Assembly: GCA_024636005.1 (NCBI GenBank)
Contig: JAGXHV010000032.1
Location: 38,201-102,200 of the forward strand
Origin: Bacillota bacterium
Lineage (GTDB): Bacteria; Bacillota; Clostridia; Peptostreptococcales; Acidaminobacteraceae
Length of the DNA stretch: 64,000 nt
Reading direction: 5' to 3'
Shown here: in pieces, positions 1 through 64,000 of the stretch
How the letters are laid out: the number at the start of each line of letters is the position of its first letter
Numbering within the stretch: the first letter of the stretch is position 1
Notes under the pieces: model-generated
Databases searched by the model: none
What the model was told of the DNA's origin: nothing
What the model saw: only the letters and a program-made list of their open reading frames with translations
Made by a program: the position numbers and the translations under genes

Positions 1-2
1 AA

Positions 3-614
3 GTGCTTAAGAACCATAAATTACGCTATTCAAAGGAGATCGTTCTGAGTACACTCAGCGAAGTTGGGATTGAAGATGTTGAGATGGTCTATGACATGTA
101 TCCGTTTCAGCTCAGTGGAGGACAAAATCAAAGAATCATGACTGCTCAATGTATCATCAGCAAACCTGATCTGCTGATTGCGGATGAACCAACAAGTTCA
201 ATAGACGCTTCGTTAAGAAAAATAGTACTCGATTTGCTGAAGGAAATTAATAGGAAAACAAACATGTCGGTAATCATTATTACACATGATTTTGATGTTG
301 CCAAATATCTATGTAATAGGTTGATAATCATGTATGGTGGTCTTGTTGTTGAAGAAGGCACTATAGATGAAATCTTCAAAGATCCGTTTCATCCTTACAC
401 AAAGGAATTGATTGTGTGCGCAAGCTCGTTGACTCGTGGAGATGATATCGTCTATACTCTTGAAGGATTTCCACCTACGCCATTTGAATTTGGGAATGAA
501 TGTCCTTTTGCAAATCGATGCAAGGTGAGGTTGCCTGAATGTACGTCAGGAATTCCACGTACTTTAGAGATTGGAAAGAGGAAAGTGCGCTGCATCAGAT
601 TTGAAGAGAGGTGA
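3..614 (+). CDS. Peptide ABC transporter ATP-binding protein, DppD/OppD type (5' end cut by window)
   Basis: Cytoplasmic ATPase of a di/oligopeptide importer. Visible are the ABC signature LSGGQNQR (about residue 37 of the visible part), Walker B LLIADEP, the H-loop THDFD, and the C-terminal oligopeptide-transporter extension with PFHPYTKEL. That extension has the cysteine pattern CPFANRC...C typical of OppD-type subunits. The Walker A motif is missing only because the window begins inside the gene; the GTG at base 3 is not the true start. It is followed after 4 nt by a second ATPase, the usual DppD-DppF pair, so permeases and a substrate-binding protein are expected upstream. The substrate cannot be told from the ATPase. 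Confidence 0.9.
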   Translation: MLKNHKLRYSKEIVLSTLSEVGIEDVEMVYDMYPFQLSGGQNQRIMTAQCIISKPDLLIADEPTSSIDASLRKIVLDLLKEINRKTNMSVIIITHDFDVAKYLCNRLIIMYGGLVVEEGTIDEIFKDPFHPYTKELIVCASSLTRGDDIVYTLEGFPPTPFEFGNECPFANRCKVRLPECTSGIPRTLEIGKRKVRCIRFEER

Positions 615-618
615 TTTA

Positions 619-1401
619 ATGTCTATAATTGCGTTAAAAGTAGAAGGGCTATCCAAACATTTCATAATCAAAAGGAGTGTTTTTTCAAAGAAGATAAAAA
701 TAGATGCAGTCAAGAAAATTAATTTTGTAGTAAAACAGAATGAATCTATGGGTTTGATTGGTGAGAGTGGTTCAGGCAAAACGACCATAGCAAACATGTT
801 GCTCAAACTCATTGATTCTAGTGAGGGGAGCATTGAGCTCTTTGGAGTGGATATTACAAATTTGAATGGGGAAGCAATGAGAGCGCATAGAAAAGACATT
901 CAAATCATCTTTCAATACACCCATGCAGTCTTGGACCCTAAAATGACTATTGAAGAACTGATCAAAGAACCTTTGGTAATCCATCAGATTGTTAAAGAAC
1001 ACGATCTTGATGAAGAAGTGGATAGACTGCTTCAGATGGTGGGCCTTTCCATATTGGAAAGAAAAAAATTCCCATCACAATTGAGTGGAGGACAGAATCA
1101 AAGGATTATAATCGCACGAGCAATAGCCACGAGGGCAAAACTCATCGTTTGTGATGAACCTGTTTCTGCACTCGATGTATCCGTACAGGGCCAGATTTTG
1201 AATCTTTTAGTGAAACTCAAAGAAGAATTGGGACTTACCTATGTATTGATTACTCATGACCTTAGTGTCGTCAAACACATGTGCAATCGCATAGCGGTCA
1301 TGTATCAAGGGGAAATTGTGGAAATTGGAGAAACCGAGAAAGTACTTTCAAATCCTACGAATCCTTACACAAAGAAGTTGATAGCGTCTATTTTAGATTA
1401 A
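619..1401 (+). CDS. Peptide ABC transporter ATP-binding protein, DppF/OppF type
   Basis: Second ATPase of the peptide importer, 260 residues. Walker A GESGSGKTT lies at about residues 48-56, then Q-loop FQYTH, signature LSGGQNQR, Walker B LIVCDEPVSALD, H-loop THDLS and the short C-terminal NPYTKKL motif. The ORF track begins at 571, but the ATG at 619 has the ribosome binding site gagaggtga and starts 4 nt after the preceding stop, so translation is probably coupled. The protein is at the short end for OppF (usually about 300 or more) because it lacks the long C-terminal tail seen on its partner. Confidence 0.9.
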   Translation: MSIIALKVEGLSKHFIIKRSVFSKKIKIDAVKKINFVVKQNESMGLIGESGSGKTTIANMLLKLIDSSEGSIELFGVDITNLNGEAMRAHRKDIQIIFQYTHAVLDPKMTIEELIKEPLVIHQIVKEHDLDEEVDRLLQMVGLSILERKKFPSQLSGGQNQRIIIARAIATRAKLIVCDEPVSALDVSVQGQILNLLVKLKEELGLTYVLITHDLSVVKHMCNRIAVMYQGEIVEIGETEKVLSNPTNPYTKKLIASILD

Positions 1402-1424
1402 AAATGAAAAGGAAGGTGGAAGCA

Positions 1425-2627
1425 ATGGCAATCAAAAATATATCCATTATCGGTATGGGAGCACTTGGCATTCTCTTCGGCCAGCATTTTACTGAGATAA
1501 TGGGAAATCAATCCGTTGCATTTGTTGCGAATGAAAGAAGAATCGAAAAATTTAAGCAAACAAGAGTAAATTGTAATGGTAAAGAGTGTGACTTCAGGAT
1601 GGCATCCGACAGGCTAGAAGATAAGCCTGCAGATTTAGTAATCTTCGCAGTAAAATCCACTGCTCTGGAAGAAGCACTGGAAACTGCAAAACATCAGATT
1701 GGCAAGGATACGATAATCATATCGCTATTAAACGGTATTTCAAGTGAACAAATCATCGGAGCCAGATATGGAATGGAAAAAATTATCCACTGCGTAGCAC
1801 TTGGAATGGATGCAGTCAAGACGGACAATGACCTCACCTATACCAAAATGGGTCAACTGTGTGTGGGCATTTTACCGGATGAAACCGATAAATCCAATCA
1901 ACTGAACGCACTTTGTGAGTTCTTTGATGAAGTTAAACTTCCATACACCAAAGAAGATGATATCCTACACAGATTATGGAGCAAGTTCATGCTCAATGTC
2001 GGCGTGAATCAGGCAGTCATGGTCTACGAAGGTACATATGAGACGATTCAAAAACCTGGGGAAGCCAGAGAAGTGATGATCGGGGCCATGCGTGAAGTGA
2101 TGGAACTCGCTCATTATGAGGGGGTAAATCTTACCATTGATGATCTTAAGGCTTACGTTGATTTGATGGGTACGCTTTCACCAGAAGGGATGCCATCCAT
2201 GCGTCAGGATGGTCTTGCATCAAGAAAATCCGAAGTGGAATTGTTTTCTGGGACAGTTTTGAGACTCGCGGAAAAACATAATTTGACGCTTCCAATCAAC
2301 GCAATGCTTTATGAAAAGATTCGCGATATGGAAAGAGGCAAAGTTGTACAGTCAGGATTTTTTGATGCTTCAGAAAACCATCTGGATGATGTGCTTGCTG
2401 AGCTTAAGGCACATTCTGATCATGACGACAAAATAATCAGAAGCATAATACAGTATGAGATTGAAAAGTCTTATTCGGTGGATGCAAAAATAAAAATCAT
2501 CCAGTGTTTTGACCAAATAGATCCAACTCCTGATCTGAAATTAGAAATGACCCAATTTGTCAGAGCAAATGCCAATCATCCCAACAGCAAAGTCAGACGA
2601 GAAGCGAGAATATATTTGAATGGATAG
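1425..2627 (+). CDS. Ketopantoate reductase-family (ApbA/PanE-like) oxidoreductase with C-terminal extension
   Basis: NAD(P)-dependent 2-oxoacid reductase of the ApbA/PanE family. The N-terminal Rossmann motif GMGALGILFG (from about residue 9) and the substrate-domain region LWSKFMLNVGVNQ and RKSEVELFSGTVL are clear. The start at 1425 follows ggaaggtgg; the longer ORF from 1281 overlaps the ATPase gene and was discarded. Family members are about 300 residues. This one is 400, with about 95 extra C-terminal residues rich in charged, probably helical sequence ending NSKVRREARIYL, which I do not recognise. It lies 23 nt behind a peptide transporter operon and away from any pan genes, so it may act on a different 2-oxoacid. 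A strong terminator follows. Confidence 0.8.
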   Translation: MAIKNISIIGMGALGILFGQHFTEIMGNQSVAFVANERRIEKFKQTRVNCNGKECDFRMASDRLEDKPADLVIFAVKSTALEEALETAKHQIGKDTIIISLLNGISSEQIIGARYGMEKIIHCVALGMDAVKTDNDLTYTKMGQLCVGILPDETDKSNQLNALCEFFDEVKLPYTKEDDILHRLWSKFMLNVGVNQAVMVYEGTYETIQKPGEAREVMIGAMREVMELAHYEGVNLTIDDLKAYVDLMGTLSPEGMPSMRQDGLASRKSEVELFSGTVLRLAEKHNLTLPINAMLYEKIRDMERGKVVQSGFFDASENHLDDVLAELKAHSDHDDKIIRSIIQYEIEKSYSVDAKIKIIQCFDQIDPTPDLKLEMTQFVRANANHPNSKVRREARIYLNG

Positions 2628-2630
2628 ATA

Positions 2631-2675
2631 AAACCCCTGGATGATGCCGATGTGGCATACTTCAGGGGTTTTTTT
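2631..2675 (+). terminator. Rho-independent terminator
   Basis: AAACCCCTG pairs with CAGGGGTTT around an inner ATGCC/GGCAT hairpin and ends in seven T. It sits between convergent genes and can serve both strands. Confidence 0.85.
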
Positions 2676-2677
2676 AA

Positions 2678-3694
2678 TTAATCATATAATGCTGAAAGGT
2701 TATTCTCTTCTGCCAGAGTGGTGACTATGGTGTAGATAATTACTGACGCCAAACTTGACGTGACTTGGTCATGGTCGAAGCGTGGTGAGACTTCAGCAAT
2801 ATCAAAACTCATTAGTTTCCCTGATTTGATGATGTGCTTGATAAGTTTGAGCACCTTTTCCGGGTGAAGTCCAAGAGGCTGCGCAGCACTTACACCTGGA
2901 GCATAAGAAGAAGAAATCACATCCGCGCATAGGGTGAGATAAATGCTGTCATTTTTTTTGATGAAGTGGTCCAGTCGCTCTAGAATTCCCCAGATGTCGG
3001 CACCATCGATGTCTTTTGCAAGCATATAATCCACGCCAAGTTGATGAGCGGTTTTGAATAAGTCAATTGTATTGCCGCTTTTTTGTATACCGACACATAA
3101 ATAGCGGAATGGATAATTGTTTTGTGAAGAATAGTCCGCAATTTGTCTGAACATTGTTCCAGAGGAGCCACCATTTGGATATGGCCTAAGGTCGAAGTGT
3201 GCATCAAAATTAATGATGCCTAGCGCATTTTGACTGCTATTTTGAGTCATATGACGGTGTAGTCCATGATAATGACCGAGTGCTACTTCATGACCTCCGC
3301 CAAGAACAATTGGAAAGAGACCGAGTTCAAGAATCAGATTGATAGCGTTTGAAAGTGTCGCCTCTGCGCTTTCCAGATCCTCATCTATCGGACGGATATT
3401 TCCCGCATCATAGAGTTTCAGTCCTTGATCAAAAGAACAGGGTCTGTTCATGAGTTCTCGTCTAATGCTCTCAGGACTGTTTTCAGCGCCGATACGACCG
3501 TTGTTACGCTTTACACCTACATCGCTGCAAAAACCAAGAAATGCAATTCCGAATTTATGATTCAAGTCTTCTTTCCTGATTTCTCTCAGGTCGATGGTTT
3601 GCACCCACTGATGCCACCTAAAGGCATCAAAATTGTCTTCGCTGTCGATTCGACCTTTCCAATAATCAGATGGAATAGGACTGTATTCTTTCAT
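2678..3694 (-). CDS. hutG: Formimidoylglutamase-like ureohydrolase (arginase/agmatinase superfamily)
   Basis: Mn-dependent amidinohydrolase-fold protein of 338 residues. The motifs GGGHEVALGH and NFDAHFDLR give the usual metal ligands. The third motif reads LCADVISSSYAPGVS, where arginases have S-x-D-x-D: the second Asp is kept but the first is Cys. The pattern DAHFDLR with a following Ser-Gly-Thr and FRQ resembles formimidoylglutamase (histidine degradation) more than arginase or agmatinase. No other hut genes are in the window, so the substrate is an inference. The start has aaggag at good spacing. It is transcribed alone, convergent with the reductase and divergent from the radical SAM operon. 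Confidence 0.7.
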   Translation of the reverse strand: MKEYSPIPSDYWKGRIDSEDNFDAFRWHQWVQTIDLREIRKEDLNHKFGIAFLGFCSDVGVKRNNGRIGAENSPESIRRELMNRPCSFDQGLKLYDAGNIRPIDEDLESAEATLSNAINLILELGLFPIVLGGGHEVALGHYHGLHRHMTQNSSQNALGIINFDAHFDLRPYPNGGSSGTMFRQIADYSSQNNYPFRYLCVGIQKSGNTIDLFKTAHQLGVDYMLAKDIDGADIWGILERLDHFIKKNDSIYLTLCADVISSSYAPGVSAAQPLGLHPEKVLKLIKHIIKSGKLMSFDIAEVSPRFDHDQVTSSLASVIIYTIVTTLAEENNLSALYD

Positions 3695-3833
3695 AGGATC
3701 ACGCTCCTTGACTTATATTAGTGATTGTTGAGGACATTATATCAGAATAGAGTGGTTTTATCGTCTATTTGAACGAAACTCAAATAATATTATGGTAAAA
3801 TGGTTTAAGAATCATTATAGAAAAGGGTGACCC

Positions 3834-4907
3834 ATGGAATGGAAACAATGTTTGACCGCTTTTGAGAAGTCGGTATATATCAAATTCATAAAAACACTTT
3901 ATAAGGATGATCCATTTTATGTGGACTATTCAACACCGATACTTATTGAGATCTTCGCTGAAAAATCACCGTTTTCCAGAAATTTGTGGTACGAATCCTA
4001 CTTAATTATGCACTCTGGCGAATTGGTGGGAGTTTTGACATATCTGATCCATAAACATTATTGTGATGTGCTCCAAATCGCATTTTTGGAGTTTCTCGAT
4101 ATCGACGGATTACCACAGTTGATTCTAGATCATGCGGGTCTGATCGCAAAAGATAAAGGCGTCAAGGAAATCGTGATCGGATTAAATGGTCACGTCAATT
4201 ATGGTCTGGGATTATCAGTGGAACAATCCCATCGCCCAACATTTGGCTCTGTTTATACAAAAGCTTATTACAGCAAACATTTCAAGGAGCTTGGCCTAGA
4301 AGAAACGAGGCTGGTCTCTTTTCAGTATCCTTGGGAAACGAAAGAATTTCCCATGTCGATGGAAAAGAAAAATAGATTTTACGAGAGATTCAATTTTCGA
4401 ATCATGCGGAAAGAAACTTTTGATCGTGATATTGAGATTTATACTGCTCTTAACAACAAATGCTTCGGGGAACACCCATTTTATTTCCCGAGAACAGTTG
4501 AAGAAGATCGATTCTTATTCAAGGATCTGAAATATTTCATGGAGAAAGGCAGTTTGATTTTTGCTGAAGACGATGGAAAACCCATAGGTTTTTTACTTTG
4601 GTATCCTGATTGGGGTGAGATTATGCACCGGGGTGAGACGCTTTCGGTCATTACTTTCATCAGAAAGATTTTTTTCGGTAAAAAAGTGAAGGGCTTTAAG
4701 ATCGTTGAATGGGCTGTTCTACCTGAATATAGAAGAAAAGGGGTTCCAGTCGGTTTGTTGGCTCACTGTTTTGAAATGGTTAAAGACAGACAATTCACAA
4801 AGTGTACAACGAGCTGGATTGTTGAGGCCAATAAGGATTCAAGCGGATTTGGAGACAAATGGGCTGAGCCTTATGAGCACTATGCAGTTTACACATTGAA
4901 ACTATAA
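3834..4907 (+). CDS. GNAT-fold acyltransferase-like protein, first gene of the radical SAM operon
   Basis: 357-residue protein with a GNAT-like C-terminal half: EWAVLPEYRRKG near residue 300 matches the acyl-CoA pyrophosphate-binding strand-loop region. The N-terminal part (TLYKDDPFYV and following) resembles the other large acyltransferase-like protein in this window at 44712 (QLYKNNPYYVP), so the two belong to the same loose family. The ATG follows aaagggtga. It opens an operon running unbroken to 11772, in which it is followed by a second acyltransferase-like gene, a methyltransferase and four radical SAM proteins. The acyl donor and acceptor are unknown; a role in acylating the product of the cluster is inference. 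Confidence 0.7.
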   Translation: MEWKQCLTAFEKSVYIKFIKTLYKDDPFYVDYSTPILIEIFAEKSPFSRNLWYESYLIMHSGELVGVLTYLIHKHYCDVLQIAFLEFLDIDGLPQLILDHAGLIAKDKGVKEIVIGLNGHVNYGLGLSVEQSHRPTFGSVYTKAYYSKHFKELGLEETRLVSFQYPWETKEFPMSMEKKNRFYERFNFRIMRKETFDRDIEIYTALNNKCFGEHPFYFPRTVEEDRFLFKDLKYFMEKGSLIFAEDDGKPIGFLLWYPDWGEIMHRGETLSVITFIRKIFFGKKVKGFKIVEWAVLPEYRRKGVPVGLLAHCFEMVKDRQFTKCTTSWIVEANKDSSGFGDKWAEPYEHYAVYTLKL

Positions 4908-4922
4908 ATGAGGACAATGATT

Positions 4923-5846
4923 ATGATGAACCCGTTTCTGAAAGAAGAGCTATGGCCTGTACTGGAAAAAACCCACGATGGTGAGTGTGAAAGACACGTC
5001 ACAGGTAGTGCTGTATTCACCACTTATTACACCAAACTCAATCTGCTGTCTTTTCAGAAGGGAAAGATTCAAAAAAGAGTAAGGATCTTAGGACTACCAC
5101 CTTCCATATCGCTTGGAGGTTTTGAGGTGGAGAACGGACAAGGACTTGATGAAATCCAGGAGTGGTTGACTGACCAAAACGGACATACCCTCGTGATTAA
5201 TTCAGAGGATCCCCTCGCAGGTAATTTCTCTTGCGTTCCGACTTTGCCCTCAGTGATCGTCGATAATAGATTTGAGAGTTTTGACCATTATTTGAATGAG
5301 CTCAGATCGCATTACAGATATAGGGCAATCAAAGCCATGAAAAAATTTGAAGGCATTGTTCAAAAGCAAAATGAACCTTTTGATAGGGCACTTTATGATT
5401 TGTATGACGCTGTATTTCAAAACTCCGATTATCCTCTTGCAAAGAACGATATGATTTTTTTTGAGCAGTTCCCAGGAACAATCGAGCAATTTTATTTTGG
5501 AGACACACCCCTTGGATTCTGTCAGTATTATATTGCTGAGGACACACTCTATTTCATGTTTTGTGGAATCAATTATAAATTGCTGAAAACTTATGACACA
5601 TATTTGAATATGCTTTTGGTCATCATTCGAAGGGGAATAGAGGCAGGTGTCAAAAGGATTGATCTTGGTCAAACCACAGAGACCATCAAACAAAAGCTTG
5701 GTGGAACATTGAAGCCACTGTATATATGCCATTATCACAAGAATCCGTTGACCAGAAGACTTATGAAAAATGTCATGCCGCTACTGGGATACACTGCACC
5801 GAAGGTTCAATATCATATCTTTAAAAATAATGGGGATCAATCATGA
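4923..5846 (+). CDS. FemAB/GNAT-like acyltransferase (Acetyltransf_6 type)
   Basis: About 307 residues. The central section with LRSHYRYRAIKAMKKFE and the C-terminal GINYKLLKTYDTYLNML, RIDLGQTTETIKQKLGG pattern is typical of the FemAB-like GNAT group (peptidoglycan/PEP-CTERM-type acyltransferases, Acetyltransf_6), which transfer aminoacyl or acyl groups. The ORF opens at 4908 directly after the previous stop, but that ATG has no ribosome binding site. The ATG at 4923 (or 4926) has gagga 8 nt upstream, so I chose 4923. The 3' end overlaps the methyltransferase gene by ATGA. Exact substrate unknown. Confidence 0.7.
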   Translation: MMNPFLKEELWPVLEKTHDGECERHVTGSAVFTTYYTKLNLLSFQKGKIQKRVRILGLPPSISLGGFEVENGQGLDEIQEWLTDQNGHTLVINSEDPLAGNFSCVPTLPSVIVDNRFESFDHYLNELRSHYRYRAIKAMKKFEGIVQKQNEPFDRALYDLYDAVFQNSDYPLAKNDMIFFEQFPGTIEQFYFGDTPLGFCQYYIAEDTLYFMFCGINYKLLKTYDTYLNMLLVIIRRGIEAGVKRIDLGQTTETIKQKLGGTLKPLYICHYHKNPLTRRLMKNVMPLLGYTAPKVQYHIFKNNGDQS

Positions 5847-6439
5847 GTATTTGGAATTTGTATGAAAAGACATATGAAAAACTTTGGGTTCAGCATATAT
5901 CTCTTAGACCGACCAGAAAAGCGGTGATCAGAGCACTCTCTAGTTTACATTTGCCAGAGAACACGCTGCTTGATATGAGTTGTGGTACGGGTCAGTTGCT
6001 TGATGATCTAAAAAGAGATTTGCCTGAAATTAAATGTATGGGTGTGGAACCGTCATTAATGAGACGCGCTGCGGCCTCCAAAGGTCATAAAATTCTTGAG
6101 AGCAATGTAGAGCATTTTGAATCCACTGAAAAATTTGGATGTATCGTGTGCACTCACGCATTTCCATACTTCTCGGATCAGCAAGACGCCATTTCCAGAT
6201 TTTCAGAGCATACGCTTCCTGGTGGATATCTGATTATCGCTCATGCTGAGACAAAAACAATATATGATCTACTCATGCTAAAGATTGTGAAACTAACAAC
6301 TTCAAAAGCGAATTATCCGGCACCTTCAAAGATGAAAGAGCTTTTGGAACCTTATTATAAAATATGTGACGTGGTAGAAATCAATGCTTGGTACGTCCCA
6401 AGCATCACAATGTATGTCGCGCGAAAAGGTGAATTATGA
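5843..6439 (+). CDS. Class I SAM-dependent methyltransferase (small)
   Basis: 198-residue Rossmann-fold methyltransferase. Motif I LLDMSCGTGQLL begins near residue 41 and motif II acidic position is in MGVEPS. The middle VCTHAFPYFSD and GGYLIIAHAE match motifs IV-VI of UbiE/Methyltransf_11-type enzymes. It lies between the two acyltransferases and the radical SAM genes and overlaps both neighbours by ATGA, so it is translationally coupled. Because the downstream enzymes carry B12/SAM machinery for difficult carbon methylations, this one more likely does a conventional O-, N- or C-methylation in the same pathway (inference). Confidence 0.8.
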   Translation: MSIWNLYEKTYEKLWVQHISLRPTRKAVIRALSSLHLPENTLLDMSCGTGQLLDDLKRDLPEIKCMGVEPSLMRRAAASKGHKILESNVEHFESTEKFGCIVCTHAFPYFSDQQDAISRFSEHTLPGGYLIIAHAETKTIYDLLMLKIVKLTTSKANYPAPSKMKELLEPYYKICDVVEINAWYVPSITMYVARKGEL

Positions 6440-7764
6440 AAATCGTACTATTGCGCCCAAAACCAGATTCAGAAACCATTGGACTCCAGCATGTCATGAT
6501 CTGTGAGCCGCTTGAACTTGAGTATGTAGGCGCAGTTCTTGAAAAAGATCACCAAGTGGTGCTCTATGATATGATTCTTGAAAAAAAGACTATTGAAGAA
6601 ATCATCGCTATTGAGATGCCCGACATGGTTTGCATGACCGGTTACATTTCTCATGTGAATATCCTGATGGATTACAGCAGTAGGATCAAACTGATCAATG
6701 ATAGGATATTGACTGTGGTCGGGGGCGTTCATGCAGAGGTCATTCCTGAGGATTTTGAAAAAGGTTCGTTTGATTACATCATTTCCGCCAATCCGCTGGA
6801 TCATATCGTATCCATTGCAAATGGCACCGTTTATCCAAGAATCATCAAAGCTGTGAAATCGAGAACATTTGAGTACTCGCATCCTGCAAGACATCTTGTA
6901 GACCGTTACAGAAAAGACTACTATTACATGTTTCACAATCCGTGCAGCCTCATCAAGACCTCTTATGGTTGTCCATACAATTGTTCGTTTTGCTTTTGCA
7001 AGGCCATCACGGACGGGAAATATTTCACAAGGCGAGTTGAAGATGTGATTGAGGAACTAAAAACGATTGATGATGAAGAAATCTATATTGTGGATGATGA
7101 CTTCCTTTATGATGAGAAGCGGTTGACAGCTTTTTGCGATGCTGTTGAGGCACATCAGATCCACAAAAAATACTTAGTATACGGTAGAGCGGATTTCATT
7201 GCGGAACATCCGGAAATGATGAAAAGACTTAAAGGTGTCGGTCTTCGTGCGGTGATTGTTGGGCTGGAATCTTATTCGAATAAAGATCTTGACAGCTATA
7301 ATAAGAACAGTCAAATAGGTGCGAGCATCGCTTGCATAGAATTGCTCAATGCAATGGATATTGAATGCTATGGGACGTTTATCATTGGACTGGACTGGAG
7401 AAAATCAGATTTTAAATCACTTAGACACTTCATTGTTCAGACAGGGATCCAGTTTGTGAATCTTCAGCCACTTACACCAATGCCGGGAACCAGTTTGTAT
7501 GAAAGTACTAAGAAAGATTGGATTGTCAAAATGGATGATTTTGCCAAATGGGATATGGCTCATCTGGTGCTTCAGCCTGAACACCTATCCATAAGGCGAT
7601 ATTATTTTGAAATCGTCAAACTCTATTATAGAGTGACTCTAAGACCTACAATGGTCATCAGAGCGCTTAAAAAATATCCATTCAAGGAAAACATCAAACT
7701 AACCATCGGCGCAAACAGAGTGATGTGGCAGTATATCAAAAGAATAATAAAGGGGCAACCATGA
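6436..7764 (+). CDS. B12-binding domain radical SAM protein (paralogue A)
   Basis: 442 residues. The N-terminal third is a cobalamin-binding Rossmann domain (PDMVCMTGYISHVN, TVVGGVHAE). It lacks the D-x-H-x-x-G histidine ligand, as is usual for B12 radical SAM enzymes. The radical SAM cluster motif is CPYNCSFCFC (CxxxCxxC) near residue 180, followed by the aspartate-rich strand IVDDDFL and a TIM-barrel half with YGRADFIAEHPEMM. A C-terminal helical tail of about 90 residues follows the LTPMPGT motif. It is closely related to the genes at 9093 and 10468. Such enzymes methylate or rearrange unactivated carbons; the substrate here is unknown. ATGA overlaps link it to both neighbours. Confidence 0.88.
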   Translation: MKIVLLRPKPDSETIGLQHVMICEPLELEYVGAVLEKDHQVVLYDMILEKKTIEEIIAIEMPDMVCMTGYISHVNILMDYSSRIKLINDRILTVVGGVHAEVIPEDFEKGSFDYIISANPLDHIVSIANGTVYPRIIKAVKSRTFEYSHPARHLVDRYRKDYYYMFHNPCSLIKTSYGCPYNCSFCFCKAITDGKYFTRRVEDVIEELKTIDDEEIYIVDDDFLYDEKRLTAFCDAVEAHQIHKKYLVYGRADFIAEHPEMMKRLKGVGLRAVIVGLESYSNKDLDSYNKNSQIGASIACIELLNAMDIECYGTFIIGLDWRKSDFKSLRHFIVQTGIQFVNLQPLTPMPGTSLYESTKKDWIVKMDDFAKWDMAHLVLQPEHLSIRRYYFEIVKLYYRVTLRPTMVIRALKKYPFKENIKLTIGANRVMWQYIKRIIKGQP

Positions 7765-9080
7765 AAAAGAAAATCTTATTGATTCAACCCTCTCCTTATG
7801 CACCGGATGGCAATGTAATCAAGAAAAAAAGGCTTCATTTCGTTGGTCTATCACTTCCGCTTATCGCAGCATTGACGCCGGACAACTATGAAGTAGAGCT
7901 CATATATGAAACCATAGAAGAAATTCCATGGCACACGGAAGCTGAAATCATAGGTATATCCTCCATGGGACACGGTGTGCATAGAACCATCGACATCGCA
8001 AAAGGCTTTAAGGCTCTTGGTAAAACAGTGGTTCTAGGGGGTTATATGGTCAGTCTTTTGCCTGAAGAGGGGCTTAAATACGCAGATGCGGTGTTTGTTG
8101 GTGATGTGGAGACTTCATGGGGAATCTTCCTAAGTGATTATGAGACAGGTTTGATCAAGACAGTTTATGATATGCCGCTTACCGAGTATTCTCCACCTTT
8201 ACCGCGCTATGAACTGATTGCACATAAGAAAATTGGGAGTTTTCTACCTGTGCAAGCCGGCAGAGGTTGCGTGAACCATTGTTCTTTTTGCTCGGTGGCA
8301 TGCCTCTATCAAGGGCGCTATTTAAAAAGACCTGTTGATGAGGTCATGAGAGATATAAAAGAAGTCAGGAGACTGGGGTACAAACAGTTTTTACTGCTCG
8401 ATGACAATATTTTTTCAGACCGAGTTTATACGAAGGCACTGTGCGAGGCGATTAAACCTTTGAAGATGAAGTGGATGACGCAATGCACTGTGACCATAGG
8501 AGACGATGTGGAGCTGCTCAGGCTCATAAAGGACAGCGGGTGTATCGCACTCTCTTTTGGTCTCGAGAGCATTACACAGAGCAGCCTGGACGGCATGGAT
8601 AAGCCTTGGGCCAAAGTCAGTGAATATGAGAGGTTGATCAAGGCAGTCAGAGATGAGGGGATTCAGGTTTCGACAGAGATGGTGGTCGGGGCAGATGGTG
8701 ACACACTCGAATCCATTAAAAACACAGCCAAATTCATCAATGACCTTAAGATTGCAGTGCCTCGTTTTTATATTTTGACACCGATCCCTGGAACACTTTT
8801 TTTTCATCAGATGAGCGATGAAAATCGAATTTACAATAAGGACATCTATTCATATAATGGGGCTGAGGCTGTTCATATCCCCAAAAACATGTCTCCTGAG
8901 GAACTTACAGATGCATACTGGGCGCTTTATAAGGAGGTTTTCAGTTATAAGAACATCATAAAGCGGACGGTTTTTCAAAAAGGATTTTTCGTGAATCCAC
9001 TTTTGTCAGTTTTTTATCTGTACATCAATCTTTATTATAGGCATCAGATCTTTAGGGGAATCACCCCGAATATAATTTAA
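7761..9080 (+). CDS. B12-binding domain radical SAM protein (divergent type)
   Basis: 439 residues, translated from the ATG at 7761 after aaagggg; the track start at 7725 lies inside the previous gene. The N-terminal B12-type domain has IIGISSMGHGV and VVLGGYMVSLLPEEG. The radical SAM motif CVNHCSFCSV is near residue 175, followed by RYLKRPVDEVMRDI and LLLDDNIF, then FGLES and PIPGT. These are the hallmarks of the large BchE/P-methylase/hopanoid-enzyme group. It is clearly more distant from the other three radical SAM proteins of the operon than they are from one another, so it probably performs a different step. The tail (YLYINLYYRHQIF) is short and aromatic, possibly membrane- or lipid-facing (inference). 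Confidence 0.87.
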   Translation: MKKKILLIQPSPYAPDGNVIKKKRLHFVGLSLPLIAALTPDNYEVELIYETIEEIPWHTEAEIIGISSMGHGVHRTIDIAKGFKALGKTVVLGGYMVSLLPEEGLKYADAVFVGDVETSWGIFLSDYETGLIKTVYDMPLTEYSPPLPRYELIAHKKIGSFLPVQAGRGCVNHCSFCSVACLYQGRYLKRPVDEVMRDIKEVRRLGYKQFLLLDDNIFSDRVYTKALCEAIKPLKMKWMTQCTVTIGDDVELLRLIKDSGCIALSFGLESITQSSLDGMDKPWAKVSEYERLIKAVRDEGIQVSTEMVVGADGDTLESIKNTAKFINDLKIAVPRFYILTPIPGTLFFHQMSDENRIYNKDIYSYNGAEAVHIPKNMSPEELTDAYWALYKEVFSYKNIIKRTVFQKGFFVNPLLSVFYLYINLYYRHQIFRGITPNII

Positions 9081-9092
9081 TGAGGAGCGGAC

Positions 9093-10466
9093 ATGAAAAT
9101 TCTTTTGGTCAGACCTTGGGTGAATAAGAACATCACAACAGTAAAGAATTACTTGTTTGGAGAACCTATGGGTCTCGAATGCTTTTCTACGCTTTTAAAA
9201 GAGAATGGTGTGGAGGTGCTACTTGTGGATTTCATGGTGGAGACAAAAGCCGCCGTTGAAACCTATCTGAAAAGTTTCAGACCGGATGCGGTGGGCATCA
9301 CTTCACAATGCACTGATGTCGAGAACGTCAAAGAGATTGCAAAAGCAGTGAAACTTTACTGTAAAACGACTCCGGTCCTGGTCGGTGGGGTTCAAGCATC
9401 CTGTTTCCCGAATGCCTTTTTTGTACCCGAAGTGGATTATGTATTCAAGTCAACCACGCGTAAAAATGTAAAAGAGGTTTTAGAGGAACTTATAGGCGGT
9501 TCAAATCTCGAGCAAATCGAGGGCATCTATAAAAAATCACACGATTATATCAATGAAGGTGAATTTTGCTACAACGAATATGTCGTTCCTGATCGCAGCT
9601 GCACTGAAAAATACCGAAAATCCTATAAATATGTAGGGTATCAACCATGTGCCATCGTTCAAACCGCCTATGGTTGCAGAAACAGATGCACGTTTTGCAT
9701 ACGCTGGAAAATTGAAGGCGGTGAGCTGAGGGAAGTGCCTATTGCTGAAATTGTCGATCAGATTGCCGCTCTAAGTGAGCCTTATGTGATGATCTGTGAC
9801 AATGATTTTCTGATCAACGCATCGAGACTTCTATCATTTTGTGATCTACTCGAAGCCAGGGGCGTTAGAAAAGAATTCATTTGTTATGGCAGTGTGAATA
9901 GCATTCTTGAAAAACCTGAGCTGATGTCCAGACTTAGAAGAAGCGGATTGGTGGCAGTGATTGTGGGCTATGAAGCTTTTGAAAACAAGCAATTGTCGAT
10001 TTACAACAAAGCGTCGACCATAGATGACAACGAGAAGGCGACATCAATACTTAAAGCAAACGGCATCGCATGTTGGGGGTCGTTCATCTTACATCCGGAC
10101 TGGACAAAAAAGGATTTCAAAAAACTGCTGGATTACCTTGATTATCTGAAACCTGAACTCGCCACTTTTTCACCTCTGGTTCCACATCCCATGACGCCAC
10201 TGTATGAAACCTATAAGGATCGTCTGCTTTATGATGCTGATGATTACGACAAATGGAATTTTGGAGATGTGCTCATCCGTCCATCCAAGATGAGTCTCAA
10301 GGCTTACTACTGGGAAGTGCTTAAGCTCAGTCTCAAAATCAACGGGAATTTTTACAGCGTCAGGTATACTCTGAAGGCATTTCCTATAACAAACACCTTG
10401 AAAATGATCACAGGATTCAATACTCTTTTTGCCATTTACATTAAAAATATGCTGACGAGGAGATAA
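9093..10466 (+). CDS. B12-binding domain radical SAM protein (paralogue B)
   Basis: 457 residues, starting after gaggagcgg 12 nt behind the previous stop. The B12-type N-terminal domain has DAVGITSQCTDVENV and LVGGVQASCFP, with no histidine ligand. The cluster motif CRNRCTFCIRW is near residue 200, followed by MICDNDFL and the paralogue-shared block YGSVNSILEKPELMSRL ... VIVGYEAF ... YNKAST. The PHPMTPLYE region and the C-terminal block AYYWEVLKL...LKAFPI align by eye with paralogue A (RYYFEIVKL...LKKYPF), which points to duplication within the operon. The IRWKIEGG sequence after the cluster differs from A and C (C-[KT]-x-x pattern), so the substrate pocket may have diverged. Confidence 0.87.
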   Translation: MKILLVRPWVNKNITTVKNYLFGEPMGLECFSTLLKENGVEVLLVDFMVETKAAVETYLKSFRPDAVGITSQCTDVENVKEIAKAVKLYCKTTPVLVGGVQASCFPNAFFVPEVDYVFKSTTRKNVKEVLEELIGGSNLEQIEGIYKKSHDYINEGEFCYNEYVVPDRSCTEKYRKSYKYVGYQPCAIVQTAYGCRNRCTFCIRWKIEGGELREVPIAEIVDQIAALSEPYVMICDNDFLINASRLLSFCDLLEARGVRKEFICYGSVNSILEKPELMSRLRRSGLVAVIVGYEAFENKQLSIYNKASTIDDNEKATSILKANGIACWGSFILHPDWTKKDFKKLLDYLDYLKPELATFSPLVPHPMTPLYETYKDRLLYDADDYDKWNFGDVLIRPSKMSLKAYYWEVLKLSLKINGNFYSVRYTLKAFPITNTLKMITGFNTLFAIYIKNMLTRR

Positions 10467-10467
10467 A

Positions 10468-11772
10468 ATGAAAGTATTGCTCGTGAGACCAGAAGTGCCC
10501 AATCTATTCAAATATGCGAATTTGATCACATGCGAACCCCTTGAGCTGGAGTACCTTTATACTGAAATCACAGCCCTTGGACATAGTGCACTTATTTTTG
10601 ATGGCGTATTGGATAAGAAAGAATATGTAAAAATTCTTGAAGAATTTGGTCCTGATTTAGTTGCCATCACGGGGTACATCACTCAAGAGAATTTGATGAA
10701 AGCATATGCGCTCGAGGCCAAAAGACACAATCCACACGTTCTGACTGTGGTGGGAGGTGTCCACGTACAGCTCAATCCAGAGCGGTTCAAAGTGAGAGGT
10801 ATCGATTATATCTTTCGGAGTGAATCCATGAAAGCTTTTGGAGCATTATTGGATGCACTTGCAAGTGGGAATAGTGTTTTAGAGCCAATTAATGGGTTGA
10901 TGTATAGAGACATGGACGACTGGATAGAAAATGCACTCAATCCAGCGGATATTGACGAACTTTCTATTCCAGACCGATCCTATTTTTATACCCATATGGA
11001 AAGATACAATTATTTGGACCTGAACGCCGTGGCAACCATCAAAACTTCATTTTCATGTCCTCACAACTGTAACTTTTGTTACTGTACAAAACTTGGAGGT
11101 GGGGTTTATAACGCAAGGAACCTCGATTTGGTCATAGAAGAACTGGTTGGAATCGGTTCTGAAAACATCTTGATTGTAGACGATGATTTTCTCGCGGATA
11201 TAAGTCGAACTGAGCAGTTTGTGAAGCGGGTCGAAGAAGCAGGACTGAAAAAAAACTATATCTGCTATGCGAGAGCGGATGCTGTAGCTGAAAGTCCACA
11301 GCTGATCAAAGATATGGCTGAGATAGGCTTCAAATATTTCATTGTGGGACTTGAAGCCATCACAGATATGGATTTGAAGAGTTATGACAAAATGACGACT
11401 GAAGACATCAACCGTAGATGTATTGAGAATATACATGCTACAAGTGCAGAGGTTATAGCACTCATGATGATTTCACATAAAGCAACCAAAGATGACTTTA
11501 AGGATCTGTACAGATGGGCAAAAGAAAATAAACTCAATTATACTACCGTATCTATTTTTACACCAATACCAGGAACTCCATTATATGAAATTCATAAAGA
11601 TGAGATCACAAGTAAGAAGATTGAGCATTGGGATTTTCTGCATTTGGTACTGAAGCCGGAAAATATGAACAAGTTCCAGTTCTATTTTCATTTTATAATG
11701 CTTTCTTATAAACTCTACAGATATGGGAAAAAAACTGGTGGATTCGATTTCAGAAAGAAAAGCCAAGAGTGA
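10468..11772 (+). CDS. B12-binding domain radical SAM protein (paralogue C), last gene of the operon
   Basis: 434 residues with the start one base after the previous stop and gaggag upstream. N-terminal B12-type domain: DLVAITGYITQENL, TVVGGVHVQLNPE. Cluster motif CPHNCNFCYC near residue 196, then LIVDDDFL, YARADAVAESPQLI, FIVGLEAI and TPIPGTPLYE. Of the other two paralogues it is nearest to A (both have the GYI motif in the B12 domain and an FC[FY]C after the third cluster Cys). Its last codons (KKSQE) coincide with the left copy of a direct repeat that also forms the downstream terminator, so the C terminus may have been altered by an insertion there. Confidence 0.87.
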   Translation: MKVLLVRPEVPNLFKYANLITCEPLELEYLYTEITALGHSALIFDGVLDKKEYVKILEEFGPDLVAITGYITQENLMKAYALEAKRHNPHVLTVVGGVHVQLNPERFKVRGIDYIFRSESMKAFGALLDALASGNSVLEPINGLMYRDMDDWIENALNPADIDELSIPDRSYFYTHMERYNYLDLNAVATIKTSFSCPHNCNFCYCTKLGGGVYNARNLDLVIEELVGIGSENILIVDDDFLADISRTEQFVKRVEEAGLKKNYICYARADAVAESPQLIKDMAEIGFKYFIVGLEAITDMDLKSYDKMTTEDINRRCIENIHATSAEVIALMMISHKATKDDFKDLYRWAKENKLNYTTVSIFTPIPGTPLYEIHKDEITSKKIEHWDFLHLVLKPENMNKFQFYFHFIMLSYKLYRYGKKTGGFDFRKKSQE

Positions 11773-11856
11773 GCACTTGAGGGTTCGGAATTGAACTGAG
11801 ACGCTAATAAGTTTCCTTCGGAAACTTAACTACGCGAAAGCCAAGAGTGCGAGCAC
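11758..11856 (+). repeat. Direct repeat of terminator arm flanking a hairpin repeat
   Basis: AAAGCCAAGAGTG followed by (cg)AGCAC occurs at 11758-11775, overlapping the radical SAM stop codon, and again at 11837-11856 as the left arm of the terminator. The roughly 60 bp between the copies hold the hairpin repeat. This looks like a target-site-like duplication, but could also be a tandem duplication. Confidence 0.6.
11796..11839 (+). repeat. Dispersed intergenic hairpin repeat, copy 1
   Basis: Core GACGCTAATAAGTTTCC, loop TTC, then GGAAACTTAACTACGCG. AAGTTTCC/GGAAACTT forms an 8-bp stem, with partly paired outer arms CGCTA/TACGCG. Nearly identical copies are at 29607, 38129 (reverse) and 59448. 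All four lie between convergent genes. Confidence 0.85.
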
Positions 11857-11873
11857 TCTTGGCTTTATTTTAT
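11837..11873 (+). terminator. Bidirectional Rho-independent terminator
   Basis: AAAGCCAAGAGTGC, loop GA, GCACTCTTGGCTTT, followed by ATTTTAT. It ends the radical SAM operon and faces the convergent nitrilase gene. Confidence 0.85.
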
Positions 11874-11875
11874 AG

Positions 11876-13423
11876 CTATTTTAAATCATTCAACCGCTCT
11901 TTGAGTTCATAGAGATCGATTCTTCTATTTTTTAGAAGTGTGACTGTTCCAGAATGTCTTGAACGTTTGAGCAGTTCGAGATCGACATCTCCAACGATTA
12001 CAGTTTCAATGTTCGGTGTACATTCTGCCATAATGCCATCTCTAGGGAAAGAAAAATCAGAAGGCGTGAAAATAGCGGACTGCGCATATTGGATATCCAT
12101 GTTCTCAACATGGGTCAGGTTGCCGACAGTTCCCGCAATAACAGTATAAACCTGATTCTCAACAGCTCTAGCTTGAGCGCAGTATCTAACGCGCATATAC
12201 CCTTGACGTTCATCCGTACAAAATGGAGTGAATATGATATTGGCGCCTTTTTCAGTAACGATTCTGGCGAGTTCAGGAAATTCGATGTCATAACAAATCA
12301 AAATTGAAATTTTACCGCAATCCGTATCAAAGACTTTAATGGAATCACCCGTGGTGATGCCCCACCATTGTTGTTCGTTTGGTGTGATGTGAAGCTTGTA
12401 TTGCTTGTCTATTGTCCCATCTCTTCTGAAAAGATAAGCGATGTTATAGATTTGTCCGCCTTCCTCAACAAAATGAGAACCTCCGATGATATTGACATTA
12501 TATTTGACTGCGAAATCCGTAAAGATCTGAATGTATTGTTCCGTGAATGTAGTTAACATTTTTATGGACTTAGATGGTGTGTCCTGATCCATGAACGAAA
12601 GCAACTGTGTCGTAAAGATTTCTGGAAATACGACAAAGTCAGATTTGTAGTTGGATGCGACATCCACGTAATACTCGCATTGATGTGAAAATTCCTCAAA
12701 CGAACGAATTTTTTTCATCATATATTGTATGACACAGATTCTTACGGGCATTGCAGTTTTAAAATGTTGCTTACCTTTGGACTGATATTCTATGTTGTTC
12801 CATTCCATCAATGTCGCATACTGAAGTGATGCTTTGTCATCAGGCATGTATTTTTTTATGACTCGTTTCAAAACGAATTCACTCTTAAGCTGGAAAGAAA
12901 GAATTGGGTCATAAATATTGAGTACGGTGACTTCCCTCACATATTCTTTGGGACTCATTTTGTTTGCATAGTCCTTGTACCCTGGAATCCTACCGCCGAT
13001 TACTATACTTTTCAGGTTCAATTGCTGAACCAATTCCTTGCGTGCCTCATAAAGTCGTTTACCGATTTTCATATTTCTATAATCGGGATGGACCATGATT
13101 TCAATGCCATAAAGGTTGTAACCATCAGGATTGTGGTTCGTGATATAGCCATTGTCAGTAATCTCATCCCAGGAGTGTTGATCGTTATACTCATCAAAAT
13201 TGATGATCAGGCTGGAACTGGAACCAATAATTTCACCATCGTATTCCACACAAATCTGACCTTCAGGAAATATCGCATGATGACTTTCAAGCTGAGAGAG
13301 TTTCCATAGCTCCATATTTTTAAAACATTTTTTTTGCAGTTCTATTATGGAATGAAAATCCTCTCTTCTTATCTGACGTATGATAATTTTTTTTTCAAAT
13401 TTTGATAAATCAATGTTTCCCAT
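11876..13423 (-). CDS. GNAT acetyltransferase-carbon-nitrogen hydrolase (nitrilase) fusion
   Basis: 515 residues with two domains. Residues about 12-190 are a GNAT fold (IIELQKKCF, IMVHPDYRNMKIGKRLYE). Residues about 225-505 are a nitrilase-superfamily amidase with all three catalytic residues in context: Glu in VFPEIFTT, Lys in QYKLHITPNE, Cys in ILICYDIEFPE. Such fusions occur in several bacterial phyla; the nitrilase part most resembles amidase/N-carbamoyl-type members, and the substrate is not known. Start ATG after aaagggg. It is monocistronic, convergent with the radical SAM operon and divergent from the large protein at 13554; nothing shows that it serves either. Confidence 0.85.
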   Translation of the reverse strand: MGNIDLSKFEKKIIIRQIRREDFHSIIELQKKCFKNMELWKLSQLESHHAIFPEGQICVEYDGEIIGSSSSLIINFDEYNDQHSWDEITDNGYITNHNPDGYNLYGIEIMVHPDYRNMKIGKRLYEARKELVQQLNLKSIVIGGRIPGYKDYANKMSPKEYVREVTVLNIYDPILSFQLKSEFVLKRVIKKYMPDDKASLQYATLMEWNNIEYQSKGKQHFKTAMPVRICVIQYMMKKIRSFEEFSHQCEYYVDVASNYKSDFVVFPEIFTTQLLSFMDQDTPSKSIKMLTTFTEQYIQIFTDFAVKYNVNIIGGSHFVEEGGQIYNIAYLFRRDGTIDKQYKLHITPNEQQWWGITTGDSIKVFDTDCGKISILICYDIEFPELARIVTEKGANIIFTPFCTDERQGYMRVRYCAQARAVENQVYTVIAGTVGNLTHVENMDIQYAQSAIFTPSDFSFPRDGIMAECTPNIETVIVGDVDLELLKRSRHSGTVTLLKNRRIDLYELKERLNDLK

Positions 13424-13486
13424 GTATTAACCCCTTTCAAATATTCATATGAGTATGTTTACCCAATTTCATGAAAGAATACCCAC

Positions 13487-13515
13487 TTGATTAAAGAGAG
13501 AACAAGAAGTATAAT
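13487..13515 (+). promoter_or_regulatory. Sigma-A-type promoter for the 13554 gene
   Basis: TTGATT, 17-bp spacer, TATAAT; the gene starts 38 nt downstream after taggaggcg. Confidence 0.7.
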
Positions 13516-13553
13516 TGTTAAAATAAATTAATAAATCTAAAATAGGAGGCGTT

Positions 13554-16500
13554 ATGAGCATAAGAAAACGATTGGGAATAGAGTTCGGAAATATCGATCC
13601 GATTACAACAAGTGAAGATAGGATCAAATATATAAATTTAAAATTGGCATCTCTTGGCCTGCCAATTTATAAATCAAAAGATGATGATAATGCGTCCGGG
13701 TCTTATTTCATTGATCTCTTTGATGACATCATACAGGATTACAAAGAAAAAACTAGAATGGTGGATATTCATGAAATCGGGATTCACAAAAGGATCAATC
13801 AATTTTTCAAGGGCTATTTCGATGAATTTGGTGAAGAGCCAAAAGTGGTTGAAGATTATTTCACCTTGGATCATTATGGACTCGCTAGAGAAATGTCACT
13901 ACCACCTGAAGGCAGTACTTTCTTCAATGAATACATCAGCAGTTATAGGATCAAACAAGGGGTGCTTAACAATCCTAGAAATGACAGACGAACAACTAAG
14001 GGATCTTTCCATATTGCTGAGGGCGGTTTGCCAATCCCATATGACAAAAAAGCCGTCCCCAAAGAAGTTTTTCTCAAATTGTACAATGAAGCTATCAACC
14101 CACCCGAATCACTCAAGATTTTACCATTTACATCAGAGCAGAGTGAACCCGCGAAAACTTTCGTTTCATTGATGCTTAAACCTATAGTTTCTCCAAAAGT
14201 GCCTGGAGTATTGGATGAAAAGACTATGGAAGTCCTTTTTATAGCACCCGGAAGTCTCGTCTCCAACTTGGATTTTGTCGAGTCAGTATTTGGAAATGCT
14301 GGTGATCCGAGTTATCACAGCAATGATGCCGGACTTGATTTAAATGGATGGTCTGGCCATACTGGATTCATTTTACTCGCTCCTCATTTGAGCAAAATGA
14401 GAAAAATAGATCTTGGACTTCCTCATTATGATATGGCAACGGAAAGACAGCGACGAGATGGTATGTGTTATAAAGATGAAAATGAACTTTATAATGAGGG
14501 TCAGGCGTTTAAATTGACTTGCCGTGACAAGAGCGGAGTGGCTGTGACTTTGATCGCAGACAATTACTTCGGGTATTCCAAAAAAGAGATCAAGACCCAA
14601 ATCAGTTTTGCCGCTAACCTTCTCGGAAATGTCGAAGAGGAACACGCCGGAGGAACAATAGCATATCCTCAAAAGAATCTTGGTGAGAATTATACCGCCA
14701 AAGAGGACAAAAGTGTCTCCGGGTACAATTTTGAAGAAGTCATTAAGGAATTTGGAGATATGATGGAGCTTCATGACGATTATTATGGAGTGGACAAAAA
14801 CAACAAGCAAATCATATATCTTCCTGAGAATGTGGAGATCGATCTCCATAAGACTGAAATCAAATGGTATTATCAAAGCCGTGAAATAACTCTGAAATTA
14901 TCACCTGCAAATATATATATCCTTCCAAACGGTGAAAAGATCCATATGGAAAAACACCCTGCCGCACCTGCTTGGAAAATGGTGGGAACGGCTGCTGAAG
15001 GCACGTTTTGTCATAAACCATGCACAGTGTCGGGTGGAGGAAAATCCGAGATCTCAAAATCCATCAGCAATTCCATAATTTATGGTACTTATTATGTCCA
15101 CGACCTTGCAAAAGACCTTGATAACGTAGAGCGGATTTTCAATTATGATTACAGGAAGCGTTGGAGAGACTTTCCAGACCGCGAAAGAGCGTCAAGAACG
15201 ATCCTATCAATCGATAGGACACTTGGATCAGTAATCAAACTGTTGTCACCATCACCAGCTTATACAGATGAATTCAATGCTTATCTGGAGGCTATTCCAA
15301 ACCACGTCAAAGCACTTGTGTTCATGATCAAAAGGTTTTATCGTCAGTCATGGGAAAATGACTGGAGGAAGCACTTTACTGTGGATCATATCAATGGGAA
15401 GCCTGGAAATGAAATCAATTTCAACAACAGGAGAATCAGACCGAGTTATTTAAGAGTCGGTTTTGAAAACGATGACGCGTGGCGAATTTTCAAACTGAGA
15501 ATAGACTTCATGCCAAGCGAAAAAATCCAAATGGAAGATGACGTCACAGCCTCAGTCCTTATTCCAGCGAGACAATTATCACATCTCAATCCACAATATA
15601 CAAACGGTAGTTACAAGTTTTCCACCAATTGCGAGTATAGATTTTTCCAAAGACCGGACGAGGCCATCAACAAAGGTTATGACAAACAAGCGGAGAGGGA
15701 TCTATCCAGTAGGAACCTATTCGCCACAAATTATCAACCTTTGACAAAGAAAGACGTCAAAGCCATACAAGATGATGTCATGGGATACATTGATTATACC
15801 CAGCCTGTAAGAACTCATATAGAAGAGTTTCTTGCAGGGGAAGATGAGTATTGTGTGGTTTCCTCAGAACCTAGAATTGTCGATGGAAAACCAAGCAAGA
15901 ATCCCCGCTATCTCGAACATCGATCAGACTTTATTGATCCTCTTAAAACCTATGTTTCTCATATTGGAGCGAGACTTGCAAGGAAAATACCGCTCGATAA
16001 GCCTGTGTTGATGCCAGTGAACGCAATTCTTGCCGGGAGAAGAAATAATCCGCCTGGTATGGAAGGTGACAAAAAAATATTGCCATTAAGTGTTTATAAT
16101 CCAATTCATTATCAGGAATTACCAGAGCTTTTCATGGACTTCATCAGCAGCTTGACCGGAAAATCGCCTTCGACAACCGGTGCAGGATCTGAAGGAGCGC
16201 TCACTAAGGCACCATTCAACATGTTGCTGCCAATTCATGATGTCAACAATGCATTGTTATCGTACATTCTAGGGGATTACGCTGTATTCACAACGCCCGC
16301 AGGATATATTGGCGCAAATGTGAAAGTTGATCATGACATCTCTATTTTAATACCTGAAATTTGGTCGAGGTTGTCAGAAGAGGAATGTAGACCGGAACAC
16401 TTGATTGGTGAAGGTTCATTCGAAAAAATTGAGGACTTCACGTACAATGGGATTCATGTCCCTGCCAGCAGATTGGGTTATAGGATGACAGAAGTGTTTT

Positions 16501-17024
16501 CTTATAAATATCTGGGTAAGATTTTTGATGAGCCTCAGACCGTTTTCAACGAGGAAATCCTGAAACCGGAGACACAGAGTATGGATGCATTTGTGGATGG
16601 TATAATCAATATATCAAATGGTCATAAGAAAGCGGCACTGGATTATTTTGAAGATGGTAGTATTGAACTTGCGATTCCTCCGCTCAAAGCATTATTGACC
16701 ATCATGGCAAAAGGATCCTATGATGGTCATACCATCGAATCAAAAGAAGTACGTGATCTCTTTGATAAAAACGTTGTCCTATCCAGTGAGTGGTATACAG
16801 AGCGGCTAAAAAACAAACAACTCATTGACATTAGACTGATTCAAAAGAAGATTCGCAACCTGGAAGAATTTGTTTCAGATCCAATCAACAAATCAATAAT
16901 CAAAGAGTTTCATTATGATGAAAAACTTGAACAGGCTAAAGCAGATCTAAAACACATTGAGTCCGAACAATATCTCGAATCGCTTGTTGGCACTATTGGA
17001 GCCGATGGAGCTACACTTAACTAA
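13554..17024 (+). CDS. Very large conserved protein, candidate PPi-type phosphoenolpyruvate carboxykinase
   Basis: 1156 residues, soluble, without signal peptide or membrane segments. I see no ordinary domain, but two glycine-rich stretches stand out: CTVSGGGKSEISKS near residue 490 and TGAGSEGALTKAPFN near residue 875. Size and overall character fit the 125-130 kDa PPi-dependent PEP carboxykinases (Propionibacterium, Entamoeba), which interconvert oxaloacetate plus PPi with PEP plus Pi and CO2 and were long annotated as hypothetical. This assignment is from memory of the family, not from an alignment, and should be read as a proposal. The gene has its own promoter and terminator, so it is monocistronic. 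Start ATG after ataggaggcg. Confidence 0.55.
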   Translation: MSIRKRLGIEFGNIDPITTSEDRIKYINLKLASLGLPIYKSKDDDNASGSYFIDLFDDIIQDYKEKTRMVDIHEIGIHKRINQFFKGYFDEFGEEPKVVEDYFTLDHYGLAREMSLPPEGSTFFNEYISSYRIKQGVLNNPRNDRRTTKGSFHIAEGGLPIPYDKKAVPKEVFLKLYNEAINPPESLKILPFTSEQSEPAKTFVSLMLKPIVSPKVPGVLDEKTMEVLFIAPGSLVSNLDFVESVFGNAGDPSYHSNDAGLDLNGWSGHTGFILLAPHLSKMRKIDLGLPHYDMATERQRRDGMCYKDENELYNEGQAFKLTCRDKSGVAVTLIADNYFGYSKKEIKTQISFAANLLGNVEEEHAGGTIAYPQKNLGENYTAKEDKSVSGYNFEEVIKEFGDMMELHDDYYGVDKNNKQIIYLPENVEIDLHKTEIKWYYQSREITLKLSPANIYILPNGEKIHMEKHPAAPAWKMVGTAAEGTFCHKPCTVSGGGKSEISKSISNSIIYGTYYVHDLAKDLDNVERIFNYDYRKRWRDFPDRERASRTILSIDRTLGSVIKLLSPSPAYTDEFNAYLEAIPNHVKALVFMIKRFYRQSWENDWRKHFTVDHINGKPGNEINFNNRRIRPSYLRVGFENDDAWRIFKLRIDFMPSEKIQMEDDVTASVLIPARQLSHLNPQYTNGSYKFSTNCEYRFFQRPDEAINKGYDKQAERDLSSRNLFATNYQPLTKKDVKAIQDDVMGYIDYTQPVRTHIEEFLAGEDEYCVVSSEPRIVDGKPSKNPRYLEHRSDFIDPLKTYVSHIGARLARKIPLDKPVLMPVNAILAGRRNNPPGMEGDKKILPLSVYNPIHYQELPELFMDFISSLTGKSPSTTGAGSEGALTKAPFNMLLPIHDVNNALLSYILGDYAVFTTPAGYIGANVKVDHDISILIPEIWSRLSEEECRPEHLIGEGSFEKIEDFTYNGIHVPASRLGYRMTEVFSYKYLGKIFDEPQTVFNEEILKPETQSMDAFVDGIINISNGHKKAALDYFEDGSIELAIPPLKALLTIMAKGSYDGHTIESKEVRDLFDKNVVLSSEWYTERLKNKQLIDIRLIQKKIRNLEEFVSDPINKSIIKEFHYDEKLEQAKADLKHIESEQYLESLVGTIGADGATLN

Positions 17025-17033
17025 AATCTAAGA

Positions 17034-17066
17034 AACAACTTCACTTGACGGTGAAGTTGTTTTTTT
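17034..17066 (+). terminator. Rho-independent terminator
   Basis: AACAACTTCAC, loop TTGACG, GTGAAGTTGTT, followed by seven or more T, just after the 1156-residue gene. Confidence 0.9.
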
Positions 17067-17145
17067 GGGTATGATATACTTAAATTGTTCAAAATCTAAT
17101 TGTGAAGTTGATAGTGTTGTAAGTTGTTTGCTTAGGAGGTATAGT

Positions 17146-18579
17146 ATGACTTTTGAAAAACTTTATGTAGGTGGAAAATGGATCCCTTCTGATTCTGGAG
17201 AATGGATTGAAGTTGAAAATCCCGCAACTAGGGGAATAATCGGTAGGGTTCCAAGAGGTAATGCAGTGGATGTGGACCTTGCAGTGAAAGCAGCTTCACT
17301 AGCATTTCAAGATTGGTCTAAGACGACTGTAAAAGTGCGAATTGGCTATATGGAAAAAGTACTCGAATACATGTTGTCTCAAAAGCAGGTCTTGATCGAA
17401 CTTGAAACACAGGAACTTGGAGCACCGGTGAAGTGGGCTGAAAGGGCACATGTGAATGGTCCCATAGGAAGGCTTGAAAACTACATTCGTCTAATCAGAA
17501 ACTTCGAGTTTATAACTGAACTAAAGCATGCCAAGGTCGTCAAAGAACCTATTGGTGTGATCGGTTGCTTGACACCATGGAACTATCCGCTCGGTCAAGT
17601 TATGCAAAAGATAGTCCCGGCAATCCTTTGTGGCAACACAGTTGTTTTAAAGCCCTCGCAAATTGCACCTCTATCCGCAGGAGTACTTGCAAAGGCATTT
17701 GAATATGCCGGTGTGCCCGGTGGTGTCTTCAATTTAGTGACGGGACGTGCAGGAGAAGTGGGCAATGCTCTTGCACTTCATGAAAAGGTAGATATGATTT
17801 CATTCACCGGATCGACAAAGGGTGGCATAGAAGTTGGAAAACTCGCGCTTGAAGGAGTGAAGAAAATCGCACTGGAACTCGGTGGAAAATCAGCCAATGT
17901 CATCCTAAAAGGTGCCGACTATGAAAAAGCTGTCAAGACGGGACTCAGTTCGTGTTTTGATAACACGGGACAGACCTGTGCGGCTTTGACGCGTATGCTT
18001 GTGCCTCGTGATGAACTCTCTAGGATTGAGGCGATGATAATTGAACATGCCAGAACCTTTGTTGTGGGTGATCCAAAACTTGAAACCACTCACATTGGAC
18101 CGCTTGCGAGCTTGAAGCAATATGAGAAAGTGAAAGGATATATTGAATTAGGGATCAAGGAAGGGGCAAGGTTGATAGTAGGTGAAGTTCCAGGAGCTAT
18201 AGACTCAGGGTATTTTGTAAGTCCTTGTGTGTTCACTGATGTGAAAAATGATATGAAAATTGCACAGGAGGAAATATTTGGTCCTGTGATTTGTGTTATT
18301 CCATATGATTCCATCGAAGAGGCTATTGAAATATCAAATGATACAGTCTATGGTCTTTCGGGTGCGGTATTTGGACCAGATGATGACGCCAAAAGAGTAG
18401 CAATGGCAATGAAGACAGGTTCTGTCTCCATCAATGATGGAAAAAGAGATATTGATGCTCCTTTTGGAGGTTATAAACAATCGGGAATCGGTAGAGAAGG
18501 TGGCACATACGGTATTGATGAGTTTCTTGAGATTAAAGCAGTTTTTGATGAAGAAAGCAAAATCATAGCAATTGATTAA
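17146..18579 (+). CDS. Aldehyde dehydrogenase family protein
   Basis: NAD(P)-dependent aldehyde dehydrogenase of 477 residues. The active-site glutamate lies in LELGGKSAN (about residue 245) and the catalytic cysteine in GQTCAALT (about 277). The cofactor motif FTGSTKGG and the PWNYPL block are present. The ORF track starts at 17065, but cttaggagg precedes the ATG at 17146. It is followed after 16 nt by an AEC-family transporter, and a TAXI TRAP system lies further on. The set could handle uptake of a carboxylate or aldehyde-derived acid and its oxidation, but the substrate is not evident from sequence. Confidence 0.9.
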   Translation: MTFEKLYVGGKWIPSDSGEWIEVENPATRGIIGRVPRGNAVDVDLAVKAASLAFQDWSKTTVKVRIGYMEKVLEYMLSQKQVLIELETQELGAPVKWAERAHVNGPIGRLENYIRLIRNFEFITELKHAKVVKEPIGVIGCLTPWNYPLGQVMQKIVPAILCGNTVVLKPSQIAPLSAGVLAKAFEYAGVPGGVFNLVTGRAGEVGNALALHEKVDMISFTGSTKGGIEVGKLALEGVKKIALELGGKSANVILKGADYEKAVKTGLSSCFDNTGQTCAALTRMLVPRDELSRIEAMIIEHARTFVVGDPKLETTHIGPLASLKQYEKVKGYIELGIKEGARLIVGEVPGAIDSGYFVSPCVFTDVKNDMKIAQEEIFGPVICVIPYDSIEEAIEISNDTVYGLSGAVFGPDDDAKRVAMAMKTGSVSINDGKRDIDAPFGGYKQSGIGREGGTYGIDEFLEIKAVFDEESKIIAID

Positions 18580-18595
18580 GTAGAGGAGATAAGCG

Positions 18596-19546
18596 GTGAT
18601 CGACAATCTTATATTCAGTTTAAGTAGCGCATTGCCAATATTCTTCGTTATGATTATAGGCTATTATCTAAAACGAAGAGCAATCATTGATGATCAATTC
18701 GTTAAAGCGGCGAATATGTTGGTTTTCAATGTTGCCCTGCCAGTAAAGATATTTAGTGATGTTTACAGTTCATCTATTGAGGAGTATTTCGATACCCGTT
18801 TTGTACTGTTCATCATCATAGGTACTGTATTCAGTGTAATGATTTCATGGGGGATGGGCGCACTATTTGTTAAGGATAAAAACAAACTCGGTGCGTTCAT
18901 CCAAGGTTCATTTAGAGGCAACTTCCTTTATATTGGACTTTCGCTAATGGAAAATGTCACTGGTACCATCGGTCTCAAAGCACCTCTAGTCATTGCTCTG
19001 ATTATTCCGCTCTATAATATACTCGCAATTGTTGTACTTTCATTTTTAGAGGTGAACAGAAAGTCAGGAGTTGAGATCAAAGGAGTTGTCAGAAATATCA
19101 TAGGCAATCCGATGATCATCGCAGTTGCACTAGGCATGGTGGTTTCACAATTCGGGTTGAACCTACCACTCATCATGACTCGAACAATGAGCTATTTTGA
19201 AGTCGTCGCCACACCACTTGCTTTGATCGCCATTGGAGCATCGTTCAAGTTTGGTAATATGAAGGGCAACTTGAAAACAGCTTTGCTCGCCAGTTTGCTT
19301 AAGCTGGTCGTGTTACCTGCAGTTGCAGTTATTTCCGCCATTGCCATGGGATTTGGAAATGAGGACGTGTTCTTGATTTACATCCTATTTGGTGTGCCAA
19401 CTGCCACAATCTCATATGTTGTGACCGTTGTCATGAAAGGTGATCATGACCTGGCATCCAATATCATAATGGTTTCAACTCTTCTTTCGAATGTTTCCAT
19501 GACATTATATGTCTTTATCTTCAAAACTATAGGATATTTGAACTGA
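18596..19546 (+). CDS. AEC (auxin efflux carrier) family transporter
   Basis: 316-residue membrane protein with about ten hydrophobic segments in two five-helix halves. The N-terminal ALPIFFVMIIGYYLKRRAII and NMLVFNVALPVKIF match the AEC/BASS-like malonate and auxin carrier family. The start is GTG at 18596 after tagaggagata. It is probably co-transcribed with the aldehyde dehydrogenase gene 16 nt upstream. AEC proteins in bacteria commonly move organic acids such as malate or malonate, so export or uptake of an aldehyde dehydrogenase product or precursor is plausible (inference). Confidence 0.88.
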   Translation: MIDNLIFSLSSALPIFFVMIIGYYLKRRAIIDDQFVKAANMLVFNVALPVKIFSDVYSSSIEEYFDTRFVLFIIIGTVFSVMISWGMGALFVKDKNKLGAFIQGSFRGNFLYIGLSLMENVTGTIGLKAPLVIALIIPLYNILAIVVLSFLEVNRKSGVEIKGVVRNIIGNPMIIAVALGMVVSQFGLNLPLIMTRTMSYFEVVATPLALIAIGASFKFGNMKGNLKTALLASLLKLVVLPAVAVISAIAMGFGNEDVFLIYILFGVPTATISYVVTVVMKGDHDLASNIIMVSTLLSNVSMTLYVFIFKTIGYLN

Positions 19547-19637
19547 AAAGTTAAATTTGTTTTACGAAACTATGAACTTTAATTAAAATTTTTTTTGTAA
19601 CATGTTGTAACAATTTGTCGGAATATGTAGGATGAAT

Positions 19638-19656
19638 GGTATATCGTTAGTATACC
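19638..19656 (+). promoter_or_regulatory. Inverted repeat, candidate operator of the TAXI TRAP operon
   Basis: GGTATA-N7-TATACC, a perfect 6-bp inverted repeat about 110 nt before the TRAP binding-protein gene. A second one, ACAAAT-N6-ATTTGT, is at 19684-19701. The first resembles operators of GntR/FCD-type regulators, but no such regulator is in the window. The 222-bp gap holds nothing else I can identify. Confidence 0.45.
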
Positions 19657-19768
19657 GAATGTATTTGTAAGAGAACATGAGTGACAAATGATGCAATTTG
19701 TTATCGTCAATCTTGCAAAGTGGGTATTAGGGGACTCTATTTATTAATGATTTAAACAGGAGGAAAGT

Positions 19769-20806
19769 ATGAAAAAAGCATTTTCGTTATTGATGGTATT
19801 GATTTTATCGTTCTCTCTTTTGGCAGGCTGTGCCAATGAACCAGAAGTAGTAGCAGAAACACCTGCGGAAACTACTGCAGCAGAAGAAACACCTACAGAA
19901 GAACCAGCACCGGTTGATGAACCTGTTTCATTTGACGACATATTCGTAAATATCGGTACTGGCGGTACTGCAGGTACTTACTTCCCACTTGGAGGAGCAT
20001 TTGCAGAAATCTGGAACCAAAATATCGACGGCATCAACGCAACTGCACAAAGTACTGGTGCATCTGCTGCATACATCAACTTGTTGATGGATAAAAAAGT
20101 AGAAGTTGTTATCGTACAAAACGATACTGCACTCTATGCTTACGCTGGCGAAAAAATGTTCGAAGGTCAAACATTTGAAGGCATCAGAGGCCTTTCTACA
20201 TTATACAGCGAGCCACTTCAAATTGTAACTTCCGATCCTACTATTAAAACTGTTGCCGACCTTAAAGGTAAGAAACTTGCTGTAGGCGCTATCGGTTCAG
20301 GTGTTGAAGCCAATGCAAGACAAATCATTGCAGCGGCAGGTATGGATTTTGAAACAGACATCGATGCAAAATTCTTATCATTTGCTGAAGCATCAGCAGG
20401 ACTAAAAGACAAGCAAGTTGATGCAGCTTTCTTGACAGCTGGTATTCCAACAGCAGCAATCCAAGACTTATCAGCACAAAACGATGTATTCATTGTTGCT
20501 ATTGAAGGCGATATTGCTAACACACTCAAAACAGACTACAAATTCTTTACTGATTATGTCATTCCTGCAAACACTTACAAAGGTCAAACTGAAGATGTAA
20601 ACACATTAACTGTTAAATCAATGCTTGTTGTATCTACAGAGATGAGTGACGAATTGGCGTATGAACTCACAAAACAAATCTACGAAAACCTTGACCGTGT
20701 TCTATTGGCCCATAACGTAGGTAAATTCATCACACTTGACACTGCACTTGATGCAATGCCAATTCCAGTACATCCAGGTGCTCAAAAGTATTTCGACGAG
20801 CAATAG
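19769..20806 (+). CDS. TAXI-family TRAP transporter solute-binding lipoprotein
   Basis: 345-residue extracytoplasmic binding protein. The lipobox LLAGC puts the acylated Cys at residue 21, so it is a membrane-anchored lipoprotein. A Thr/Glu/Pro/Ala-rich linker (residues about 25-50) leads into the TAXI domain with NIGTGGTAGTYFPLGGAFA, a hallmark of the TAXI (TRAP-associated extracytoplasmic immunogenic) family. Start ATG after aacaggaggaa. It is first in a three-gene TRAP operon (binding protein, DUF1850, fused permease). TAXI substrates described include glutamate, other dicarboxylates and aromatic acids; none can be assigned here. Confidence 0.93.
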   Translation: MKKAFSLLMVLILSFSLLAGCANEPEVVAETPAETTAAEETPTEEPAPVDEPVSFDDIFVNIGTGGTAGTYFPLGGAFAEIWNQNIDGINATAQSTGASAAYINLLMDKKVEVVIVQNDTALYAYAGEKMFEGQTFEGIRGLSTLYSEPLQIVTSDPTIKTVADLKGKKLAVGAIGSGVEANARQIIAAAGMDFETDIDAKFLSFAEASAGLKDKQVDAAFLTAGIPTAAIQDLSAQNDVFIVAIEGDIANTLKTDYKFFTDYVIPANTYKGQTEDVNTLTVKSMLVVSTEMSDELAYELTKQIYENLDRVLLAHNVGKFITLDTALDAMPIPVHPGAQKYFDEQ

Positions 20807-20841
20807 GATCCAATTAGCTAAAGATAGAGAGAAGGGAAGAT

Positions 20842-21345
20842 TTGTTTAGAAGAATTGTCATCGCGATACTTGGTCTTATATTAGGGGTGTTGTTGGTGTT
20901 CACTGGACTTCAGGATCGAACCGTTTTGATCGTGGAAGAACAGTCTTCAGGGGTGCAGCATGAGCTTTATCCCGCTGATGACCACTTTGTGCTGAGTTAT
21001 GTCCATTCGGTACTTCTGACACCCGTAGATGAATATTTTATCATAACGGAAGACAATGATTTGATACTCCAAAAGACTGTTTATGAGTCTTTTGGAGTAG
21101 GACTTCCCTATGAACAGATCAATGATGCGGATTTTGAAATAGTAGATGGTAAGTTTATTTTATATTTGGAGCGGCAGTTTAAAAGTCTCAATATGATTAT
21201 TTCGCCAATACCCAAGCACAGCATCACTGTCAATGGTGAAACATTTCAGTTTAATGAGATGCTTGAAGTACAGGAACAATCTATCAAGATTTTTACAATA
21301 GATAAGAAAGTCTTTAAAATTGGCAACTATTCGGTTGTCCTATAG
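20842..21345 (+). CDS. DUF1850 domain protein of the TRAP operon
   Basis: 167 residues with an N-terminal membrane segment (IVIAILGLILGVLLVFTGL) and an exported domain. DUF1850 proteins are encoded almost always between or beside TAXI binding proteins and fused TRAP permeases, as here; their function is not established. The sequence LSYVHSVLLTPVDEYF, with an aromatic/acidic HSV-type motif, and YESFGVGLPYEQ are characteristic. The start is TTG at 20842 after gagaagggaag. It is 35 nt behind the binding protein and 14 nt before the permease. Confidence 0.8.
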   Translation: MFRRIVIAILGLILGVLLVFTGLQDRTVLIVEEQSSGVQHELYPADDHFVLSYVHSVLLTPVDEYFIITEDNDLILQKTVYESFGVGLPYEQINDADFEIVDGKFILYLERQFKSLNMIISPIPKHSITVNGETFQFNEMLEVQEQSIKIFTIDKKVFKIGNYSVVL

Positions 21346-21359
21346 GAAGGAACGGTGTC

Positions 21360-23318
21360 ATGTCTGACTTGAATTTAAAAAAACAAACAGATGCAGTGTC
21401 AGAAGGCTCCCCAGATGACCTGCTCAGAAAATATGACAAAGGTTCGGATTTCAGAATATTAAGTGGCATACAAGGAAAGTTGATTATCGGTCTGCTGGCT
21501 TTGTTTTCATTTTTTCAGTTGTATACAGGAATTTTCGGGATATTGGATGCTATGCTTCAGCGTTCGATTCACCTTGCATTTGGTTTGACCTTAGTATATC
21601 TTTTATATCCTTCGAGGAAAAAATTCTCAAGATTCAACCTTCATCCGCTGGATGTCGGTCTGGCGATACTCGCTGGAAGTGTATGTCTTTATGTTTTCTT
21701 TAATTATTCCAATCTGGTATATAGAGCGGGAAGAGTTACAACAACTGATATGATCGTTGGACTTATTGCTATATTTTTAGTGCTTGAAGCAGCGCGTAGA
21801 GTCATTGGATGGCCTATGGTCATTATCGCTTTAACATTTATAGGGTACGCACTTTTAGGACCTAAAATTCCAGGGCCATTGGCACACAGAGGTGTTGCTA
21901 TGGAAGACTTGGTACAACACTTATTCTACACAACAGAAGGAATTTTCGGTATTCCTATTGGGGTTTCATCAACATTTATCTTCATGTTTCTCTTGTTTGG
22001 TGCTTTTCTTGGAAAGACTGGAATGGGTGAGTTTTTTATTGATATCTCAAACGCGATTGCAGGTTCTGCTCCAGGTGGTCCCGCAAAAGTAGCGGTTATA
22101 TCCAGTGCGACAATGGGCACATTATCAGGAAGTTCGGTAGCCAACGTTGTCGGTACGGGTAGTTTTACAATTCCTATGATGAAAAAATTAGGATACAAGC
22201 CTGAATTTGCAGGTGCTGTTGAAGCAACCGCCTCTACAGGTGGACAATTGATGCCTCCAATCATGGGTGCGGCAGCGTTTCTGATGGCAGAATTCACCAA
22301 TATTCCTTATGTCACTATAATAGCAGCGGCTGTAATTCCAGCTGCACTATACTATTTCGGCGTATGGGCTGGTGTACATTATGAAGCCAAAAAACAAGGG
22401 CTTAAGGGCATGTCTAAAGAAGAGTTGCCTAAAGCGGGTAGAGTAATTAAAGAGAGGGGCCATTTAATGCTCCCAATCATCATTGTTATTTACCTACTGG
22501 TTTCCGGATATACTCCGATTAGAGCTGCACTTGGTGCAATTGCTGCAGCTATTGTTGTTTCTTCCTTTAAAAAAGAAACAAGGTTATCACTTAAAGAAAT
22601 TTTCTTTGGACTTGTAGAAGGTGCAAGAAGTGCACTCACTGTTATAGCAGCATGTGCAACTGCCGGTATCATCATCGGAGTTGTCACTCAAACTGGTTTA
22701 GGACTCAAAATGGGCTCATTACTTGTTAGTGTTGCAAATGGTAATCTCTTCTTAACACTTGTATTTACAATGATCACATCGCTCATTTTAGGTATTGGTG
22801 TCCCTACGACAGCAAATTATGTAATAACAGCTACAATTGCTGCACCAGCATTATTGTTACTAGATGTTCCAATTCTTGCTGCTCATATGTTTGCGTTTTA
22901 TTTTGGAATCATCGCAGATGTCACGCCACCAGTTGCACTCGCGGCTGTAGCAGCATCAGGGGTTGCCAAGTCAGAACCAATGCGAACAGGAATTCAAGCT
23001 TCGCGCCTTGCAATTGCAGCATTCATTATCCCGTATATTTTCGTCTACAGCCCGGAACTCTTACTGATTGATGTAACCCTATGGCATTTGGTCTTTATTT
23101 TGACCACTGCAATCATCGGAATCATCGCAGTTGCTTCTGGTTTGACAGGTTACTTCCAGACGGAAATGAATCCACTAGAAAGAATTTTCTTTATTGTCGG
23201 TGGTGTAATGCTTGTAACCACTAGCCCACTTTACAATGCAATTGGTGCGGTAATGCTTGGAATCGCGATCTTCACACAATTTAGAAAGAAAAAAGCTACA
23301 GTTTTGGTACAAGCTTAA
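21360..23318 (+). CDS. TRAP transporter permease, 4TM/12TM (DctQM) fusion
   Basis: 652-residue integral membrane protein joining the small (DctQ-like, first about 170 residues) and large (DctM-like) TRAP permease subunits. This is the normal architecture for TAXI systems driven by a sodium or proton gradient. Typical DctM stretches include GSSVANVVGTGSFTIPMM, TASTGGQLMPPIMGAAAF, LGIGVPTTANYV and ADVTPPVALAAVAASG. The start follows ataggaagg. The operon ends at the strong terminator just downstream. Substrate unknown. Confidence 0.93.
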   Translation: MSDLNLKKQTDAVSEGSPDDLLRKYDKGSDFRILSGIQGKLIIGLLALFSFFQLYTGIFGILDAMLQRSIHLAFGLTLVYLLYPSRKKFSRFNLHPLDVGLAILAGSVCLYVFFNYSNLVYRAGRVTTTDMIVGLIAIFLVLEAARRVIGWPMVIIALTFIGYALLGPKIPGPLAHRGVAMEDLVQHLFYTTEGIFGIPIGVSSTFIFMFLLFGAFLGKTGMGEFFIDISNAIAGSAPGGPAKVAVISSATMGTLSGSSVANVVGTGSFTIPMMKKLGYKPEFAGAVEATASTGGQLMPPIMGAAAFLMAEFTNIPYVTIIAAAVIPAALYYFGVWAGVHYEAKKQGLKGMSKEELPKAGRVIKERGHLMLPIIIVIYLLVSGYTPIRAALGAIAAAIVVSSFKKETRLSLKEIFFGLVEGARSALTVIAACATAGIIIGVVTQTGLGLKMGSLLVSVANGNLFLTLVFTMITSLILGIGVPTTANYVITATIAAPALLLLDVPILAAHMFAFYFGIIADVTPPVALAAVAASGVAKSEPMRTGIQASRLAIAAFIIPYIFVYSPELLLIDVTLWHLVFILTTAIIGIIAVASGLTGYFQTEMNPLERIFFIVGGVMLVTTSPLYNAIGAVMLGIAIFTQFRKKKATVLVQA

Positions 23319-23363
23319 TTAGCCTTCTTAAAATTCAATAAATATTGCATTTAATAATGCGCA

Positions 23364-23416
23364 AAAGCCAAATTGTATCTGTCCTGGTTTCAGGAAGATC
23401 CAATTTGGCTTTTTTC
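23364..23416 (+). terminator. Bidirectional Rho-independent terminator
   Basis: AAAAGCCAAATTG pairs with CAATTTGGCTTTTTT around an inner TCCTG/CAGGA hairpin. It lies between the convergent TRAP permease and the 23440 gene. Confidence 0.88.
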
Positions 23417-23439
23417 TTTTGGAAAGTTATAAGCTTTAT

Positions 23440-24774
23440 TTATAATCCTTGCATGAGGAATGGCATCATTTGCATCATTTCACTGATTCCATTCAGGATT
23501 TCAGTCCGTTCTGCTTCAGGTAACTGCTGAGCATTGACTTCAAGATCTGTCATCAAAGTGTTGAAAGCTTTGCTTCCTAAAATATTAGAGTATGCATTGG
23601 TGATTACTGTCTGTGCAATCTCTGAAGTTTTCTGTTGGTCTTCCATGAGAATTTTGATGTCTTCTGTGTTTTGGGCTTCAATGGAATTGATAATGACATC
23701 GTCATCGAAAGCGTTATAAGTGTAGATTTGTTTGACACTGATAAATACGGAAAGCATGTCGATTTCCATTGCTCTAATCAGGTTGTTCGAATCTATCTTC
23801 AGAAGGAGATCATAGTTCATTGATATTCCCATGGATTCATAGTCAGTACCGATTGTACTATATGCGTTGATCATCTCATCAATCATTTTGTCGAGCTCTT
23901 CGTCGTAATTGGCTTTTAAGGATGTTTGCATGGATTTCGCTTCTGATTCGGTCATGGAAAGTTTCAAATAGTCACCTGATTCAACAACAGTGTCGACAAC
24001 TTTGTAAATACGGTCTTTTATTAATGCTTGCATCGCTTCATCATCCTTGAACATGACAATAAGCGCTTCCATTTTTTCAAATAAAATCTTCATGTCTACA
24101 GGCAAAAGATATTGATCCACTTTGTGAGTGCTAACGATGCCTTCATAAGTGGTTTCAAGTGTGCCATCTTCGATCTTTTGCAATGATTCTTCAAGATACT
24201 CCATTAAAAAATCTTCATATTGCTTGAAGTTTTTCTCAGCGGATTTGTAAAGTGCATCATCGTCCTCAGTTATTATGGTTACATAACGGTCGAAGTCCAT
24301 TTTATCCGCTTCGTTTTCCATGTCATATGAAAACATTCGATCAAAGAGCTGTTCTGAACCGAATGCAATAGTCCAAGGTTTGAAGATCATACTCATATTG
24401 AGTAATGGATCATTCTTATAATTCATCTCAATTTTATAGTCCATGTATGTAGGAAGTGTGGATTGGTCACGTGCATAGGTCATATCATAAACTATTTTGA
24501 AGTTGGATAGAATGGAATTCATGTAATTGCCCATTGCCACAGGATCTTCAGAAGTATCAAATACACCAAGTTCATCAGCTGCCACTTGGTCGACAGACAT
24601 GGTCATGGTAGCAGTTGCATTTGTTTTTTCAAGTTCACCTGTTTTTTTCATGGCATATAGTACGTGTGTCGCTGGATTCATTTCAGCCAATTTGCCAACG
24701 ATGAATGGGGTGGCAAATGCTACTCCAGCAGCAAGTATGATGACGATTATGGCAACAATATAACTTTTTTTCAC
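23440..24774 (-). CDS. Membrane-anchored extracytoplasmic protein of unknown function
   Basis: 444 residues. One N-terminal hydrophobic segment (VAIIVIILAAGVAFATPFIV) acts as anchor or uncleaved signal; the rest is an acidic, methionine-rich, mainly helical-looking extracellular domain with no Cys. It has no motif I recognise and there is no enzymatic signature. The composition is reminiscent of Firmicutes envelope proteins of the DUF type, but I cannot name one. The start is GTG after aaaggaga. It is transcribed alone, divergent from the 5'-nucleotidase and convergent with the TRAP operon. The C-terminal end PEAERTEILNGISEMMQ is amphipathic. Confidence 0.75.
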   Translation of the reverse strand: MKKSYIVAIIVIILAAGVAFATPFIVGKLAEMNPATHVLYAMKKTGELEKTNATATMTMSVDQVAADELGVFDTSEDPVAMGNYMNSILSNFKIVYDMTYARDQSTLPTYMDYKIEMNYKNDPLLNMSMIFKPWTIAFGSEQLFDRMFSYDMENEADKMDFDRYVTIITEDDDALYKSAEKNFKQYEDFLMEYLEESLQKIEDGTLETTYEGIVSTHKVDQYLLPVDMKILFEKMEALIVMFKDDEAMQALIKDRIYKVVDTVVESGDYLKLSMTESEAKSMQTSLKANYDEELDKMIDEMINAYSTIGTDYESMGISMNYDLLLKIDSNNLIRAMEIDMLSVFISVKQIYTYNAFDDDVIINSIEAQNTEDIKILMEDQQKTSEIAQTVITNAYSNILGSKAFNTLMTDLEVNAQQLPEAERTEILNGISEMMQMMPFLMQGL

Positions 24775-24865
24775 GATTAGATCTCCTTTTGTTTTTATTT
24801 TAGTTTAACATTATTATAGCAATAAAAAAAACTTTAGTAAAATGTTACAAAAATGTCTTAAAGGA

Positions 24866-24894
24866 TTGCAGTGGCATATATAAAACTATAGAAT
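24866..24894 (+). promoter_or_regulatory. Probable promoter of the 5'-nucleotidase gene
   Basis: TTGCAG, 17-bp spacer, TAGAAT, followed 52 nt later by the TTG start. Confidence 0.45.
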
Positions 24895-24946
24895 AAAGCT
24901 ATGAGACCCATAACAATTATTTTATATGTAGAAGAGGAGGCACAAT

Positions 24947-26599
24947 TTGAAAAGAAAAATTTCTATTTTGATGGTATTGGTTCTAGTACTTGGCTTAATG
25001 CCCACATTTGCCGCGGAATATGTGATTGAATCCGGTGATATGCTATGGAAAATTGCAAAAGATCATGGTATGGATTATGAAACATTAGCCAAGGTCAATG
25101 GAATTGAGAATCCAAACCTGATTTTTGCTGGGGATACGCTCAATGTTAATTTGGTCAAAAAAATTGATGTTTTGACAACCAATGATTTTCACGGTAATTT
25201 AGTTGGTGGTTATGAATCAGGTGCTGCAAAGTTGGCTGCATACATTGAATACTATACTTCTATGAATGAAGAGGGCACTATCGTTTTGGATGCGGGCGAT
25301 TCTTTCCAAGGCACGCCGATGTCAAACCTCCTTTACGGTGCACCAGTTGTAACATTTTTCAATGCAGCAGGTTACACTGCGACAACTGTTGGAAACCATG
25401 AGTTTGACTGGGGTATTGAAACTATTGTAGAAACAATGGAAGAAAACGGTGCAAAATATCAACTGTTGACATCCAATGTTTATAAAGATGGTGTATTGGC
25501 TTCTTGGGCGACACCTTACATGATCAAAGACGTTGATGGCGTTAAAGTTGGAATCATCGGAATGTCCACTCCTGATACTGCCGTTACTGCACATAAGGAT
25601 TTTGTTGGTGAATATACTTTTGAAGATCCGATTGAAATTGCGACAGCATTGATTCCTGAACTTGAATCGAAAGGTGCTGAACTTGTAATCGTATTATCAC
25701 ACTTACCAGCTTACCAAGATTTTGACACAAATGAAATCACAGGTGAACTGGTAGATTTTGCAAATGCTATGACAGGTATTGATGCAGTAGTTGGTGGTCA
25801 TTCACATAATACTGTAAATGGAATAGTCAATGGAATTCCTGTAGTGATGGCAAACAAAAATGGACGTCAAATTGGAAACATCACACTTTACTATGATACT
25901 GTAACAGATAAAGTTGTAATTAGTGAATCCAATGCAATTGAAGTCAGAAAAGGTGAACTTAATATTGAGCCGATGGCTTCCATTCAAGAAATGGTAGATG
26001 CATATAACAAAGAACTTGCACCTGTATTCGGTGAAGTTGTTGGTGTTATGGCATCAGATCTCATAAGAGACTATAATACCACTTCAGCGGCAGGCAATTG
26101 GTTTGCAGACGTTTTAAGAGAAGGAAAAGGCGCTGATGTTGCGTTTACCAATGCTGGTGGTATCAGAATTGATGTCATGGCTGGTAACGTGACAATGGAG
26201 AAAGTATTTGAAATCATGCCATTTGATAATACTCCAGTGACTACAGTTATGACTGGTAAGGACATCCTTGATGTACTGGAGCAAGGTGCGACACTTTCCA
26301 AAGGAATGATTCAGATTTCAGGTTTGACATTCACTTATGACTCATCTAAACCGGAATACAGCAGAGTGGTTGAAGTTGTAATGGATGATGGTACAATTCT
26401 TGATCTTGATCAAGAATATACAGTTGTAACGAATGACTTCTTGGCTGGTGGACAAGACAACTTTAATACTTTAGGTAATTTTGAATGGTCTAGTCCTTAT
26501 AGTGAGCCACTTTTAAGAAATCTTCTTGCTGATGATTTGAGAACAAAGGGAACTTATACTCCAGACAATACATTAAGAGCTGTTGATATTGCAAAATAA
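24947..26599 (+). CDS. Secreted LysM-domain 5'-nucleotidase / 2',3'-cyclic phosphodiesterase family
   Basis: 550 residues: signal peptide (SILMVLVLVLGLMPTFAAE), then a LysM cell-wall-binding domain at about residues 24-67 (YVIESGDMLWKIAKDHGM...NPNLIFAGDTL). A metallophosphatase domain follows, with TNDFHGN, DAGDSFQG, VGNHEFDWG and GGHSHN as metal-binding motifs. Last is the 5'-nucleotidase C-terminal domain with FTNAGGIR. It should act outside the cell, bound to peptidoglycan, releasing phosphate and nucleoside from nucleotides. The start is TTG at 24947 after agaggaggc. The anchor differs from the usual UshA/YfkN arrangement, which has no LysM at the N terminus. Confidence 0.92.
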   Translation: MKRKISILMVLVLVLGLMPTFAAEYVIESGDMLWKIAKDHGMDYETLAKVNGIENPNLIFAGDTLNVNLVKKIDVLTTNDFHGNLVGGYESGAAKLAAYIEYYTSMNEEGTIVLDAGDSFQGTPMSNLLYGAPVVTFFNAAGYTATTVGNHEFDWGIETIVETMEENGAKYQLLTSNVYKDGVLASWATPYMIKDVDGVKVGIIGMSTPDTAVTAHKDFVGEYTFEDPIEIATALIPELESKGAELVIVLSHLPAYQDFDTNEITGELVDFANAMTGIDAVVGGHSHNTVNGIVNGIPVVMANKNGRQIGNITLYYDTVTDKVVISESNAIEVRKGELNIEPMASIQEMVDAYNKELAPVFGEVVGVMASDLIRDYNTTSAAGNWFADVLREGKGADVAFTNAGGIRIDVMAGNVTMEKVFEIMPFDNTPVTTVMTGKDILDVLEQGATLSKGMIQISGLTFTYDSSKPEYSRVVEVVMDDGTILDLDQEYTVVTNDFLAGGQDNFNTLGNFEWSSPYSEPLLRNLLADDLRTKGTYTPDNTLRAVDIAK

Positions 26600-26614
26600 C
26601 AATCATATTAAGAT

Positions 26615-26648
26615 GGGAGTATGCTGCAGAGCATGCTCTTATTTTTTT
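26615..26648 (+). terminator. Rho-independent terminator
   Basis: GAGTATGCT, loop GCAG, AGCATGCTC, then TTATTTTTTT, following the nucleotidase gene. Confidence 0.8.
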
Positions 26649-26680
26649 ATAGCGTAATTGTGTCCAGCTTAGGGTATTTA

Positions 26681-26709
26681 TTGATACAGTTCAACTGGAA
26701 TGCTATAAT
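26681..26709 (+). promoter_or_regulatory. Sigma-A-type promoter of the SLC13 permease
   Basis: TTGATA, 17-bp spacer, TATAAT, 31 nt before the chosen ATG at 26741. Its position inside the track ORF argues against the longer N terminus from 26621. Confidence 0.75.
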
Positions 26710-26740
26710 TATTGGCAACAGGTGTATAACGGAGGTGGAT

Positions 26741-28528
26741 ATGGGACAACAGATAATAGTTTTTTTAGTCATAGCAGTTGCATTGATTCTGTTTGTTGAT
26801 GGTAGGATAAGATATGACTTTGTTGCGCTTTCAGGGCTTCTGGTATTGGTTGTAACTGGTGTGATAATCCCTGAAGATGCATTTTTTGGTTTTAGCCATC
26901 CCGCAGTCATAACCGTTGCATCGGTATTGGTAATCAGTAGCGCTCTGATCAAGACTGGTGCCATTGATTATTTGGTTGTATTACTTAACCGTAGCACAAA
27001 ACGAATTTCTGTGAAAATCATGGGTCTTATGATCGTAACTGCAACTATTTCTGGCTTTATGAACAATGTTGGAGCACTAGCACTAATCATGCCGATTGCC
27101 ATCAGTGTGGCTAAAGACAGCAAATTGTCGCCTTCGATTTTTTTGATGCCTATTGCATTTGCATCTTTATTGGGTGGCATGATGACAGAAATAGGAACTC
27201 CACCCAACTTGATTATTTCCATATATAGAACAGAAGCAGGTATGGAACCATTTGCTTTTTTCGATTTTGCACCCGTTGGTATTGTGATGGTGATCATTGG
27301 AATCACATATATGACTTTGGTTGGATGGAGATTGATTCCTCATAGACGGACAAGCAAAAACGAACAACTTTTTGATATTGATGAGTATTTGTCAGAAGTC
27401 TTGGTGGCTGAGAATTGTAAAATGATAGGAAAGACTTTGCGCGATTTTTATACAGTTTATAAGCTTGAAATCAACGTTATAGGAATCATTCGAAACGGAC
27501 GGAAAATAATTGCTCCACTTGCAAATGAACAGCTCACTCTGGGTGATATTCTTATTCTCAAGGCAATTCCGACGGAATTGACTGAACTGGTTGAAAAAAC
27601 AGGTATGATGCTCAAGGGAGCAAAGTTGGATGAACTGGGTTCGGGAGGAGAATTTTCAAAAAAGGATTTGGCATTGGTAGAAGTTGTACTTAGGGGAGAT
27701 TCTCCTTTGATTGGAAGAAATGCAGTAGAGACCCAACTGAGAAATAGGTTCAACCTCAACTTGGTTGCAGTATCCAGAAAGGGAACTTCTTCCATAAGGA
27801 GACTAAAGTCATTTAAATTTAGACCAGGTGACATATTGTTGATTCAAGTGCCAGAGAGCATTTTACAAGATACTTACTCAAAACTGCGCTGCTTACCACT
27901 TGCAGGACGTGGGGTTTCATTCACTGCAGGTAAATCCAAGACAAAGCAATATATTGCACTTGGAATATTTGCTTCATCGATCACTTTGACCACACTTGGG
28001 GTTCTACCTGTTCAGATTGCATTTTCAGTTGCTGCACTGTTGATGGTTCTGACTGATATCATCAATCCAAGAGAATTTTATGACGCAATTGAATGGCCAA
28101 CAATTCTAATGCTTGGATCATTGTTGCCAATTGGTGGTGCATTGCAGAGCAGTGGTGGTTCGGATACGATTGCTAACTTTTTGATGCATGTTTCTACGAT
28201 TCTTTCGCCGGCATACACTATTGTAGTACTTATGATTTTAACAATGGTACTTACAAATCTGATTAACAATTCAGCATCTGCGGTACTAATGGCTCCTATC
28301 GCACTCAGTCTTTCTGTCTTCATGGGAGTGTCACCAGATCCGTTGCTTATGAGTGTCTGTGTAGCGTCTTCTTCAGCTTTTTTAACACCAATAGGTCATC
28401 AGTCCAATATGCTCGTTATGGGTCCTGGAGGATATAAATTTACAGATTATTGGAAGGTGGGTCTACCGATTTCACTTTCTGTCATCATTGTAGGAACACC
28501 TTTGATTTTGCGTGTTTGGCCATTTTGA
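26741..28528 (+). CDS. SLC13/DASS-family permease with two internal RCK_C (TrkA-C) domains
   Basis: 595-residue anion symporter-type membrane protein. N-terminal transmembrane block (ALSGLLVLVVTGVI, MNNVGALALIMPIAISV, LGGMMTEIGTPPNLIIS), then a soluble middle of about residues 205-400 with two RCK_C domains (ending LTLGDILILKAIP and FRPGDILLIQVPE). The second transmembrane block follows, with NSASAVLMAPIALS and TPIGHQSNMLVMGPGGY. This split layout is common for bacterial SLC13 proteins related to sulfate or dicarboxylate uptake. RCK_C domains may sense a ligand and gate transport. Start ATG after ggaggtgg. The substrate is not predictable from sequence alone. Confidence 0.9.
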   Translation: MGQQIIVFLVIAVALILFVDGRIRYDFVALSGLLVLVVTGVIIPEDAFFGFSHPAVITVASVLVISSALIKTGAIDYLVVLLNRSTKRISVKIMGLMIVTATISGFMNNVGALALIMPIAISVAKDSKLSPSIFLMPIAFASLLGGMMTEIGTPPNLIISIYRTEAGMEPFAFFDFAPVGIVMVIIGITYMTLVGWRLIPHRRTSKNEQLFDIDEYLSEVLVAENCKMIGKTLRDFYTVYKLEINVIGIIRNGRKIIAPLANEQLTLGDILILKAIPTELTELVEKTGMMLKGAKLDELGSGGEFSKKDLALVEVVLRGDSPLIGRNAVETQLRNRFNLNLVAVSRKGTSSIRRLKSFKFRPGDILLIQVPESILQDTYSKLRCLPLAGRGVSFTAGKSKTKQYIALGIFASSITLTTLGVLPVQIAFSVAALLMVLTDIINPREFYDAIEWPTILMLGSLLPIGGALQSSGGSDTIANFLMHVSTILSPAYTIVVLMILTMVLTNLINNSASAVLMAPIALSLSVFMGVSPDPLLMSVCVASSSAFLTPIGHQSNMLVMGPGGYKFTDYWKVGLPISLSVIIVGTPLILRVWPF

Positions 28529-28555
28529 TTTGAATGCTATAAGGAGATATGAAGA

Positions 28556-29581
28556 ATGAAGCAAATGCGTATTGAAGATTACGGTTTTAAGATCGGAAGG
28601 TATCCAAAAGGAGAGTTGAATAAAATCACAGATGTATACGGGGTCAAAGTAGGTCATTTTACTGTGGACACAGGTAGAAATAAAACTGGCGTGACAGTCA
28701 TTATCCCATGTGAAGACAATCCGTTTGTGACCAAGCTCACTGCAGCCTCGCACATCATTAATGGCTATGGAAAAAGTACAGGTCTGATGCAGATTAATGA
28801 GCTTGGAGTCATAGAAAGCCCTATTTTTTTAACCAACACTCTCAACATAGGACGAGTCCATGATGCTGCGGTTGAACATATGATTATGCGATGTGATAGA
28901 GAAAATCTGGAAATAAAATCATATAATCCTATAGTATGCGAATGCAATGACGCATACTTGAATGATATTGCTCATCGTGTAGTTGGTGCTAAAGAAGTGT
29001 TTTCGGCTTATGATGCAAGTGTTGTCGATTTTACTGAAGGAGATGTCGGTGCTGGCAAGGGAATGTCCTGTCATCAACTTAAAGGTGGTATTGGATCTGC
29101 TTCAAGGATTGTGAGGATAGAGGACATATCCTATACCATCGGTGTGCTTGTACTTTCCAATCATGGATCTTTAGAAGACTTCTTAATCTCTGGACAACCT
29201 TATGGCACTAAGATCAAAGCAATTCAAGACACCGCATGTGAAATTGAGAAAGGTTCAATCATAGTAGTGGTGGCGACAGATTTGCCGCTTTCAGATCGAC
29301 AACTTGGACGTTTGATTAAACGTGTGCCTATTGGTCTTGCTAAAACTGGCTCATATATGGGGCACGGGAGTGGTGAAGTGGCGATTGGGTTTACTACGAA
29401 AAATCGAGTGCCAAGAAAAGGCAATTATAAGATTGATCAGATACAGGATTCAAATTTGGATGGTCCGTTTCATGCTTTAGCTGAGGCAGTTGAAGAAGCT
29501 GTTCTCAATTCTATGATTTGCTCGGATAGAACTGAAGGTTTTGATGGAAATGTCAGGGAGAGTCTGAAGTCATATATATGA
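28556..29581 (+). CDS. P1-family peptidase (DmpA/L-aminopeptidase D-esterase, S58)
   Basis: 341 residues, Ntn-hydrolase-like aminopeptidase that matures by self-cleavage. The Gly-Ser cleavage/active site lies in EKGSIIVVVATDLPLS, where the Ser becomes the N-terminal nucleophile of the small subunit. The N-terminal ITDVYGVKVGHFTV is the usual family start, and the end region GHGSGEVAIGFTT is conserved. Members remove N-terminal residues, often D- or beta-amino acids. Start ATG after aaggagat with 9 nt spacing, 27 nt behind the SLC13 permease, so the two may be co-transcribed. It ends at a repeat/terminator block shared with a convergent lipoprotein gene. Confidence 0.9.
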   Translation: MKQMRIEDYGFKIGRYPKGELNKITDVYGVKVGHFTVDTGRNKTGVTVIIPCEDNPFVTKLTAASHIINGYGKSTGLMQINELGVIESPIFLTNTLNIGRVHDAAVEHMIMRCDRENLEIKSYNPIVCECNDAYLNDIAHRVVGAKEVFSAYDASVVDFTEGDVGAGKGMSCHQLKGGIGSASRIVRIEDISYTIGVLVLSNHGSLEDFLISGQPYGTKIKAIQDTACEIEKGSIIVVVATDLPLSDRQLGRLIKRVPIGLAKTGSYMGHGSGEVAIGFTTKNRVPRKGNYKIDQIQDSNLDGPFHALAEAVEEAVLNSMICSDRTEGFDGNVRESLKSYI

Positions 29582-29606
29582 ATTTATGGATTGTAAGATG
29601 AACAGT

Positions 29607-29646
29607 GACGCTAATAAGTTTCCACCGGAAACTTAACTACGCGAAA
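29607..29646 (+). repeat. Dispersed intergenic hairpin repeat, copy 2
   Basis: Same core as copy 1 with loop ACC instead of TTC. The sequence 5' of GACGC differs from the other copies (aacagt instead of ctga). It runs directly into a terminator stem. Confidence 0.85.
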
Positions 29647-29680
29647 AAGATAAGGGCGCTACGCGCCCTTATCTTTTTTT
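29645..29680 (+). terminator. Bidirectional Rho-independent terminator
   Basis: AAAGATAAGGGCGC, loop TA, GCGCCCTTATCTTT plus T-run, between convergent genes; the T-run reaches the stop codon of the 29679 gene. Confidence 0.9.
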
Positions 29681-30632
29681 ATTCAACAGTCAAATCGCCA
29701 ATATTGACACTAGCTTTGATTGAGATATTACCACCCTTGGTAGATGTATTGAAAAGATAAGTATCGTTTTTAACTGTGTAATCATCAAATTTGATGTCGA
29801 CATTAGATGTGAATTCGTTGGATTCAGTAGTCAATTCGACAGGTGAGTTCTTAGGCAATTTGAGGTTGAGCTCACCTGTATTGGATGTAAGAACTGCTTT
29901 GATGTCTTTATCAAAATCACCAATGAATTCATAGGTTAATTCGCCTACGTGTGATTCACCTTTAATGGACAACTTTTCACCATAGTCACCATCCAGTGTT
30001 ACGCTGTTGGAACCTACATCAGTCAATGTCTCTAGAGTATGTAAATTCGGAAAGTTTCCATTCATTTCTAGTACAATATCTCCAACATTACTGGATAATT
30101 CTATCTCCTCCAGTTGATCATGATCGTCTGAAAGAGTGATATCAAGTGCGCCGACATCGAGATTTGATCTAATGTTCTCAAAACTTAACTGCTCACCTTT
30201 GATGCTCAAATCACCTACATTGAGGTTCACCTGTAAATCAGTGAGTAATGTTTCGGGTATGAAAATCTCAGTTTGACTATTTTGAGTGCCAACATTGATC
30301 TTTCGATCTGGATCATTCTTAAATGTCAACGTTATGGTTTTACTTTTTTCAGAGACTTCCATTTCAGCCAAAAGATCTTTTCTATTGGCAATCTGCTGAT
30401 AAATCAGTTCATCACTATCTGAAGAACTGATTTTCACTCCGGAAACGGTGAGGTCGACTTCAAGGACCAATTTGTCATATTTACCAAGATCTTCTTTGTA
30501 TTCCACTTGTTCCTTCATATCAGGTAAAGCATCTTTAAAAAAATCCTTATCTCCAAATTGGATACCATTTGAGCAACCCGTGAAAAATAGAACCAGAATC
30601 AGTCCCACAACTATTTTATAATACTTTTTCAT
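29679..30632 (-). CDS. Lipoprotein with DUF4097-like beta-repeat domain
   Basis: 317 residues. Lipobox FFTGC places the lipid-modified Cys at residue 20. The mature part has recurring short beta-strand units with the pattern NVGDLSIKG, SNVGDIVLE, SHVGELTYEF, NTGELNLKLP, NIGDLTVE, typical of the DUF4097 putative adhesin fold (a right-handed beta helix-like ladder). It has no catalytic residues; the role at the cell surface is unknown. The track start at 30653 is replaced by the ATG at 30632, which follows caggagg. It is next to, but probably separate from, the antiporter gene upstream on the same strand (85-nt gap). Confidence 0.75.
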   Translation of the reverse strand: MKKYYKIVVGLILVLFFTGCSNGIQFGDKDFFKDALPDMKEQVEYKEDLGKYDKLVLEVDLTVSGVKISSSDSDELIYQQIANRKDLLAEMEVSEKSKTITLTFKNDPDRKINVGTQNSQTEIFIPETLLTDLQVNLNVGDLSIKGEQLSFENIRSNLDVGALDITLSDDHDQLEEIELSSNVGDIVLEMNGNFPNLHTLETLTDVGSNSVTLDGDYGEKLSIKGESHVGELTYEFIGDFDKDIKAVLTSNTGELNLKLPKNSPVELTTESNEFTSNVDIKFDDYTVKNDTYLFNTSTKGGNISIKASVNIGDLTVE

Positions 30633-30717
30633 AAGAGCCTCCTGTTTCTTCAATATGGATTAGTGTAACACCTTATTGTTAATATTGGATTAAAGCTTGC
30701 TTAATATTAAATATCAA

Positions 30718-31905
30718 TCAGGGGGATGACTTCACAGAAAGAAATCTGGTGTAAGTGTTATCCATTCCAATTGCTCCAAGTGGTGCCGTAATCATAATAG
30801 CCAAAACAGCTACGGTCAGAATTGTGTTGCCTGATTCTACTCCTGCAGTCAATGGAATTGCACCTATTGCTGCTTGAACGGTCGCCTTAGGGACATATGA
30901 TATGGCGCAGAACAGTTTCTCTTTGAAATTGAGATTGGTTTTGATGAGACTGACATATACGCCAACAATTCTGAGCGATAACGCTGAGAAAATGAGTAAA
31001 ACAGACATGAATCCGGCACCTGCCAAATAACTGATGTCGACAGCTGCACCGACGAGCACGAATAGCATGAGTTCTGCGCCTACCCAAATTTTTGAAAATT
31101 TCCCCATGATTCTTTTGGCCAGCACAGGATATGTCTTCAGGACAGTCGCCCCGAGTGCCATTACCGCCAAAAGACCAGACATAGGAAAATAGGGTTCCAA
31201 AAAATTATCAAGAGACACAAAGATGAAAGATGTACTGATTATGATTAGTACTTTGATGGTATCCCTGATGTGTAGTGACTTAAAAACACGAACAAGCACT
31301 AGACCTGTTATAATCCCTAAGAGCATGCCAGAGAGTATTGAAATCGGTACAGACAGTAAAGTCATCACTGTGAAATCACCGCCACCATACATCCCTAGAA
31401 ATGCAGTGAAAAGAACGATGACATAGATGTCATCCACAGAAGCGCCTGCCATTATGAGTTGAGGGATATTCTTATCTTTGCCATGACCACTTTCCATAAG
31501 GTGGATCATTCTAGGGACAATTATGGCAGGGGATACTGCAGCTAGAACGGTACCCATGATTGCTGCTTCAAGGTAGGATACATTCAGGAAGATTGGAGCC
31601 AGTATGGTGACCGCAAATATTTCGAGTGTAGCCGGAACAAAACACATCAAGATTGCCGGTCTTCCAACTTTTCTCAAATCATTGAGGTCTATAGTAAGTC
31701 CTGCCCTTGTGAGAATGACAATAAGTGAGATTTCTCTAAGATCTGCGGAGATATTCAAAATATCATTTGAGATCAAGTCCAAAAGATGGGGGCCAAGAAG
31801 AATACCAGTGAGGATCATACCAATCAGACCTGGAATTTTGAGTTTGTTGAAGATGCCACTTAAACTGAAACCAATAATTAATATAAGAGCAAGACTGAAT
31901 AACAT
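30718..31905 (-). CDS. Cation:proton antiporter (CPA family)
   Basis: 395-residue membrane protein with about 12 hydrophobic segments of the Na+/H+ exchanger domain. Typical stretches are GLIGMILTGILLGPHLL, ILTRAGLTIDL, AVSPAIIVPRM and ASVDDIYVIVLF; the paired SVDD in the fifth to sixth helix is the likely ion-binding aspartate motif. There is no cytoplasmic RCK or TrkA tail. The ORF track gives 418 residues, but caggaggca precedes the ATG at 31905, so the first 23 residues are not translated. It is divergent from the MFS gene, and a role in sodium or pH balance is expected. Confidence 0.88.
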   Translation of the reverse strand: MLFSLALILIIGFSLSGIFNKLKIPGLIGMILTGILLGPHLLDLISNDILNISADLREISLIVILTRAGLTIDLNDLRKVGRPAILMCFVPATLEIFAVTILAPIFLNVSYLEAAIMGTVLAAVSPAIIVPRMIHLMESGHGKDKNIPQLIMAGASVDDIYVIVLFTAFLGMYGGGDFTVMTLLSVPISILSGMLLGIITGLVLVRVFKSLHIRDTIKVLIIISTSFIFVSLDNFLEPYFPMSGLLAVMALGATVLKTYPVLAKRIMGKFSKIWVGAELMLFVLVGAAVDISYLAGAGFMSVLLIFSALSLRIVGVYVSLIKTNLNFKEKLFCAISYVPKATVQAAIGAIPLTAGVESGNTILTVAVLAIMITAPLGAIGMDNTYTRFLSVKSSP

Positions 31906-31998
31906 ATATGTATGCCTCCTGATTTGATATAATAAAATCGAGCTAAGAATAACATATAAAATGACGAAATACAATACTTTCAGGATGGTGAAATATTT

Positions 31999-33186
31999 AT
32001 GGTTACCTTTATTCTATTGATTATTATTTATTTGGCTTTCATCAGTCTTGGTCTCCCAGATGCTCTGCTTGGTGTCACATGGCCAATGATTAGATCGGAG
32101 TGGTTTCTGAGACTGGATGCTGCGGGTATAATCTCCATAGTGGTTACAGTGGGAACAATCAGCAGCAGTTTGCTCAGCGGACGTTTGATCAGACGCTTTG
32201 GTGAAGGCAAAATCACTTTTTTCAGTGGGTTGATGACCGGTACAGCATTGCTCGGATTTGCATACGCACCTTCTTACATCTGGTTTGTGTTATTGGCACT
32301 TCCGCTTGGTTTTGGCGCCGGTTCTGTCGATACTGCACTCAACCACTATGTCGCACTTCATTTCAAGGCGCATCATATGAATTGGCTGCATTCCTTTTGG
32401 GGCGTTGGTGCGACGTCAGGTCCCATACTGATGTCCATAATTCTAAAACAGACGGGTTCGTGGAGAATGGGGTATCAAAGTGTAGCCCTGATTCAGCTGG
32501 GACTAGCCGTAATACTGTTTCTCAGCTTGCCACTTTGGAAAAAGCATGCTGAAATGACCAGTGTAAGAGCAGATGTTGACAGTGTTGAAAATGAATTAGA
32601 ATCAGGTCAACAATTGCGGATCATTGAGGCACTTAAAATCAAAGGCGTTCCTTATGCTGTTTTGATATTCATGACTTATTGCGCTGTAGAATTTTCAGTA
32701 GGTCTATGGGGGAGCAGTTATTTGGTACAAATGAAAGGAATTCCTCTTGAAATCGCGGCAAGATGGGTGGCTTTTTACTTTGGTGGCATTACATTTGGCC
32801 GTCTTATATCTGGGTTTATCTCTTTCAAATTATCAAACGAAAAAATGATTTTATTTGGTATAATTATTGCACTTTCAGGTGCAGTTCTGTTGATATCAAA
32901 TTTCAGTAATACACTTGTTATGATCGCTTTTGTTTTACTTGGACTTGGATTTGCTCCAATTTTCCCCTCAATGATCCATGAAACCCCAATTCGGTTTGGC
33001 AGGGTTAAAGCGCAATCCATCATAGGAATCCAAATGGCTTCAGCATATATTGGAATCGCTTTATTTCCACCTATATTGGGATTAATGATGGAAGTGTTGG
33101 GCATGATGATGTTTCCAGTATTCATCTTTTTGTGTATAGTATTGCTTCTATATTTCACTTACAGATTAAATCATTCAAGGGTTTGA
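31999..33186 (+). CDS. Major facilitator superfamily transporter
   Basis: 395 residues, 12 predicted membrane segments. The loop 2-3 motif region reads GRLIRRFGEGKITF, and the second half starts with AVEFSVGLWGSSYLV. The pattern ISLGLPDALLGVTWPMIR at the N terminus and GAGSVDTALNHYVALH resembles the FucP/YbjJ-like sugar-transporter branch of the family. Start ATG after aggatggtg. No neighbouring metabolic genes suggest the substrate; the next gene encodes a SOUL-type protein 59 nt away. Confidence 0.88.
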   Translation: MVTFILLIIIYLAFISLGLPDALLGVTWPMIRSEWFLRLDAAGIISIVVTVGTISSSLLSGRLIRRFGEGKITFFSGLMTGTALLGFAYAPSYIWFVLLALPLGFGAGSVDTALNHYVALHFKAHHMNWLHSFWGVGATSGPILMSIILKQTGSWRMGYQSVALIQLGLAVILFLSLPLWKKHAEMTSVRADVDSVENELESGQQLRIIEALKIKGVPYAVLIFMTYCAVEFSVGLWGSSYLVQMKGIPLEIAARWVAFYFGGITFGRLISGFISFKLSNEKMILFGIIIALSGAVLLISNFSNTLVMIAFVLLGLGFAPIFPSMIHETPIRFGRVKAQSIIGIQMASAYIGIALFPPILGLMMEVLGMMMFPVFIFLCIVLLLYFTYRLNHSRV

Positions 33187-33245
33187 AATCCTTGAATAAG
33201 GATATATTAATGAGTATATGATTAACAGGAAAGAAGTGATTGTTT

Positions 33246-33758
33246 ATGGGAAAATATGAAACACCTGATTACACTGTAAATTACAAAGAGGACGAGTTTG
33301 AGATCCGGGAGTATTCTGATTTTTATATTGTAGAATATCAAAATGAAAAAGACAAATACAGTGACAATGGTTTCGGAACGCTGTTCAAGTACATCAGTCA
33401 AGACAATACCGACAACCTGAAAATGAAAATGACGATACCAGTCATTGAAGAAATTAAAAATGAAGGTCAGACCATAGCATTTGTTGTACCGAGTGCAAAT
33501 CTCGACAATATTCCAAAGCCCAATGATCCTTCATTGAATATCAAGAAATTTGAAAAGGGTACTTTTGCAGTCATAAGATACAGTGGAACGTCTGGTGAAG
33601 CGAAAGAACAAAAAATGATGGGACTTTTGGAGTCTTGGATAGGCGAACATAAGTACCTGAAACAATCCAATTTTATGCTGGCCTTCTACAATCCACCGTT
33701 TATGCCACCGATGTTCAGACGTAATGAAATCATGGTTAGGGTTTCCCAAATCGAATAG
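33246..33758 (+). CDS. SOUL/HBP-type heme-binding family protein
   Basis: About 170 residues, SOUL domain over nearly the full length: the N-terminal YETPDYTVNYKEDEFEIREY, KMKMTIPVIEE (the canonical TxPV motif) and FMLAFYNPPFMPPMFRRNEIMV at the end. Family proteins bind tetrapyrroles or other hydrophobic ligands; the bacterial role is not known. The alternative TTG start at 33240 would add two residues; I took the ATG with the aagaagtga sequence upstream. It is followed by a duplicated terminator and fold-back element. Confidence 0.85.
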   Translation: MGKYETPDYTVNYKEDEFEIREYSDFYIVEYQNEKDKYSDNGFGTLFKYISQDNTDNLKMKMTIPVIEEIKNEGQTIAFVVPSANLDNIPKPNDPSLNIKKFEKGTFAVIRYSGTSGEAKEQKMMGLLESWIGEHKYLKQSNFMLAFYNPPFMPPMFRRNEIMVRVSQIE

Positions 33759-33765
33759 TGAATCA

Positions 33766-33971
33766 GAAAACGCCAAAGTGAATTTGGCGTTTTCAGACTG
33801 TAGACAAACGTCCAAATCCATCGTTACTGGATAAAATCCAGTTCAGTTACGACGCTATAGGTCGCGCCTTCACTGGATTTTATCCGTGCCTTGACTTTGA
33901 ACGTTTACTACAGCCTACAGTTTGATGACTTTATCATCACCCTGAAAACGCCAAAGTGAATTTGGCGTTTT
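33766..33971 (+). repeat. Fold-back element (about 150 bp) between two identical 28-bp terminator copies
   Basis: A 28-bp palindromic terminator (GAAAACGCC...GGCGTTTT) occurs identically at 33766-33793 and 33944-33971. Between them lies a long imperfect inverted repeat, CTGTAG...ACGT (33798) against ACGTTTACTACAG (ending 33913), with nested GGATAAAATCCAG/CTGGATTTTATCC arms. Both terminators end the SOUL gene and the convergent HAAS gene. Confidence 0.8.
33921..33944 (+). repeat. 24-bp hairpin repeat, copy 1
   Basis: TTTGATGACTTTATCATCAC and four more bases, matching 22 of 24 bases at 45831-45854. The TGATGA/TCATCA stem is directly followed by a terminator in both cases. Confidence 0.7.
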
Positions 33972-33978
33972 TTAAATA

Positions 33979-34941
33979 TTACTTTGATCTGGTTTTTAAA
34001 AGTACCCGCAAATGTCCGAAGATATCAAATGCGACAATAATGATCACCACAGCAAGTGTTATGTTCAGACTGAGATCCAACACTGTTGAAAGTACAATGC
34101 TTTCATCTTTAAGAACGCTGTCGATAGCCGAAAAATTCCAAAAACCTGGAGTCATAATCAATTTTGCGAATATACCAACACCGATTATATCTATGGCAAT
34201 AGAGATAATCCGTGTAATGGATTGCCATTGTTTCTTTATAAGTAGATATAAATTTAAAATGAGATTTGAAACAATAGCGAAGTTGATCCAGATGAGAAAT
34301 GGCTTGAAAAGTTCCATGTTCAGTACGGGAATCACTTCGTTTTCACGTAATGCAATTACTAGAGCAGGTGTGGCTTGATTGATAGCGACTAAAAAAAAGC
34401 AAATGAATATGGATTCCAGAATAATATCCAAAAATTTGATTTTTTGGTGTGCTTCAGGAGCATTTTCAATGACTTTGAGAGACCAATCTCCAGTGATTGT
34501 TTCTTGTTCGCCAGGGCTGTAGTGCTGAATCAATACAAAGATCAAAGTGACTGTACCAATCGCTGAAAGTGAAGACTGCCAAATACTAGCGATGACTTTT
34601 ATAAAAAATTGTATCCCGTCCTTTGAATCTGGAAGCGTAATCATATTTGCTATTGTAAGACCAATGGCGATACCAATCAGAGCGATTTTAAGCACCAACC
34701 AATAGGTATCAATATAGGCTGGACCAATTAAACATCTGGGTCCCTCCATGTAGGCTTCAGCAACTTTCTTCGGATGGCCCATGGAACGGATTGCCATTTC
34801 AATTTCTGAATCAGTGTACTCTTTCTTACCAAAATTTTCTTCTAGGAAACCATACAAATTGGCTTTAATTTCTTCTAAAACATCACCTCGCTGTGTAGGT
34901 GAAATATATTTTCCTATAGTATAAAGATAGTTATTAATCAT
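33979..34941 (-). CDS. HAAS-domain (DUF1700-like) membrane protein
   Basis: 320 residues. The N terminus (YISPTQRGDVLEEIKANLYGFLEE ... AIRSMGHPKKVAEAYM, residues about 9-65) is the HAAS helical domain, found in membrane proteins encoded beside PadR regulators. It is followed by about six hydrophobic segments. It overlaps the padR-like gene by 4 nt (ATGA), so both form one operon controlled by PadR. Its task is not established; HAAS proteins are thought to act as signalling or anti-regulator partners of PadR-type systems. No enzymatic motif is visible. Confidence 0.85.
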   Translation of the reverse strand: MINNYLYTIGKYISPTQRGDVLEEIKANLYGFLEENFGKKEYTDSEIEMAIRSMGHPKKVAEAYMEGPRCLIGPAYIDTYWLVLKIALIGIAIGLTIANMITLPDSKDGIQFFIKVIASIWQSSLSAIGTVTLIFVLIQHYSPGEQETITGDWSLKVIENAPEAHQKIKFLDIILESIFICFFLVAINQATPALVIALRENEVIPVLNMELFKPFLIWINFAIVSNLILNLYLLIKKQWQSITRIISIAIDIIGVGIFAKLIMTPGFWNFSAIDSVLKDESIVLSTVLDLSLNITLAVVIIIVAFDIFGHLRVLLKTRSK

Positions 34942-35279
34942 TTCAAACCTCCAATTAATTTTGACATGGTCACATCAAGTGACTGCCATTCTTTGATCAA
35001 TACATCCCTTACCTCATGTCCAAGCGTACTAATCTTATAATATCTTCTGGGTCTATTTTCTTCAACTTGCCAAATAGAATCTAGAAGTCCTTGTTTCTCA
35101 AGCCTACGCATAAGTGGGTAAAGTGTATTTTGTTCAATAACCATATCTTTTTCACTGAGTGCTTGAATCAGAGAATATCCATATTGAGGTTGGTCCATCT
35201 GTGTTAAGACTGCCAAAACCAAAGTACCTCGCTTCATTTCTTGTTGAATATTAAGAACAATTTTTTCAGTTTCACTCAT
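34938..35279 (-). CDS. PadR-family transcriptional regulator
   Basis: 113 residues. Winged helix of the PadR type: LVLAVLTQMDQPQYGYSLIQ (helices 1-2) and EQNTLYPLMRRLEKQGLL (recognition helix and wing), ending SLDVTMSKLIGGLK. It is short, like the s1 PadR subfamily without a long C-terminal domain. The ATG at 35279 follows aaaggagttga; the longer track start lies upstream of the promoter and is rejected. It is expected to repress its own operon with the HAAS protein. Confidence 0.9.
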   Translation of the reverse strand: MSETEKIVLNIQQEMKRGTLVLAVLTQMDQPQYGYSLIQALSEKDMVIEQNTLYPLMRRLEKQGLLDSIWQVEENRPRRYYKISTLGHEVRDVLIKEWQSLDVTMSKLIGGLK

Positions 35280-35300
35280 ATAATCAACTCCTTTGATTAC

Positions 35301-35330
35301 ATTATAGTGTATGACACACAGTATTGTCAA
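35301..35330 (-). promoter_or_regulatory. Consensus promoter of the padR-HAAS operon with internal inverted repeat
   Basis: On the minus strand TTGACA, 18-bp spacer, TATAAT. The spacer contains GTGTGTCATACAC (GTGT-N5-ACAC), placed where PadR binding would block RNA polymerase. Confidence 0.75.
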
Positions 35331-35350
35331 GATAAAATACATTTATTTTC

Positions 35351-35379
35351 TTGAGAGTCACAAAAAAATAGTGTAGACT
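35351..35379 (+). promoter_or_regulatory. Promoter of the tldD-tldE operon
   Basis: TTGAGA, 17-bp spacer, TAGACT, 57 nt before the tldD start. It diverges from the padR promoter. Confidence 0.5.
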
Positions 35380-35435
35380 AAAATATGAAGGGTCACGAAA
35401 TAATCAAAATGAATGTAAATGAATTGGAGGGCAAC

Positions 35436-36788
35436 ATGGATACTGAAAAGTTCAAAAATGCACTTTTAGTCGAGGGTTTTTGCGATTTGAGGGTTCAAGA
35501 TTTTTCTTTCACGAGCATAAAAGGGACCAAGCGGGAACTGGACACAGTAGCAATCATCAGAAAAACCGGTGGCAACGTCAGGGTTCTTACTGGTGGAGGC
35601 TTTGGGACATTTTGTTTCACTGATCCAAGAGATTTGGAATTCGCCATAGGTGAAGCGAAAATTGCCAGTGATTTGATTCCGGGAAAAAAAATCTTAACCA
35701 ATTATGAAATCAATGTCGATCATGTGAAAGTATCTACAGAGATGGACCCGAGAAAAGTAAGCGTTGAAGATAAAAAGACGCTGATGAATAAATATATTGA
35801 TATTTTTATGAATTATGACAGTATTGTCAATTTAGAATCTGAGTATTATGAACAGTTTACGGATACACTAATATTAAACAACAAGGGAACTGAAGTGAGA
35901 CAGGAAGAACTCATTTGTGGAATAACTTTCCGAGTGACATCAAAAAAGGGCGACTTGACTCAAATTACGCGTTTGTCGTTTGGTGGTAACACGAACTTTT
36001 CTGATTTGCTTGATCAAGATGAGGCAGTTCATGCCAAGGCAAAGCAGACCATCGACTTGCTCGATGCAGAACCCGTAGTCGGAGGCAATTATGATGTGGT
36101 TCTAGATAGCGACGTAAGCGGCCTTTTTATTCATGAGGCTTTTGGTCACCTTAGTGAGTCGGATAACCTTGTGGGCAATCTATCGCTTGCTGAAACGATG
36201 AAACTCGGAGAGACTTTCGCGACTCCTGATTTTAATGTAATAGACGATCCGACAATGAACGGATATCCAGGAAGCTATTCTTATGATCATGAGGGAACCA
36301 TAGCCAAAAAGACTTATCTGATTAAGGGCGGTAAGCTTAGCGGAAGGTTACATTCGCTTGAAAGTGCCAACCTGATGAAAGAGACACCTACTGGGCATGC
36401 AAGGGCGAAAAATTTTGGTTTTACACCAATTGTCAGAATGGGCAATATCTATATTGATAAAGATAAGCATAGTCTTGAAGACATGATCAAATCCATTGAC
36501 AATGGCCTTTACTTGTTCGGATCAGCAGGGGGACAAACAAGTGGAGATACCTTCACATTTGCCGTACAAGGTGCTTATAAAATTGAAAATGGTGAAATCA
36601 AGGGCATGGTACGTGATCTGGCACTTACTGGCCATCTGTTCACAACACTTAAGAATATTGAGATGATTGGTAATGAGATAGGATTTTCTAAGGCCGGTGG
36701 TTGCGGGAAAGGTGGACAAATCCTAATTCAATCGGGTAAAGGGTCTGCACCGATTAAAATTAAGAATATGGGTATAGGGGGAAGATGA
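35436..36788 (+). CDS. tldD: TldD-type metallopeptidase
   Basis: 450 residues. The zinc site is in FIHEAFGHLSESD (HExxxH, about residue 231-237), and AGGQTSGDTFTFAVQGAYKIENG near the end is family-conserved. TldD and TldE form a heterodimer that degrades unfolded or leader peptides, for example in microcin and antidote processing. The track start at 35385 lacks a ribosome binding site; the ATG at 35436 follows ttggaggg. The next gene starts 1 nt later and encodes the partner. No peptide-modifying cluster is directly adjacent. Confidence 0.9.
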   Translation: MDTEKFKNALLVEGFCDLRVQDFSFTSIKGTKRELDTVAIIRKTGGNVRVLTGGGFGTFCFTDPRDLEFAIGEAKIASDLIPGKKILTNYEINVDHVKVSTEMDPRKVSVEDKKTLMNKYIDIFMNYDSIVNLESEYYEQFTDTLILNNKGTEVRQEELICGITFRVTSKKGDLTQITRLSFGGNTNFSDLLDQDEAVHAKAKQTIDLLDAEPVVGGNYDVVLDSDVSGLFIHEAFGHLSESDNLVGNLSLAETMKLGETFATPDFNVIDDPTMNGYPGSYSYDHEGTIAKKTYLIKGGKLSGRLHSLESANLMKETPTGHARAKNFGFTPIVRMGNIYIDKDKHSLEDMIKSIDNGLYLFGSAGGQTSGDTFTFAVQGAYKIENGEIKGMVRDLALTGHLFTTLKNIEMIGNEIGFSKAGGCGKGGQILIQSGKGSAPIKIKNMGIGGR

Positions 36789-36789
36789 C

Positions 36790-38106
36790 ATGAAGACATT
36801 ACTTGAAAAAGTCCTCAGGGTGTGTGATCACGCAGAAGTATATTCAAGAGTCGTATTCAGCACATCGGTATCGGTTCAATCTGGAGAAATGCAAGGCATA
36901 GAGTCTGAAAAAAAGACGGAAGTTGCCATAAGGATTGTCAAGGGGGATAAGATGGGCGCGGCTGTTGCAACATCACTTGAAGATGAATCCATCATTGAAA
37001 GAGCTATGGTTTCACTTGAAAACCAAAAGTCTGAAGCTGTGGAATTTCCTAATGAAAAAGTAAAAGATGTAAACTGCTCATCTGATGTTGTTAGAAATAT
37101 GACCACTCAGCAATTGGTGAAGCTGACTTTTGATGTTTCGGACAGATTAAAAGTGATAGCTTCAGACATCACATCAGGAGTTGAATTCATAAAAACAGTA
37201 AAAGAAGTTAAAATGGTCAATAGCTCGGGATTTGAAAGTGAATATGATTATACCAATATAGCTGTACAGATATACACTTTGAACGAACAAGGTTTTTATA
37301 GCACAACTAAAGAGTATTCAGGTAGTGATCTCCCCTTAATAAAGGATGAACATTTAGAGAAAATGATTGAACTTCATAGACTCGGCAATCAGATGGTAAC
37401 CCTTGAAAACGAGAAAATGCCAGTTGTCTTTTCCGGAAATGTAATGGGCTCACTCATGCTCAGAGTGCTCGGTGGAGTAAATGGGGGTAATGTTTCGAAG
37501 GGCATATCCCCAGTCGGTGATAAACTCGGAAAGAAGCTTTTTTCTGAAAAAATAACCATACGGGATGATGCGACAATGCCACTGGGTTGCAACTCATTTG
37601 CTTTTGATGATGAAGGGACACCTGCACAAAATACTGTGATCTATGAAAATGGGGTGCTTAAAAGTTTTTTGGTGAGCTGTGGGCAATCAAAAAAGCTTGG
37701 CATGAAACCTACAGGAAATGCACAAAAAAGAACGCTCTTCTCAAAAGAAATTGAAGATGCACCTTCAGTGTTTGATACGAATATCATTATTGAGGGTCAT
37801 TCAATTTCAGATGAAGCAATCATCGGTGGCATCAAAAGGGGACTTTTTATCACAGGCGTGATGGGAGCTCACACCGGTAATATCAATCAAGGGGATTTTT
37901 CAATGAATATCTCTTCTGGATTTTTGATCGAAAACGGCAAATTGGTGGGAAAAGTAAAGGGAGCCATGATTGCTGGCAATATCTATGATCTGTTTCAAAA
38001 GGTAGAAGTTATAGGGTCTGAAAAAGAAGTCATGAGAAGTATTTTTTACACAATGGGATACTCACCGATGGTACTTTTCAGTGAAGCAAATATAGTGGGG
38101 AAATAG
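36790..38106 (+). CDS. TldE/PmbA-type subunit of the TldD-TldE protease
   Basis: 438 residues of the PmbA/TldE family. It lacks the HExxxH motif of its partner, as expected for the non-catalytic subunit. Typical blocks: SVQSGEMQGIESEKKTEVAIR at the N terminus, FDDEGTPAQNTVIYENGVL (about residue 270) and GNINQGDFSMNISSGFLIENG at the end. It starts directly after tldD with gggggaag upstream, so the subunits are made together. It is followed by a repeat block and terminators shared with the convergent HD-GYP gene. Confidence 0.9.
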   Translation: MKTLLEKVLRVCDHAEVYSRVVFSTSVSVQSGEMQGIESEKKTEVAIRIVKGDKMGAAVATSLEDESIIERAMVSLENQKSEAVEFPNEKVKDVNCSSDVVRNMTTQQLVKLTFDVSDRLKVIASDITSGVEFIKTVKEVKMVNSSGFESEYDYTNIAVQIYTLNEQGFYSTTKEYSGSDLPLIKDEHLEKMIELHRLGNQMVTLENEKMPVVFSGNVMGSLMLRVLGGVNGGNVSKGISPVGDKLGKKLFSEKITIRDDATMPLGCNSFAFDDEGTPAQNTVIYENGVLKSFLVSCGQSKKLGMKPTGNAQKRTLFSKEIEDAPSVFDTNIIIEGHSISDEAIIGGIKRGLFITGVMGAHTGNINQGDFSMNISSGFLIENGKLVGKVKGAMIAGNIYDLFQKVEVIGSEKEVMRSIFYTMGYSPMVLFSEANIVGK

Positions 38107-38128
38107 GTAATTTTTTGTGAAACAAAAA

Positions 38129-38170
38129 ATCGCGTAGTTAAGTTTCCAAAGGAAACTTATTAGCGCCTCA
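38129..38170 (-). repeat. Dispersed intergenic hairpin repeat, copy 3 (reverse orientation)
   Basis: Reverse complement of the copy 1/4 core, with loop TTT and GAGGCGC instead of GAGACGC. An A/T-rich hairpin (ATTTTTTGT/ACAAAAAAT, 38110-38130) follows it on the minus strand, where the other copies have their terminators. Confidence 0.85.
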
Positions 38171-38224
38171 GTTGACATTTCAAGATGTTCCTGTTTGAGA
38201 ACTATTAAGTATATTAATCACAAT

Positions 38225-38275
38225 AAAACTGCTAGAAATGAGCTTTTATAGACTCTCATCTCTAGCAGTTTTTTT
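38225..38275 (+). terminator. Bidirectional Rho-independent terminator
   Basis: AAAACTGCTAGAAATGAG pairs with CTCATCTCTAGCAGTTTT and is followed by T-run; between convergent tldE and the HD-GYP gene. Confidence 0.88.
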
Positions 38276-38280
38276 ATACG

Positions 38281-39390
38281 TCAATCATAGATTATTTTTT
38301 CAATGGTCAGGTTATGTGTTTTCATTAAATCGACATGACCATCTGGAGTCTCATCCAACCTGTTGTCTTTTAAGATTCGCATCACTGGTCTAAGAGGATG
38401 TGATGTACTGTTTTTCAGTACAATGCCTTTTCTTCCGTCTGAAAGTAAGACGTGTGTGCCCGCAGGATAAGGCACTATGCATCTTGAAAAGATGTTTGAA
38501 AGTTCAAAATCGAAGAGCCTACCAGCATTACCCATAATGTATTCGATTACTTCATTGTGTAAAAATGCGCTTCTGTGTTTTCGATCAGAGGTCATCGCAT
38601 CATAAACATCCGCCAACATAACAATTTTTGCATGAGGATGAATGTCTTCATTTTCAAGTTCGCCGGGATAACCGGAACCATCAATTCGTTCATGATGATG
38701 GAGTACAATGGTACGCACATGGCTGTTTAGAGTGGTGTTTGCAGTAAGAATTTCATGGCCATGAATAGGATGTTGTCTCATTTCGCGCCAGGCCACATCA
38801 GAAAGTGGATTGGGGTGATCATACAAATCCTTAGAAAAGTTTTTGTAACCTATGTTGATTAAGAGTGAGGCAATCGCTATATTTCGTATTTCCTTGATGT
38901 TAAGACCTTTCTTGACAGCGAGCATGATGGAAAGTACTGCAGTATTGACGGCATGCTCATAGAGATAATCATTTTCTGATTTGATGTCCATGATAGATAT
39001 TTTGAGATCGTTCGAATTTAAGATTTCATCAATGAGTGATTCGGAAACATGATCGATGACTTCGAGAAGTTCCTGTCCTGAATTGCCATAAACAAGCTGT
39101 TGTTTTTGTTTGTTGATTTCTTCGGTAAATCGGGCCATGCTGTCCTTGATGTCAAAAATAGCTTTTTTTCGGATTTCAGGACTGATGATGTCTTTGACTT
39201 CTTCTTCGAGAATATCTTCTTCGTCCTGATTTTTGACATAGAGTGATTTGAACCCAAGAGCTTTTATTCTGGCTATATTCTTTGGATTGAGTATAACGTT
39301 TTTTCTGAGCAATATTTGATTTTTGATATTGACCAAGTTTTCAGCTAGCATGGTATTGTCTTTTAAAAAATCAAGAGGTATAAAACGCAT
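38281..39390 (-). CDS. HD-GYP domain protein, apparently degenerate in the HD dyad
   Basis: 369 residues. An N-terminal helical region (residues 1-130, PLDFLKDNTMLAENLVN) precedes an HD-GYP domain. The GYP signature is intact (HHHERIDGSGYPGEL), as is VMLADVYDAMTSDR. Where the metal-binding HD dyad belongs (usually LLHDIGK), the sequence is LLINIGYKN, so both H and D are replaced. Loss of this dyad should remove or alter c-di-GMP phosphodiesterase activity; the protein may be a nucleotide-binding regulator (inference). Start ATG at 39390 with ggag 7 nt upstream; the GTG at 39396 is too close to the binding site. Confidence 0.88.
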   Translation of the reverse strand: MRFIPLDFLKDNTMLAENLVNIKNQILLRKNVILNPKNIARIKALGFKSLYVKNQDEEDILEEEVKDIISPEIRKKAIFDIKDSMARFTEEINKQKQQLVYGNSGQELLEVIDHVSESLIDEILNSNDLKISIMDIKSENDYLYEHAVNTAVLSIMLAVKKGLNIKEIRNIAIASLLINIGYKNFSKDLYDHPNPLSDVAWREMRQHPIHGHEILTANTTLNSHVRTIVLHHHERIDGSGYPGELENEDIHPHAKIVMLADVYDAMTSDRKHRSAFLHNEVIEYIMGNAGRLFDFELSNIFSRCIVPYPAGTHVLLSDGRKGIVLKNSTSHPLRPVMRILKDNRLDETPDGHVDLMKTHNLTIEKIIYD

Positions 39391-39501
39391 AATCACACTC
39401 CAATCCTTTTTCTTGATTTTAACATAAAATTAGTTGTGAATATAAAGGTTTTTTTTGTTTTTTGTAGAACATTATATATTAGTAGGAAAAGAGGTGCGGA
39501 T

Positions 39502-39945
39502 ATGTTTCATAATGAGATCAAAAAAAAGCTTCGAACACTCAAACAACAAGAAATTGGAATCCGCACCAATTACGGTGGCATAGAAGCGAACGGGATTCGA
39601 TTGATTTGGGATCAATATTTCTCGACAAAGACGATTGATGACCAAACAGTGAAATACAGCCTCAAAAAACTATCTGAAATGAATCATGATGATCGAAAAG
39701 AGGTTTTTGACGCTTTTTTTTGCTCTGTATTCATCCAACATTATAAAGAAAACGGTATTCCAGTCACAGATATGTTTGATATGAGCCTGTTATCTTATTT
39801 TGGGTTACCTGCAACGGCAACAATGGAAGATATAAAAAGTCGTTTCAGACATCTGGCGAAGATCAACCACCCAGACAAAGGTGGCAGCTCGGATGTATTC
39901 ATAGAGATTTTAGATGCATATGAGCAATTGACTTCAAAATTCTAG
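39502..39945 (+). CDS. Small protein with C-terminal J domain
   Basis: 147 residues. A DnaJ-type J domain occupies about residues 93-147 at the C terminus, with the HPD motif in INHPDKGG (stimulates DnaK ATPase). The N-terminal 90 residues are a helical, charged region I do not recognise. Canonical DnaJ has the J domain at the N terminus plus zinc-finger and client domains, all absent here, so this is a specialised co-chaperone resembling DnaJ-like type III proteins. Start ATG at 39502 after gaggtgcgg. Its stop overlaps that of the convergent sortase gene through the shared CTAG. Confidence 0.8.
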   Translation: MFHNEIKKKLRTLKQQEIGIRTNYGGIEANGIRLIWDQYFSTKTIDDQTVKYSLKKLSEMNHDDRKEVFDAFFCSVFIQHYKENGIPVTDMFDMSLLSYFGLPATATMEDIKSRFRHLAKINHPDKGGSSDVFIEILDAYEQLTSKF

Positions 39946-40697
39946 TCCTCAATGGCATGTATGATCATCCTGCCATTTTTAGTTTCATAGCTGCATGTCG
40001 CAAGAGTCAATAGGGCTTTATCTTCACTGAAGATAAAGCCTTTTTTATGCATGGAATAGGACATCAGAGTCTGCAGGTAACTCTCATAATCTAGACCTTG
40101 GAAATTAATCTCAAGTTTGTAATCATCAGCGGATACAATATAAGCGGAAAAAATGGTATAGGTTTTCTCTCCATATAGACCACTTATTTTAATTGTGTCA
40201 TGAGTATTGAAATAGGTTTCTTCCTTATACTCGTGTAAGCCACCAAACATGGTTCCATTTTTCATGTAATGCCCATAGATGATGGTGTGCTGATCATTGA
40301 ATTGACCAAGGTTTCTATAGTCCATGAAAATCGCTCCAGCATCACTGCTATTTTTGTAAATATCTTTATTCAGATAAAAGGCGTTGTCTATACCTCTGAG
40401 AACTGGATAATCTATTATTGTGTCAGAGATTTCAATCCAACCTGTAAAATCAGGATTTACTGCTAGATACTCTAAATTTTTATTGGGCTTATAATCATAC
40501 TTGCTGTTTTTCGGTTCAATGGGAAGTTCTATCGATTCCACTTCTTCCACGATATCCGTCGTTCTATTGACAATGAGTTGTGAGACTTCATCTTCAGACG
40601 CCTTTCTCTGGATGAGTATTGAACCGCTAACAATAGCTATTATTATCAACAGAATAATAGAACTATTAAGGAAGAATTTTTTTTGATTTTTAGTCAT
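39942..40697 (-). CDS. Class B sortase
   Basis: 251 residues. Transmembrane anchor at residues about 9-30, then the sortase fold. Catalytic His is in TIIYGHYMKNGTMF, Cys in LATCSYET, Arg in NGRMIIHA, spaced as in SrtB-type enzymes. Sortases cleave an LPxTG-like motif and attach the protein to peptidoglycan; the divergent neighbour at 40859 carries LPQTG, the only obvious substrate in this window. The start at 40697 follows gagaggtgatt. Promoter and Fur-box-like site lie in the shared intergenic region. The class is inferred from overall similarity, not from a structural comparison. Confidence 0.88.
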   Translation of the reverse strand: MTKNQKKFFLNSSIILLIIIAIVSGSILIQRKASEDEVSQLIVNRTTDIVEEVESIELPIEPKNSKYDYKPNKNLEYLAVNPDFTGWIEISDTIIDYPVLRGIDNAFYLNKDIYKNSSDAGAIFMDYRNLGQFNDQHTIIYGHYMKNGTMFGGLHEYKEETYFNTHDTIKISGLYGEKTYTIFSAYIVSADDYKLEINFQGLDYESYLQTLMSYSMHKKGFIFSEDKALLTLATCSYETKNGRMIIHAIED

Positions 40698-40716
40698 TGT
40701 AATCACCTCTCGATTC

Positions 40717-40745
40717 ATTTTATCACGTTAAGAAATAAAAATCAA
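40717..40745 (-). promoter_or_regulatory. Promoter of the sortase gene
   Basis: On the minus strand TTGATT, 17-bp spacer, TAAAAT; predicted transcription starts just before the gagaggtga binding site. Confidence 0.55.
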
Positions 40746-40751
40746 ATTAAT

Positions 40752-40766
40752 TGAAAATAATTCTCA
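40752..40766. promoter_or_regulatory. Fur-box-like palindrome between sortase and fasciclin genes
   Basis: TGAAAATAATTCTCA matches the 7-1-7 Fur consensus TGATAATNATTATCA at 12 of 14 fixed positions. It lies 6-7 nt outside the -35 elements of both divergent promoters. Confidence 0.55.
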
Positions 40767-40773
40767 ATTTAAG

Positions 40774-40802
40774 TTGACAATAATCACAATAAGTGATATA
40801 TT
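40774..40802 (+). promoter_or_regulatory. Promoter of the fasciclin gene
   Basis: TTGACA, 17-bp spacer, TATATT, 56 nt before the ATG at 40859. A weaker Fur-like sequence overlaps the -35 region. Confidence 0.65.
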
Positions 40803-40858
40803 ATGATCATAAAATAACTTAGTGTGATTTAAAGATATAATTTTGAAGGAGGATTACC

Positions 40859-41896
40859 ATGAAAAAGATTTTAAGTATTATGATGAGTTTGTTATTATTA
40901 ATCAGTGTACCAACATTTTCAGCAGAAGGCGATATAGTGGACATAGCAGCAGGAAATTCGGATTTCAGTATTTTAGTAGCGGCGCTCCAAAAATCGGAAC
41001 TCGTCGGAGCACTTCAAGGTGATGGACCATTTACAGTCTTTGCACCGACGGATGCAGCTTTCGTCAAACTGCTTGGAGATTTGGGTATAGAGGCTGAGGA
41101 TCTTCTCAATCATCCACAGCTTAGTGAAGTACTATTATATCACGTCGTATCAGGTAAAGTAATGAGCACTGATTTATCAAATGGTCTTGAAGCATCGACT
41201 TTAAGTGGAGAAGCCATCAAAGTGGATTTGACAGACGGTGTTAAAATTAATTCGTCAAATGTAGTTACAGCAGATATTGAAGCGACAAACGGTGTGATTC
41301 ATGTAATTGATGAAGTATTGGTTCCTAGTTCATTCGTACTCAGCCCACCAAGTGTTCCAGAAACTGTAGTTGACATAGCTCTTTCAAGTGAAGATTTCAG
41401 CATGCTGGTATCATTGCTACAAAAATCAGACTTAGTAGGCGCATTACAAGGTGAGGGTCCATTTACAGTATTTGCACCTACAAACAAAGCCTTTGAAGAT
41501 TTACTTGCAGCTCTAGGCATTTCAGCGTCAGATCTTATGGCACAACCTGACCTCGCAAAAGTATTGCTCTATCATGTGGTCTCTGGAAATGTACTCAGTA
41601 CTGATCTTAGTAATGGTCTTGAAGCTGCTACACTGAACGGTGAATCTGTTAAATTTGACCTATCAGATGGAGTGAAAGTAAATTCAAGTGGTGTTGTTGC
41701 GGCGGATTTAGTAGCACAAAATGGTGTTGTACACGTAGTCGATTCAGTTTTGGTACCAAGCAATTTCGTTTATCAAGCAGTAGAAGCTGATGAAGAATTG
41801 CCACAAACTGGAACAATGGATTTGACCTCCATTTTTATATTCAGTATAATAGGATTAGCAGCCGTGATGGTTGTAAAAAAAAGAGTGAAAGCATAA
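40859..41896 (+). CDS. LPQTG-anchored surface protein with two fasciclin (FAS1) domains
   Basis: 345 residues: signal peptide (LSIMMSLLLLISVPTFSAE), two FAS1 domains (about residues 24-155 and 168-305), then LPQTG, a hydrophobic segment and KKRVKA, a complete cell-wall sorting signal. The FAS1 domains share the GPFTVFAPT signature and the SGNVLSTDLSNGLEA and GVIHVIDEVLVPS type blocks, so they arose by duplication. FAS1 proteins mediate adhesion or cell-cell contacts. The divergent class B sortase is probably its anchoring enzyme. Start ATG after gaaggagga. The next gene, an XRE-B12 regulator, is 12 nt downstream and likely in the same operon. Confidence 0.93.
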   Translation: MKKILSIMMSLLLLISVPTFSAEGDIVDIAAGNSDFSILVAALQKSELVGALQGDGPFTVFAPTDAAFVKLLGDLGIEAEDLLNHPQLSEVLLYHVVSGKVMSTDLSNGLEASTLSGEAIKVDLTDGVKINSSNVVTADIEATNGVIHVIDEVLVPSSFVLSPPSVPETVVDIALSSEDFSMLVSLLQKSDLVGALQGEGPFTVFAPTNKAFEDLLAALGISASDLMAQPDLAKVLLYHVVSGNVLSTDLSNGLEAATLNGESVKFDLSDGVKVNSSGVVAADLVAQNGVVHVVDSVLVPSNFVYQAVEADEELPQTGTMDLTSIFIFSIIGLAAVMVVKKRVKA

Positions 41897-41908
41897 GCAG
41901 GTGATAAC

Positions 41909-42778
41909 ATGAGTGATTTCGGCACACGTCTTAAGAATATACGTAAACTCAAAAAAATGACTCAAAAAGAATTGGCGGAGATGTTGAATGTCACACAGTC
42001 TACTATAGCAAATTATGAAAGCAATCTGAGATTTCCAGGAGAAGCAAACCTGAAGGAAATTTCAGATTTGCTTCATATCAGTTCAGATTATTTATTGGGT
42101 ATAGCAGAAGAAACCAAAACCGTGAAAGCTACGGGCGTGGTGGATCTGATGAAGTTAAAAGAGGATTTGCTGGAGGCTTTACTGAAAAGTGATGAGTCCT
42201 TAGCTACAAAAATTGTAATAGAATCTTATGTAAACGGTGCTGTGACACATGAAGTCATTGATCAGGTTTTTCACCCTATAATGGTCGAGACGGGGCGTTT
42301 ATGGGAAACTGGAAAGCTGGACATCTCTCAGGAACATTTCATATCTGACGTTGTAGAAAGATTGATTTCATTGATTGGTATTCAAATGTCTACTGATGAT
42401 TTCAAACACACGGTAATGTTGATCTCACCAAGTGGCGAGGAACATGTCCTTGTTCTAAAAATGATGAAGGAAATATTTCTTGAGGAGGGATGGCGGGTCT
42501 TTAACCTAGGTAAAAGCATTCCTGTCGCAAGTATTGCGTTCTTAATTGAAAAAGAAGACATTGATTTGATTGCCATTTCCATCACTGGAAAAAACAATCT
42601 CAATGGAGCGGAGCACCTTATTTCAGCCATTAGAAACCTTGGAATTTTTAAAATTCCCAAAATAATGGTCGGAGGACAAGCTGTGGAAAGTGAAGTACAA
42701 GCAAAAGTATTTTTGGGTGCTGATTATTATGCATCTTCTTTCTCGGAAATGAGGAAAATCGCATTGGAACAATTTTAA
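41909..42778 (+). CDS. XRE-type HTH regulator with CarH-like B12-binding domains
   Basis: 289 residues. XRE/Cro helix-turn-helix at about residues 6-58 (LKKMTQKELAEMLNVTQSTIANYE). Next is a four-helix B12-cap domain containing LWETGKLDISQEH, which is the W-x9-E-H signature of CarH/LitR photoreceptors. A cobalamin-binding Rossmann domain follows, with E-x-H (SGEEHVLVL) and VGGQ. In CarH the upper His ligand lies in the W-x9-EH helix and adenosylcobalamin makes the repressor light-sensitive. Here the MerR-type HTH of CarH is replaced by an XRE HTH, and the ExHxxG glycine is Val. Light or B12 sensing is a proposal. It lies 12 nt behind the fasciclin gene. Confidence 0.85.
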   Translation: MSDFGTRLKNIRKLKKMTQKELAEMLNVTQSTIANYESNLRFPGEANLKEISDLLHISSDYLLGIAEETKTVKATGVVDLMKLKEDLLEALLKSDESLATKIVIESYVNGAVTHEVIDQVFHPIMVETGRLWETGKLDISQEHFISDVVERLISLIGIQMSTDDFKHTVMLISPSGEEHVLVLKMMKEIFLEEGWRVFNLGKSIPVASIAFLIEKEDIDLIAISITGKNNLNGAEHLISAIRNLGIFKIPKIMVGGQAVESEVQAKVFLGADYYASSFSEMRKIALEQF

Positions 42779-42783
42779 ATTTT

Positions 42784-42818
42784 ATGCCACACCAGTTCTA
42801 TAGTTGGTGTGGCATTTT
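42784..42818 (+). terminator. Rho-independent terminator
   Basis: ATGCCACACCA pairs with TGGTGTGGCAT, followed by TTTT; after the XRE-B12 regulator. Confidence 0.75.
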
Positions 42819-42888
42819 GATTGTCTAAAAAAATAGAGGATATTTGTGATATTTGAAGAATTAATCCATTATGAGGAGGTATAAAATT

Positions 42889-43251
42889 ATGAAATTTTGT
42901 TGGACTACATTAACAGTTAATGACATGGAAACGTCACTGAAATTTTACCAAGAGATTATAGGATTACCACTAAACAGAAGATTTGTAGGTGCACCTGGAG
43001 TAGAACTTGCTTTTTTGGGTGAAGGAGAAACGGAAGTGGAACTTATTTGCGACCCCAATCGTCCTGCACCTGGTGAAATCAATGGGATATCTCTAGGTTT
43101 CGTAGTAAAGTCTGTTGATGAAATGATGGCGTTTGTTGAATCTAAAAACATTTTGATCGATAGTGGACCCTTCCAGCCCAATCCCCACGTCAAGTTTTTC
43201 TATGTAAAGGATCCAAACGGACTTAGCATTCAGTTTGTTGAAAACATGTAA
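42889..43251 (+). CDS. VOC-family (glyoxalase/bleomycin resistance-like) protein
   Basis: 120 residues, one VOC module of two beta-alpha-beta-beta-beta units. MKFCWTTLTVNDMETSLKFYQ and FFYVKDPNGLSIQFVENM mark the two ends. Metal-ligand candidates are the Glu in VELICDP and the Glu/Gln region near the C terminus. The family includes lactoylglutathione lyases and drug-binding proteins; no substrate follows from sequence alone. Start ATG at 42889 after atgaggagg. It is 12 nt before the flavodoxin gene, so the two are probably co-transcribed. Confidence 0.8.
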   Translation: MKFCWTTLTVNDMETSLKFYQEIIGLPLNRRFVGAPGVELAFLGEGETEVELICDPNRPAPGEINGISLGFVVKSVDEMMAFVESKNILIDSGPFQPNPHVKFFYVKDPNGLSIQFVENM

Positions 43252-43263
43252 GGAGGGAATGGA

Positions 43264-43794
43264 TTGAGAATTGCAGTTGTATACACATCGACTACAGGAT
43301 TTACACAAAAATATGCCATGTGGATAGCCGAAGCGCTGGAAGCTGAGTGTTATAAGCTCAAGGATATGAAAAATGACGATTTTGAAAAATATGATTTTTT
43401 CGTGTATGGTGGTAGTCTTCATGCTATCGGAATAAATGGACTCAAAGAGTTCAAAGAACGGATTAAAGAACTTAAGAATACAAAATGGACAGTTTTTGCA
43501 GTGGGTGCCACACCAGTAAAAGACGATGTGGTGCCTCTTCTGATCAAAGAAAATTTGACCTTAGAGGAACGGGAAAACATAAAGTTGTTCTACTTTAGAG
43601 GTGGATTTGATTACGATGCTTTGAAGATCAAAGACAAGATAATGATGAAATTATTGAAATTAAAAATAAAGATGAAACCAGAAAAAGATCGAACGCCCGA
43701 TGAAAAGGGTATGATTAATGTATATGATCAAAGAACCGATTTCAGTCAAAAAAAATCTATCGATGGAATTGTAGCATACATACGTTCATTATAG
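43264..43794 (+). CDS. Flavodoxin-domain protein (Flavodoxin_5/HemG-like)
   Basis: 176 residues. N-terminal FMN phosphate-binding loop TSTTGFTQKYA and VYGGSLHAIGINGLKEF (ring-binding loop) fit the flavodoxin fold; the protein is of HemG/menaquinone-dependent protoporphyrinogen-oxidase size, but no heme genes adjoin, so a general electron-transfer or quinone-reducing role is equally likely. TTG start at 43264 with aaggagggaa upstream; the nearby ATG at 43259 is out of frame. Its partner is likely the VOC protein upstream or an unlinked oxidoreductase. Confidence 0.8.
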   Translation: MRIAVVYTSTTGFTQKYAMWIAEALEAECYKLKDMKNDDFEKYDFFVYGGSLHAIGINGLKEFKERIKELKNTKWTVFAVGATPVKDDVVPLLIKENLTLEERENIKLFYFRGGFDYDALKIKDKIMMKLLKLKIKMKPEKDRTPDEKGMINVYDQRTDFSQKKSIDGIVAYIRSL

Positions 43795-43839
43795 AAAAAT
43801 GCTCTTGAGTGAAACACCATTTGTGGAGGGGAGAACACT

Positions 43840-44694
43840 ATGCCAAAATTTGATGAAGCACAATTGTTGAACATACTTTGGACAGTGGGTATATCGTTCG
43901 GGATATATATACTCAAAAGCTTGCTTTTAAGGTTTATTCATAAAAGAATTCCAGACTCGGGGATCTATTTTCGTGCAAAAAGAATTATAAATGCAATTGC
44001 ATTTTTACTCTTTATTATTTTTGTCGCTCTGATCTGGTTTAAGAGTGGCGGCTCAGTGATTACTTACTTAGGGCTTTTCTCTGCTGGATTGGCGCTCGCT
44101 ATGAAAGATATTTTGATGAATATCGCTGGTTGGCTCTATATATTACTCAGACAACCATTTGTTGTGGGAGATCGTATCGAGATCGCCGGAATCAAAGGAG
44201 ATGTTATAGATCAAAACATCTTTAAATTTAGAGTCATTGAAGTGGGTAACTGGGTTCATGCTGAACAAAGCACTGGCCGAATCATCCATATTCCAAACTA
44301 TAAAATATTTATGGACCCTTTAGCCAATTATACATTGGGTTTTGATTACATCTGGGATGAAATCAGAGTGGTTGTGACTTTTGAGTGCAATTGGCGTAAA
44401 GCAAAAGGGATCCTTGAGGAAATAGTACATCGATATTCCGACGATTTGGCTGATGATGTTCAAAAAAAGATTTTTGAAACTTCCAGGAAATATCTGGTCT
44501 ATTATAACAATCTCACACCAATAGTATATACAGATGTTACAGAGAGTGGTGTGCAGCTTACAATGCGCTACATATGTGAACCAAAGATGAGAAGATTCAG
44601 CTCCGAGCGCATTTGGGAGGCGGTTTTGGATCGTTTCGGTGCTGAAGTGGACATTGATATCGCATACCCAACCATGAGAAGAATTCAGTTGTAG
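43840..44694 (+). CDS. MscS-type mechanosensitive channel
   Basis: 284 residues. About three hydrophobic segments precede the MscS core: GLFSAGLALAMKDILMNIAGWLYIL is the pore-lining TM3 helix and QPFVVGDRIEIAGIKGDVIDQNIFKFRVIEV is the beta domain. The typical cytoplasmic mixed alpha-beta domain follows (EIRVVVTFECNWRKAKGI). The protein should release solutes on osmotic downshock. Start ATG after tggaggggag, and it is 17 nt before the acyltransferase-like gene downstream. Confidence 0.9.
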   Translation: MPKFDEAQLLNILWTVGISFGIYILKSLLLRFIHKRIPDSGIYFRAKRIINAIAFLLFIIFVALIWFKSGGSVITYLGLFSAGLALAMKDILMNIAGWLYILLRQPFVVGDRIEIAGIKGDVIDQNIFKFRVIEVGNWVHAEQSTGRIIHIPNYKIFMDPLANYTLGFDYIWDEIRVVVTFECNWRKAKGILEEIVHRYSDDLADDVQKKIFETSRKYLVYYNNLTPIVYTDVTESGVQLTMRYICEPKMRRFSSERIWEAVLDRFGAEVDIDIAYPTMRRIQL

Positions 44695-44711
44695 CATATT
44701 AAGGAGCAGAT

Positions 44712-45830
44712 ATGATCCAGATCAAACCAGTACAATCCAAGAAAGAATTCAGGGCATTCGTTGACTTTCCCAACCAACTTTATAAAAACAACCCATACTA
44801 TGTGCCGGAACTGGTATGGGATGGGGTCAAAGCGCTGGATGAGAATGTCAATCCCGCATACGAATTTTGTGTTTCCGAACATTTTTTAGCTTATCAAGAC
44901 GGGGAACTTGTAGGGCGTATCGGGGTGATTATCAATAATAAAAGCAATGACAAGTGGAATCAAAACTATGCAAGGTTCACATGTTTTGATTTTATCGATG
45001 AACTTGAAGTGTCTCGGTTGTTAATGGACGAGGCTGTTAAATGGGCCATGTCCCGTGATATAAAGGCAATACATGGACCGCTGGGGTTTACGGATTTGGA
45101 TCATCAAGGTATGTTGGTCGAAGGTTTTGAGGAGCTTGATATGTATATTACCATATACAATGCACCTTACTATATGGAACATATGATTGCCATGGGGTTT
45201 GAAAAAGACGTGGATTGGATTGAATACCAACTGATTTTTGATCCGATTAAAATCGAAAAATTACACAAAATTGCAGCACGAATGAAAAGTAGAGGTGCCT
45301 TTAAAGTCATTGAATTTAAGAATAAAAAGGAGATACTACCATGGGCTGAATCAGTTTTTAACCTTTACAACATTGCATATGCTCCACTATATGGTATGAC
45401 TGAATTGAATCAAAAGCAGATTGATCTCTATATTAAGACGTTTTTCGGGTTTGTGAATCCAGATTTTATCAAGATTGTGGTCGACAAAGAAGGAGACTTG
45501 GCAGCATTTGCAATTGCAATGCCCTCGCTTTCAAAAGCTATGCAAAAATCCAAAGGACGGCTTTTCCCATTTGGATTCGTTCACATCCTAAAATCCATCA
45601 AAAAAAATGATGCCCTTGATCTTTATCTGATTGCTGTCAAACCAGAATATCAAAATCTAGGCATCAATGGATTGCTCCTGGATAGTATGATGAAAAATGT
45701 CATGGACTATGGGATTCAGTCTGCAGAGACTGGTCCAATGCTTGAAACAAATAATAATATCTTATCGCAGTGGAAATTTTTCAATATCAGACAGCATCGA
45801 AGAAGGCGTGTCTGGAAAAAAAATCTATAA
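44712..45830 (+). CDS. Large GNAT-like acyltransferase family protein (YghO-like)
   Basis: 372 residues. N-terminal YKNNPYYVPELVWDGV, the central HGPLGFTDLDHQGMLVEGFEE and the C-terminal GNAT-like YLIAVKPEYQNLGINGLLL are characteristic of YghO-type GNAT proteins, whose substrate is not established. The protein at 3834 is a more distant member. It starts after aaggagcag, 17 nt behind MscS. The coding end contains, and is followed by, a hairpin repeat and terminator. The convergent MBL gene overlaps its last 6 nt. Confidence 0.8.
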   Translation: MIQIKPVQSKKEFRAFVDFPNQLYKNNPYYVPELVWDGVKALDENVNPAYEFCVSEHFLAYQDGELVGRIGVIINNKSNDKWNQNYARFTCFDFIDELEVSRLLMDEAVKWAMSRDIKAIHGPLGFTDLDHQGMLVEGFEELDMYITIYNAPYYMEHMIAMGFEKDVDWIEYQLIFDPIKIEKLHKIAARMKSRGAFKVIEFKNKKEILPWAESVFNLYNIAYAPLYGMTELNQKQIDLYIKTFFGFVNPDFIKIVVDKEGDLAAFAIAMPSLSKAMQKSKGRLFPFGFVHILKSIKKNDALDLYLIAVKPEYQNLGINGLLLDSMMKNVMDYGIQSAETGPMLETNNNILSQWKFFNIRQHRRRRVWKKNL

Positions 45831-46742
45831 TTTGGTGACTTTGTCATCACCCTGGGACAACTCGAAATAGAGTTGTCCTTTTTTTGATTGTACGATGACC
45901 TTTTCCAAGTCCACAAGATACTGAAGGTGAGCTTTCACAACAGATCTATTTAGCAGGTGTTGTGGAACATTTTCAGAAAGGCTATAGGTCTCAAATAAAA
46001 AGCTGTGGATTTCATCGATGGTATTAGAGCCACTTTCAAGGTGATTTAAAATTAAATTTTGGGTTCTGACCAGTACTTCATTATTTGCATCACACAAATG
46101 ATCAAGATGATCATATATTCCGCCATGGGCGATTACATATCCGTTCGCTTCAAGTGTGCGAAGACGCTCAATGGACTTCAAATGTTCTCCTACATTATAA
46201 GTGAAAATCAGTGGATGTTTTTCAATCATGGATTCAGAAATCAGAGCATCACCCAAAAAAGCTATGCCATCAGGTGTTATTATGCCATACATATTCGGTG
46301 AATGTCCTTTCAATGGCAAAAGAGTAAATAGATGCGATTCACCATTCAGATCAATTTTGATTTCTGTTTCGGTTGTGATGATATGATTCACTTGTGAAGG
46401 TTTGGCAAGCAAAAATTTATTGTGTAGAATTTTTAGTGGAAAAGCACCATATAAATAAGAGGGCTCAAGAATTGGTTGTTCAATGAAGCTGTGCTCCAGT
46501 TCCGGTGCTATGGTGTTCACATCAAATTGTCTCTGGATATATGAATTTCCACCACAATGGTCTGCGTGTGAGTGGGTGTTGAAAATGGCTTTGACATTGA
46601 TGCCTTCAAAATCTCTGATGGCCTTTCGCACACTGGAGTCGTCATTACCAGTATCAATCAGTAATAGATCGTCTCCGACCTTATAACCACCGATTACGAC
46701 TTGTGAGGGGAGAAAATAGCTGTTTCCAAGTATACGTTCCAT
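45825..46742 (-). CDS. MBL-fold metallohydrolase
   Basis: 305 residues. The zinc motif NTHSHADHCGGN (HxHxDH, about residues 56-61) and GHSPNMYGI, FLGDAL and VIAHGG give a full beta-lactamase-fold metal set. The last 60 residues look like a winged-helix DNA-binding-like tail (VPQHLLNRSVVKAHLQYLVDLEKV), common in the Zn-dependent hydrolase subgroup with C-terminal HTH-like region. The ATG follows aaaggagat. The C-terminal GDDKVTKL is encoded by a hairpin repeat, so it may be a recent addition. Substrate unknown. Confidence 0.88.
   Translation of the reverse strand: MERILGNSYFLPSQVVIGGYKVGDDLLLIDTGNDDSSVRKAIRDFEGINVKAIFNTHSHADHCGGNSYIQRQFDVNTIAPELEHSFIEQPILEPSYLYGAFPLKILHNKFLLAKPSQVNHIITTETEIKIDLNGESHLFTLLPLKGHSPNMYGIITPDGIAFLGDALISESMIEKHPLIFTYNVGEHLKSIERLRTLEANGYVIAHGGIYDHLDHLCDANNEVLVRTQNLILNHLESGSNTIDEIHSFLFETYSLSENVPQHLLNRSVVKAHLQYLVDLEKVIVQSKKGQLYFELSQGDDKVTKL
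45831..45854 (+). repeat. 24-bp hairpin repeat, copy 2
   Basis: TTTGGTGACTTTGTCATCAC plus CCTG. It matches the copy at 33921 at 22 of 24 positions and on the minus strand forms the last codons of the MBL gene (GDDKVTKL). Confidence 0.7.
45855..45885 (+). terminator. Terminator within the 3' end of the convergent MBL gene
   Basis: GGACAACTC, loop GAAATA, GAGTTGTCC and seven T, for the acyltransferase gene. Confidence 0.85.
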
Positions 46743-46887
46743 AATATGATCTCCTTTGTTTAGATAGATGGAAATGATTGGCTATGAGAACAGATTAACC
46801 TAAATAAAGTGAAGATTCAATGTTTTCAATTCAAGTTTTTTCTGAAAGCGGGTCAGCTTTCACAATAGCGCAACATTGACGAGATGT

Positions 46888-46989
46888 ATGGACAATTATA
46901 ATATTGAAGAAATCACTTCGAGCATCGATAACCTTTATCAGTTATCTAAGCAACTGGTCTCAGAAATTAAAAGGTATAAAATTCATTAG
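46888..46989 (+). CDS. Possible small ORF (33 residues)
   Basis: ATG-initiated frame MDNYNIEEITSSIDNLY... to a stop inside the end of the convergent ABC gene. It is acidic to basic, with a heptad-like leucine spacing, but has no clear ribosome binding site (gacgagatgt) and no known family. It lies in an otherwise empty 243-nt gap. It may be chance. Confidence 0.2.
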   Translation: MDNYNIEEITSSIDNLYQLSKQLVSEIKRYKIH

Positions 46990-48743
46990 ACAAACTGGGC
47001 ATAATAAAGATCCGCATAATGCCCCTTCATTTTTAGAAGTGTATCGTGTGTCCCCTGTTCAACAATATTTCCATCTTTGACCACCAGAATTTTATCGGCA
47101 TTTTGAATGGTGGAAAGACGGTGTGCGATTACAAATGATGTTTTGCCATGCATGAGCCTATGCATGGCATCTTGTATTTGGAGCTCTGTACGCGTGTCCA
47201 CATTTGATGTAGCTTCGTCGAGTATGAGCATTTTTGAGTTGAGCAACATGGCTCTCGCGATAGTCAATAGTTGTTTTTGACCTTGAGAGATATTGATGCC
47301 ATCTTCATTTAAGATGGTATCATAGCCTTGGGGCAACTGAGTGATATAGTTGTGAATCTTGGAAGCTTTACAAACCTCGATCACTTCTTCAAGTGTAGCT
47401 CCTTTTTTGCCATAGGCTACATTTTCATAGATGGTGCCATTGAAAAGCCAAGTGTCCTGAAGGACCATGGCATAAGCCAGTCTTAGACTTTTTCGGGTGG
47501 CTTTTTTTATGTCCACACCGTCCAGAAAGATGGTTCCGGACGTAGGGTCATAAAAGCGCATGAGCAAGTTGATCAGTGTCGTTTTACCGGCTCCAGTCGG
47601 ACCGACTATGGCAATCAAACTGCCCTTTTCGATTTCTAGACTGAAATCACTAATTACGGTTTGACCAGGAACATAGCCAAAGTTGACATGCTCAAATTTG
47701 ACATTGCCATGCACATCGTCAAAGACATGTGCGTCCTCGATATCGTAAGTTTCAGGTTCCTCATCAATAAGTTTGAAAACCCGTTCTGCGGCTGCCATTG
47801 CAGATTGTAGTTCACTAAGTATGTTGGCAAGTTCATTGATTGGACCTGAGAATTTTCTCGAGTAAAGCACAAATGAAGAAAGATTTCCAAGTGTGAGACG
47901 ACCAAATAAAAACAGTATAGCTCCAAACACACTGACGAGTGAAAGGGATAGGTTGTTGATGAAGTTAACCGATGGGCCTACAGTACTGCTATAAAACTCA
48001 GCGTTATAGTAGGCTTCGACAGCTTCTTCGTTTTTTTCATCGAATCTTTCGATCATACTGACTTCCTGATGATAAGCCTTTATAACTTTTTGACCTGAGA
48101 CTATTTCTTCCACAAAACCGTTCAATTCTCCTAATTTAGCTGATCTTTTTCGAAAAAGAGGTCGGACTTTCCCGGTCATAAATCGGGTGAATAATATCGA
48201 AACCGGTATGGTGACTGCAAAAACAGTCACTAAAACTGGAGATATGATGACCATCATGACAAGCGAGCCGATGACGGTGATGATGCTCGTGAAAATTTGA
48301 ATCAAATCATGGGATAGTGATGTGTTGATAGTATCGATGTCATAAGTGAAACGACTGATGAGATCACCAGTTTGGTGACGGTCGAAATAGCCAACAGGCA
48401 ATTCCGCCATTTTATCAAAGACATCTTTTCTCATTTTAAAAGAGATTTTTTGACTGAGTGAAATCATCAGTAAAGCCAAGAGATAAGAAAAGAATGATGA
48501 GAACACATAAAATAGGATCATATAACCTGTGTAATACATGACTTTATCAAAATTCACCAACCCTTTTCCTGGTGCGATGGCATCAATGGCAAATCCAGAT
48601 AACATCGGGCCGACAAGTGCGAGCAGATTACTGATCAAAGTTAACGACAAAGCCAGGATTAATAGCCATTTGTATCCGTACATATATTGCCATAATCTTT
48701 TGAGGACGGCATATTTGAATTTGGGTTTACTAACTGTGCTCAT
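46986..48743 (-). CDS. ABC transporter, permease-ATPase fusion (half-transporter B, canonical site)
   Basis: 585 residues: six-helix exporter transmembrane domain (about 1-320) and NBD with Walker A GPTGAGKTT, signature ISQGQKQ, Walker B ILILDEATSNVD and H-loop AHRLST. The Walker B is followed by the catalytic Glu (LDEA), unlike its partner. The ATG at 48743 follows gggaggcag; it overlaps the stop of the upstream gene by 14 nt. With the 48730-50451 gene it forms a heterodimeric multidrug-type exporter controlled by the MarR protein upstream. Signature ISQGQ deviates from LSGGQ. Physiological substrate unknown. Confidence 0.92.
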   Translation of the reverse strand: MSTVSKPKFKYAVLKRLWQYMYGYKWLLILALSLTLISNLLALVGPMLSGFAIDAIAPGKGLVNFDKVMYYTGYMILFYVFSSFFSYLLALLMISLSQKISFKMRKDVFDKMAELPVGYFDRHQTGDLISRFTYDIDTINTSLSHDLIQIFTSIITVIGSLVMMVIISPVLVTVFAVTIPVSILFTRFMTGKVRPLFRKRSAKLGELNGFVEEIVSGQKVIKAYHQEVSMIERFDEKNEEAVEAYYNAEFYSSTVGPSVNFINNLSLSLVSVFGAILFLFGRLTLGNLSSFVLYSRKFSGPINELANILSELQSAMAAAERVFKLIDEEPETYDIEDAHVFDDVHGNVKFEHVNFGYVPGQTVISDFSLEIEKGSLIAIVGPTGAGKTTLINLLMRFYDPTSGTIFLDGVDIKKATRKSLRLAYAMVLQDTWLFNGTIYENVAYGKKGATLEEVIEVCKASKIHNYITQLPQGYDTILNEDGINISQGQKQLLTIARAMLLNSKMLILDEATSNVDTRTELQIQDAMHRLMHGKTSFVIAHRLSTIQNADKILVVKDGNIVEQGTHDTLLKMKGHYADLYYAQFV

Positions 48744-50451
48744 CAAAGCTGCCTCCCATCTGGATTTTGTTGATTTCTTGATAATTTTCACAGGACTTCA
48801 TTAAGGATTCGTGTGTTCCGACACCAATTATTTCTCCATCTTCAAGGACTAAAATTTGATTTGCATGCATGATGGAACTGATCCGTTGTGCGACTATGAT
48901 TGTAGTAGTGTCCTTGAAATTCGATTTGATCGACTGTCTAAGGGCCGCATCCGTTTTGTAATCCAGCGCACTGGACGAGTCATCCAGGATCAGTATTTCG
49001 GGATTGGCTGCCAGAGCTCTTGAAATCAATACTCGCTGCTTTTGACCACCACTTAGGTTTGCACCTTTGACGCTTAGTGTGTGGTGAATTCCATCTGCCA
49101 GGGTGTCTATAAATGGACCAGCTTGTGCAAGTTCAGAGGAATACAAAATTTGCTTTGCTTCAAGCTTTCTACCAAAAGCAATGTTCTGGGCAATGGTATC
49201 GGCAAATAGAATGTCGTTTTGAAAGACTATTCCGAACTTCGTATGAAGCTTTACGCGAGGAATGCTTTTGATGTTGGTACCATTCAATCTGATTTCACCT
49301 GATGAAACATCATAAAATCGCATAAGAAGCTGAATGATGCTGGATTTACCGCTTCCTGTCGGACCGATGATTCCGAGTGTCTCACCTTTTTTCACTTCAA
49401 AGTGAAGATCCACCAAATTGTCTTTCTGATTGTGATATGAAAAGTGGACATGATTAAAAGAGATGTGAGCATCCGAAGGGATCGTATCATCTTCAGTGAC
49501 TTTAAGTTCTTCTGGCGCATCGATGACCTCAATGATTCTTTTAAATGAGGCAGTGCCCTTGGAATATAAAATGAAAATTCTACTAATGGAGAGCATTGCA
49601 TTTAGAATTATTGTGAAATAGGTCAGAAAGGCGATGATTGCGCCAGGTGTTGTAAGTCCGCTGTTCACCCTGAGCGCACCAACAATCACAACTAGTGTCA
49701 ATCCTAGATTGAGGAAAAGGTTCATCATGGGGTTCGTGATGGCCATTGTTTTTCCAACAGTCATTTCACTTTTCACAACATCATCATTGGATAGAGAATA
49801 TCGCGTCTTTTCATAATCTGATTTGGACAGTGCTTTGATGACACGGATGCCAGTTATATTTTCTCTTATAACAGTAACCATTCCATCGATTGAAGCCTGA
49901 AGCTTCTGATAAAGAGGAATCCCTTTTGTGGAGACTTTGAAGATTAAAAGACCGATAAGTGGTAAAATGGATATGAGCACCAGGGAAAGAACGGGATCAA
50001 GCGTCAATGTGACAATGATTCCACCGAGTAAAAGGATTGGTGCACGTACGCCGAGTCTTTGCATCATCCCAATCATATGATGGACGTGATAAGTGTCGGA
50101 TGTGAGTCTTGATATCAACGATGGCAAAGTGAACGTGTCAATTTGGCTGCTCGATAGATAGGATATCTTTGAAAAGAGGTCGTGACGGACCTTTCTAGTC
50201 GTATCACGAGCTACTCTTGAGGCCATTCTGTTGGCCACTATGTTGGCCACTATGGCCACGATAGCGCAAAGGACCATCATAAATCCCCAAATCACGATGA
50301 GTTGCATGCTCTCTTCTGGTACGACATAGTCGATCATATAGGCAAGGATCCAGGGAATCAAAAGATCCATGATGGTGCCAGTGAACTTGATGGAGAGTCC
50401 GATTGCCATTCTGGGGAGATAAGGTTTAAGATAAGTACGGAGATTAGTCAT
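48730..50451 (-). CDS. ABC transporter, permease-ATPase fusion (half-transporter A, degenerate site)
   Basis: 573 residues, exporter transmembrane domain followed by NBD with GPTGSGKSS, LSGGQKQR, Walker B ILILDDSSSALD and AQRISS instead of the usual H-loop histidine. The residue after the Walker B Asp is Asp rather than catalytic Glu, and the H-loop His is Gln (VAQR). These changes are the hallmark of the inactive site in heterodimeric exporters such as BmrCD or TM287/288. It starts 4 nt within the end of the marR gene (ATGA overlap), so marR and both ABC genes are one operon. Confidence 0.92.
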   Translation of the reverse strand: MTNLRTYLKPYLPRMAIGLSIKFTGTIMDLLIPWILAYMIDYVVPEESMQLIVIWGFMMVLCAIVAIVANIVANRMASRVARDTTRKVRHDLFSKISYLSSSQIDTFTLPSLISRLTSDTYHVHHMIGMMQRLGVRAPILLLGGIIVTLTLDPVLSLVLISILPLIGLLIFKVSTKGIPLYQKLQASIDGMVTVIRENITGIRVIKALSKSDYEKTRYSLSNDDVVKSEMTVGKTMAITNPMMNLFLNLGLTLVVIVGALRVNSGLTTPGAIIAFLTYFTIILNAMLSISRIFILYSKGTASFKRIIEVIDAPEELKVTEDDTIPSDAHISFNHVHFSYHNQKDNLVDLHFEVKKGETLGIIGPTGSGKSSIIQLLMRFYDVSSGEIRLNGTNIKSIPRVKLHTKFGIVFQNDILFADTIAQNIAFGRKLEAKQILYSSELAQAGPFIDTLADGIHHTLSVKGANLSGGQKQRVLISRALAANPEILILDDSSSALDYKTDAALRQSIKSNFKDTTTIIVAQRISSIMHANQILVLEDGEIIGVGTHESLMKSCENYQEINKIQMGGSFDEHS

Positions 50452-50894
50452 TTGGATTCTCCTTTAACTGAGTTTTCAAGTTTGCTTGATGCTCTGAGCA
50501 TGACTTTTTCCATCATATCAAGTAGCATTTGTTTTTCTTCGGTAGTGAATTCCTCGAGCAGATATTTGTTCCAATCACCTAATATGCCCAAGATTATTGG
50601 GTAAAGAGCCAAACATTTTTCAGTTGGATAGACTTCCATTTGTCTCCGATTCAATACAGATGTTTTTCTTGTAACGAAGCCATTTGCTTCCAAAAGTGAC
50701 AACTGACGTGCCACATTACTTTTATTAACAAATATAATTTTTGAGAGATGATCCTGGCTAATTCCCGGATTTTGACAGATGTTGATGATATAAGTATGCT
50801 GATGTCCATTGAGTCCATATGTACTGAGCATTTCGTCCCGATACAGTACAGCGCAGCGTTCCGTACGTCCTATGTATTTCATTAACGGCTTCAT
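50448..50894 (-). CDS. MarR-family transcriptional regulator
   Basis: 148 residues, winged helix: PGISQDHLSKIIFVNKSNVARQLSLLEANGFV (helices and recognition helix) followed by NRRQMEVYPTEKC (wing), as in MarR/SlyA proteins. The track ORF starts at 51026, but aaaggagct precedes the ATG at 50894 and the promoter and palindrome lie in between. It controls the downstream heterodimeric ABC exporter by operon logic, probably derepressed by exporter substrates. Two Cys at the N-terminal part (ERCAVLY and ICQNPG) may be redox- or metal-active (speculative). Confidence 0.9.
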   Translation of the reverse strand: MKPLMKYIGRTERCAVLYRDEMLSTYGLNGHQHTYIINICQNPGISQDHLSKIIFVNKSNVARQLSLLEANGFVTRKTSVLNRRQMEVYPTEKCLALYPIILGILGDWNKYLLEEFTTEEKQMLLDMMEKVMLRASSKLENSVKGESK

Positions 50895-50912
50895 AATTAA
50901 GCTCCTTTTGAT

Positions 50913-50928
50913 TGTTGCGCGCGCAACA
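50913..50928. promoter_or_regulatory. Perfect 16-bp palindrome, probable MarR operator
   Basis: TGTTGCGCGCGCAACA lies between the marR promoter and the ribosome binding site, 19 nt before the start codon, so bound repressor would sit at or just after the transcription start. Confidence 0.65.
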
Positions 50929-50943
50929 TTTCGAGTCACAAAA

Positions 50944-50972
50944 AGAATAACATTTGGTGATTCTAAAGTCAA
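50944..50972 (-). promoter_or_regulatory. Promoter of the marR-ABC operon
   Basis: On the minus strand TTGACT, 17-bp spacer, TATTCT. Confidence 0.6.
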
Positions 50973-50997
50973 TTCAAAAAAGAAATCTGAATTGCTG

Positions 50998-51026
50998 TTG
51001 ACAATAGTTTGGATAGGTGTTATCAT
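50998..51026 (+). promoter_or_regulatory. Promoter of the cold-shock gene, with long 5' leader
   Basis: TTGACA, 17-bp spacer, TATCAT. It is 131 nt before the start codon, a leader length typical of csp genes with RNA-based thermal control. Confidence 0.6.
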
Positions 51027-51156
51027 AAGTTATTGCTTAAATGAATAGTAAGTAGAATTAACATGTATTATAGAGGGTACAGATTCATCGTGTCGTCCTA
51101 ATTAGAATGTTATTCGTATTACAAGATTTAAGAAAAAAAATTAGGAGGTACACATT

Positions 51157-51360
51157 ATGATGAATGGTACAGTAAAATGGTTTAACTCAGACAAAGGATT
51201 TGGTTTTATTACAGGAGAAGACGGCAGAGATGTTTTCGCTCACTTTTCACAAATCAACTCTGACGGTTTCAGAACTTTAGAAGAAGGCCAAGCGGTTACT
51301 TTTGAAGTAGCTCAAGGTCCTAAAGGTCCTCAAGCTGAGAATATCTCAGTAGTAAGATAG
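51157..51360 (+). CDS. Cold-shock domain protein (CspA family)
   Basis: 67 residues forming one cold-shock domain: [20 protein letters not shown] (RNP-1) and DVFAHFSQI (RNP-2), ending with the usual [10 protein letters not shown]. It binds single-stranded RNA/DNA and acts as an RNA chaperone. The start has two ATGs (51157 or 51160) behind taggaggta. Its long leader after a strong promoter fits temperature-dependent translation control, as known for csp genes. A GC-rich terminator follows the stop directly. Confidence 0.95.
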
Positions 51361-51368
51361 TCTTACTT

Positions 51369-51400
51369 GGCGTCATGTGCTTCGGCACATGGCGCTTTTT
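51369..51400 (+). terminator. Rho-independent terminator of the csp gene
   Basis: GCGTCATGTGC, loop TTCG, GCACATGGCGC, then T-run. Confidence 0.9.
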
Positions 51401-51420
51401 AATTTTTTGAACTCAAATCA

Positions 51421-51470
51421 AAAAGGGGTGTTCTAGAAGAATCTAATTTCTTCTGGAACACCCCTTTTCT
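51421..51470 (-). terminator. Bidirectional terminator after the Ca-ATPase gene
   Basis: AAAAGGGGTGTTC and AGAAGAA pair with TTCTTCT and GAACACCCCTTTT; it serves the minus-strand ATPase and backs up the csp terminator. Confidence 0.85.
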
Positions 51471-51473
51471 ATT

Positions 51474-54128
51474 TTAAGCTGCTAATTTACTTTTCTTTAG
51501 TAATCTTCGAACCCATTTGAGGATTTCAGCGAGCACGAGTGGGATTAAGGATAGTCCAATGACTGTTCCCCATGAGGCGATTGTAAGCGGAGCCACTTTG
51601 AACGCTCTCGCAGTAAATGGAATGGTTATAAGCAATGCCTGTAGTCCAATCCCAATTGCTATTGCTCCAAGCAATAATTTATTTGTAAATAAACCGACTT
51701 CGAAAATGGATTTCTCAAAATGTCGCATCGAAAGTGAGTAGAACAGTTGTGATGCGGCTAGAACGACAAATGCCATAGTTCGTCCATGAGTCATGGCTTC
51801 AGCAGAAATATCCTTTGAATTCAGTGTGTAACCTGTCTCGTGGATGCCGAGGTAGAATGCGAGTAATGTCAAACTACCTATAAGTATTCCACCAAGAGCC
51901 GCTTTTGCCCATGCACCTCCGGCGAAGAAACTCTCTTTCGGATCGCGTGGAGCGCGTTTCATGATATCTTTGTCACCAGTGTCAACACCAAGTGCTATTG
52001 CTGGAAGAGTGTCGGTGACGAGATTGATCCATAGAATCTGAGTTGGTAAAAGTGGAATCGGCCAGAAAAATAAAATGGAAACGACTATGGCTATGACTTC
52101 ACCTAAATTGCAGGAAAGCAGGAAAACAACTGCCTTTCTGATATTGGTGTATATGTTTCTACCTTCTTCTATAGCATGGATGATGGTTGTAAAGTTGTCA
52201 TCTGTTAGAATCATGTCAGCTGCGCCTTTTGACACATCAGTTCCAGTGATGCCCATGGCGACTCCAATATCAGCGCTTTTAAGTGATGGGGCATCGTTGA
52301 CACCATCACCAGTCATCGAGACCACATTGCCATTTGATTTGAACGCTTTTACGATCTTGACTTTATGCTCAGGAGATACTCTAGCGAAAATTTTGTATTT
52401 GTGAATATTTTTAATGAAATCTTCATCAGAAAAAGCATCGATTTCCGAACCTGTGAGACACTCCTCATAACTATCTGCCATTCCAAGCGCTCTAGCGATG
52501 GCGAAGGCTGTGGTTTTATGGTCACCAGTGATCATGATTGGAGTGATTCCAGCCGAATAAGCTTCCTCGATGGCTGCTTTGACTTCCTCTCGTGGAGGAT
52601 CGATCATGCCGACAAATCCCAGGAGGGTCATATCGATTTCCATTTTCTCAGGTGCTATGACTGAATCCACATCTTTATAAGCTGCGCCGAGAACGCGCAG
52701 GGCATCCATGGACATGGACTCTGCTAGCTCCAGATATTCTTTTTTGACGGTGTCGGTTAACGTCTCCCTTTTACCATCACGCCATACATGAGTGGAAAAC
52801 TTGAGAAGTTCATCTAGAGCACCCTTTGTGTGTACACGATAACCGTTTCCTTCTTTGTTTAGTGTGGACATGACTTTACGGTCAGAATCGAATGGTTTTT
52901 CTGCAACCCGGTTATGCTCAAGGGTCAAATCGGATTTTTCGAGTCCGAAATTTTTTCCTGCAACAACAAGCGCAATTTCAGTAGGATCACCTGTTGCTTC
53001 ATCATTTTCAAAAGTTGCATCTGTACAGAGCACCATCGTTCGAATGAGTTCGTTATAAGAACTGTCATTATCAGGGGTTTCGGCATCAATAAGCTTGCCG
53101 TTGAATAGCTTCATGACAGTCATTTTGTTTTGTGTGAGAGTGCCTGTCTTATCGGAACAGACAATATTTACAGATCCTAAAGTTTCTACTGCCGGAAGTT
53201 TCTTGACTATGGCATTGATCTTCGACATTCTTGTTACACCAAGAGCCAAAACGATGGCCACTATGGCGGCTAATCCTTCTGGAATAGCGGCAACGGCCAA
53301 ACTGATAGCAGTCAGGAACATTTCAAACAAATCACGTTTTTGGAAAAAGGCTATGACAAAGATCATCACACAGACTCCGACAGCAATGATGCCAAGTGTT
53401 TTGCCGAGCTCTTCAAGTCTCTTTTGAAGTGGGGTCAATTCATCGATATCCTCATCGAGGATTGTGGCAATCTTTCCCATTTCAGTTTTCATGCCTGTAC
53501 TGACAACAATGCCCTCGCCACGTCCATAGGTGACCAGCGTGGACATGAATGCCATGTTTTGCAGGTCACCCAGTGGAGGCTTGTCCACATCGAAGGTGAT
53601 TTTTTCATCTTTTTCAGTAGGCACCGACTCGCCTGTCAGTGCGGATTCCTCTATTTGGAGATTTGCGGATTCGATAAGACGAAGATCTGCCGGTATGTAT
53701 CGGCCGGCGTCCAGCAAAATCACATCGCCTGGAACCAATTGTTCGGAGTTGATTTCCTTAGCCTCACCATCTCTTCTCACCAAGGCTTTAGGAGTGCTCA
53801 TTTTTTGAAGAGCCTCAATAGCTTTTTCCGCTTTATGTTCTTGGAAAACGCCAATGGATGCGTTGAGAAGCACTACCGATAAAATAATGAAGGCATCTAC
53901 ATACTCACCTATGAAAATGGTTATAGCAGCAGCTCCAAGCAATACATAAATGAGAAAGTCCTTAAGTTGGGACAAAAAGGATGACAATAAGGTCTTTTTA
54001 GGTTTGCCTTTAAGTTTGTTTTCTCCATACTGTTCAAGACGTTTTATGACTTCTTGTTCGCTCAGTCCTTGTTCACTGGAGACGTCCAGTTCTTTTTTTA
54101 CTTCTTCAATGGTCTTCTTATACCACAT
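51474..54128 (-). CDS. P2-type calcium-transporting P-type ATPase
   Basis: 884 residues with 10 membrane helices expected. Actuator TGES motif (SALTGESVPTEKD), phosphorylation site CSDKTGTLTQNKM, ATP-hinge TGDGVNDAPSLKSADIGVAMG, and the Ca-binding M4 motif AAIPEGL. The C-terminal four helices contain NLVTDTLPAIALGVD, the M6 site of SERCA-type pumps. It is expected to export Ca2+ from the cytosol. The ATG follows agagaggtg. It stands alone between two terminators/promoters. Confidence 0.94.
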   Translation of the reverse strand: MWYKKTIEEVKKELDVSSEQGLSEQEVIKRLEQYGENKLKGKPKKTLLSSFLSQLKDFLIYVLLGAAAITIFIGEYVDAFIILSVVLLNASIGVFQEHKAEKAIEALQKMSTPKALVRRDGEAKEINSEQLVPGDVILLDAGRYIPADLRLIESANLQIEESALTGESVPTEKDEKITFDVDKPPLGDLQNMAFMSTLVTYGRGEGIVVSTGMKTEMGKIATILDEDIDELTPLQKRLEELGKTLGIIAVGVCVMIFVIAFFQKRDLFEMFLTAISLAVAAIPEGLAAIVAIVLALGVTRMSKINAIVKKLPAVETLGSVNIVCSDKTGTLTQNKMTVMKLFNGKLIDAETPDNDSSYNELIRTMVLCTDATFENDEATGDPTEIALVVAGKNFGLEKSDLTLEHNRVAEKPFDSDRKVMSTLNKEGNGYRVHTKGALDELLKFSTHVWRDGKRETLTDTVKKEYLELAESMSMDALRVLGAAYKDVDSVIAPEKMEIDMTLLGFVGMIDPPREEVKAAIEEAYSAGITPIMITGDHKTTAFAIARALGMADSYEECLTGSEIDAFSDEDFIKNIHKYKIFARVSPEHKVKIVKAFKSNGNVVSMTGDGVNDAPSLKSADIGVAMGITGTDVSKGAADMILTDDNFTTIIHAIEEGRNIYTNIRKAVVFLLSCNLGEVIAIVVSILFFWPIPLLPTQILWINLVTDTLPAIALGVDTGDKDIMKRAPRDPKESFFAGGAWAKAALGGILIGSLTLLAFYLGIHETGYTLNSKDISAEAMTHGRTMAFVVLAASQLFYSLSMRHFEKSIFEVGLFTNKLLLGAIAIGIGLQALLITIPFTARAFKVAPLTIASWGTVIGLSLIPLVLAEILKWVRRLLKKSKLAA

Positions 54129-54200
54129 AATAACACCTCTCTATTTATAAAGTTTACTTTAATGAGGACTAAATGTCCACTCTACACCTTGTGATTTTTC

Positions 54201-54209
54201 TGTTATAAT
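54201..54209 (+). promoter_or_regulatory. Extended -10 promoter of rarD
   Basis: TGTTATAAT (TGnTATAAT), 33 nt before the chosen ATG; no good -35. Confidence 0.4.
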
Positions 54210-54241
54210 TGGTCTATCGAAATAACAAAATGGGGGACGAC

Positions 54242-55138
54242 ATGGATCGGAAAAAATATATTCAGGGACTTGCCATGGGCTCAAGTGCTTTTATTATGTG
54301 GGGATTATTGCCTCTTTACTGGAAGTGGGTCAGTGCAATCACACCGTATCAGATTTTTGCTCAACGTGTTGTCTGGTCATTCGTTTTTGTGGTGGTCATA
54401 TTGATTGTCATGGGAAAATGGAAGATATTCACCGGTGCACTCAAATCCATAAGAAACTGGAAACTCATCATTGCTCCGGCATTCTTTATTTCAGTCAATT
54501 GGCTTCTTTATATATGGGCAGTCAACAACAATTATATTATTGAGACCAGTCTCGGGTATTATATCAATCCTTTGGTTCTTACACTGTTCGGGCGGGTGTT
54601 CTTCAAAGAACGATTGAACAGGCTTCAAAAAGTAGGTATTGGATTCGCAGGTGTCGGTGTGGCGATTAAAACACTCACTTATGGTAGGATACCCATTATT
54701 GCCCTTGTTCTCGCAACATCTTTTGCACTTTATGGACTTCTTAAGAAAAAATCCAATTTGGATTCGATTACCGGAATGGGATTTGAGACAATGGTCATAG
54801 GAATCCCTTCACTTTTCTACCTCATAGGAATGGAAAGTTCAGGACTTGGGATTTCTGGCAATCTGCCGACTTCGTTTTGGCTCATGATCGCAATCAGTGG
54901 CATTGTAACTGCCACACCACTCATGCTTTATGCTGAGGGGACCAAAAGATTACCTCTTACAGTTGTTGGATTTCTTCAATACATTGCTCCGACCATCGCA
55001 CTTTTTATAGGCGTTTTCGTATTCAAAGAACCGTTTAACAGCATTTCACTATTTGCGTTTGTTCTCATTTGGATTGGAATTGCATTCTTCAGTTATTCAC
55101 AATACAGAATACTAAAAAGAGCTAAAATCAAAGTTTAG
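54242..55138 (+). CDS. rarD: RarD-type EamA/DMT-superfamily permease
   Basis: 298 residues with ten hydrophobic segments. SSAFIMWGLLPLYWKWVSAITPYQIFAQR and LGYYINPLVLTLFGRVFFKERLNRLQ are near-diagnostic for RarD. GFLQYIAPTIALFIGVFVF ends the second half. The natural substrate of RarD is not settled. The ATG at 54242 follows tgggggacg; the track's earlier ATG lies inside the promoter region and is rejected. Followed by an 80-nt gap and the two-component system, likely separate. Confidence 0.9.
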   Translation: MDRKKYIQGLAMGSSAFIMWGLLPLYWKWVSAITPYQIFAQRVVWSFVFVVVILIVMGKWKIFTGALKSIRNWKLIIAPAFFISVNWLLYIWAVNNNYIIETSLGYYINPLVLTLFGRVFFKERLNRLQKVGIGFAGVGVAIKTLTYGRIPIIALVLATSFALYGLLKKKSNLDSITGMGFETMVIGIPSLFYLIGMESSGLGISGNLPTSFWLMIAISGIVTATPLMLYAEGTKRLPLTVVGFLQYIAPTIALFIGVFVFKEPFNSISLFAFVLIWIGIAFFSYSQYRILKRAKIKV

Positions 55139-55217
55139 AAAAAACATCATACATTCATCACATTTTTCATATATGATAAAGATATGAACAAAATTGAATA
55201 AAGGGAAGAGTGATATC

Positions 55218-55904
55218 GTGAATTACAAAGTACTTGTCGTAGATGATGAACCAGGAATCAGAGATGTCATAAAAGAGTATATGGGAGTATCGGGGTTTGA
55301 GATCACTGAGTCGGAAGATGGCATCAGTGCACTCAACAAACTTTACAAATCGGATTTCGATTTGGTTATTTTGGACATCATGATGCCCAAAATGGACGGC
55401 TGGAGCCTTTGCCGTGAAATTCGAAAGAGCTCCTCTGTGCCTGTAATCATGTTGACCGCCAGGGGCGAGGAATATGACAAATTGCTTGGTTTCGAACTCG
55501 GGGTGGATGATTACATAGTCAAACCATTCAGTCCTAAGGAGCTGGTCGCTAGAGCAAAAGCGGTCCTTAATCGCACTCATCCCGAAAAAACGCAGGAAGT
55601 CATTAAGTCAGTGATCACTTTTGGAAATTTAAGTGTGGATCTCGATGGGCGTAACCTGTCTTTAAAAGAGCAAAAACTCCAATTGACCCCAAAAGAATAC
55701 GATCTGATGAGTTTTTTGATGCAAAACCCCAATAAGGCGTTTTCGAGGGAACAACTTTTGACATCGGTGTGGGGATTTGATTTTTACGGTGATGATCGAA
55801 CAGTGGATACCCACATCAAAATGCTGCGTGAACATTTGGGGGACTACAGAAGTTGGATTGTGACAGTATGGGGCATAGGATATAAATTCGAACCTGAAAA
55901 GTAA
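55218..55904 (+). CDS. OmpR/PhoB-family response regulator
   Basis: 228 residues. Receiver domain 1-115: VVDDEPG acidic pair, LVILDIMMPKMDG with phosphoacceptor Asp at about residue 52, MLTARGE Thr, VDDYIVKPF Lys. DNA-binding winged helix 130-228: LTPKEYDLMSFLMQNPNKAFSREQLL, DDRTVDTHIKMLREHLG. The GTG at 55218 with gggaagag upstream gives the normal MNYKVLVVDDE start. The cognate kinase follows 12 nt later. The regulated genes are not identifiable. Confidence 0.92.
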   Translation: MNYKVLVVDDEPGIRDVIKEYMGVSGFEITESEDGISALNKLYKSDFDLVILDIMMPKMDGWSLCREIRKSSSVPVIMLTARGEEYDKLLGFELGVDDYIVKPFSPKELVARAKAVLNRTHPEKTQEVIKSVITFGNLSVDLDGRNLSLKEQKLQLTPKEYDLMSFLMQNPNKAFSREQLLTSVWGFDFYGDDRTVDTHIKMLREHLGDYRSWIVTVWGIGYKFEPEK

Positions 55905-55916
55905 ATGGAGGACAAG

Positions 55917-57329
55917 ATGAAGGGGATCAGATCCAAACTTTGGACAGGCATGATGCTGCTCGTAGTACTCATGCTCTTGTTGCTTTGGCTTTTTCAAATT
56001 GTTTTTTTAGAGCAATTTTATAAAGGCATACAATTGAATCGTATCATAGATAAAAGTGACGTTTTGATTGAAGCGCTCTCAAAGTCAAGCGAGCTCAGTA
56101 TTGATTCAGAAATGCTTGAGAACCTTGAATCTTTTGCCTATAAAAATAACCTCAATCTTGAAGTGACGGATGATAGAGGAGGCAGCATCATTCAAATCGC
56201 TTCTGGTTCGGAGCAGCAATCTCCAGCGGGGTTCCGTAAAAGCATCAAAGAGGTGGCCTCACACGCCTTGGGTGGTGATATTGTCAACACGATTGTTGAG
56301 CATCCGAGATTCAACACACAGTTTTGGGTGTTGGCGATTCCTATCGGGAATATGAAAGTGACTGGCAGTCTCATTTTAAATGCGCCACTTGAACCCGTGG
56401 AAGAGACGGCGTCGATACTTAAGCAGCAACTGGTATACATTTCGGGCATATTGCTTATTGCGGCATTTGTGCTCGCGTATGTTATTTCTAGACATTTCAG
56501 CAAACCACTCTTTGAAATCAGTCAGGCCGCGAAAGCCATGTCAAAAGGGGATTTCTCGGTACGCATCAGGACCAATCGAAATGATGAAATCGGTCAATTG
56601 GCAAGCGATATCAATGAAATGGGCAAATCACTGGGTAAAGTTGATGAACTTAGAAAAGAATTGATAGCCAATATTTCTCATGAACTTAGAACTCCGCTCA
56701 GCTTGATCAAAGGCTATGCGGAAACCATAAAAGATGTCACTGGAGAAAATCCTGAAAAAAGGCAGAAACAACTCGGCATCATAATTGATGAATCCGACCG
56801 TCTGGCGGTACTGATTCGTGATGTCCTGGATTTATCACAACTTGAATCGGGAGTCGTTTCAATGGAAGCGAGATGTTTCAATTTGACATCAAAAATTCAT
56901 GGCATCAGTCAAAAGTTCAAGGATGTCGCCGGAGATAAAGGCATTGTGATTCTGACGGATATTGAGGCTGAAACAATGGTCTACTCAGATGAAAGCAAAA
57001 TTGAACAGATCCTCTACAATTTGATTGGAAATGCATTGATCCATTCAAAGACATCACCGGACATAAAGATAAAAGCGACTCAGGTGGATCATTATGTCAA
57101 AGTTGAAATTATCGATTCGGGAATTGGGATTCCTGAAGAGGAACTGGCCTTTATTTGGGACAGATTTTATAAAAGCACCGATTCAAAATCAGGACAGACG
57201 CAGGGGACAGGGCTAGGACTTGCTATTGTCAAACGCATCTTCGAAGCACAGGACATCAGGTATGGCGTGGAAAGCAGACCTGGAAAAGGGACTACATTTT
57301 GGTTTGAACTCAAAAAATGCACCTCATAA
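55917..57329 (+). CDS. Sensor histidine kinase with HAMP domain
   Basis: 470 residues. TM1 (LWTGMMLLVVLMLLLLWLF), an extracytoplasmic sensor domain of about 130 residues, TM2 (VYISGILLIAAFVLAYVISR), HAMP (RHFSKPLFEISQAAKAMSKG), HisKA with H-box ANISHELRTPL and HATPase with N-box NLIGNALIH and GIGIPEE, TGLGLAIV. The ATG at 55917 follows atggaggac, 12 nt behind the regulator. The sensed signal is unknown. The stop codon lies inside the loop of the downstream terminator. Confidence 0.93.
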   Translation: MKGIRSKLWTGMMLLVVLMLLLLWLFQIVFLEQFYKGIQLNRIIDKSDVLIEALSKSSELSIDSEMLENLESFAYKNNLNLEVTDDRGGSIIQIASGSEQQSPAGFRKSIKEVASHALGGDIVNTIVEHPRFNTQFWVLAIPIGNMKVTGSLILNAPLEPVEETASILKQQLVYISGILLIAAFVLAYVISRHFSKPLFEISQAAKAMSKGDFSVRIRTNRNDEIGQLASDINEMGKSLGKVDELRKELIANISHELRTPLSLIKGYAETIKDVTGENPEKRQKQLGIIIDESDRLAVLIRDVLDLSQLESGVVSMEARCFNLTSKIHGISQKFKDVAGDKGIVILTDIEAETMVYSDESKIEQILYNLIGNALIHSKTSPDIKIKATQVDHYVKVEIIDSGIGIPEEELAFIWDRFYKSTDSKSGQTQGTGLGLAIVKRIFEAQDIRYGVESRPGKGTTFWFELKKCTS

Positions 57330-57342
57330 GGGGTGCATTTTT
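57313..57342 (+). terminator. Bidirectional terminator overlapping a stop codon
   Basis: AAAAATGCACC and GGGTGCATTTTT pair around TCATAAG, which contains the kinase stop codon; the convergent guanine deaminase gene ends 5 nt further on. Confidence 0.8.
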
Positions 57343-57346
57343 CTTA

Positions 57347-57811
57347 TTAATAAGGGGTTCTTTCTTTGTCTTCCATATATTTATTAAATGGTGCCAAGCA
57401 TTCTTCCCTGTTTTCCTGAGTTAATTTCATGAATTCATTGGGATGTTCACGAGAGAGAACTTTATAAAGGTAATTATCATCAAAACCGATATCCGCAGCA
57501 TCCTGTCGAGTTGCTCCGTAAACGATTTTTTTAATTTTTGCCCAGTGGGCTGCGCTGTAACACATCGGACAAGGCTCGCATGTTGTGTAAAGTTCACAAT
57601 CGGAGAGGTCGAAGCGCCCCAATTTATCAGAAGCAGAACGAATCGCTACGATCTCGGCATGAGCAGTGGGATCATGTGATGAGATGACGCAATTGTGCCC
57701 GGTTGCAATTATTTCGCCATTTTGCACTATGACAGCTCCAAAAGGGCCACCATCTCTATGCTCTATGCCGATTACGGCTTCTTCTATAGCCTTTTGCATT
57801 TTATGGTCCAT
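57347..57811 (-). CDS. guaD: Guanine deaminase-like nucleoside/base deaminase
   Basis: 154 residues of the CDA fold. Zinc site: THAE-type DPTAHAEIVAIR with catalytic Glu, and CEPCPMCYSAAHW. The C terminus EERTPY-like DKERTPY and GFDDNYLY match the Bacillus-type guanine deaminase GuaD (about 156 residues, domain-swapped), which converts guanine to xanthine. The closely related tRNA adenosine deaminase TadA lacks this tail. ATG at 57811 follows aaggaggtt. Likely function: guanine salvage or nitrogen use. Confidence 0.85.
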   Translation of the reverse strand: MDHKMQKAIEEAVIGIEHRDGGPFGAVIVQNGEIIATGHNCVISSHDPTAHAEIVAIRSASDKLGRFDLSDCELYTTCEPCPMCYSAAHWAKIKKIVYGATRQDAADIGFDDNYLYKVLSREHPNEFMKLTQENREECLAPFNKYMEDKERTPY

Positions 57812-57891
57812 TTCAAACCTCCTTATTTGGTATCTATATGTAATTATACCGAAAAACAAGGAGATTATTCATTGTTAAAAAGTACTAAAAA

Positions 57892-58884
57892 CTAATAGAG
57901 TAAAAAGCGATCTGTGTTGACAACAGACATATGGATTCTCCGATTGATAACAAGCGTTCTTTCGGTCATCAATTCATCAATATGCCATACATAGTCTCTA
58001 ATAAACTTTTCTGTTTTGATGAAGTCATCCTGCTTGTCAGTGAGGACTACAATAATATATGGGTTAGTGGGATGAAGAACGATTCCAGCATCTGAAATTT
58101 TTCCGCCTTTCATATATGTGCCTGTTTTGTGGGCGACGTCATATCTGTAGTTCACTCCGCGAGGGATTCTGCTATGGAAGATGTTGTCAATCAAACTTTG
58201 GTACAATAAGGTTTGATAAGTGTTGCCTTCATTTGATCTATTGTAGATGGACTTTAGAATCAAACCGTAGTCTTCCGGTGTGAATCTGGAAATGTTGTAG
58301 GTACCATAAACTCTAAGGTTGCGCTCTAGTGACCAGTAGGCATCAAGTCCCATTTCTGAATTGATGGTGGAATTAACGATACCATCGGCTTCAAGTGTAG
58401 CATTGGCAACAGGGATGGTCAACCATCTGATCAGTTTATTGTACGCAGCTACAGAAGATGTGACGATGGAGTCTTTTATGACATCTGAAAGGACATAAGT
58501 ATCTTTGGAGAGTGGATCGTAAAGCGTCGATGAAAGCGGAATGTCATTTTTATCCATATAACGCAATGTGGCATACGCCAGAGGCAATTTAACGGCTGAT
58601 GCAGAAGAAAATTTTCCTTTGGTTTTATTAGTGGAAGGATCATACACCAAGCCATTGTTGTAGATCCACTTGTTGCCTGTGCTAAGTTCTTCAATATATA
58701 TACCAACAGTAAAATATTCAATTGTTTTATGGTTTTCTTGTACGTGCTTGAAAATTGTTTCGACTTCCCGTCCGAAATAGGTGGGTTCCAATTGGACCAG
58801 TGATTCCTCAACATAAGCAAAACCCTGAGTCGTCATGGACAGCATCAAAATCAAGGCGGACAAGAGTGGGATTTTTTTTTTCAT
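57892..58884 (-). CDS. Exported serine hydrolase (class A beta-lactamase-like fold)
   Basis: 330 residues with signal peptide (IPLLSALILMLSMTTQGFA). Ser-x-x-Lys in SSASAVKLPLAY (SxxK, about residue 92-95), a SxN-like element in TSSVAAYNKLI, and KTG in AHKTGTYMKGGK form the penicillin-recognising-enzyme catalytic pattern. The class A-like arrangement (SDAGIVLHPTNPYIIVVLTD) is seen in many Firmicutes proteins that are not true resistance enzymes and may act on peptidoglycan. ATG at 58884 with gaagtga upstream. It is followed after 80 nt by the guaD gene on the same strand. Confidence 0.85.
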   Translation of the reverse strand: MKKKIPLLSALILMLSMTTQGFAYVEESLVQLEPTYFGREVETIFKHVQENHKTIEYFTVGIYIEELSTGNKWIYNNGLVYDPSTNKTKGKFSSASAVKLPLAYATLRYMDKNDIPLSSTLYDPLSKDTYVLSDVIKDSIVTSSVAAYNKLIRWLTIPVANATLEADGIVNSTINSEMGLDAYWSLERNLRVYGTYNISRFTPEDYGLILKSIYNRSNEGNTYQTLLYQSLIDNIFHSRIPRGVNYRYDVAHKTGTYMKGGKISDAGIVLHPTNPYIIVVLTDKQDDFIKTEKFIRDYVWHIDELMTERTLVINRRIHMSVVNTDRFLLY

Positions 58885-59027
58885 AAAATCACTTCATTAC
58901 ATTTATACCCTAAATATGGTAAAATTATTATAATTATATCGAATTAATCCAATTTTAACCTATTTGCAATGCGGTTGTAAGTTAGATTTGTTAAAATAGG
59001 TTAAATGATAATAGTAGGAGGTTTAAT

Positions 59028-59375
59028 ATGAAGAAATTATTGATTAGATGGATCATAGCGGCTGTGTCCATATATATCGCAGGGAGTATCATCAGTGGTT
59101 TTAGTGTTCTGGGATGGCAATCCGCATTTATTGCAGCAATCATCTTAGGCGTTTTGAATTTCACAATCAAACCGATTGTGACCATACTGACGCTTCCGAT
59201 AACAGTGTTGACACTGGGATTATTCTTATTCGTGGTCAACGGAATCACATTATATGTATTAGGGATGCTACTTAGTGGCATTGAAGTGACCAATCTGATT
59301 TCAGCAATCTTTGCATCCGTAGTCATTTCCATTGTGACCATGATCCTCAACAATGTACTTGGGTTGAAAGATTAA
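59028..59375 (+). CDS. Phage holin-like four-helix membrane protein (Phage_holin_4_2 / mycobacteria 4-TM family)
   Basis: 115 residues, four transmembrane segments (LLIRWIIAAVSIYIAGSII, AFIAAIILGVLNFTIKPIV, LPITVLTLGLFLFVVNGITL and the last segment SAIFASVVISIVTMIL). These proteins are widespread in chromosomes, with no proven holin function, and the name comes from a Pfam match. ATG after taggaggtt. There are no other phage genes nearby, so it is most likely an ordinary small membrane protein. Convergent with the Crp/Fnr gene across a repeat. Confidence 0.85.
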   Translation: MKKLLIRWIIAAVSIYIAGSIISGFSVLGWQSAFIAAIILGVLNFTIKPIVTILTLPITVLTLGLFLFVVNGITLYVLGMLLSGIEVTNLISAIFASVVISIVTMILNNVLGLKD

Positions 59376-59447
59376 TAAAAGCGGTACAATATTTCCGCGA
59401 TTTACATTGTTATATATTTCTTTCTCAGTAATATCTCAAAATGTAAG

Positions 59448-59492
59448 CTGAGACGCTAATAAGTTTCCTTCGGAAACTTAACTACGCGAAAA
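59448..59492 (+). repeat. Dispersed intergenic hairpin repeat, copy 4
   Basis: Same as copy 1, including CTGAGACGC before and loop TTC. The sequence CAATATTTCCGC occurs before the repeat (59387-59398) and again within the following terminator stem (59503-59514). Confidence 0.85.
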
Positions 59493-59548
59493 ACAAGAGC
59501 TTCAATATTTCCGCATCGCGGAAATAAATATTGAAGCTCTTGTTTTTT
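59489..59548 (+). terminator. Very long-stemmed bidirectional terminator
   Basis: AACAAGAGCTTCAATATT and TCCGC pair with GCGGA and AATATTGAAGCTCTTGTT, about 23 bp with a 4-nt bulge, then T-run. Convergent end of the Crp/Fnr gene. Confidence 0.9.
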
Positions 59549-60263
59549 ACATTTCAAAATAATCTTGGTCAACGATAAGAAGTTGTTTGTTTTCAAGTAT
59601 CTCGAGAACGCCCTCGCCAGAAAGGTGAGAAAGTTTTCTGCTGATGGTCTCACGCGTGACACCAACGAAATTGGCCATATCCTCACGTGTCAATTGGAGA
59701 CTGATTAGAATTCCCTTTGATGTGGTCGATCCGGATTGTTTCATCAGGCGATGAATCAGGAATCTGAGTCTGATGTCCGCATCGTTCGAAGCGATGGCGC
59801 CGACCAACTTTTCAAGTGAAGAGATTTTTTCATGAGCCGATTCGAGAATAGCAAATACTATTTCAGGGTTCTCGTTGATGAATACATCAAATCTGTATTT
59901 GGGAATCGTGCAGATGAAGCACTCCTTGAGTGCGATGAGATCATAAGGGGAGGCCACTTTTTTGAGAAGTGACAATTCTCCCAGACTATCGCCATCATTA
60001 AGGATATAGAGAATCTGCTCCTTACCGTCTTCGTTATAGGTGGACGCCTTAAGGCTACCGTGATTGACAATATAAAGTCTGTCAAAATCATCGCCTGTAT
60101 GCATGACAACTTCACCTTTTTTGTAATGTTTGCGTTCTATGAGACTTAGGAGCGTCTGAATTTGATCATCGTTAAGATTGGAGAATAGGGATACTTTTTT
60201 GGTGCATAGTTTATCGCCGCAAGTCACACAGCCGTCCATCGGGAAATGAATTGTATGCTTCAA
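59547..60263 (-). CDS. Crp/Fnr-family transcriptional regulator with N-terminal cysteines
   Basis: 238 residues. N terminus with Cys residues at positions 12, 15 and 20 (CVTCGDKLC), the cyclic-nucleotide-like domain (VMHTGDDFDRLYIVNHGSLK), and HTH LTREDMANFVGVTRETISRKL. The RETISR recognition helix shares Arg and Glu with CRP (RETVGR), consistent with a TGTGA half-site. The cysteines suggest Fe-S or thiol sensing. It starts at TTG 60263 after ataggaggt. Divergent from ric-fprA, with a TGTGA-N6-TCACA site between them. Confidence 0.9.
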   Translation of the reverse strand: MKHTIHFPMDGCVTCGDKLCTKKVSLFSNLNDDQIQTLLSLIERKHYKKGEVVMHTGDDFDRLYIVNHGSLKASTYNEDGKEQILYILNDGDSLGELSLLKKVASPYDLIALKECFICTIPKYRFDVFINENPEIVFAILESAHEKISSLEKLVGAIASNDADIRLRFLIHRLMKQSGSTTSKGILISLQLTREDMANFVGVTRETISRKLSHLSGEGVLEILENKQLLIVDQDYFEM

Positions 60264-60327
60264 TGAAGGCTTACCTCCTATATTTGGTTTTAAATAATTA
60301 TATCATATTTTCAGAAAAATTAGATTG

Positions 60328-60343
60328 TGTGAGGCAAATCACA
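60328..60343. promoter_or_regulatory. Crp/Fnr-type box of the ric-fprA promoter
   Basis: TGTGAGGCAAATCACA. With the -10 TAATAT at 60365-60370, the predicted start is near 60377, placing the box centre at about -41.5, the class II activation position. A second palindrome, CCTCCATATGGTGG (60351-60364), lies between box and -10. Confidence 0.65.
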
Positions 60344-60415
60344 TTTTGGTCCTCCATATGGTGGTAATATAAGTGCAAGAGATTACGATCATAAACAACC
60401 ATTTAGGAGGACGAT

Positions 60416-61093
60416 ATGAAAAAGCTTGACCTTAACCAGACTATTGGAGAAAGTGTTACGATTAACCCCGAACTTGTAAGGGTATACATGGATTACGGTG
60501 TGGATTTTTGCTGTGGTGGAGACAGAACCGTAAAGGAAGCAATTGAAAGAGATACCGATGAAGTTGAACAGTTGATTGCTGAAGCCGAGAAAGCAATGGA
60601 ACAGGCATCTCAATTCACTGTGGGTTCCAGCAGCATGAAATTGTCCGATTTTTCGACAGACCAACTGATCGATAGAATCGTGACCCAGCATCACAGTTAC
60701 CTAAAATCTGAACTTCCCATCATCTCAGAGTTGATGTTCAAGATTTTGATGGTACACGGAGATAATCATCCTGAACTTTTTGAGATTCACAAAGTGTTTG
60801 GTGGTTTGAAGACAGAACTGGAAGGACATCTCGTCAAAGAAGAAAGAATGCTTTTCCCAAAACTTAGGGCAAATGATCCTGATTGCAAGGCACTCATCGA
60901 AGAACTTGAAGCGGAACATGACGGAGCAGGAGATGCACTTCATCAACTTACGGATTTGACGGATCATTTCAAATTGCCTGAAGACGCTTGTACAACCTAT
61001 CAAATGGTCTATGAAAAACTAAAGGTATTAGTGGCGGATATGTACATGCACGTACATACCGAAAACAATGTATTATTTAAAAGATTTGCGTAG
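60416..61093 (+). CDS. Ric (ScdA/YtfE)-type iron-sulfur cluster repair di-iron protein
   Basis: 225 residues. ScdA_N domain at about 1-60 with VDFCCGGDRTV (conserved Cys pair) and a hemerythrin-like domain at about 80-220 whose His/Glu ligands are in IVTQHHSYLKSE, HGDNHPELF, GHLVKEERMLFP, EAEHDGAGDAL and MHVHTENN. Ric repairs Fe-S clusters damaged by nitric oxide or peroxide. ATG after ttaggaggacga. It is first in a two-gene unit with fprA, apparently activated by the divergent Crp/Fnr protein. Confidence 0.93.
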   Translation: MKKLDLNQTIGESVTINPELVRVYMDYGVDFCCGGDRTVKEAIERDTDEVEQLIAEAEKAMEQASQFTVGSSSMKLSDFSTDQLIDRIVTQHHSYLKSELPIISELMFKILMVHGDNHPELFEIHKVFGGLKTELEGHLVKEERMLFPKLRANDPDCKALIEELEAEHDGAGDALHQLTDLTDHFKLPEDACTTYQMVYEKLKVLVADMYMHVHTENNVLFKRFA

Positions 61094-61107
61094 AAAGGGG
61101 TATAATA

Positions 61108-62292
61108 ATGTTCAAAATTAATGAGAGAATCAAATGGGTAGGAAAAATCGACTGGGATTTAAAGAAATTTCACGGTGAAGAGTATTCCACACACAGAGGA
61201 TCATCATACAATTCATATCTGATTGAAGATGAGAAAACCGTTTTGATCGATACCGTGTGGCAACCATTTGATGAAGAATTTGTTAGAGATCTTAAAAAAG
61301 TCATCGATCTTAAGAAAATTGATTACATCATCGCCAACCATGCTGAAGTGGACCACAGTGGTGGATTGCCCGAACTCATGAAAGAAATTCCGGGCACACC
61401 TATCTATTGTACTGCAAATGGCATCAAGTCACTCAAAGGCCATTATCACGAAGATTGGAACTTCATACCTGTAAAAACAGGCGATACTCTTGATTTGGGT
61501 GAGGGTAAAATAATCTTCATTGAAGCGCCAATGCTTCACTGGCCAGACAGCATGTTCTCATATTATACAAAAGATGCCATCCTTTTCAGTAATGATGCAT
61601 TTGGACAGCACTATGCTTCAGAATTCATGTACAATGATCTTGTAGATCAAGCAGAGCTTTATCAAGAAGCTATTAAGTATTATGCCAATATTTTGACACC
61701 TTTTAGTCCGCTTGTTATAAAGAAAATTCATGAAGTGCTCGGGTTTGATGTTCCTGTCAATATGGTATGTCCATCACATGGTATTATGTGGCGAGATAAT
61801 CCAACTCAAATTGTAACACAGTATCTTGAGTGGGCAGATAACTATCAAGAACACCAAGTAACATTATTATATGATACTATGTGGGATGCGACGAAAAAAA
61901 TGGCGGAAGCGATTGCTGAGGGTATCAAGTCTGTGGATCCAACTCTAAACATCAAGCTTTTCAACGTTGGCAAAGCAGATAAGAATGATGTGATTTCAGA
62001 AGTCTTCAAAGCTAAACTCATCGTTGCGGGATCTTCAACCATTAACAAAGGTATTTTGTCCGGAATGGCAGCCACAATTGAAATGATGAAAGGTCTCAAG
62101 TTTAAAAATAAGAAAGCTGCCGGTTTCGGCAGCTATGGTTGGAGTGGTGAATCTCCAAAATTGATGACTAAAGAACTCGAAGCTTGTGGCTTTGAAATTC
62201 TTGAAGAAGGACTCGGTGTCCTTTGGAAACCAGATGAGGAAGCACTGGATTTATGCAGGGCGTATGGCGTGAAACTCGCTGAAAAATTATAA
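61108..62292 (+). CDS. FprA-type flavodiiron protein (NO/O2 reductase)
   Basis: 394 residues: an N-terminal MBL-like di-iron domain (ligands in NHAEVDHSGG and later SNDAFGQHYAS, VCPSHGIMW) and a C-terminal flavodoxin domain (LYDTMWDATKKMA FMN loop, GSYGWSGESP). It reduces O2 to water or NO to N2O with electrons from rubredoxin or similar carriers; no rubredoxin gene is in the window. Start ATG after aaaggggta, 14 nt behind ric. The overlap of its stop with the ABC-F stop on the other strand is 6 nt. Confidence 0.94.
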   Translation: MFKINERIKWVGKIDWDLKKFHGEEYSTHRGSSYNSYLIEDEKTVLIDTVWQPFDEEFVRDLKKVIDLKKIDYIIANHAEVDHSGGLPELMKEIPGTPIYCTANGIKSLKGHYHEDWNFIPVKTGDTLDLGEGKIIFIEAPMLHWPDSMFSYYTKDAILFSNDAFGQHYASEFMYNDLVDQAELYQEAIKYYANILTPFSPLVIKKIHEVLGFDVPVNMVCPSHGIMWRDNPTQIVTQYLEWADNYQEHQVTLLYDTMWDATKKMAEAIAEGIKSVDPTLNIKLFNVGKADKNDVISEVFKAKLIVAGSSTINKGILSGMAATIEMMKGLKFKNKKAAGFGSYGWSGESPKLMTKELEACGFEILEEGLGVLWKPDEEALDLCRAYGVKLAEKL

Positions 62293-63753
62293 TGTGACAA
62301 AAGTTGTTCCAATGCTTTCGATGAAAGAAGCATCGTGCTCAACAAGAATCATACTAGGAGCGTATTTTAAAATCATATCTTCCAGTTGAAGTCTGGAGAG
62401 AACGTCAACGTAATTTAACGGTTCATCCCAAATATATAAATGTGCTCTTTCGCAAATACTTTTTGCGAGGAGCACTTTTTTCTTTTGGCCCGCACTCAAG
62501 TTTTCCATTCTCTTATCAAATTGAATTTCAGTAAAATCAAGCTTGCTCAGTATGGATTTAAAGAGGGCGGGATCGACGTTTTGTTCGAGCGCATAGTTTT
62601 GAAAATCACCTTTCAAATGTGAGGTGTCCTGTGGTACATATGAAATGACTAACCCGGATGCATGTTTGATTGTACCTGATTTTGGAAGCGTTAGTCCAAT
62701 CAAGGCTTTTAAAAGTGTTGACTTTCCAGATCCATTTTTCCCTTTGAGAACAATGCGTTCCCCTTTTCTGAAATCCATGGAAAACTGTTCAATAACAGTG
62801 GAATCATTATAACCTAGTGTCAAATCTGATGCCTCAATCAAGTTTTCCTGATAGTGATCAATATGAAATAGTGCAATTGGATCGGCAGTTTCCAAATCCT
62901 TAAGAAGCATTGATTTTTCTAAAATGGAGTTTTCTCTCCGTTTGGCAATAGCTTTTGCCCGTTTCATAAGTTTGGCTGATTTGTGACCGATGTAGCCTTT
63001 GTTGACTCCTCGGGTGCCATATTTAGTTTTTTCAACATCGTGTGACCATCCTTCTGTTCGCTTGATGGCTATTTGGAGACGCTCGACATCTTTTTGAAGC
63101 TTTAGGTTTTCTTCAATCTCAAATTGGTCCTGATAGGCCTTGTTCTTTTGCCATGAAGAAAAGTTCCCCTTTTGGATTTCAATCTTTGTTTTGTTGATGG
63201 ATAGAATATGATCAATGCATCCATCAAGGAACTTTCTGTCGTGAGATATGACGATAAACCCTTTTTTGCAGTTCAAATAGTCGCTCACAATCATACGCCC
63301 TATCTCATCCAGATGGGTTGTCGGTTCGTCGATCAATAAAAAATGATTGTCTTTCGTAAAAAGTATCGCGAGCATGATCTTTGTCTGTTCACCTTGGCTG
63401 AGTGTATCAAATGGACGATCTAGAATTTCTTCTTGTAAGTTCAGAAATGAAAATTCACGGCAAATTTCCCAGTTCTCAGCACTTGGATTAATGTTTTTGA
63501 TGATATTGATCGTAAGTTCATTGGGATTAATGATTTCAAAAGGGAAGTAATCAAATTTTACTGAAGCTTGAATAGCTCCCCGGTATTCATAATCGCCCAT
63601 CATCAGTTTCATAAATGTGGTTTTACCTCGACCGTTACGTCCTGTAAATCCTAGTTTCCAATCAGTATCCATCTGGAAACTGACATTTTCAAAAATATTA
63701 TCATAATTGCCATCGTAGGCAAATGTTAAATTGGCTATGTTAATCAGTGACAT
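62287..63753 (-). CDS. ABC-F family ATPase, Lsa-like (ribosome protection type)
   Basis: 488 residues with two NBDs: GRNGRGKTT, LSQGEQTKIML, LLIDEPTTHLD and GKNGSGKST, LSAGQKKKVLL, YIWDEPLNYVD. There are no membrane domains. Between them is the linker (about residues 185-300) that reaches the ribosomal exit-tunnel region in resistance ABC-Fs. Overall resemblance is to the Lsa/CplR group, which confers lincosamide, streptogramin A and pleuromutilin resistance; the actual phenotype is unknown. The ATG at 63753 follows taggaggtgg; the 31 extra residues of the track ORF cross the leader hairpin and are rejected. An attenuator leader precedes it. Confidence 0.9.
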   Translation of the reverse strand: MSLINIANLTFAYDGNYDNIFENVSFQMDTDWKLGFTGRNGRGKTTFMKLMMGDYEYRGAIQASVKFDYFPFEIINPNELTINIIKNINPSAENWEICREFSFLNLQEEILDRPFDTLSQGEQTKIMLAILFTKDNHFLLIDEPTTHLDEIGRMIVSDYLNCKKGFIVISHDRKFLDGCIDHILSINKTKIEIQKGNFSSWQKNKAYQDQFEIEENLKLQKDVERLQIAIKRTEGWSHDVEKTKYGTRGVNKGYIGHKSAKLMKRAKAIAKRRENSILEKSMLLKDLETADPIALFHIDHYQENLIEASDLTLGYNDSTVIEQFSMDFRKGERIVLKGKNGSGKSTLLKALIGLTLPKSGTIKHASGLVISYVPQDTSHLKGDFQNYALEQNVDPALFKSILSKLDFTEIQFDKRMENLSAGQKKKVLLAKSICERAHLYIWDEPLNYVDVLSRLQLEDMILKYAPSMILVEHDASFIESIGTTFVTL

Positions 63754-63771
63754 AGCACCACCTCCTAATCG

Positions 63772-63810
63772 TAAAAAAAAAGACCCTGGAAAGTTGTTTT
63801 CCTGAGTCTT
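63772..63810 (-). promoter_or_regulatory. Transcription attenuator in the ABC-F leader
   Basis: On the minus strand AAGACTCAGGAAA, loop ACAAC, TTTCCAGGGTCTT and nine T: a full terminator directly before the ribosome binding site. GAAAGTTG at 63878-63885 is complementary to CAACTTTC in the terminator loop and right arm, a ready antiterminator pairing. Confidence 0.7.
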
Positions 63811-63909
63811 AACCATCAAAAATAGGCTGTGCCATAAAATGTACACAGGTAATAAGCCTTATAAATGAGTGTTTCAGCAACTTTCTCGCATGAGCATGAC
63901 AAAAAAAGG

Positions 63910-63921
63910 TCAATAAACCAT
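63910..63921 (-). CDS. Leader micro-ORF (MVY) of the ABC-F attenuator
   Basis: ATG GTT TAT TGA with ggag 8 nt upstream. Three codons long, followed 24 nt later by the antiterminator arm. Resembles leader ORFs where antibiotic-stalled ribosomes control ABC-F genes. Confidence 0.45.
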   Translation of the reverse strand: MVY

Positions 63922-63947
63922 TGTCACATCTCCATTTAAATTAAATG

Positions 63948-63968
63948 TTAGCAAGAAATAATGCTCAT
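63948..63968 (-). CDS. Leader micro-ORF (MSIISC) of the ABC-F attenuator
   Basis: Six codons and TAA, with ggag 8 nt upstream. The preceding aaatggagatg also precedes the MVY ORF, so the two arose by duplication or share a binding site. A possible -10 (TAAAAT) is at 63992-63997 with the -35 beyond the window. Confidence 0.4.
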   Translation of the reverse strand: MSIISC

Positions 63969-64000
63969 CCTCTCATCTCCATTTCTAAGAAATTTTACCC

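Follow-up and report, generated by a model that had tools for sequence, protein, structure and literature searches.

A photoreceptor-type B12 pocket fused to an XRE DNA-binding domain, encoded behind a fasciclin gene and a divergent sortase in Clostridia

Genes and features at the locus

The window, by which we mean the whole 64,000-nucleotide stretch of DNA analysed here, carries a class B sortase gene, a divergent gene for a fasciclin (FAS1) surface protein and, directly behind the latter, a gene for a regulator that joins an XRE domain to a cobalamin (B12)-binding half. The features are the following.

39942..40718, minus strand: class B sortase (Pfam Sortase; TIGR03064, 176 bits against a cut-off of 153.75)
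40717..40745, minus strand: sortase promoter, TTGATT-17-TAAAAT
40721..40737, no strand: putative operator O2, TATCAC-GTTAA-GAAATA, within the sortase promoter's 17-bp spacer
40774..40802, plus strand: promoter of the FAS1/regulator operon, TTGACA-17-TATATT, 11/12 matches
40782..40798, no strand: putative operator O1, AATCAC-AATAA-GTGATA, between the -35 and -10 boxes and directly against the latter
40813..40829, no strand: possible third half-site, AATAACTTAGTGTGATT, weak (3 mismatches)
40859..41896, plus strand: FAS1 surface protein, first gene of the operon, with two FAS1 domains (E 3e-67) and an LPQTG sorting signal
41909..42778, plus strand: XRE-B12 regulator, 289 aa, described from Pfam domains, alignment and an AlphaFold2 model
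Regulator residues 8-62: N-terminal XRE helix-turn-helix (HTH), followed by a linker at about 63-80
Regulator four-helix cap: contains G129xxW132 and E142H143
Regulator Rossmann B12 domain: contains G176EEH179 (lower axial His) and G201xxxP205
42784..42815, plus strand: intrinsic terminator, a 14-pair stem and T run directly 3' of the regulator

Exactly 12 nt separate the end of the FAS1 gene (41896) from the start of the regulator (41909), as a sequence-only reading of this DNA had stated. With a promoter ahead of the FAS1 gene and the terminator behind the regulator, the two look like one two-gene operon, which agrees with the regulator/adhesin operon proposed in that reading; the divergent class B sortase, the strong terminator and the operator pair are additions to it. 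For the sortase, the second ATG at 40697 (RBS AGAGGTG) is the more likely start, since the first ATG and the proposed -10 box share bases.

A signal peptide is recognizable by eye in the FAS1 protein, and its tail is composed of LPQTG, a hydrophobic stretch and KKRVKA. With 15.4 bits, the protein falls just short of the LPXTG model's cut-off of 15.9, and the earlier description of an LPQTG fasciclin is thus borne out partly by eye. Taken together, the FAS1 domains, the LPQTG and the class B sortase point toward a sortase-anchored FAS1 adhesin. FAS1 orthologues beside the regulator are 63-95% identical. Carotenoid binding by this protein, by analogy with AstaP, was considered and is unsupported; a cyanobacterial FAS1 homologue does not bind carotenoids (PMC10147662). 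Elsewhere in the window (6436-11772), four genes in a row resemble B12-binding radical SAM proteins by eye, with CxxxCxxC-like motifs.

The regulator and its cobalamin pocket

The open reading frame at 41909-42778 is not a chance one: two congeneric genomes encode the regulator with 87% identity over 289 aa, and its architecture recurs in many genera of the order. Pfam identifies HTH_3 at residues 8-62 (E 3e-14; 53.2 bits against a cut-off of 23), which places the protein among XRE-family regulators, together with B12-binding_2 at residues 84-154 (E 4e-11) and B12-binding at residues 169-273 (E 2e-11), both above their curated cut-offs. The Pfam MerR models give marginal scores only, below cut-off, as expected from the proposal that XRE replaces the usual MerR HTH. 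The regulator is an XRE helix-turn-helix fused to a complete cobalamin-binding domain. Its motifs are G129RLW132, W132-x9-E142H143, G176EEH179 (that is, E177-E-H179), G201KSIP205, S224IT and VGG at 254-256, and all of the W-x9-E-H, E-x-H and VGG elements read from the sequence alone are among them.

GxxW, EH, GxxH and GxxxP form the signature of light-responsive cobalamin-binding domains that was derived and tested by Yu et al. (PMC11796333). All four elements are found in the regulator (G129-W132, E142H143, G176-H179 and G201-P205). Across 30 aligned XRE-B12 proteins, G129, W132, E142, H143, H179 and G201 are invariant in the B12 half and P205 is kept in at least 90%, which leaves the signature residues as approximately the sole fixed positions of this half; the single variable signature position is the glycine of GxxH. 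The residue after the Trp, corresponding to His132 of TtCarH, is E133 in the regulator and is never His in the 30 relatives. His132 is likewise absent from CtMerR (Arg), SasPcob (Gln) and AbDPcob (Tyr), yet these proteins are photoactive (PMC11796333). With the signature in place and photoactive proteins known that lack His132, the pocket is predicted to bind adenosylcobalamin (AdoCbl) and to support its photochemistry; a Cob(I)alamin adenosyltransferase is encoded in the genome. TtCarH H132A is unable to monomerise (PMC11796333), so the loss of His132 in the regulator could mean weak or no release.

Best sequence matches among solved structures are the photocobilins 8j2w/8j2x, then the B12 domain of CtMerR (8jbs), with CarH weaker. 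An AlphaFold2 model built from the 30 aligned relatives (pLDDT 89.5) retrieves photocobilin, CtMerR and CarH in the same order, and its B12 part superposes on photocobilin 8j2w with a TMq of 0.64 and an rmsd of 2.3 A over 205 columns. Methyltransferase corrinoid proteins superpose worse on the model (rmsd 7-9 A). Judged from the model, the closest structural matches of the B12 part are B12 photoreceptors. An accidental fusion of a methyltransferase corrinoid protein to XRE is rejected on the basis of this fold and of the lack of Wx9EH in most of the 218-230 aa corrinoid control proteins scanned, the exceptions being the B12-domain proteins of loci L064 and L066-L068.

CarH/LitR from Thermus thermophilus and Myxococcus xanthus share with the regulator a four-helix cap and Rossmann B12 domain, Wx9EH, ExH, a one-component design, an operator overlapping the promoter, and a carotenoid gene beside some relatives. 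Unlike them, the regulator has an XRE domain where they have MerR, Glu at the His132 position, a palindromic operator and a sortase/FAS1 target. Compared with the CarH motif ExHx2Gx41SxV/Tx22-27GG, E177xH179 is present with V182 at the Gly position, and S224xT226 is correctly spaced with GG 28 residues on (22-27 in CarH). In the FAS1-linked branch described below, the ExHxxG glycine is mostly replaced (V, I, S or P), which counts against a light-released repressor; a photocobilin with P at this position, SasPcob, is still photoactive. The NCBIfam CarH equivalog NF052513 yields 48.8 bits against a cut-off of 400. Of the proposed CarH-like photoreceptor, the AdoCbl pocket signature therefore stands, while the missing MerR domain, the missing His132 and a score far under the cut-off rule out a plain CarH orthologue: the regulator is CarH-like in its pocket only.

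CtMerR of Chloracidobacterium thermophilum (8jbs/8jbt) is the second-best distinct fold match and carries the full signature, but has a MerR DNA-binding domain. The photocobilins (SasPcob, 8j2w; AbDPcob, 8j2y) match the B12 part best in both sequence and fold, but possess a bilin-binding globin-like domain and no XRE. The regulator has no bilin domain and its N-terminus is XRE, which separates it from photocobilins and photoglobins. The same genome also encodes a 374 aa protein (L002:1033-2157, on G000:C105) that carries every element of the B12 light-response signature and, at its N-terminal end, matches Phycobilisome weakly. It is probably a sensor of the photocobilin/photoglobin-like kind, and proteins built in this way are seen in many genomes of the class. 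Together with the regulator, the genome may thus own two B12 light sensors.

A shared palindrome in the divergent promoters

In the window, the FAS1 promoter reads TTGACA ATAATCACAATAAGTGA TATATT and the sortase promoter TTGATT TTTATTTCTTAACGTGA TAAAAT, with O1 and O2 lying 61 bp apart, centre to centre. We compared seven divergons (the window, L038, L040, L042, L043, L050 and L069), and in 7/7 both promoters follow one plan, a -35 box, a 17-bp spacer holding TATCAC-N5-GTGATA and a -10 box, with the right half of the palindrome abutting the -10 box. As an exception, the sortase-side -35 box in L042 is one base out of place. The O1-O2 distance is 61-62 bp in six of the seven loci and 42 bp in the other, near whole helical turns. 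A site within the -35/-10 spacer is in a position fitting a repressor.

Against shuffled sequences, the best site has a P of 0.026 or less in each locus. Of 21 other XRE-B12 genes, 10 have the motif (at most 2 mismatches) in their 200 bp of upstream sequence, versus 16 of 258 control genes from the same loci (P 1.5e-6, relatedness ignored), and the 16 motif-bearing controls are mostly FAS1 or sortase genes. In three sortase-FAS1 divergons without the regulator the motif is absent (best 3-4 mismatches). Shuffles, control genes and regulator-free divergons together rule out a chance operator. From the co-occurrence of gene and site, we infer that the XRE-B12 protein itself binds TATCAC-N5-GTGATA.

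A single exact ATCAC-N5-GTGATA occurs in the 2.54-Mb genome of the window, at the FAS1 promoter. Genome scans with the operator revealed no wider regulon, the inspected matches being intragenic or without a downstream gene, and the sortase/FAS1/regulator module looks local in the genome. Between O1 and O2, at 40752-40766, TGAAAATAATTCTCA resembles a Fur box (TGATAATNATTATCA), and a Fur-like box with one mismatch is present in L038 and L043; iron control of the divergon via this box is possible.

Distribution and conservation of the gene block

Matches to the regulator are found in 24 of the 41 genomes of the family, mostly full-length XRE-B12 proteins. Others are scattered over families of the order, and one was found outside it, in genome G544. 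A public genome scan retrieved two close MAG relatives only, and a plasmid collection gave weak B12-domain matches and no XRE fusion.

The search for the same architecture and its neighbors that the sequence-only reading had called for shows the regulator-adhesin pair to be conserved, so the proposal survives this check. A sortase B gene, a divergent FAS1 gene and the regulator directly behind FAS1 recur in L038 (same genus), in L040, L042, L043 and L050 (other genera of the family) and in L069 (another family), that is, in five genera besides the window's own and in two families, which rules out a chance pairing. The block varies in its details: the FAS1 protein of L043 has three FAS1 domains, and in L050:5650-8938 the regulator sits between two near-identical FAS1 genes sharing promoter and operator sequence. 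In L073 the order differs, with sortase and regulator together and FAS1 divergent, and the regulator belongs to another branch.

In a tree of 32 proteins (MAFFT/IQ-TREE), the window protein falls in a branch of nine (support 93/90), within which eight members neighbor a FAS1 gene or its remnant, so that the FAS1-linked regulators make up one branch with a single unlinked member. The remnant belongs to the congener G022, where FAS1 is degraded (L200; G022:C29:7500-9200), with a stop in the signal peptide and a large internal loss; there the operator is lost and the XRE-B12 gene intact. Both this and the presence of a regulator without FAS1 in G020 count against the repressor model proposed below. 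Conversely, three loci (L109-L111) of f6/g26 hold a sortase-FAS1 divergon without regulator. In G001, a congener of L050, the FAS1 genes break at contig ends, so a gap in the assembly may explain why no regulator is seen there.

Neighbors of related regulators

A UV endonuclease gene (UvdE/UvsE) lies directly behind the XRE-B12 regulator in L198:4665-6806, from G544 of another order, and is again the next gene in L072:6860-9091, the two belonging to distant lineages. In L074:5050-7706, a CrtI-family phytoene desaturase (488 bits against a cut-off of 238) is divergent from the regulator, with degenerate candidate operator sites (3 mismatches) ahead of both genes. UvdE, seen twice, and phytoene desaturase beside relatives point toward light.

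Another set of XRE-B12 genes is directly followed by AcrB-type RND pumps, in ten loci (L044, L047, L048, L049, L051, L052, L053, L054, L055 and L057; seven by Pfam and three by size and position). Several of these genes carry the same palindrome in their own promoter, and they possibly represent a B12- or light-controlled efflux branch. That many relatives are linked to RND pumps and not to photoprotection counts against a light response. Genes for B12 uptake or synthesis were not seen among the identified neighbors. In L045:2595-3314, a separate B12-binding protein is encoded divergently from the XRE-B12 gene and precedes an apparent permease and ABC ATPase, a layout repeated in L046.

Proposed mechanism and alternatives

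With modest confidence, we favor an AdoCbl-dependent, autoregulated XRE repressor with a photoreceptor-type pocket that is released by light and controls FAS1 and sortase display; its AdoCbl binding, light response, DNA binding and repression, and adhesion by the FAS1 protein, we infer from the comparisons above. In the dark, AdoCbl-bound oligomers would occupy O1 and O2 and fill the -35/-10 spacers of both promoters, shutting the FAS1 and sortase units, the regulator's own gene included. Light would break the Co-C bond of the bound AdoCbl. As no His stands next to the Trp, the released state would probably resemble that of CtMerR and the photocobilins, with aquo/hydroxo-cobalamin, a rearranged pocket and movement of Glu/His, and would not be bis-His. 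The repressor would then leave the DNA, allowing joint production of the FAS1 adhesin and its presumed anchoring enzyme, the sortase, and fresh repressor co-produced with FAS1 would reset the circuit. As output, a cell exposed to light and oxygen would alter its surface, through aggregation or attachment. Light (or B12) thus probably controls surface display in these Clostridia. More tentatively, and with slightly less than even confidence, we view the XRE-B12 proteins as a distinct Clostridia lineage of light-released repressors without bis-His ligation, acting on a spacer palindrome, of which one branch drives FAS1/sortase anchoring.

The main rival, which we regard as unlikely but worth serious consideration, is a dark B12 sensor. 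Light would play no part in it; the repressor would respond to how much AdoCbl is present, or to AdoCbl as opposed to other cobalamins, and in these anaerobes the surface module would be under the control of cobalamin or metabolism. TtCarH requires AdoCbl to assemble its dark tetramer (PMC10442372), and the level of AdoCbl can therefore serve as a signal by itself; the presumably anaerobic Clostridia hosts, the missing His132 equivalent and the RND pumps in ten loci fit this explanation. Against it, conservation falls on the Wx9EH/GxxxP set with which photoreceptors cap the Ado group, relatives adjoin UvdE and phytoene desaturase, and the identified neighbors lack B12 uptake or synthesis genes.

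Less likely still is a sensor of light plus oxygen (photooxidative), or of redox state, in which photolysis sets Co(II)/Co(I) and only oxygen completes the switch. Full CarH photoconversion needs oxygen, TtCarH stopping at Co(II) without it (PMC10442372), and CtMerR lit without oxygen rearranges and stays oligomeric (PMC11796333). That the hosts are Clostridia therefore counts against the light-released repressor as worded above; in an anaerobe the two cues may be sensed jointly, as exposure to lit, oxic conditions, which refines the favored mechanism and does not oppose it. Fasciclins belong to RpoE-ChrR photooxidative regulons (PMC7074977, PMC10949492), which also speaks for light as the signal in the favored mechanism: in Rhodobacter sphaeroides, photooxidative stress induces RSP_1409 (PMC7074977), and in Azospirillum a fasciclin controlled by RpoE-ChrR brings about flocculation, according to work cited in PMC10949492. 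These systems share with ours a FAS1 protein under photooxidative control and, in Azospirillum, the link to flocculation, but they are Gram-negative and use an ECF sigma factor and a singlet-oxygen signal, with no sortase and no B12.

A vestigial or apo-functional regulator, with B12 irrelevant and the XRE part sensing something else, is very improbable: Myxococcus CarA, which binds B12 yet represses without it (PMC8156234), is a precedent and the ExHxxG glycine is changed in the FAS1-linked branch, but CarA lacks Wx9EH, whereas here Wx9EH and the lower axial His are invariant in 30 sequences.

Coupling of a B12 photoreceptor domain to an output domain is already known, and HTH outputs are mentioned in general (PMC11796333). 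In the open-licence literature, outside which most subscription papers lie, we found no description of XRE-B12 photoreceptors, their operator or a CarH/sortase/fasciclin link, and no light or B12 experiment on any XRE-B12 protein, the latter being counted against the favored mechanism. The sequence-only reading held that light- or B12-dependent control of surface adhesion would be new; RSP_1409 and the Azospirillum protein are precedents for light-linked fasciclin control, and what would be new is a B12 photoreceptor-type repressor in this role.

Significance

To our knowledge, where a B12 photoreceptor with a DNA-binding domain has been characterised it is a MerR protein, and the link is mainly to carotenoid genes; photobiology has hardly been studied in Clostridia. 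The locus described here places a photoreceptor-type pocket on another DNA-binding fold; its operator can be read, and its output, a surface adhesin and sortase, is clear. It offers a small system in which control of cell adhesion by light or B12 can be tested, and a natural test of B12-sensor switching without the bis-His state. It may also supply a green-light promoter part whose operator is a simple palindrome. If true, the proposed mechanism would amount to B12-based switching of the bacterial surface by light.

Follow-up and report, generated by a model that had tools for sequence, protein, structure and literature searches.

Attenuators with a uORF are known for several ARE-ABCF genes, including vmlR (uORF MIN), cplR (MRI), lsaA (MAGN) and others (PMC9226507; PMC10201436). 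The vmlR gene of Bacillus subtilis is induced by lincosamides and pleuromutilins, and 30S toeprints on its uORF fall 16 nt 3' of the first base of the start codon (PMC9226507). In Clostridioides difficile, ribosomes stall on the short uORF of the cplR leader, which combines translational with transcriptional attenuation (PMC10201436). In the ARE5 leaders are5sc and tiaA of Streptomyces, lincosamides, pleuromutilins and streptogramin A hold ribosomes at the uORF start codon (PMC12421871).

The window analyzed here, a stretch of 64,000 nt from a Bacillota bacterium (G000:C32:38201-102200), stops at position 64000 with the end of its contig, beyond which upstream sequence is unreadable; the region preceding the leader was sought on other contigs of the same genome and was not found there. 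On the minus strand, a leader spanning 63998-63754 lies ahead of an Lsa-like ABC-F gene. We conclude that this leader is very probably a ribosome-controlled transcription attenuator of the gene, with a 1:2/2:4/3:4 switch that would be released by start-codon arrest. The earlier note had already proposed a ribosome-controlled attenuator at this position, and the anatomy and conservation of the sequence support that proposal. Anatomy, conservation, covariation and the association with ABC-F genes were each observed here.

The 488-residue product of the gene scores above the cutoff of the NCBIfam model ribo_prot_ABC_F (434 bits, cutoff 380), and among solved structures it is closest to Lsa(A) (7nhk). 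Its best specific model, ABCF_Lsa_all (NF000167), gives 663.7 bits, below the curated cutoff of 750, and the protein is 55.5% identical to Lsa(E) and 51% identical to Lsa(B). For these reasons we class it from its sequence as Lsa-like, outside the named Lsa proteins. Its neighbors at window 59547-62292 encode a flavorubredoxin-like NO reductase flavoprotein, a RIC-type iron-sulfur repair protein and a Crp/Fnr regulator, likely a nitric-oxide stress cluster. A long near-perfect inverted repeat (AAAAACAAGAGCTTCAATATTT...AAATATTGAAGCTCTTGTTTTT) at window 59485-59552, at the end of the Crp/Fnr-type regulator gene, is probably a bidirectional terminator, and accounts for sub-threshold matches to Rfam microRNA families. 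The features of the gene and its leader are as follows.

62287..63753, minus strand: Lsa-like ABC-F ribosome protection protein, 488 aa (NCBIfam profile scores, structure match, Lsa(E) identity)
63751..63767, minus strand: Shine-Dalgarno (SD) sequence and start codon of the ABC-F gene (ATG at 63753, AGGAGGT at 63766-63760; full-leader fold)
63773..63781, minus strand: terminator U-tract (direct reading)
63780..63810, minus strand: intrinsic terminator hairpin, boxes 3 and 4 (-12.6 kcal/mol, then 9 U)
63789..63796, minus strand: box 4 (CAACTTTC), in the loop and 3' arm of the terminator; complement of GAAAGTTG (sequence; leader comparison)
63824..63859, minus strand: middle hairpin (AGGC...TGTG / CACA...GCCT), within the antiterminator loop, with a T-rich stretch 3' of it (fold)
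63878..63885, minus strand: antiterminator arm (GAAAGTTG), 3' portion of box 2 and partner of box 4 (score reached by 11/3000 shuffles)
63882..63889, minus strand: box 2 core (GCGAGAAA), partner of box 1 (complementarity, shuffles, covariation)
63895..63928, minus strand: P2 apical hairpin (TGTGACAA ... TTGTCATG), between boxes 1 and 2 and enclosing uORF2 (two-sided changes at 8/9 pairs)
63921-63910, minus strand: uORF2, MVY (ATGGTTTATTGA), inside P2 (GGAG 8 nt 5' of ATG)
63951..63958, minus strand: box 1 (TTTCTTGC), strand 1 of the anti-antiterminator, within uORF1 (8 bp with box 2)
63948..63968, minus strand: uORF1, MSIISC-stop (ATGAGCATTATTTCTTGCTAA) (GGAG 8 nt 5' of ATG; conserved)
63969..63980, minus strand: Shine-Dalgarno region of uORF1 (GGAGATGAGAGG) (direct reading; SD kept in the leader alignment)

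Compared by layout, this leader resembles that of vmlR, with a tiny uORF in an anti-antiterminator stem, a middle hairpin, an antiterminator, an intrinsic terminator and a possible SD-blocking hairpin (PMC9226507). It differs in that vmlR belongs to the ARE2 subfamily and has another uORF, whereas in the family of the window the uORF codons themselves form the conserved strand TTTCTTGC and the peptide usually ends in Ser-Cys. With cplR it shares a clostridial ARE-ABCF gene, a short uORF and a terminator before the gene; cplR, however, is an ARE1 gene, its terminator stem itself contains the SD of the gene, and its uORF consensus is MR[I/M] (PMC10201436). The lsaA leader precedes a gene of the same Lsa/ARE3 subfamily and has a predicted short uORF (PMC10201436), and is set apart from ours by published consensus alone, MAGN as against M-x-x-[F/I]-S-C. 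The plasmid genes lsa(B) and lsa(E) (L092 and L091) are 51-55% identical to the gene of the window, but their upstream regions have no match to our leader model R1 (described below): lsa(E) has IS1216 ~190 bp upstream, and the upstream layout of lsa(B) differs from that of the window. The are5sc and tiaA leaders use a terminator/antiterminator switch, as we propose here, but they precede actinobacterial ARE5 genes and have the unrelated uORFs MLV and MVGDDDISG (PMC12421871).

The terminator reported in the earlier note, just before the ABC-F start, is present in full (63810-63780), and so is the complementarity that it described between GAAAGTTG (63885-63878) and CAACTTTC (63796-63789). An element absent from that note is that the codons of uORF1 are themselves the anti-antiterminator strand: TTTCTTGC pairs with GCGAGAAA, which overlaps the antiterminator arm, so that the position of the ribosome is coupled to termination. 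The leader thus has three mutually exclusive pairings, 1:2 (anti-antiterminator), 2:4 (antiterminator) and 3:4 (terminator). Pairing of GAAAGTTG with CAACTTTC was matched in 11 of 3000 shuffles and that of box 1 with box 2 in 30 of 3000, and dinucleotide shuffles of the leader held two SD-led micro-ORFs in 1.25% of cases and one in 14%; singly, these frequencies are not compelling, and conservation is the stronger evidence. A simple terminator scan and a promoter scan missed these features because their definitions were strict, and Rfam 15 gave no covariance-model match in the leader at E<=1.

We gathered homologs of the ABC-F protein by protein similarity and found that most have a uORF ending in [F/I/V/T]-S-C-(K/R)-stop upstream, with peptides that include MINFSC, MRNFSC, MYNFSCK, MKNFSCR, MRNISC and MNTISC. 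The earlier note did not recognize the leader peptides; MSIISC in fact falls in a broad M-x-x-[F/I/V/T]-S-C class, of which we found no report. The three-way arrangement is common to ~80 related leaders, compensatory changes included: a box 1 (TTTCTTGC) complementary to box 2 (GCAAGAAAGTTA) is found again and again, box 2 is in most leaders complementary also to box 4 (ACTTTCTTGC) in the 3' arm of the terminator, with 2:4 covariation judged by eye rather than formally counted, and almost all share the position of the terminator. We then built a covariance model, R1, of the leader from the SD to box 2, leaving out the terminator and the gene. Among 391 class-level genomes, 39 matched R1 at E<=0.001, and at each of the 30 top loci that were fetched an ABC-F gene begins a short way downstream, 29 of these genes being Lsa-like (48-58% identical, window included). 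The remaining locus, L146 (1410-1597, minus strand), has the same type of leader, with uORF MIIFSCK and terminator arm CTTTCCTGCGGC, ahead of an ABC-F gene only 28% identical to that of the window and nearer to the Msr/CplR/Vga models, which suggests that the RNA module moved between ABC-F subfamilies or arose twice. In the genome of the window, R1 matched only the window leader (E=1.9e-12); it found no second copy there, the next best match having E=0.56, and a second ABC-F gene of that genome (G000:C141:30270-31835, ~39% identical) lacks a leader of R1 type.

Some Lsa-like homologs, such as L010, L076, lsa(B) and lsa(E), have no R1-type leader. In six others (L068, L070, L071, L072, L078 and L080) the leader is very long, with the S-C attenuator ~385 nt upstream, and this clade has a second element near the gene containing CCGACTTTG or a close relative. 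A similar element also precedes lsa(E), lsa(B) and a Priestia lsa-like gene (L076, L091, L092, L093), hinting at a second, different control element. Judged by sequence, the RNA switch is conserved across many Clostridia and some Paenibacillus. The principle is already known from vmlR and cplR; what appears to be new is the RNA leader family before Lsa-like genes, which appears to be previously undescribed: searches of 5.39 million open-access papers for the leader peptide strings returned chance matches only, with supplementary files and subscription papers outside the search.

Alignment of 37 leaders (A1, in which the 5' P2 strand of the window was placed by eye rather than by MAFFT) supports the pairings. 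Box 1 and box 2 are paired in 99.3% of cells, with two-sided changes at three pairs, and the P2 hairpin has two-sided changes at 8 of its 9 pairs. The covariation score was 0.350, compared with 0.236 +/- 0.013 after shuffling and at most 0.180 with slid partners. Box 2 was located by maximizing its complementarity to box 1, which favors pairing as such; less affected by this bias are the compensatory variants and the shuffles of box 1 in register among leaders, where 381 of 384 pairs were observed against a maximum of 377 in 5000 shuffles, a count that is not a probability since the leaders are related by descent. The compensatory pairs are TTTCTTAC/GTAAGAAA in L012, TTTCCTGC/GCAGGAAA in L013 and L022, TTTCCCGC/GCGGGAAT in L024, and CTTCTTGC/GCAAGAAG in L089 and L105.

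A sister leader, L005 from Clostridiales bacterium SMBSF52, precedes an ABC-F protein 91% identical to that of the window and can be aligned with the window leader, from which it differs over 249 nt by 14 substitutions and one U-tract indel. Neither box 2 nor box 4 differs between the two, the terminator has an energy of -12.8 kcal/mol in L005, and uORF1 carries a single change, TAA to TGA, that retains the stop. The SD of uORF1 reads GGGG in place of GGAG, and the 11-nt context aaatggagatg, which the earlier note had described as shared by the two micro-ORFs, is not retained. Immediately 5' of the L005 leader lies a putative promoter, TTGACA-17-TGGTAATCT (that is, TTGACA-17-TGG-TAATCT), with the uORF downstream of it. 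Most related leaders likewise have a predicted sigma-70-like promoter, its -10 element ~30-45 nt 5' of the uORF ATG.

The sequences suggest that transcription of the gene probably depends on a drug stalling a ribosome on the tiny uORF. When drug is absent, ribosomes would quickly finish or leave the six-codon uORF, and box 1 (TTTCTTGC) would be free to pair with box 2 (GCGAGAAA) and sequester the antiterminator arm; with that arm held, the terminator (3:4) would form and transcription would end ~20-30 nt before the gene. A drug acting at the peptidyl-transferase center (lincosamide, pleuromutilin or streptogramin A) would arrest the ribosome at the uORF start codon, where it would cover box 1 and release box 2 to pair with a box 4 just emerging in the nascent RNA. 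With 2:4 formed there would be no terminator, and the ABC-F gene would be transcribed. In this scheme, how the gene responds to drug, where the ribosome is arrested and in what order the RNA folds are what we infer from the leader.

Modeled folding of 20 leaders is consistent with this switch. With box 1 free, 1:2 formed at 0.73-1.0 and 2:4 at near 0 (in the window, 1:2 at 0.99 and no 2:4). With a ribosome at the AUG and box 4 just emerged, 2:4 formed at 0.45-0.99 in 19 of 20 leaders, including 0.69-0.83 in the window; the modeled antiterminator is weak in L005 (0.08-0.30). At equilibrium, the completed terminator of the window beats the 8-bp antiterminator even with box 1 blocked. The switch in this leader must therefore be kinetic, and it stays hidden when the complete leader is folded at equilibrium. 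In L007, L027, L069 and L090, the model still favors the antiterminator once the terminator is complete. The modeled 8-bp antiterminator of the window is thus at the weak end of the leaders and would need a kinetic effect. By analogy with vmlR, pausing at the middle hairpin (63859-63824) and the T-rich sequence after it could supply this effect, the hairpin being a possible pause hairpin like vmlR SL-2.

Across the leaders the uORF consensus is M-x-x-[F/I]-S-C, and in 66 of the 80 leaders scanned with R1 the AUG lies exactly 10 nt before box 1, which is read in one frame to end in Ser-Cys or a close variant, with the stop within two codons and thus at most two further residues. This uniformity, together with a codon 3 that is often Asn, would fit arrest by a specific peptide, in which nascent M-x-x-[F/I]-S-C and the drug stall the ribosome on the Ser-Cys codons, much as the ErmCL or MsrDL leaders do. 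We nevertheless consider that reading unlikely. Our script scored 12 of the 80 leaders (~7 separate lineages, counted by eye, several of the leaders being from one genus) as having a uORF that stops before box 1, after MK, MI, MRK, MRN, MKL or M alone, yet they retain box 1, with offsets from 8 to 12 and not always in the same frame; L027 among them is better read as MEFSC. The peptide also changes along with the RNA pair, Cys being swapped for Tyr in L012 and for Arg in L024. Because natural truncations (MK, MI and MRN, each followed by a stop) retain the RNA box, the event sensed is most likely the arrest of ribosomes at the start codon, as occurs with lincosamides, pleuromutilins and streptogramin A. 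We infer that what is constrained is the RNA box together with its spacing from the AUG; a ribosome arrested on the start codon, with its edge at ~+16, would cover most of box 1, and the conserved peptide would be largely a by-product of the box. The Paenibacillus leaders L006 and L008 have a start codon followed immediately by a stop at the uORF position (ATGTAA and ATGTAG), possible start-stop uORFs, with box 1 retained. The TGC codon adjoining the stop is conserved, and a Cys-rich uORF attenuator is found ahead of cysS in Rhodobacterales (PMC8632094), as might be expected if a Cys codon before the stop sensed charged tRNA during Cys or Ser starvation. Such sensing is extremely improbable here: the leader stands before ABC-F resistance genes, not amino-acid genes, Cys-less uORFs occur within the same family, and the single Cys codon belongs to no conserved codon run and is missing in truncated or variant uORFs.

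Two further readings concern elements other than uORF1. The earlier note held that the leader contains two SD-led micro-ORFs; both are there, each with GGAG at 8 nt, and uORF1 is conserved, but MVY is not. A role for MVY as a second sensor alongside uORF1 would be in keeping with its SD and with the rarity of two such micro-ORFs in shuffles (1.25%), yet we find it very unlikely. In L005 its ATG is ACG, and uORF2 with its SD is the fastest-changing part of the leader, taking 5 of the 14 substitutions within 24 nt (P=0.006); the stretch is the conserved P2 hairpin, whose sequence varies among other leaders. On this divergence and location we reject uORF2 as a functional ORF. Control that is mainly translational, with drug-stalled ribosomes freeing the ABC-F SD and the terminator secondary, would be cplR-like, given the dual attenuation of that gene (PMC10201436). 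In the full-length folds of both the window and its sister, 63836-63823 pairs with the ABC-F start codon and its SD, and this helix crosses the 2:4 helix and is incompatible with it, so that an additional translational layer of control is possible in the model. As the main mechanism, translation is improbable, for the terminator is conserved, with a full U-tract and with box 4 in its 3' arm.

On balance, we lean towards viewing transcription attenuation by start-codon arrest as the property of an undescribed cis-regulatory RNA family, found in about one in ten of the Clostridia genomes sampled and also in Paenibacillus, that responds to start-codon arrest whatever the peptide, with M-x-x-F/I-S-C as a by-product of a box fixed 10 nt from the AUG, and that serves more than one ABC-F subfamily (L146). 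The R1 model finds Lsa-like resistance genes with no recourse to the protein. Thanks to the natural uORF truncations, constraint on the RNA can be told apart from constraint on the leader "peptide", which bears on the interpretation of regulatory uORFs that are predicted because their peptides are conserved. Together, the leaders provide a testable rule for how intrinsic resistance genes against lincosamides, pleuromutilins and streptogramin A may switch on in gut and environmental Clostridia.
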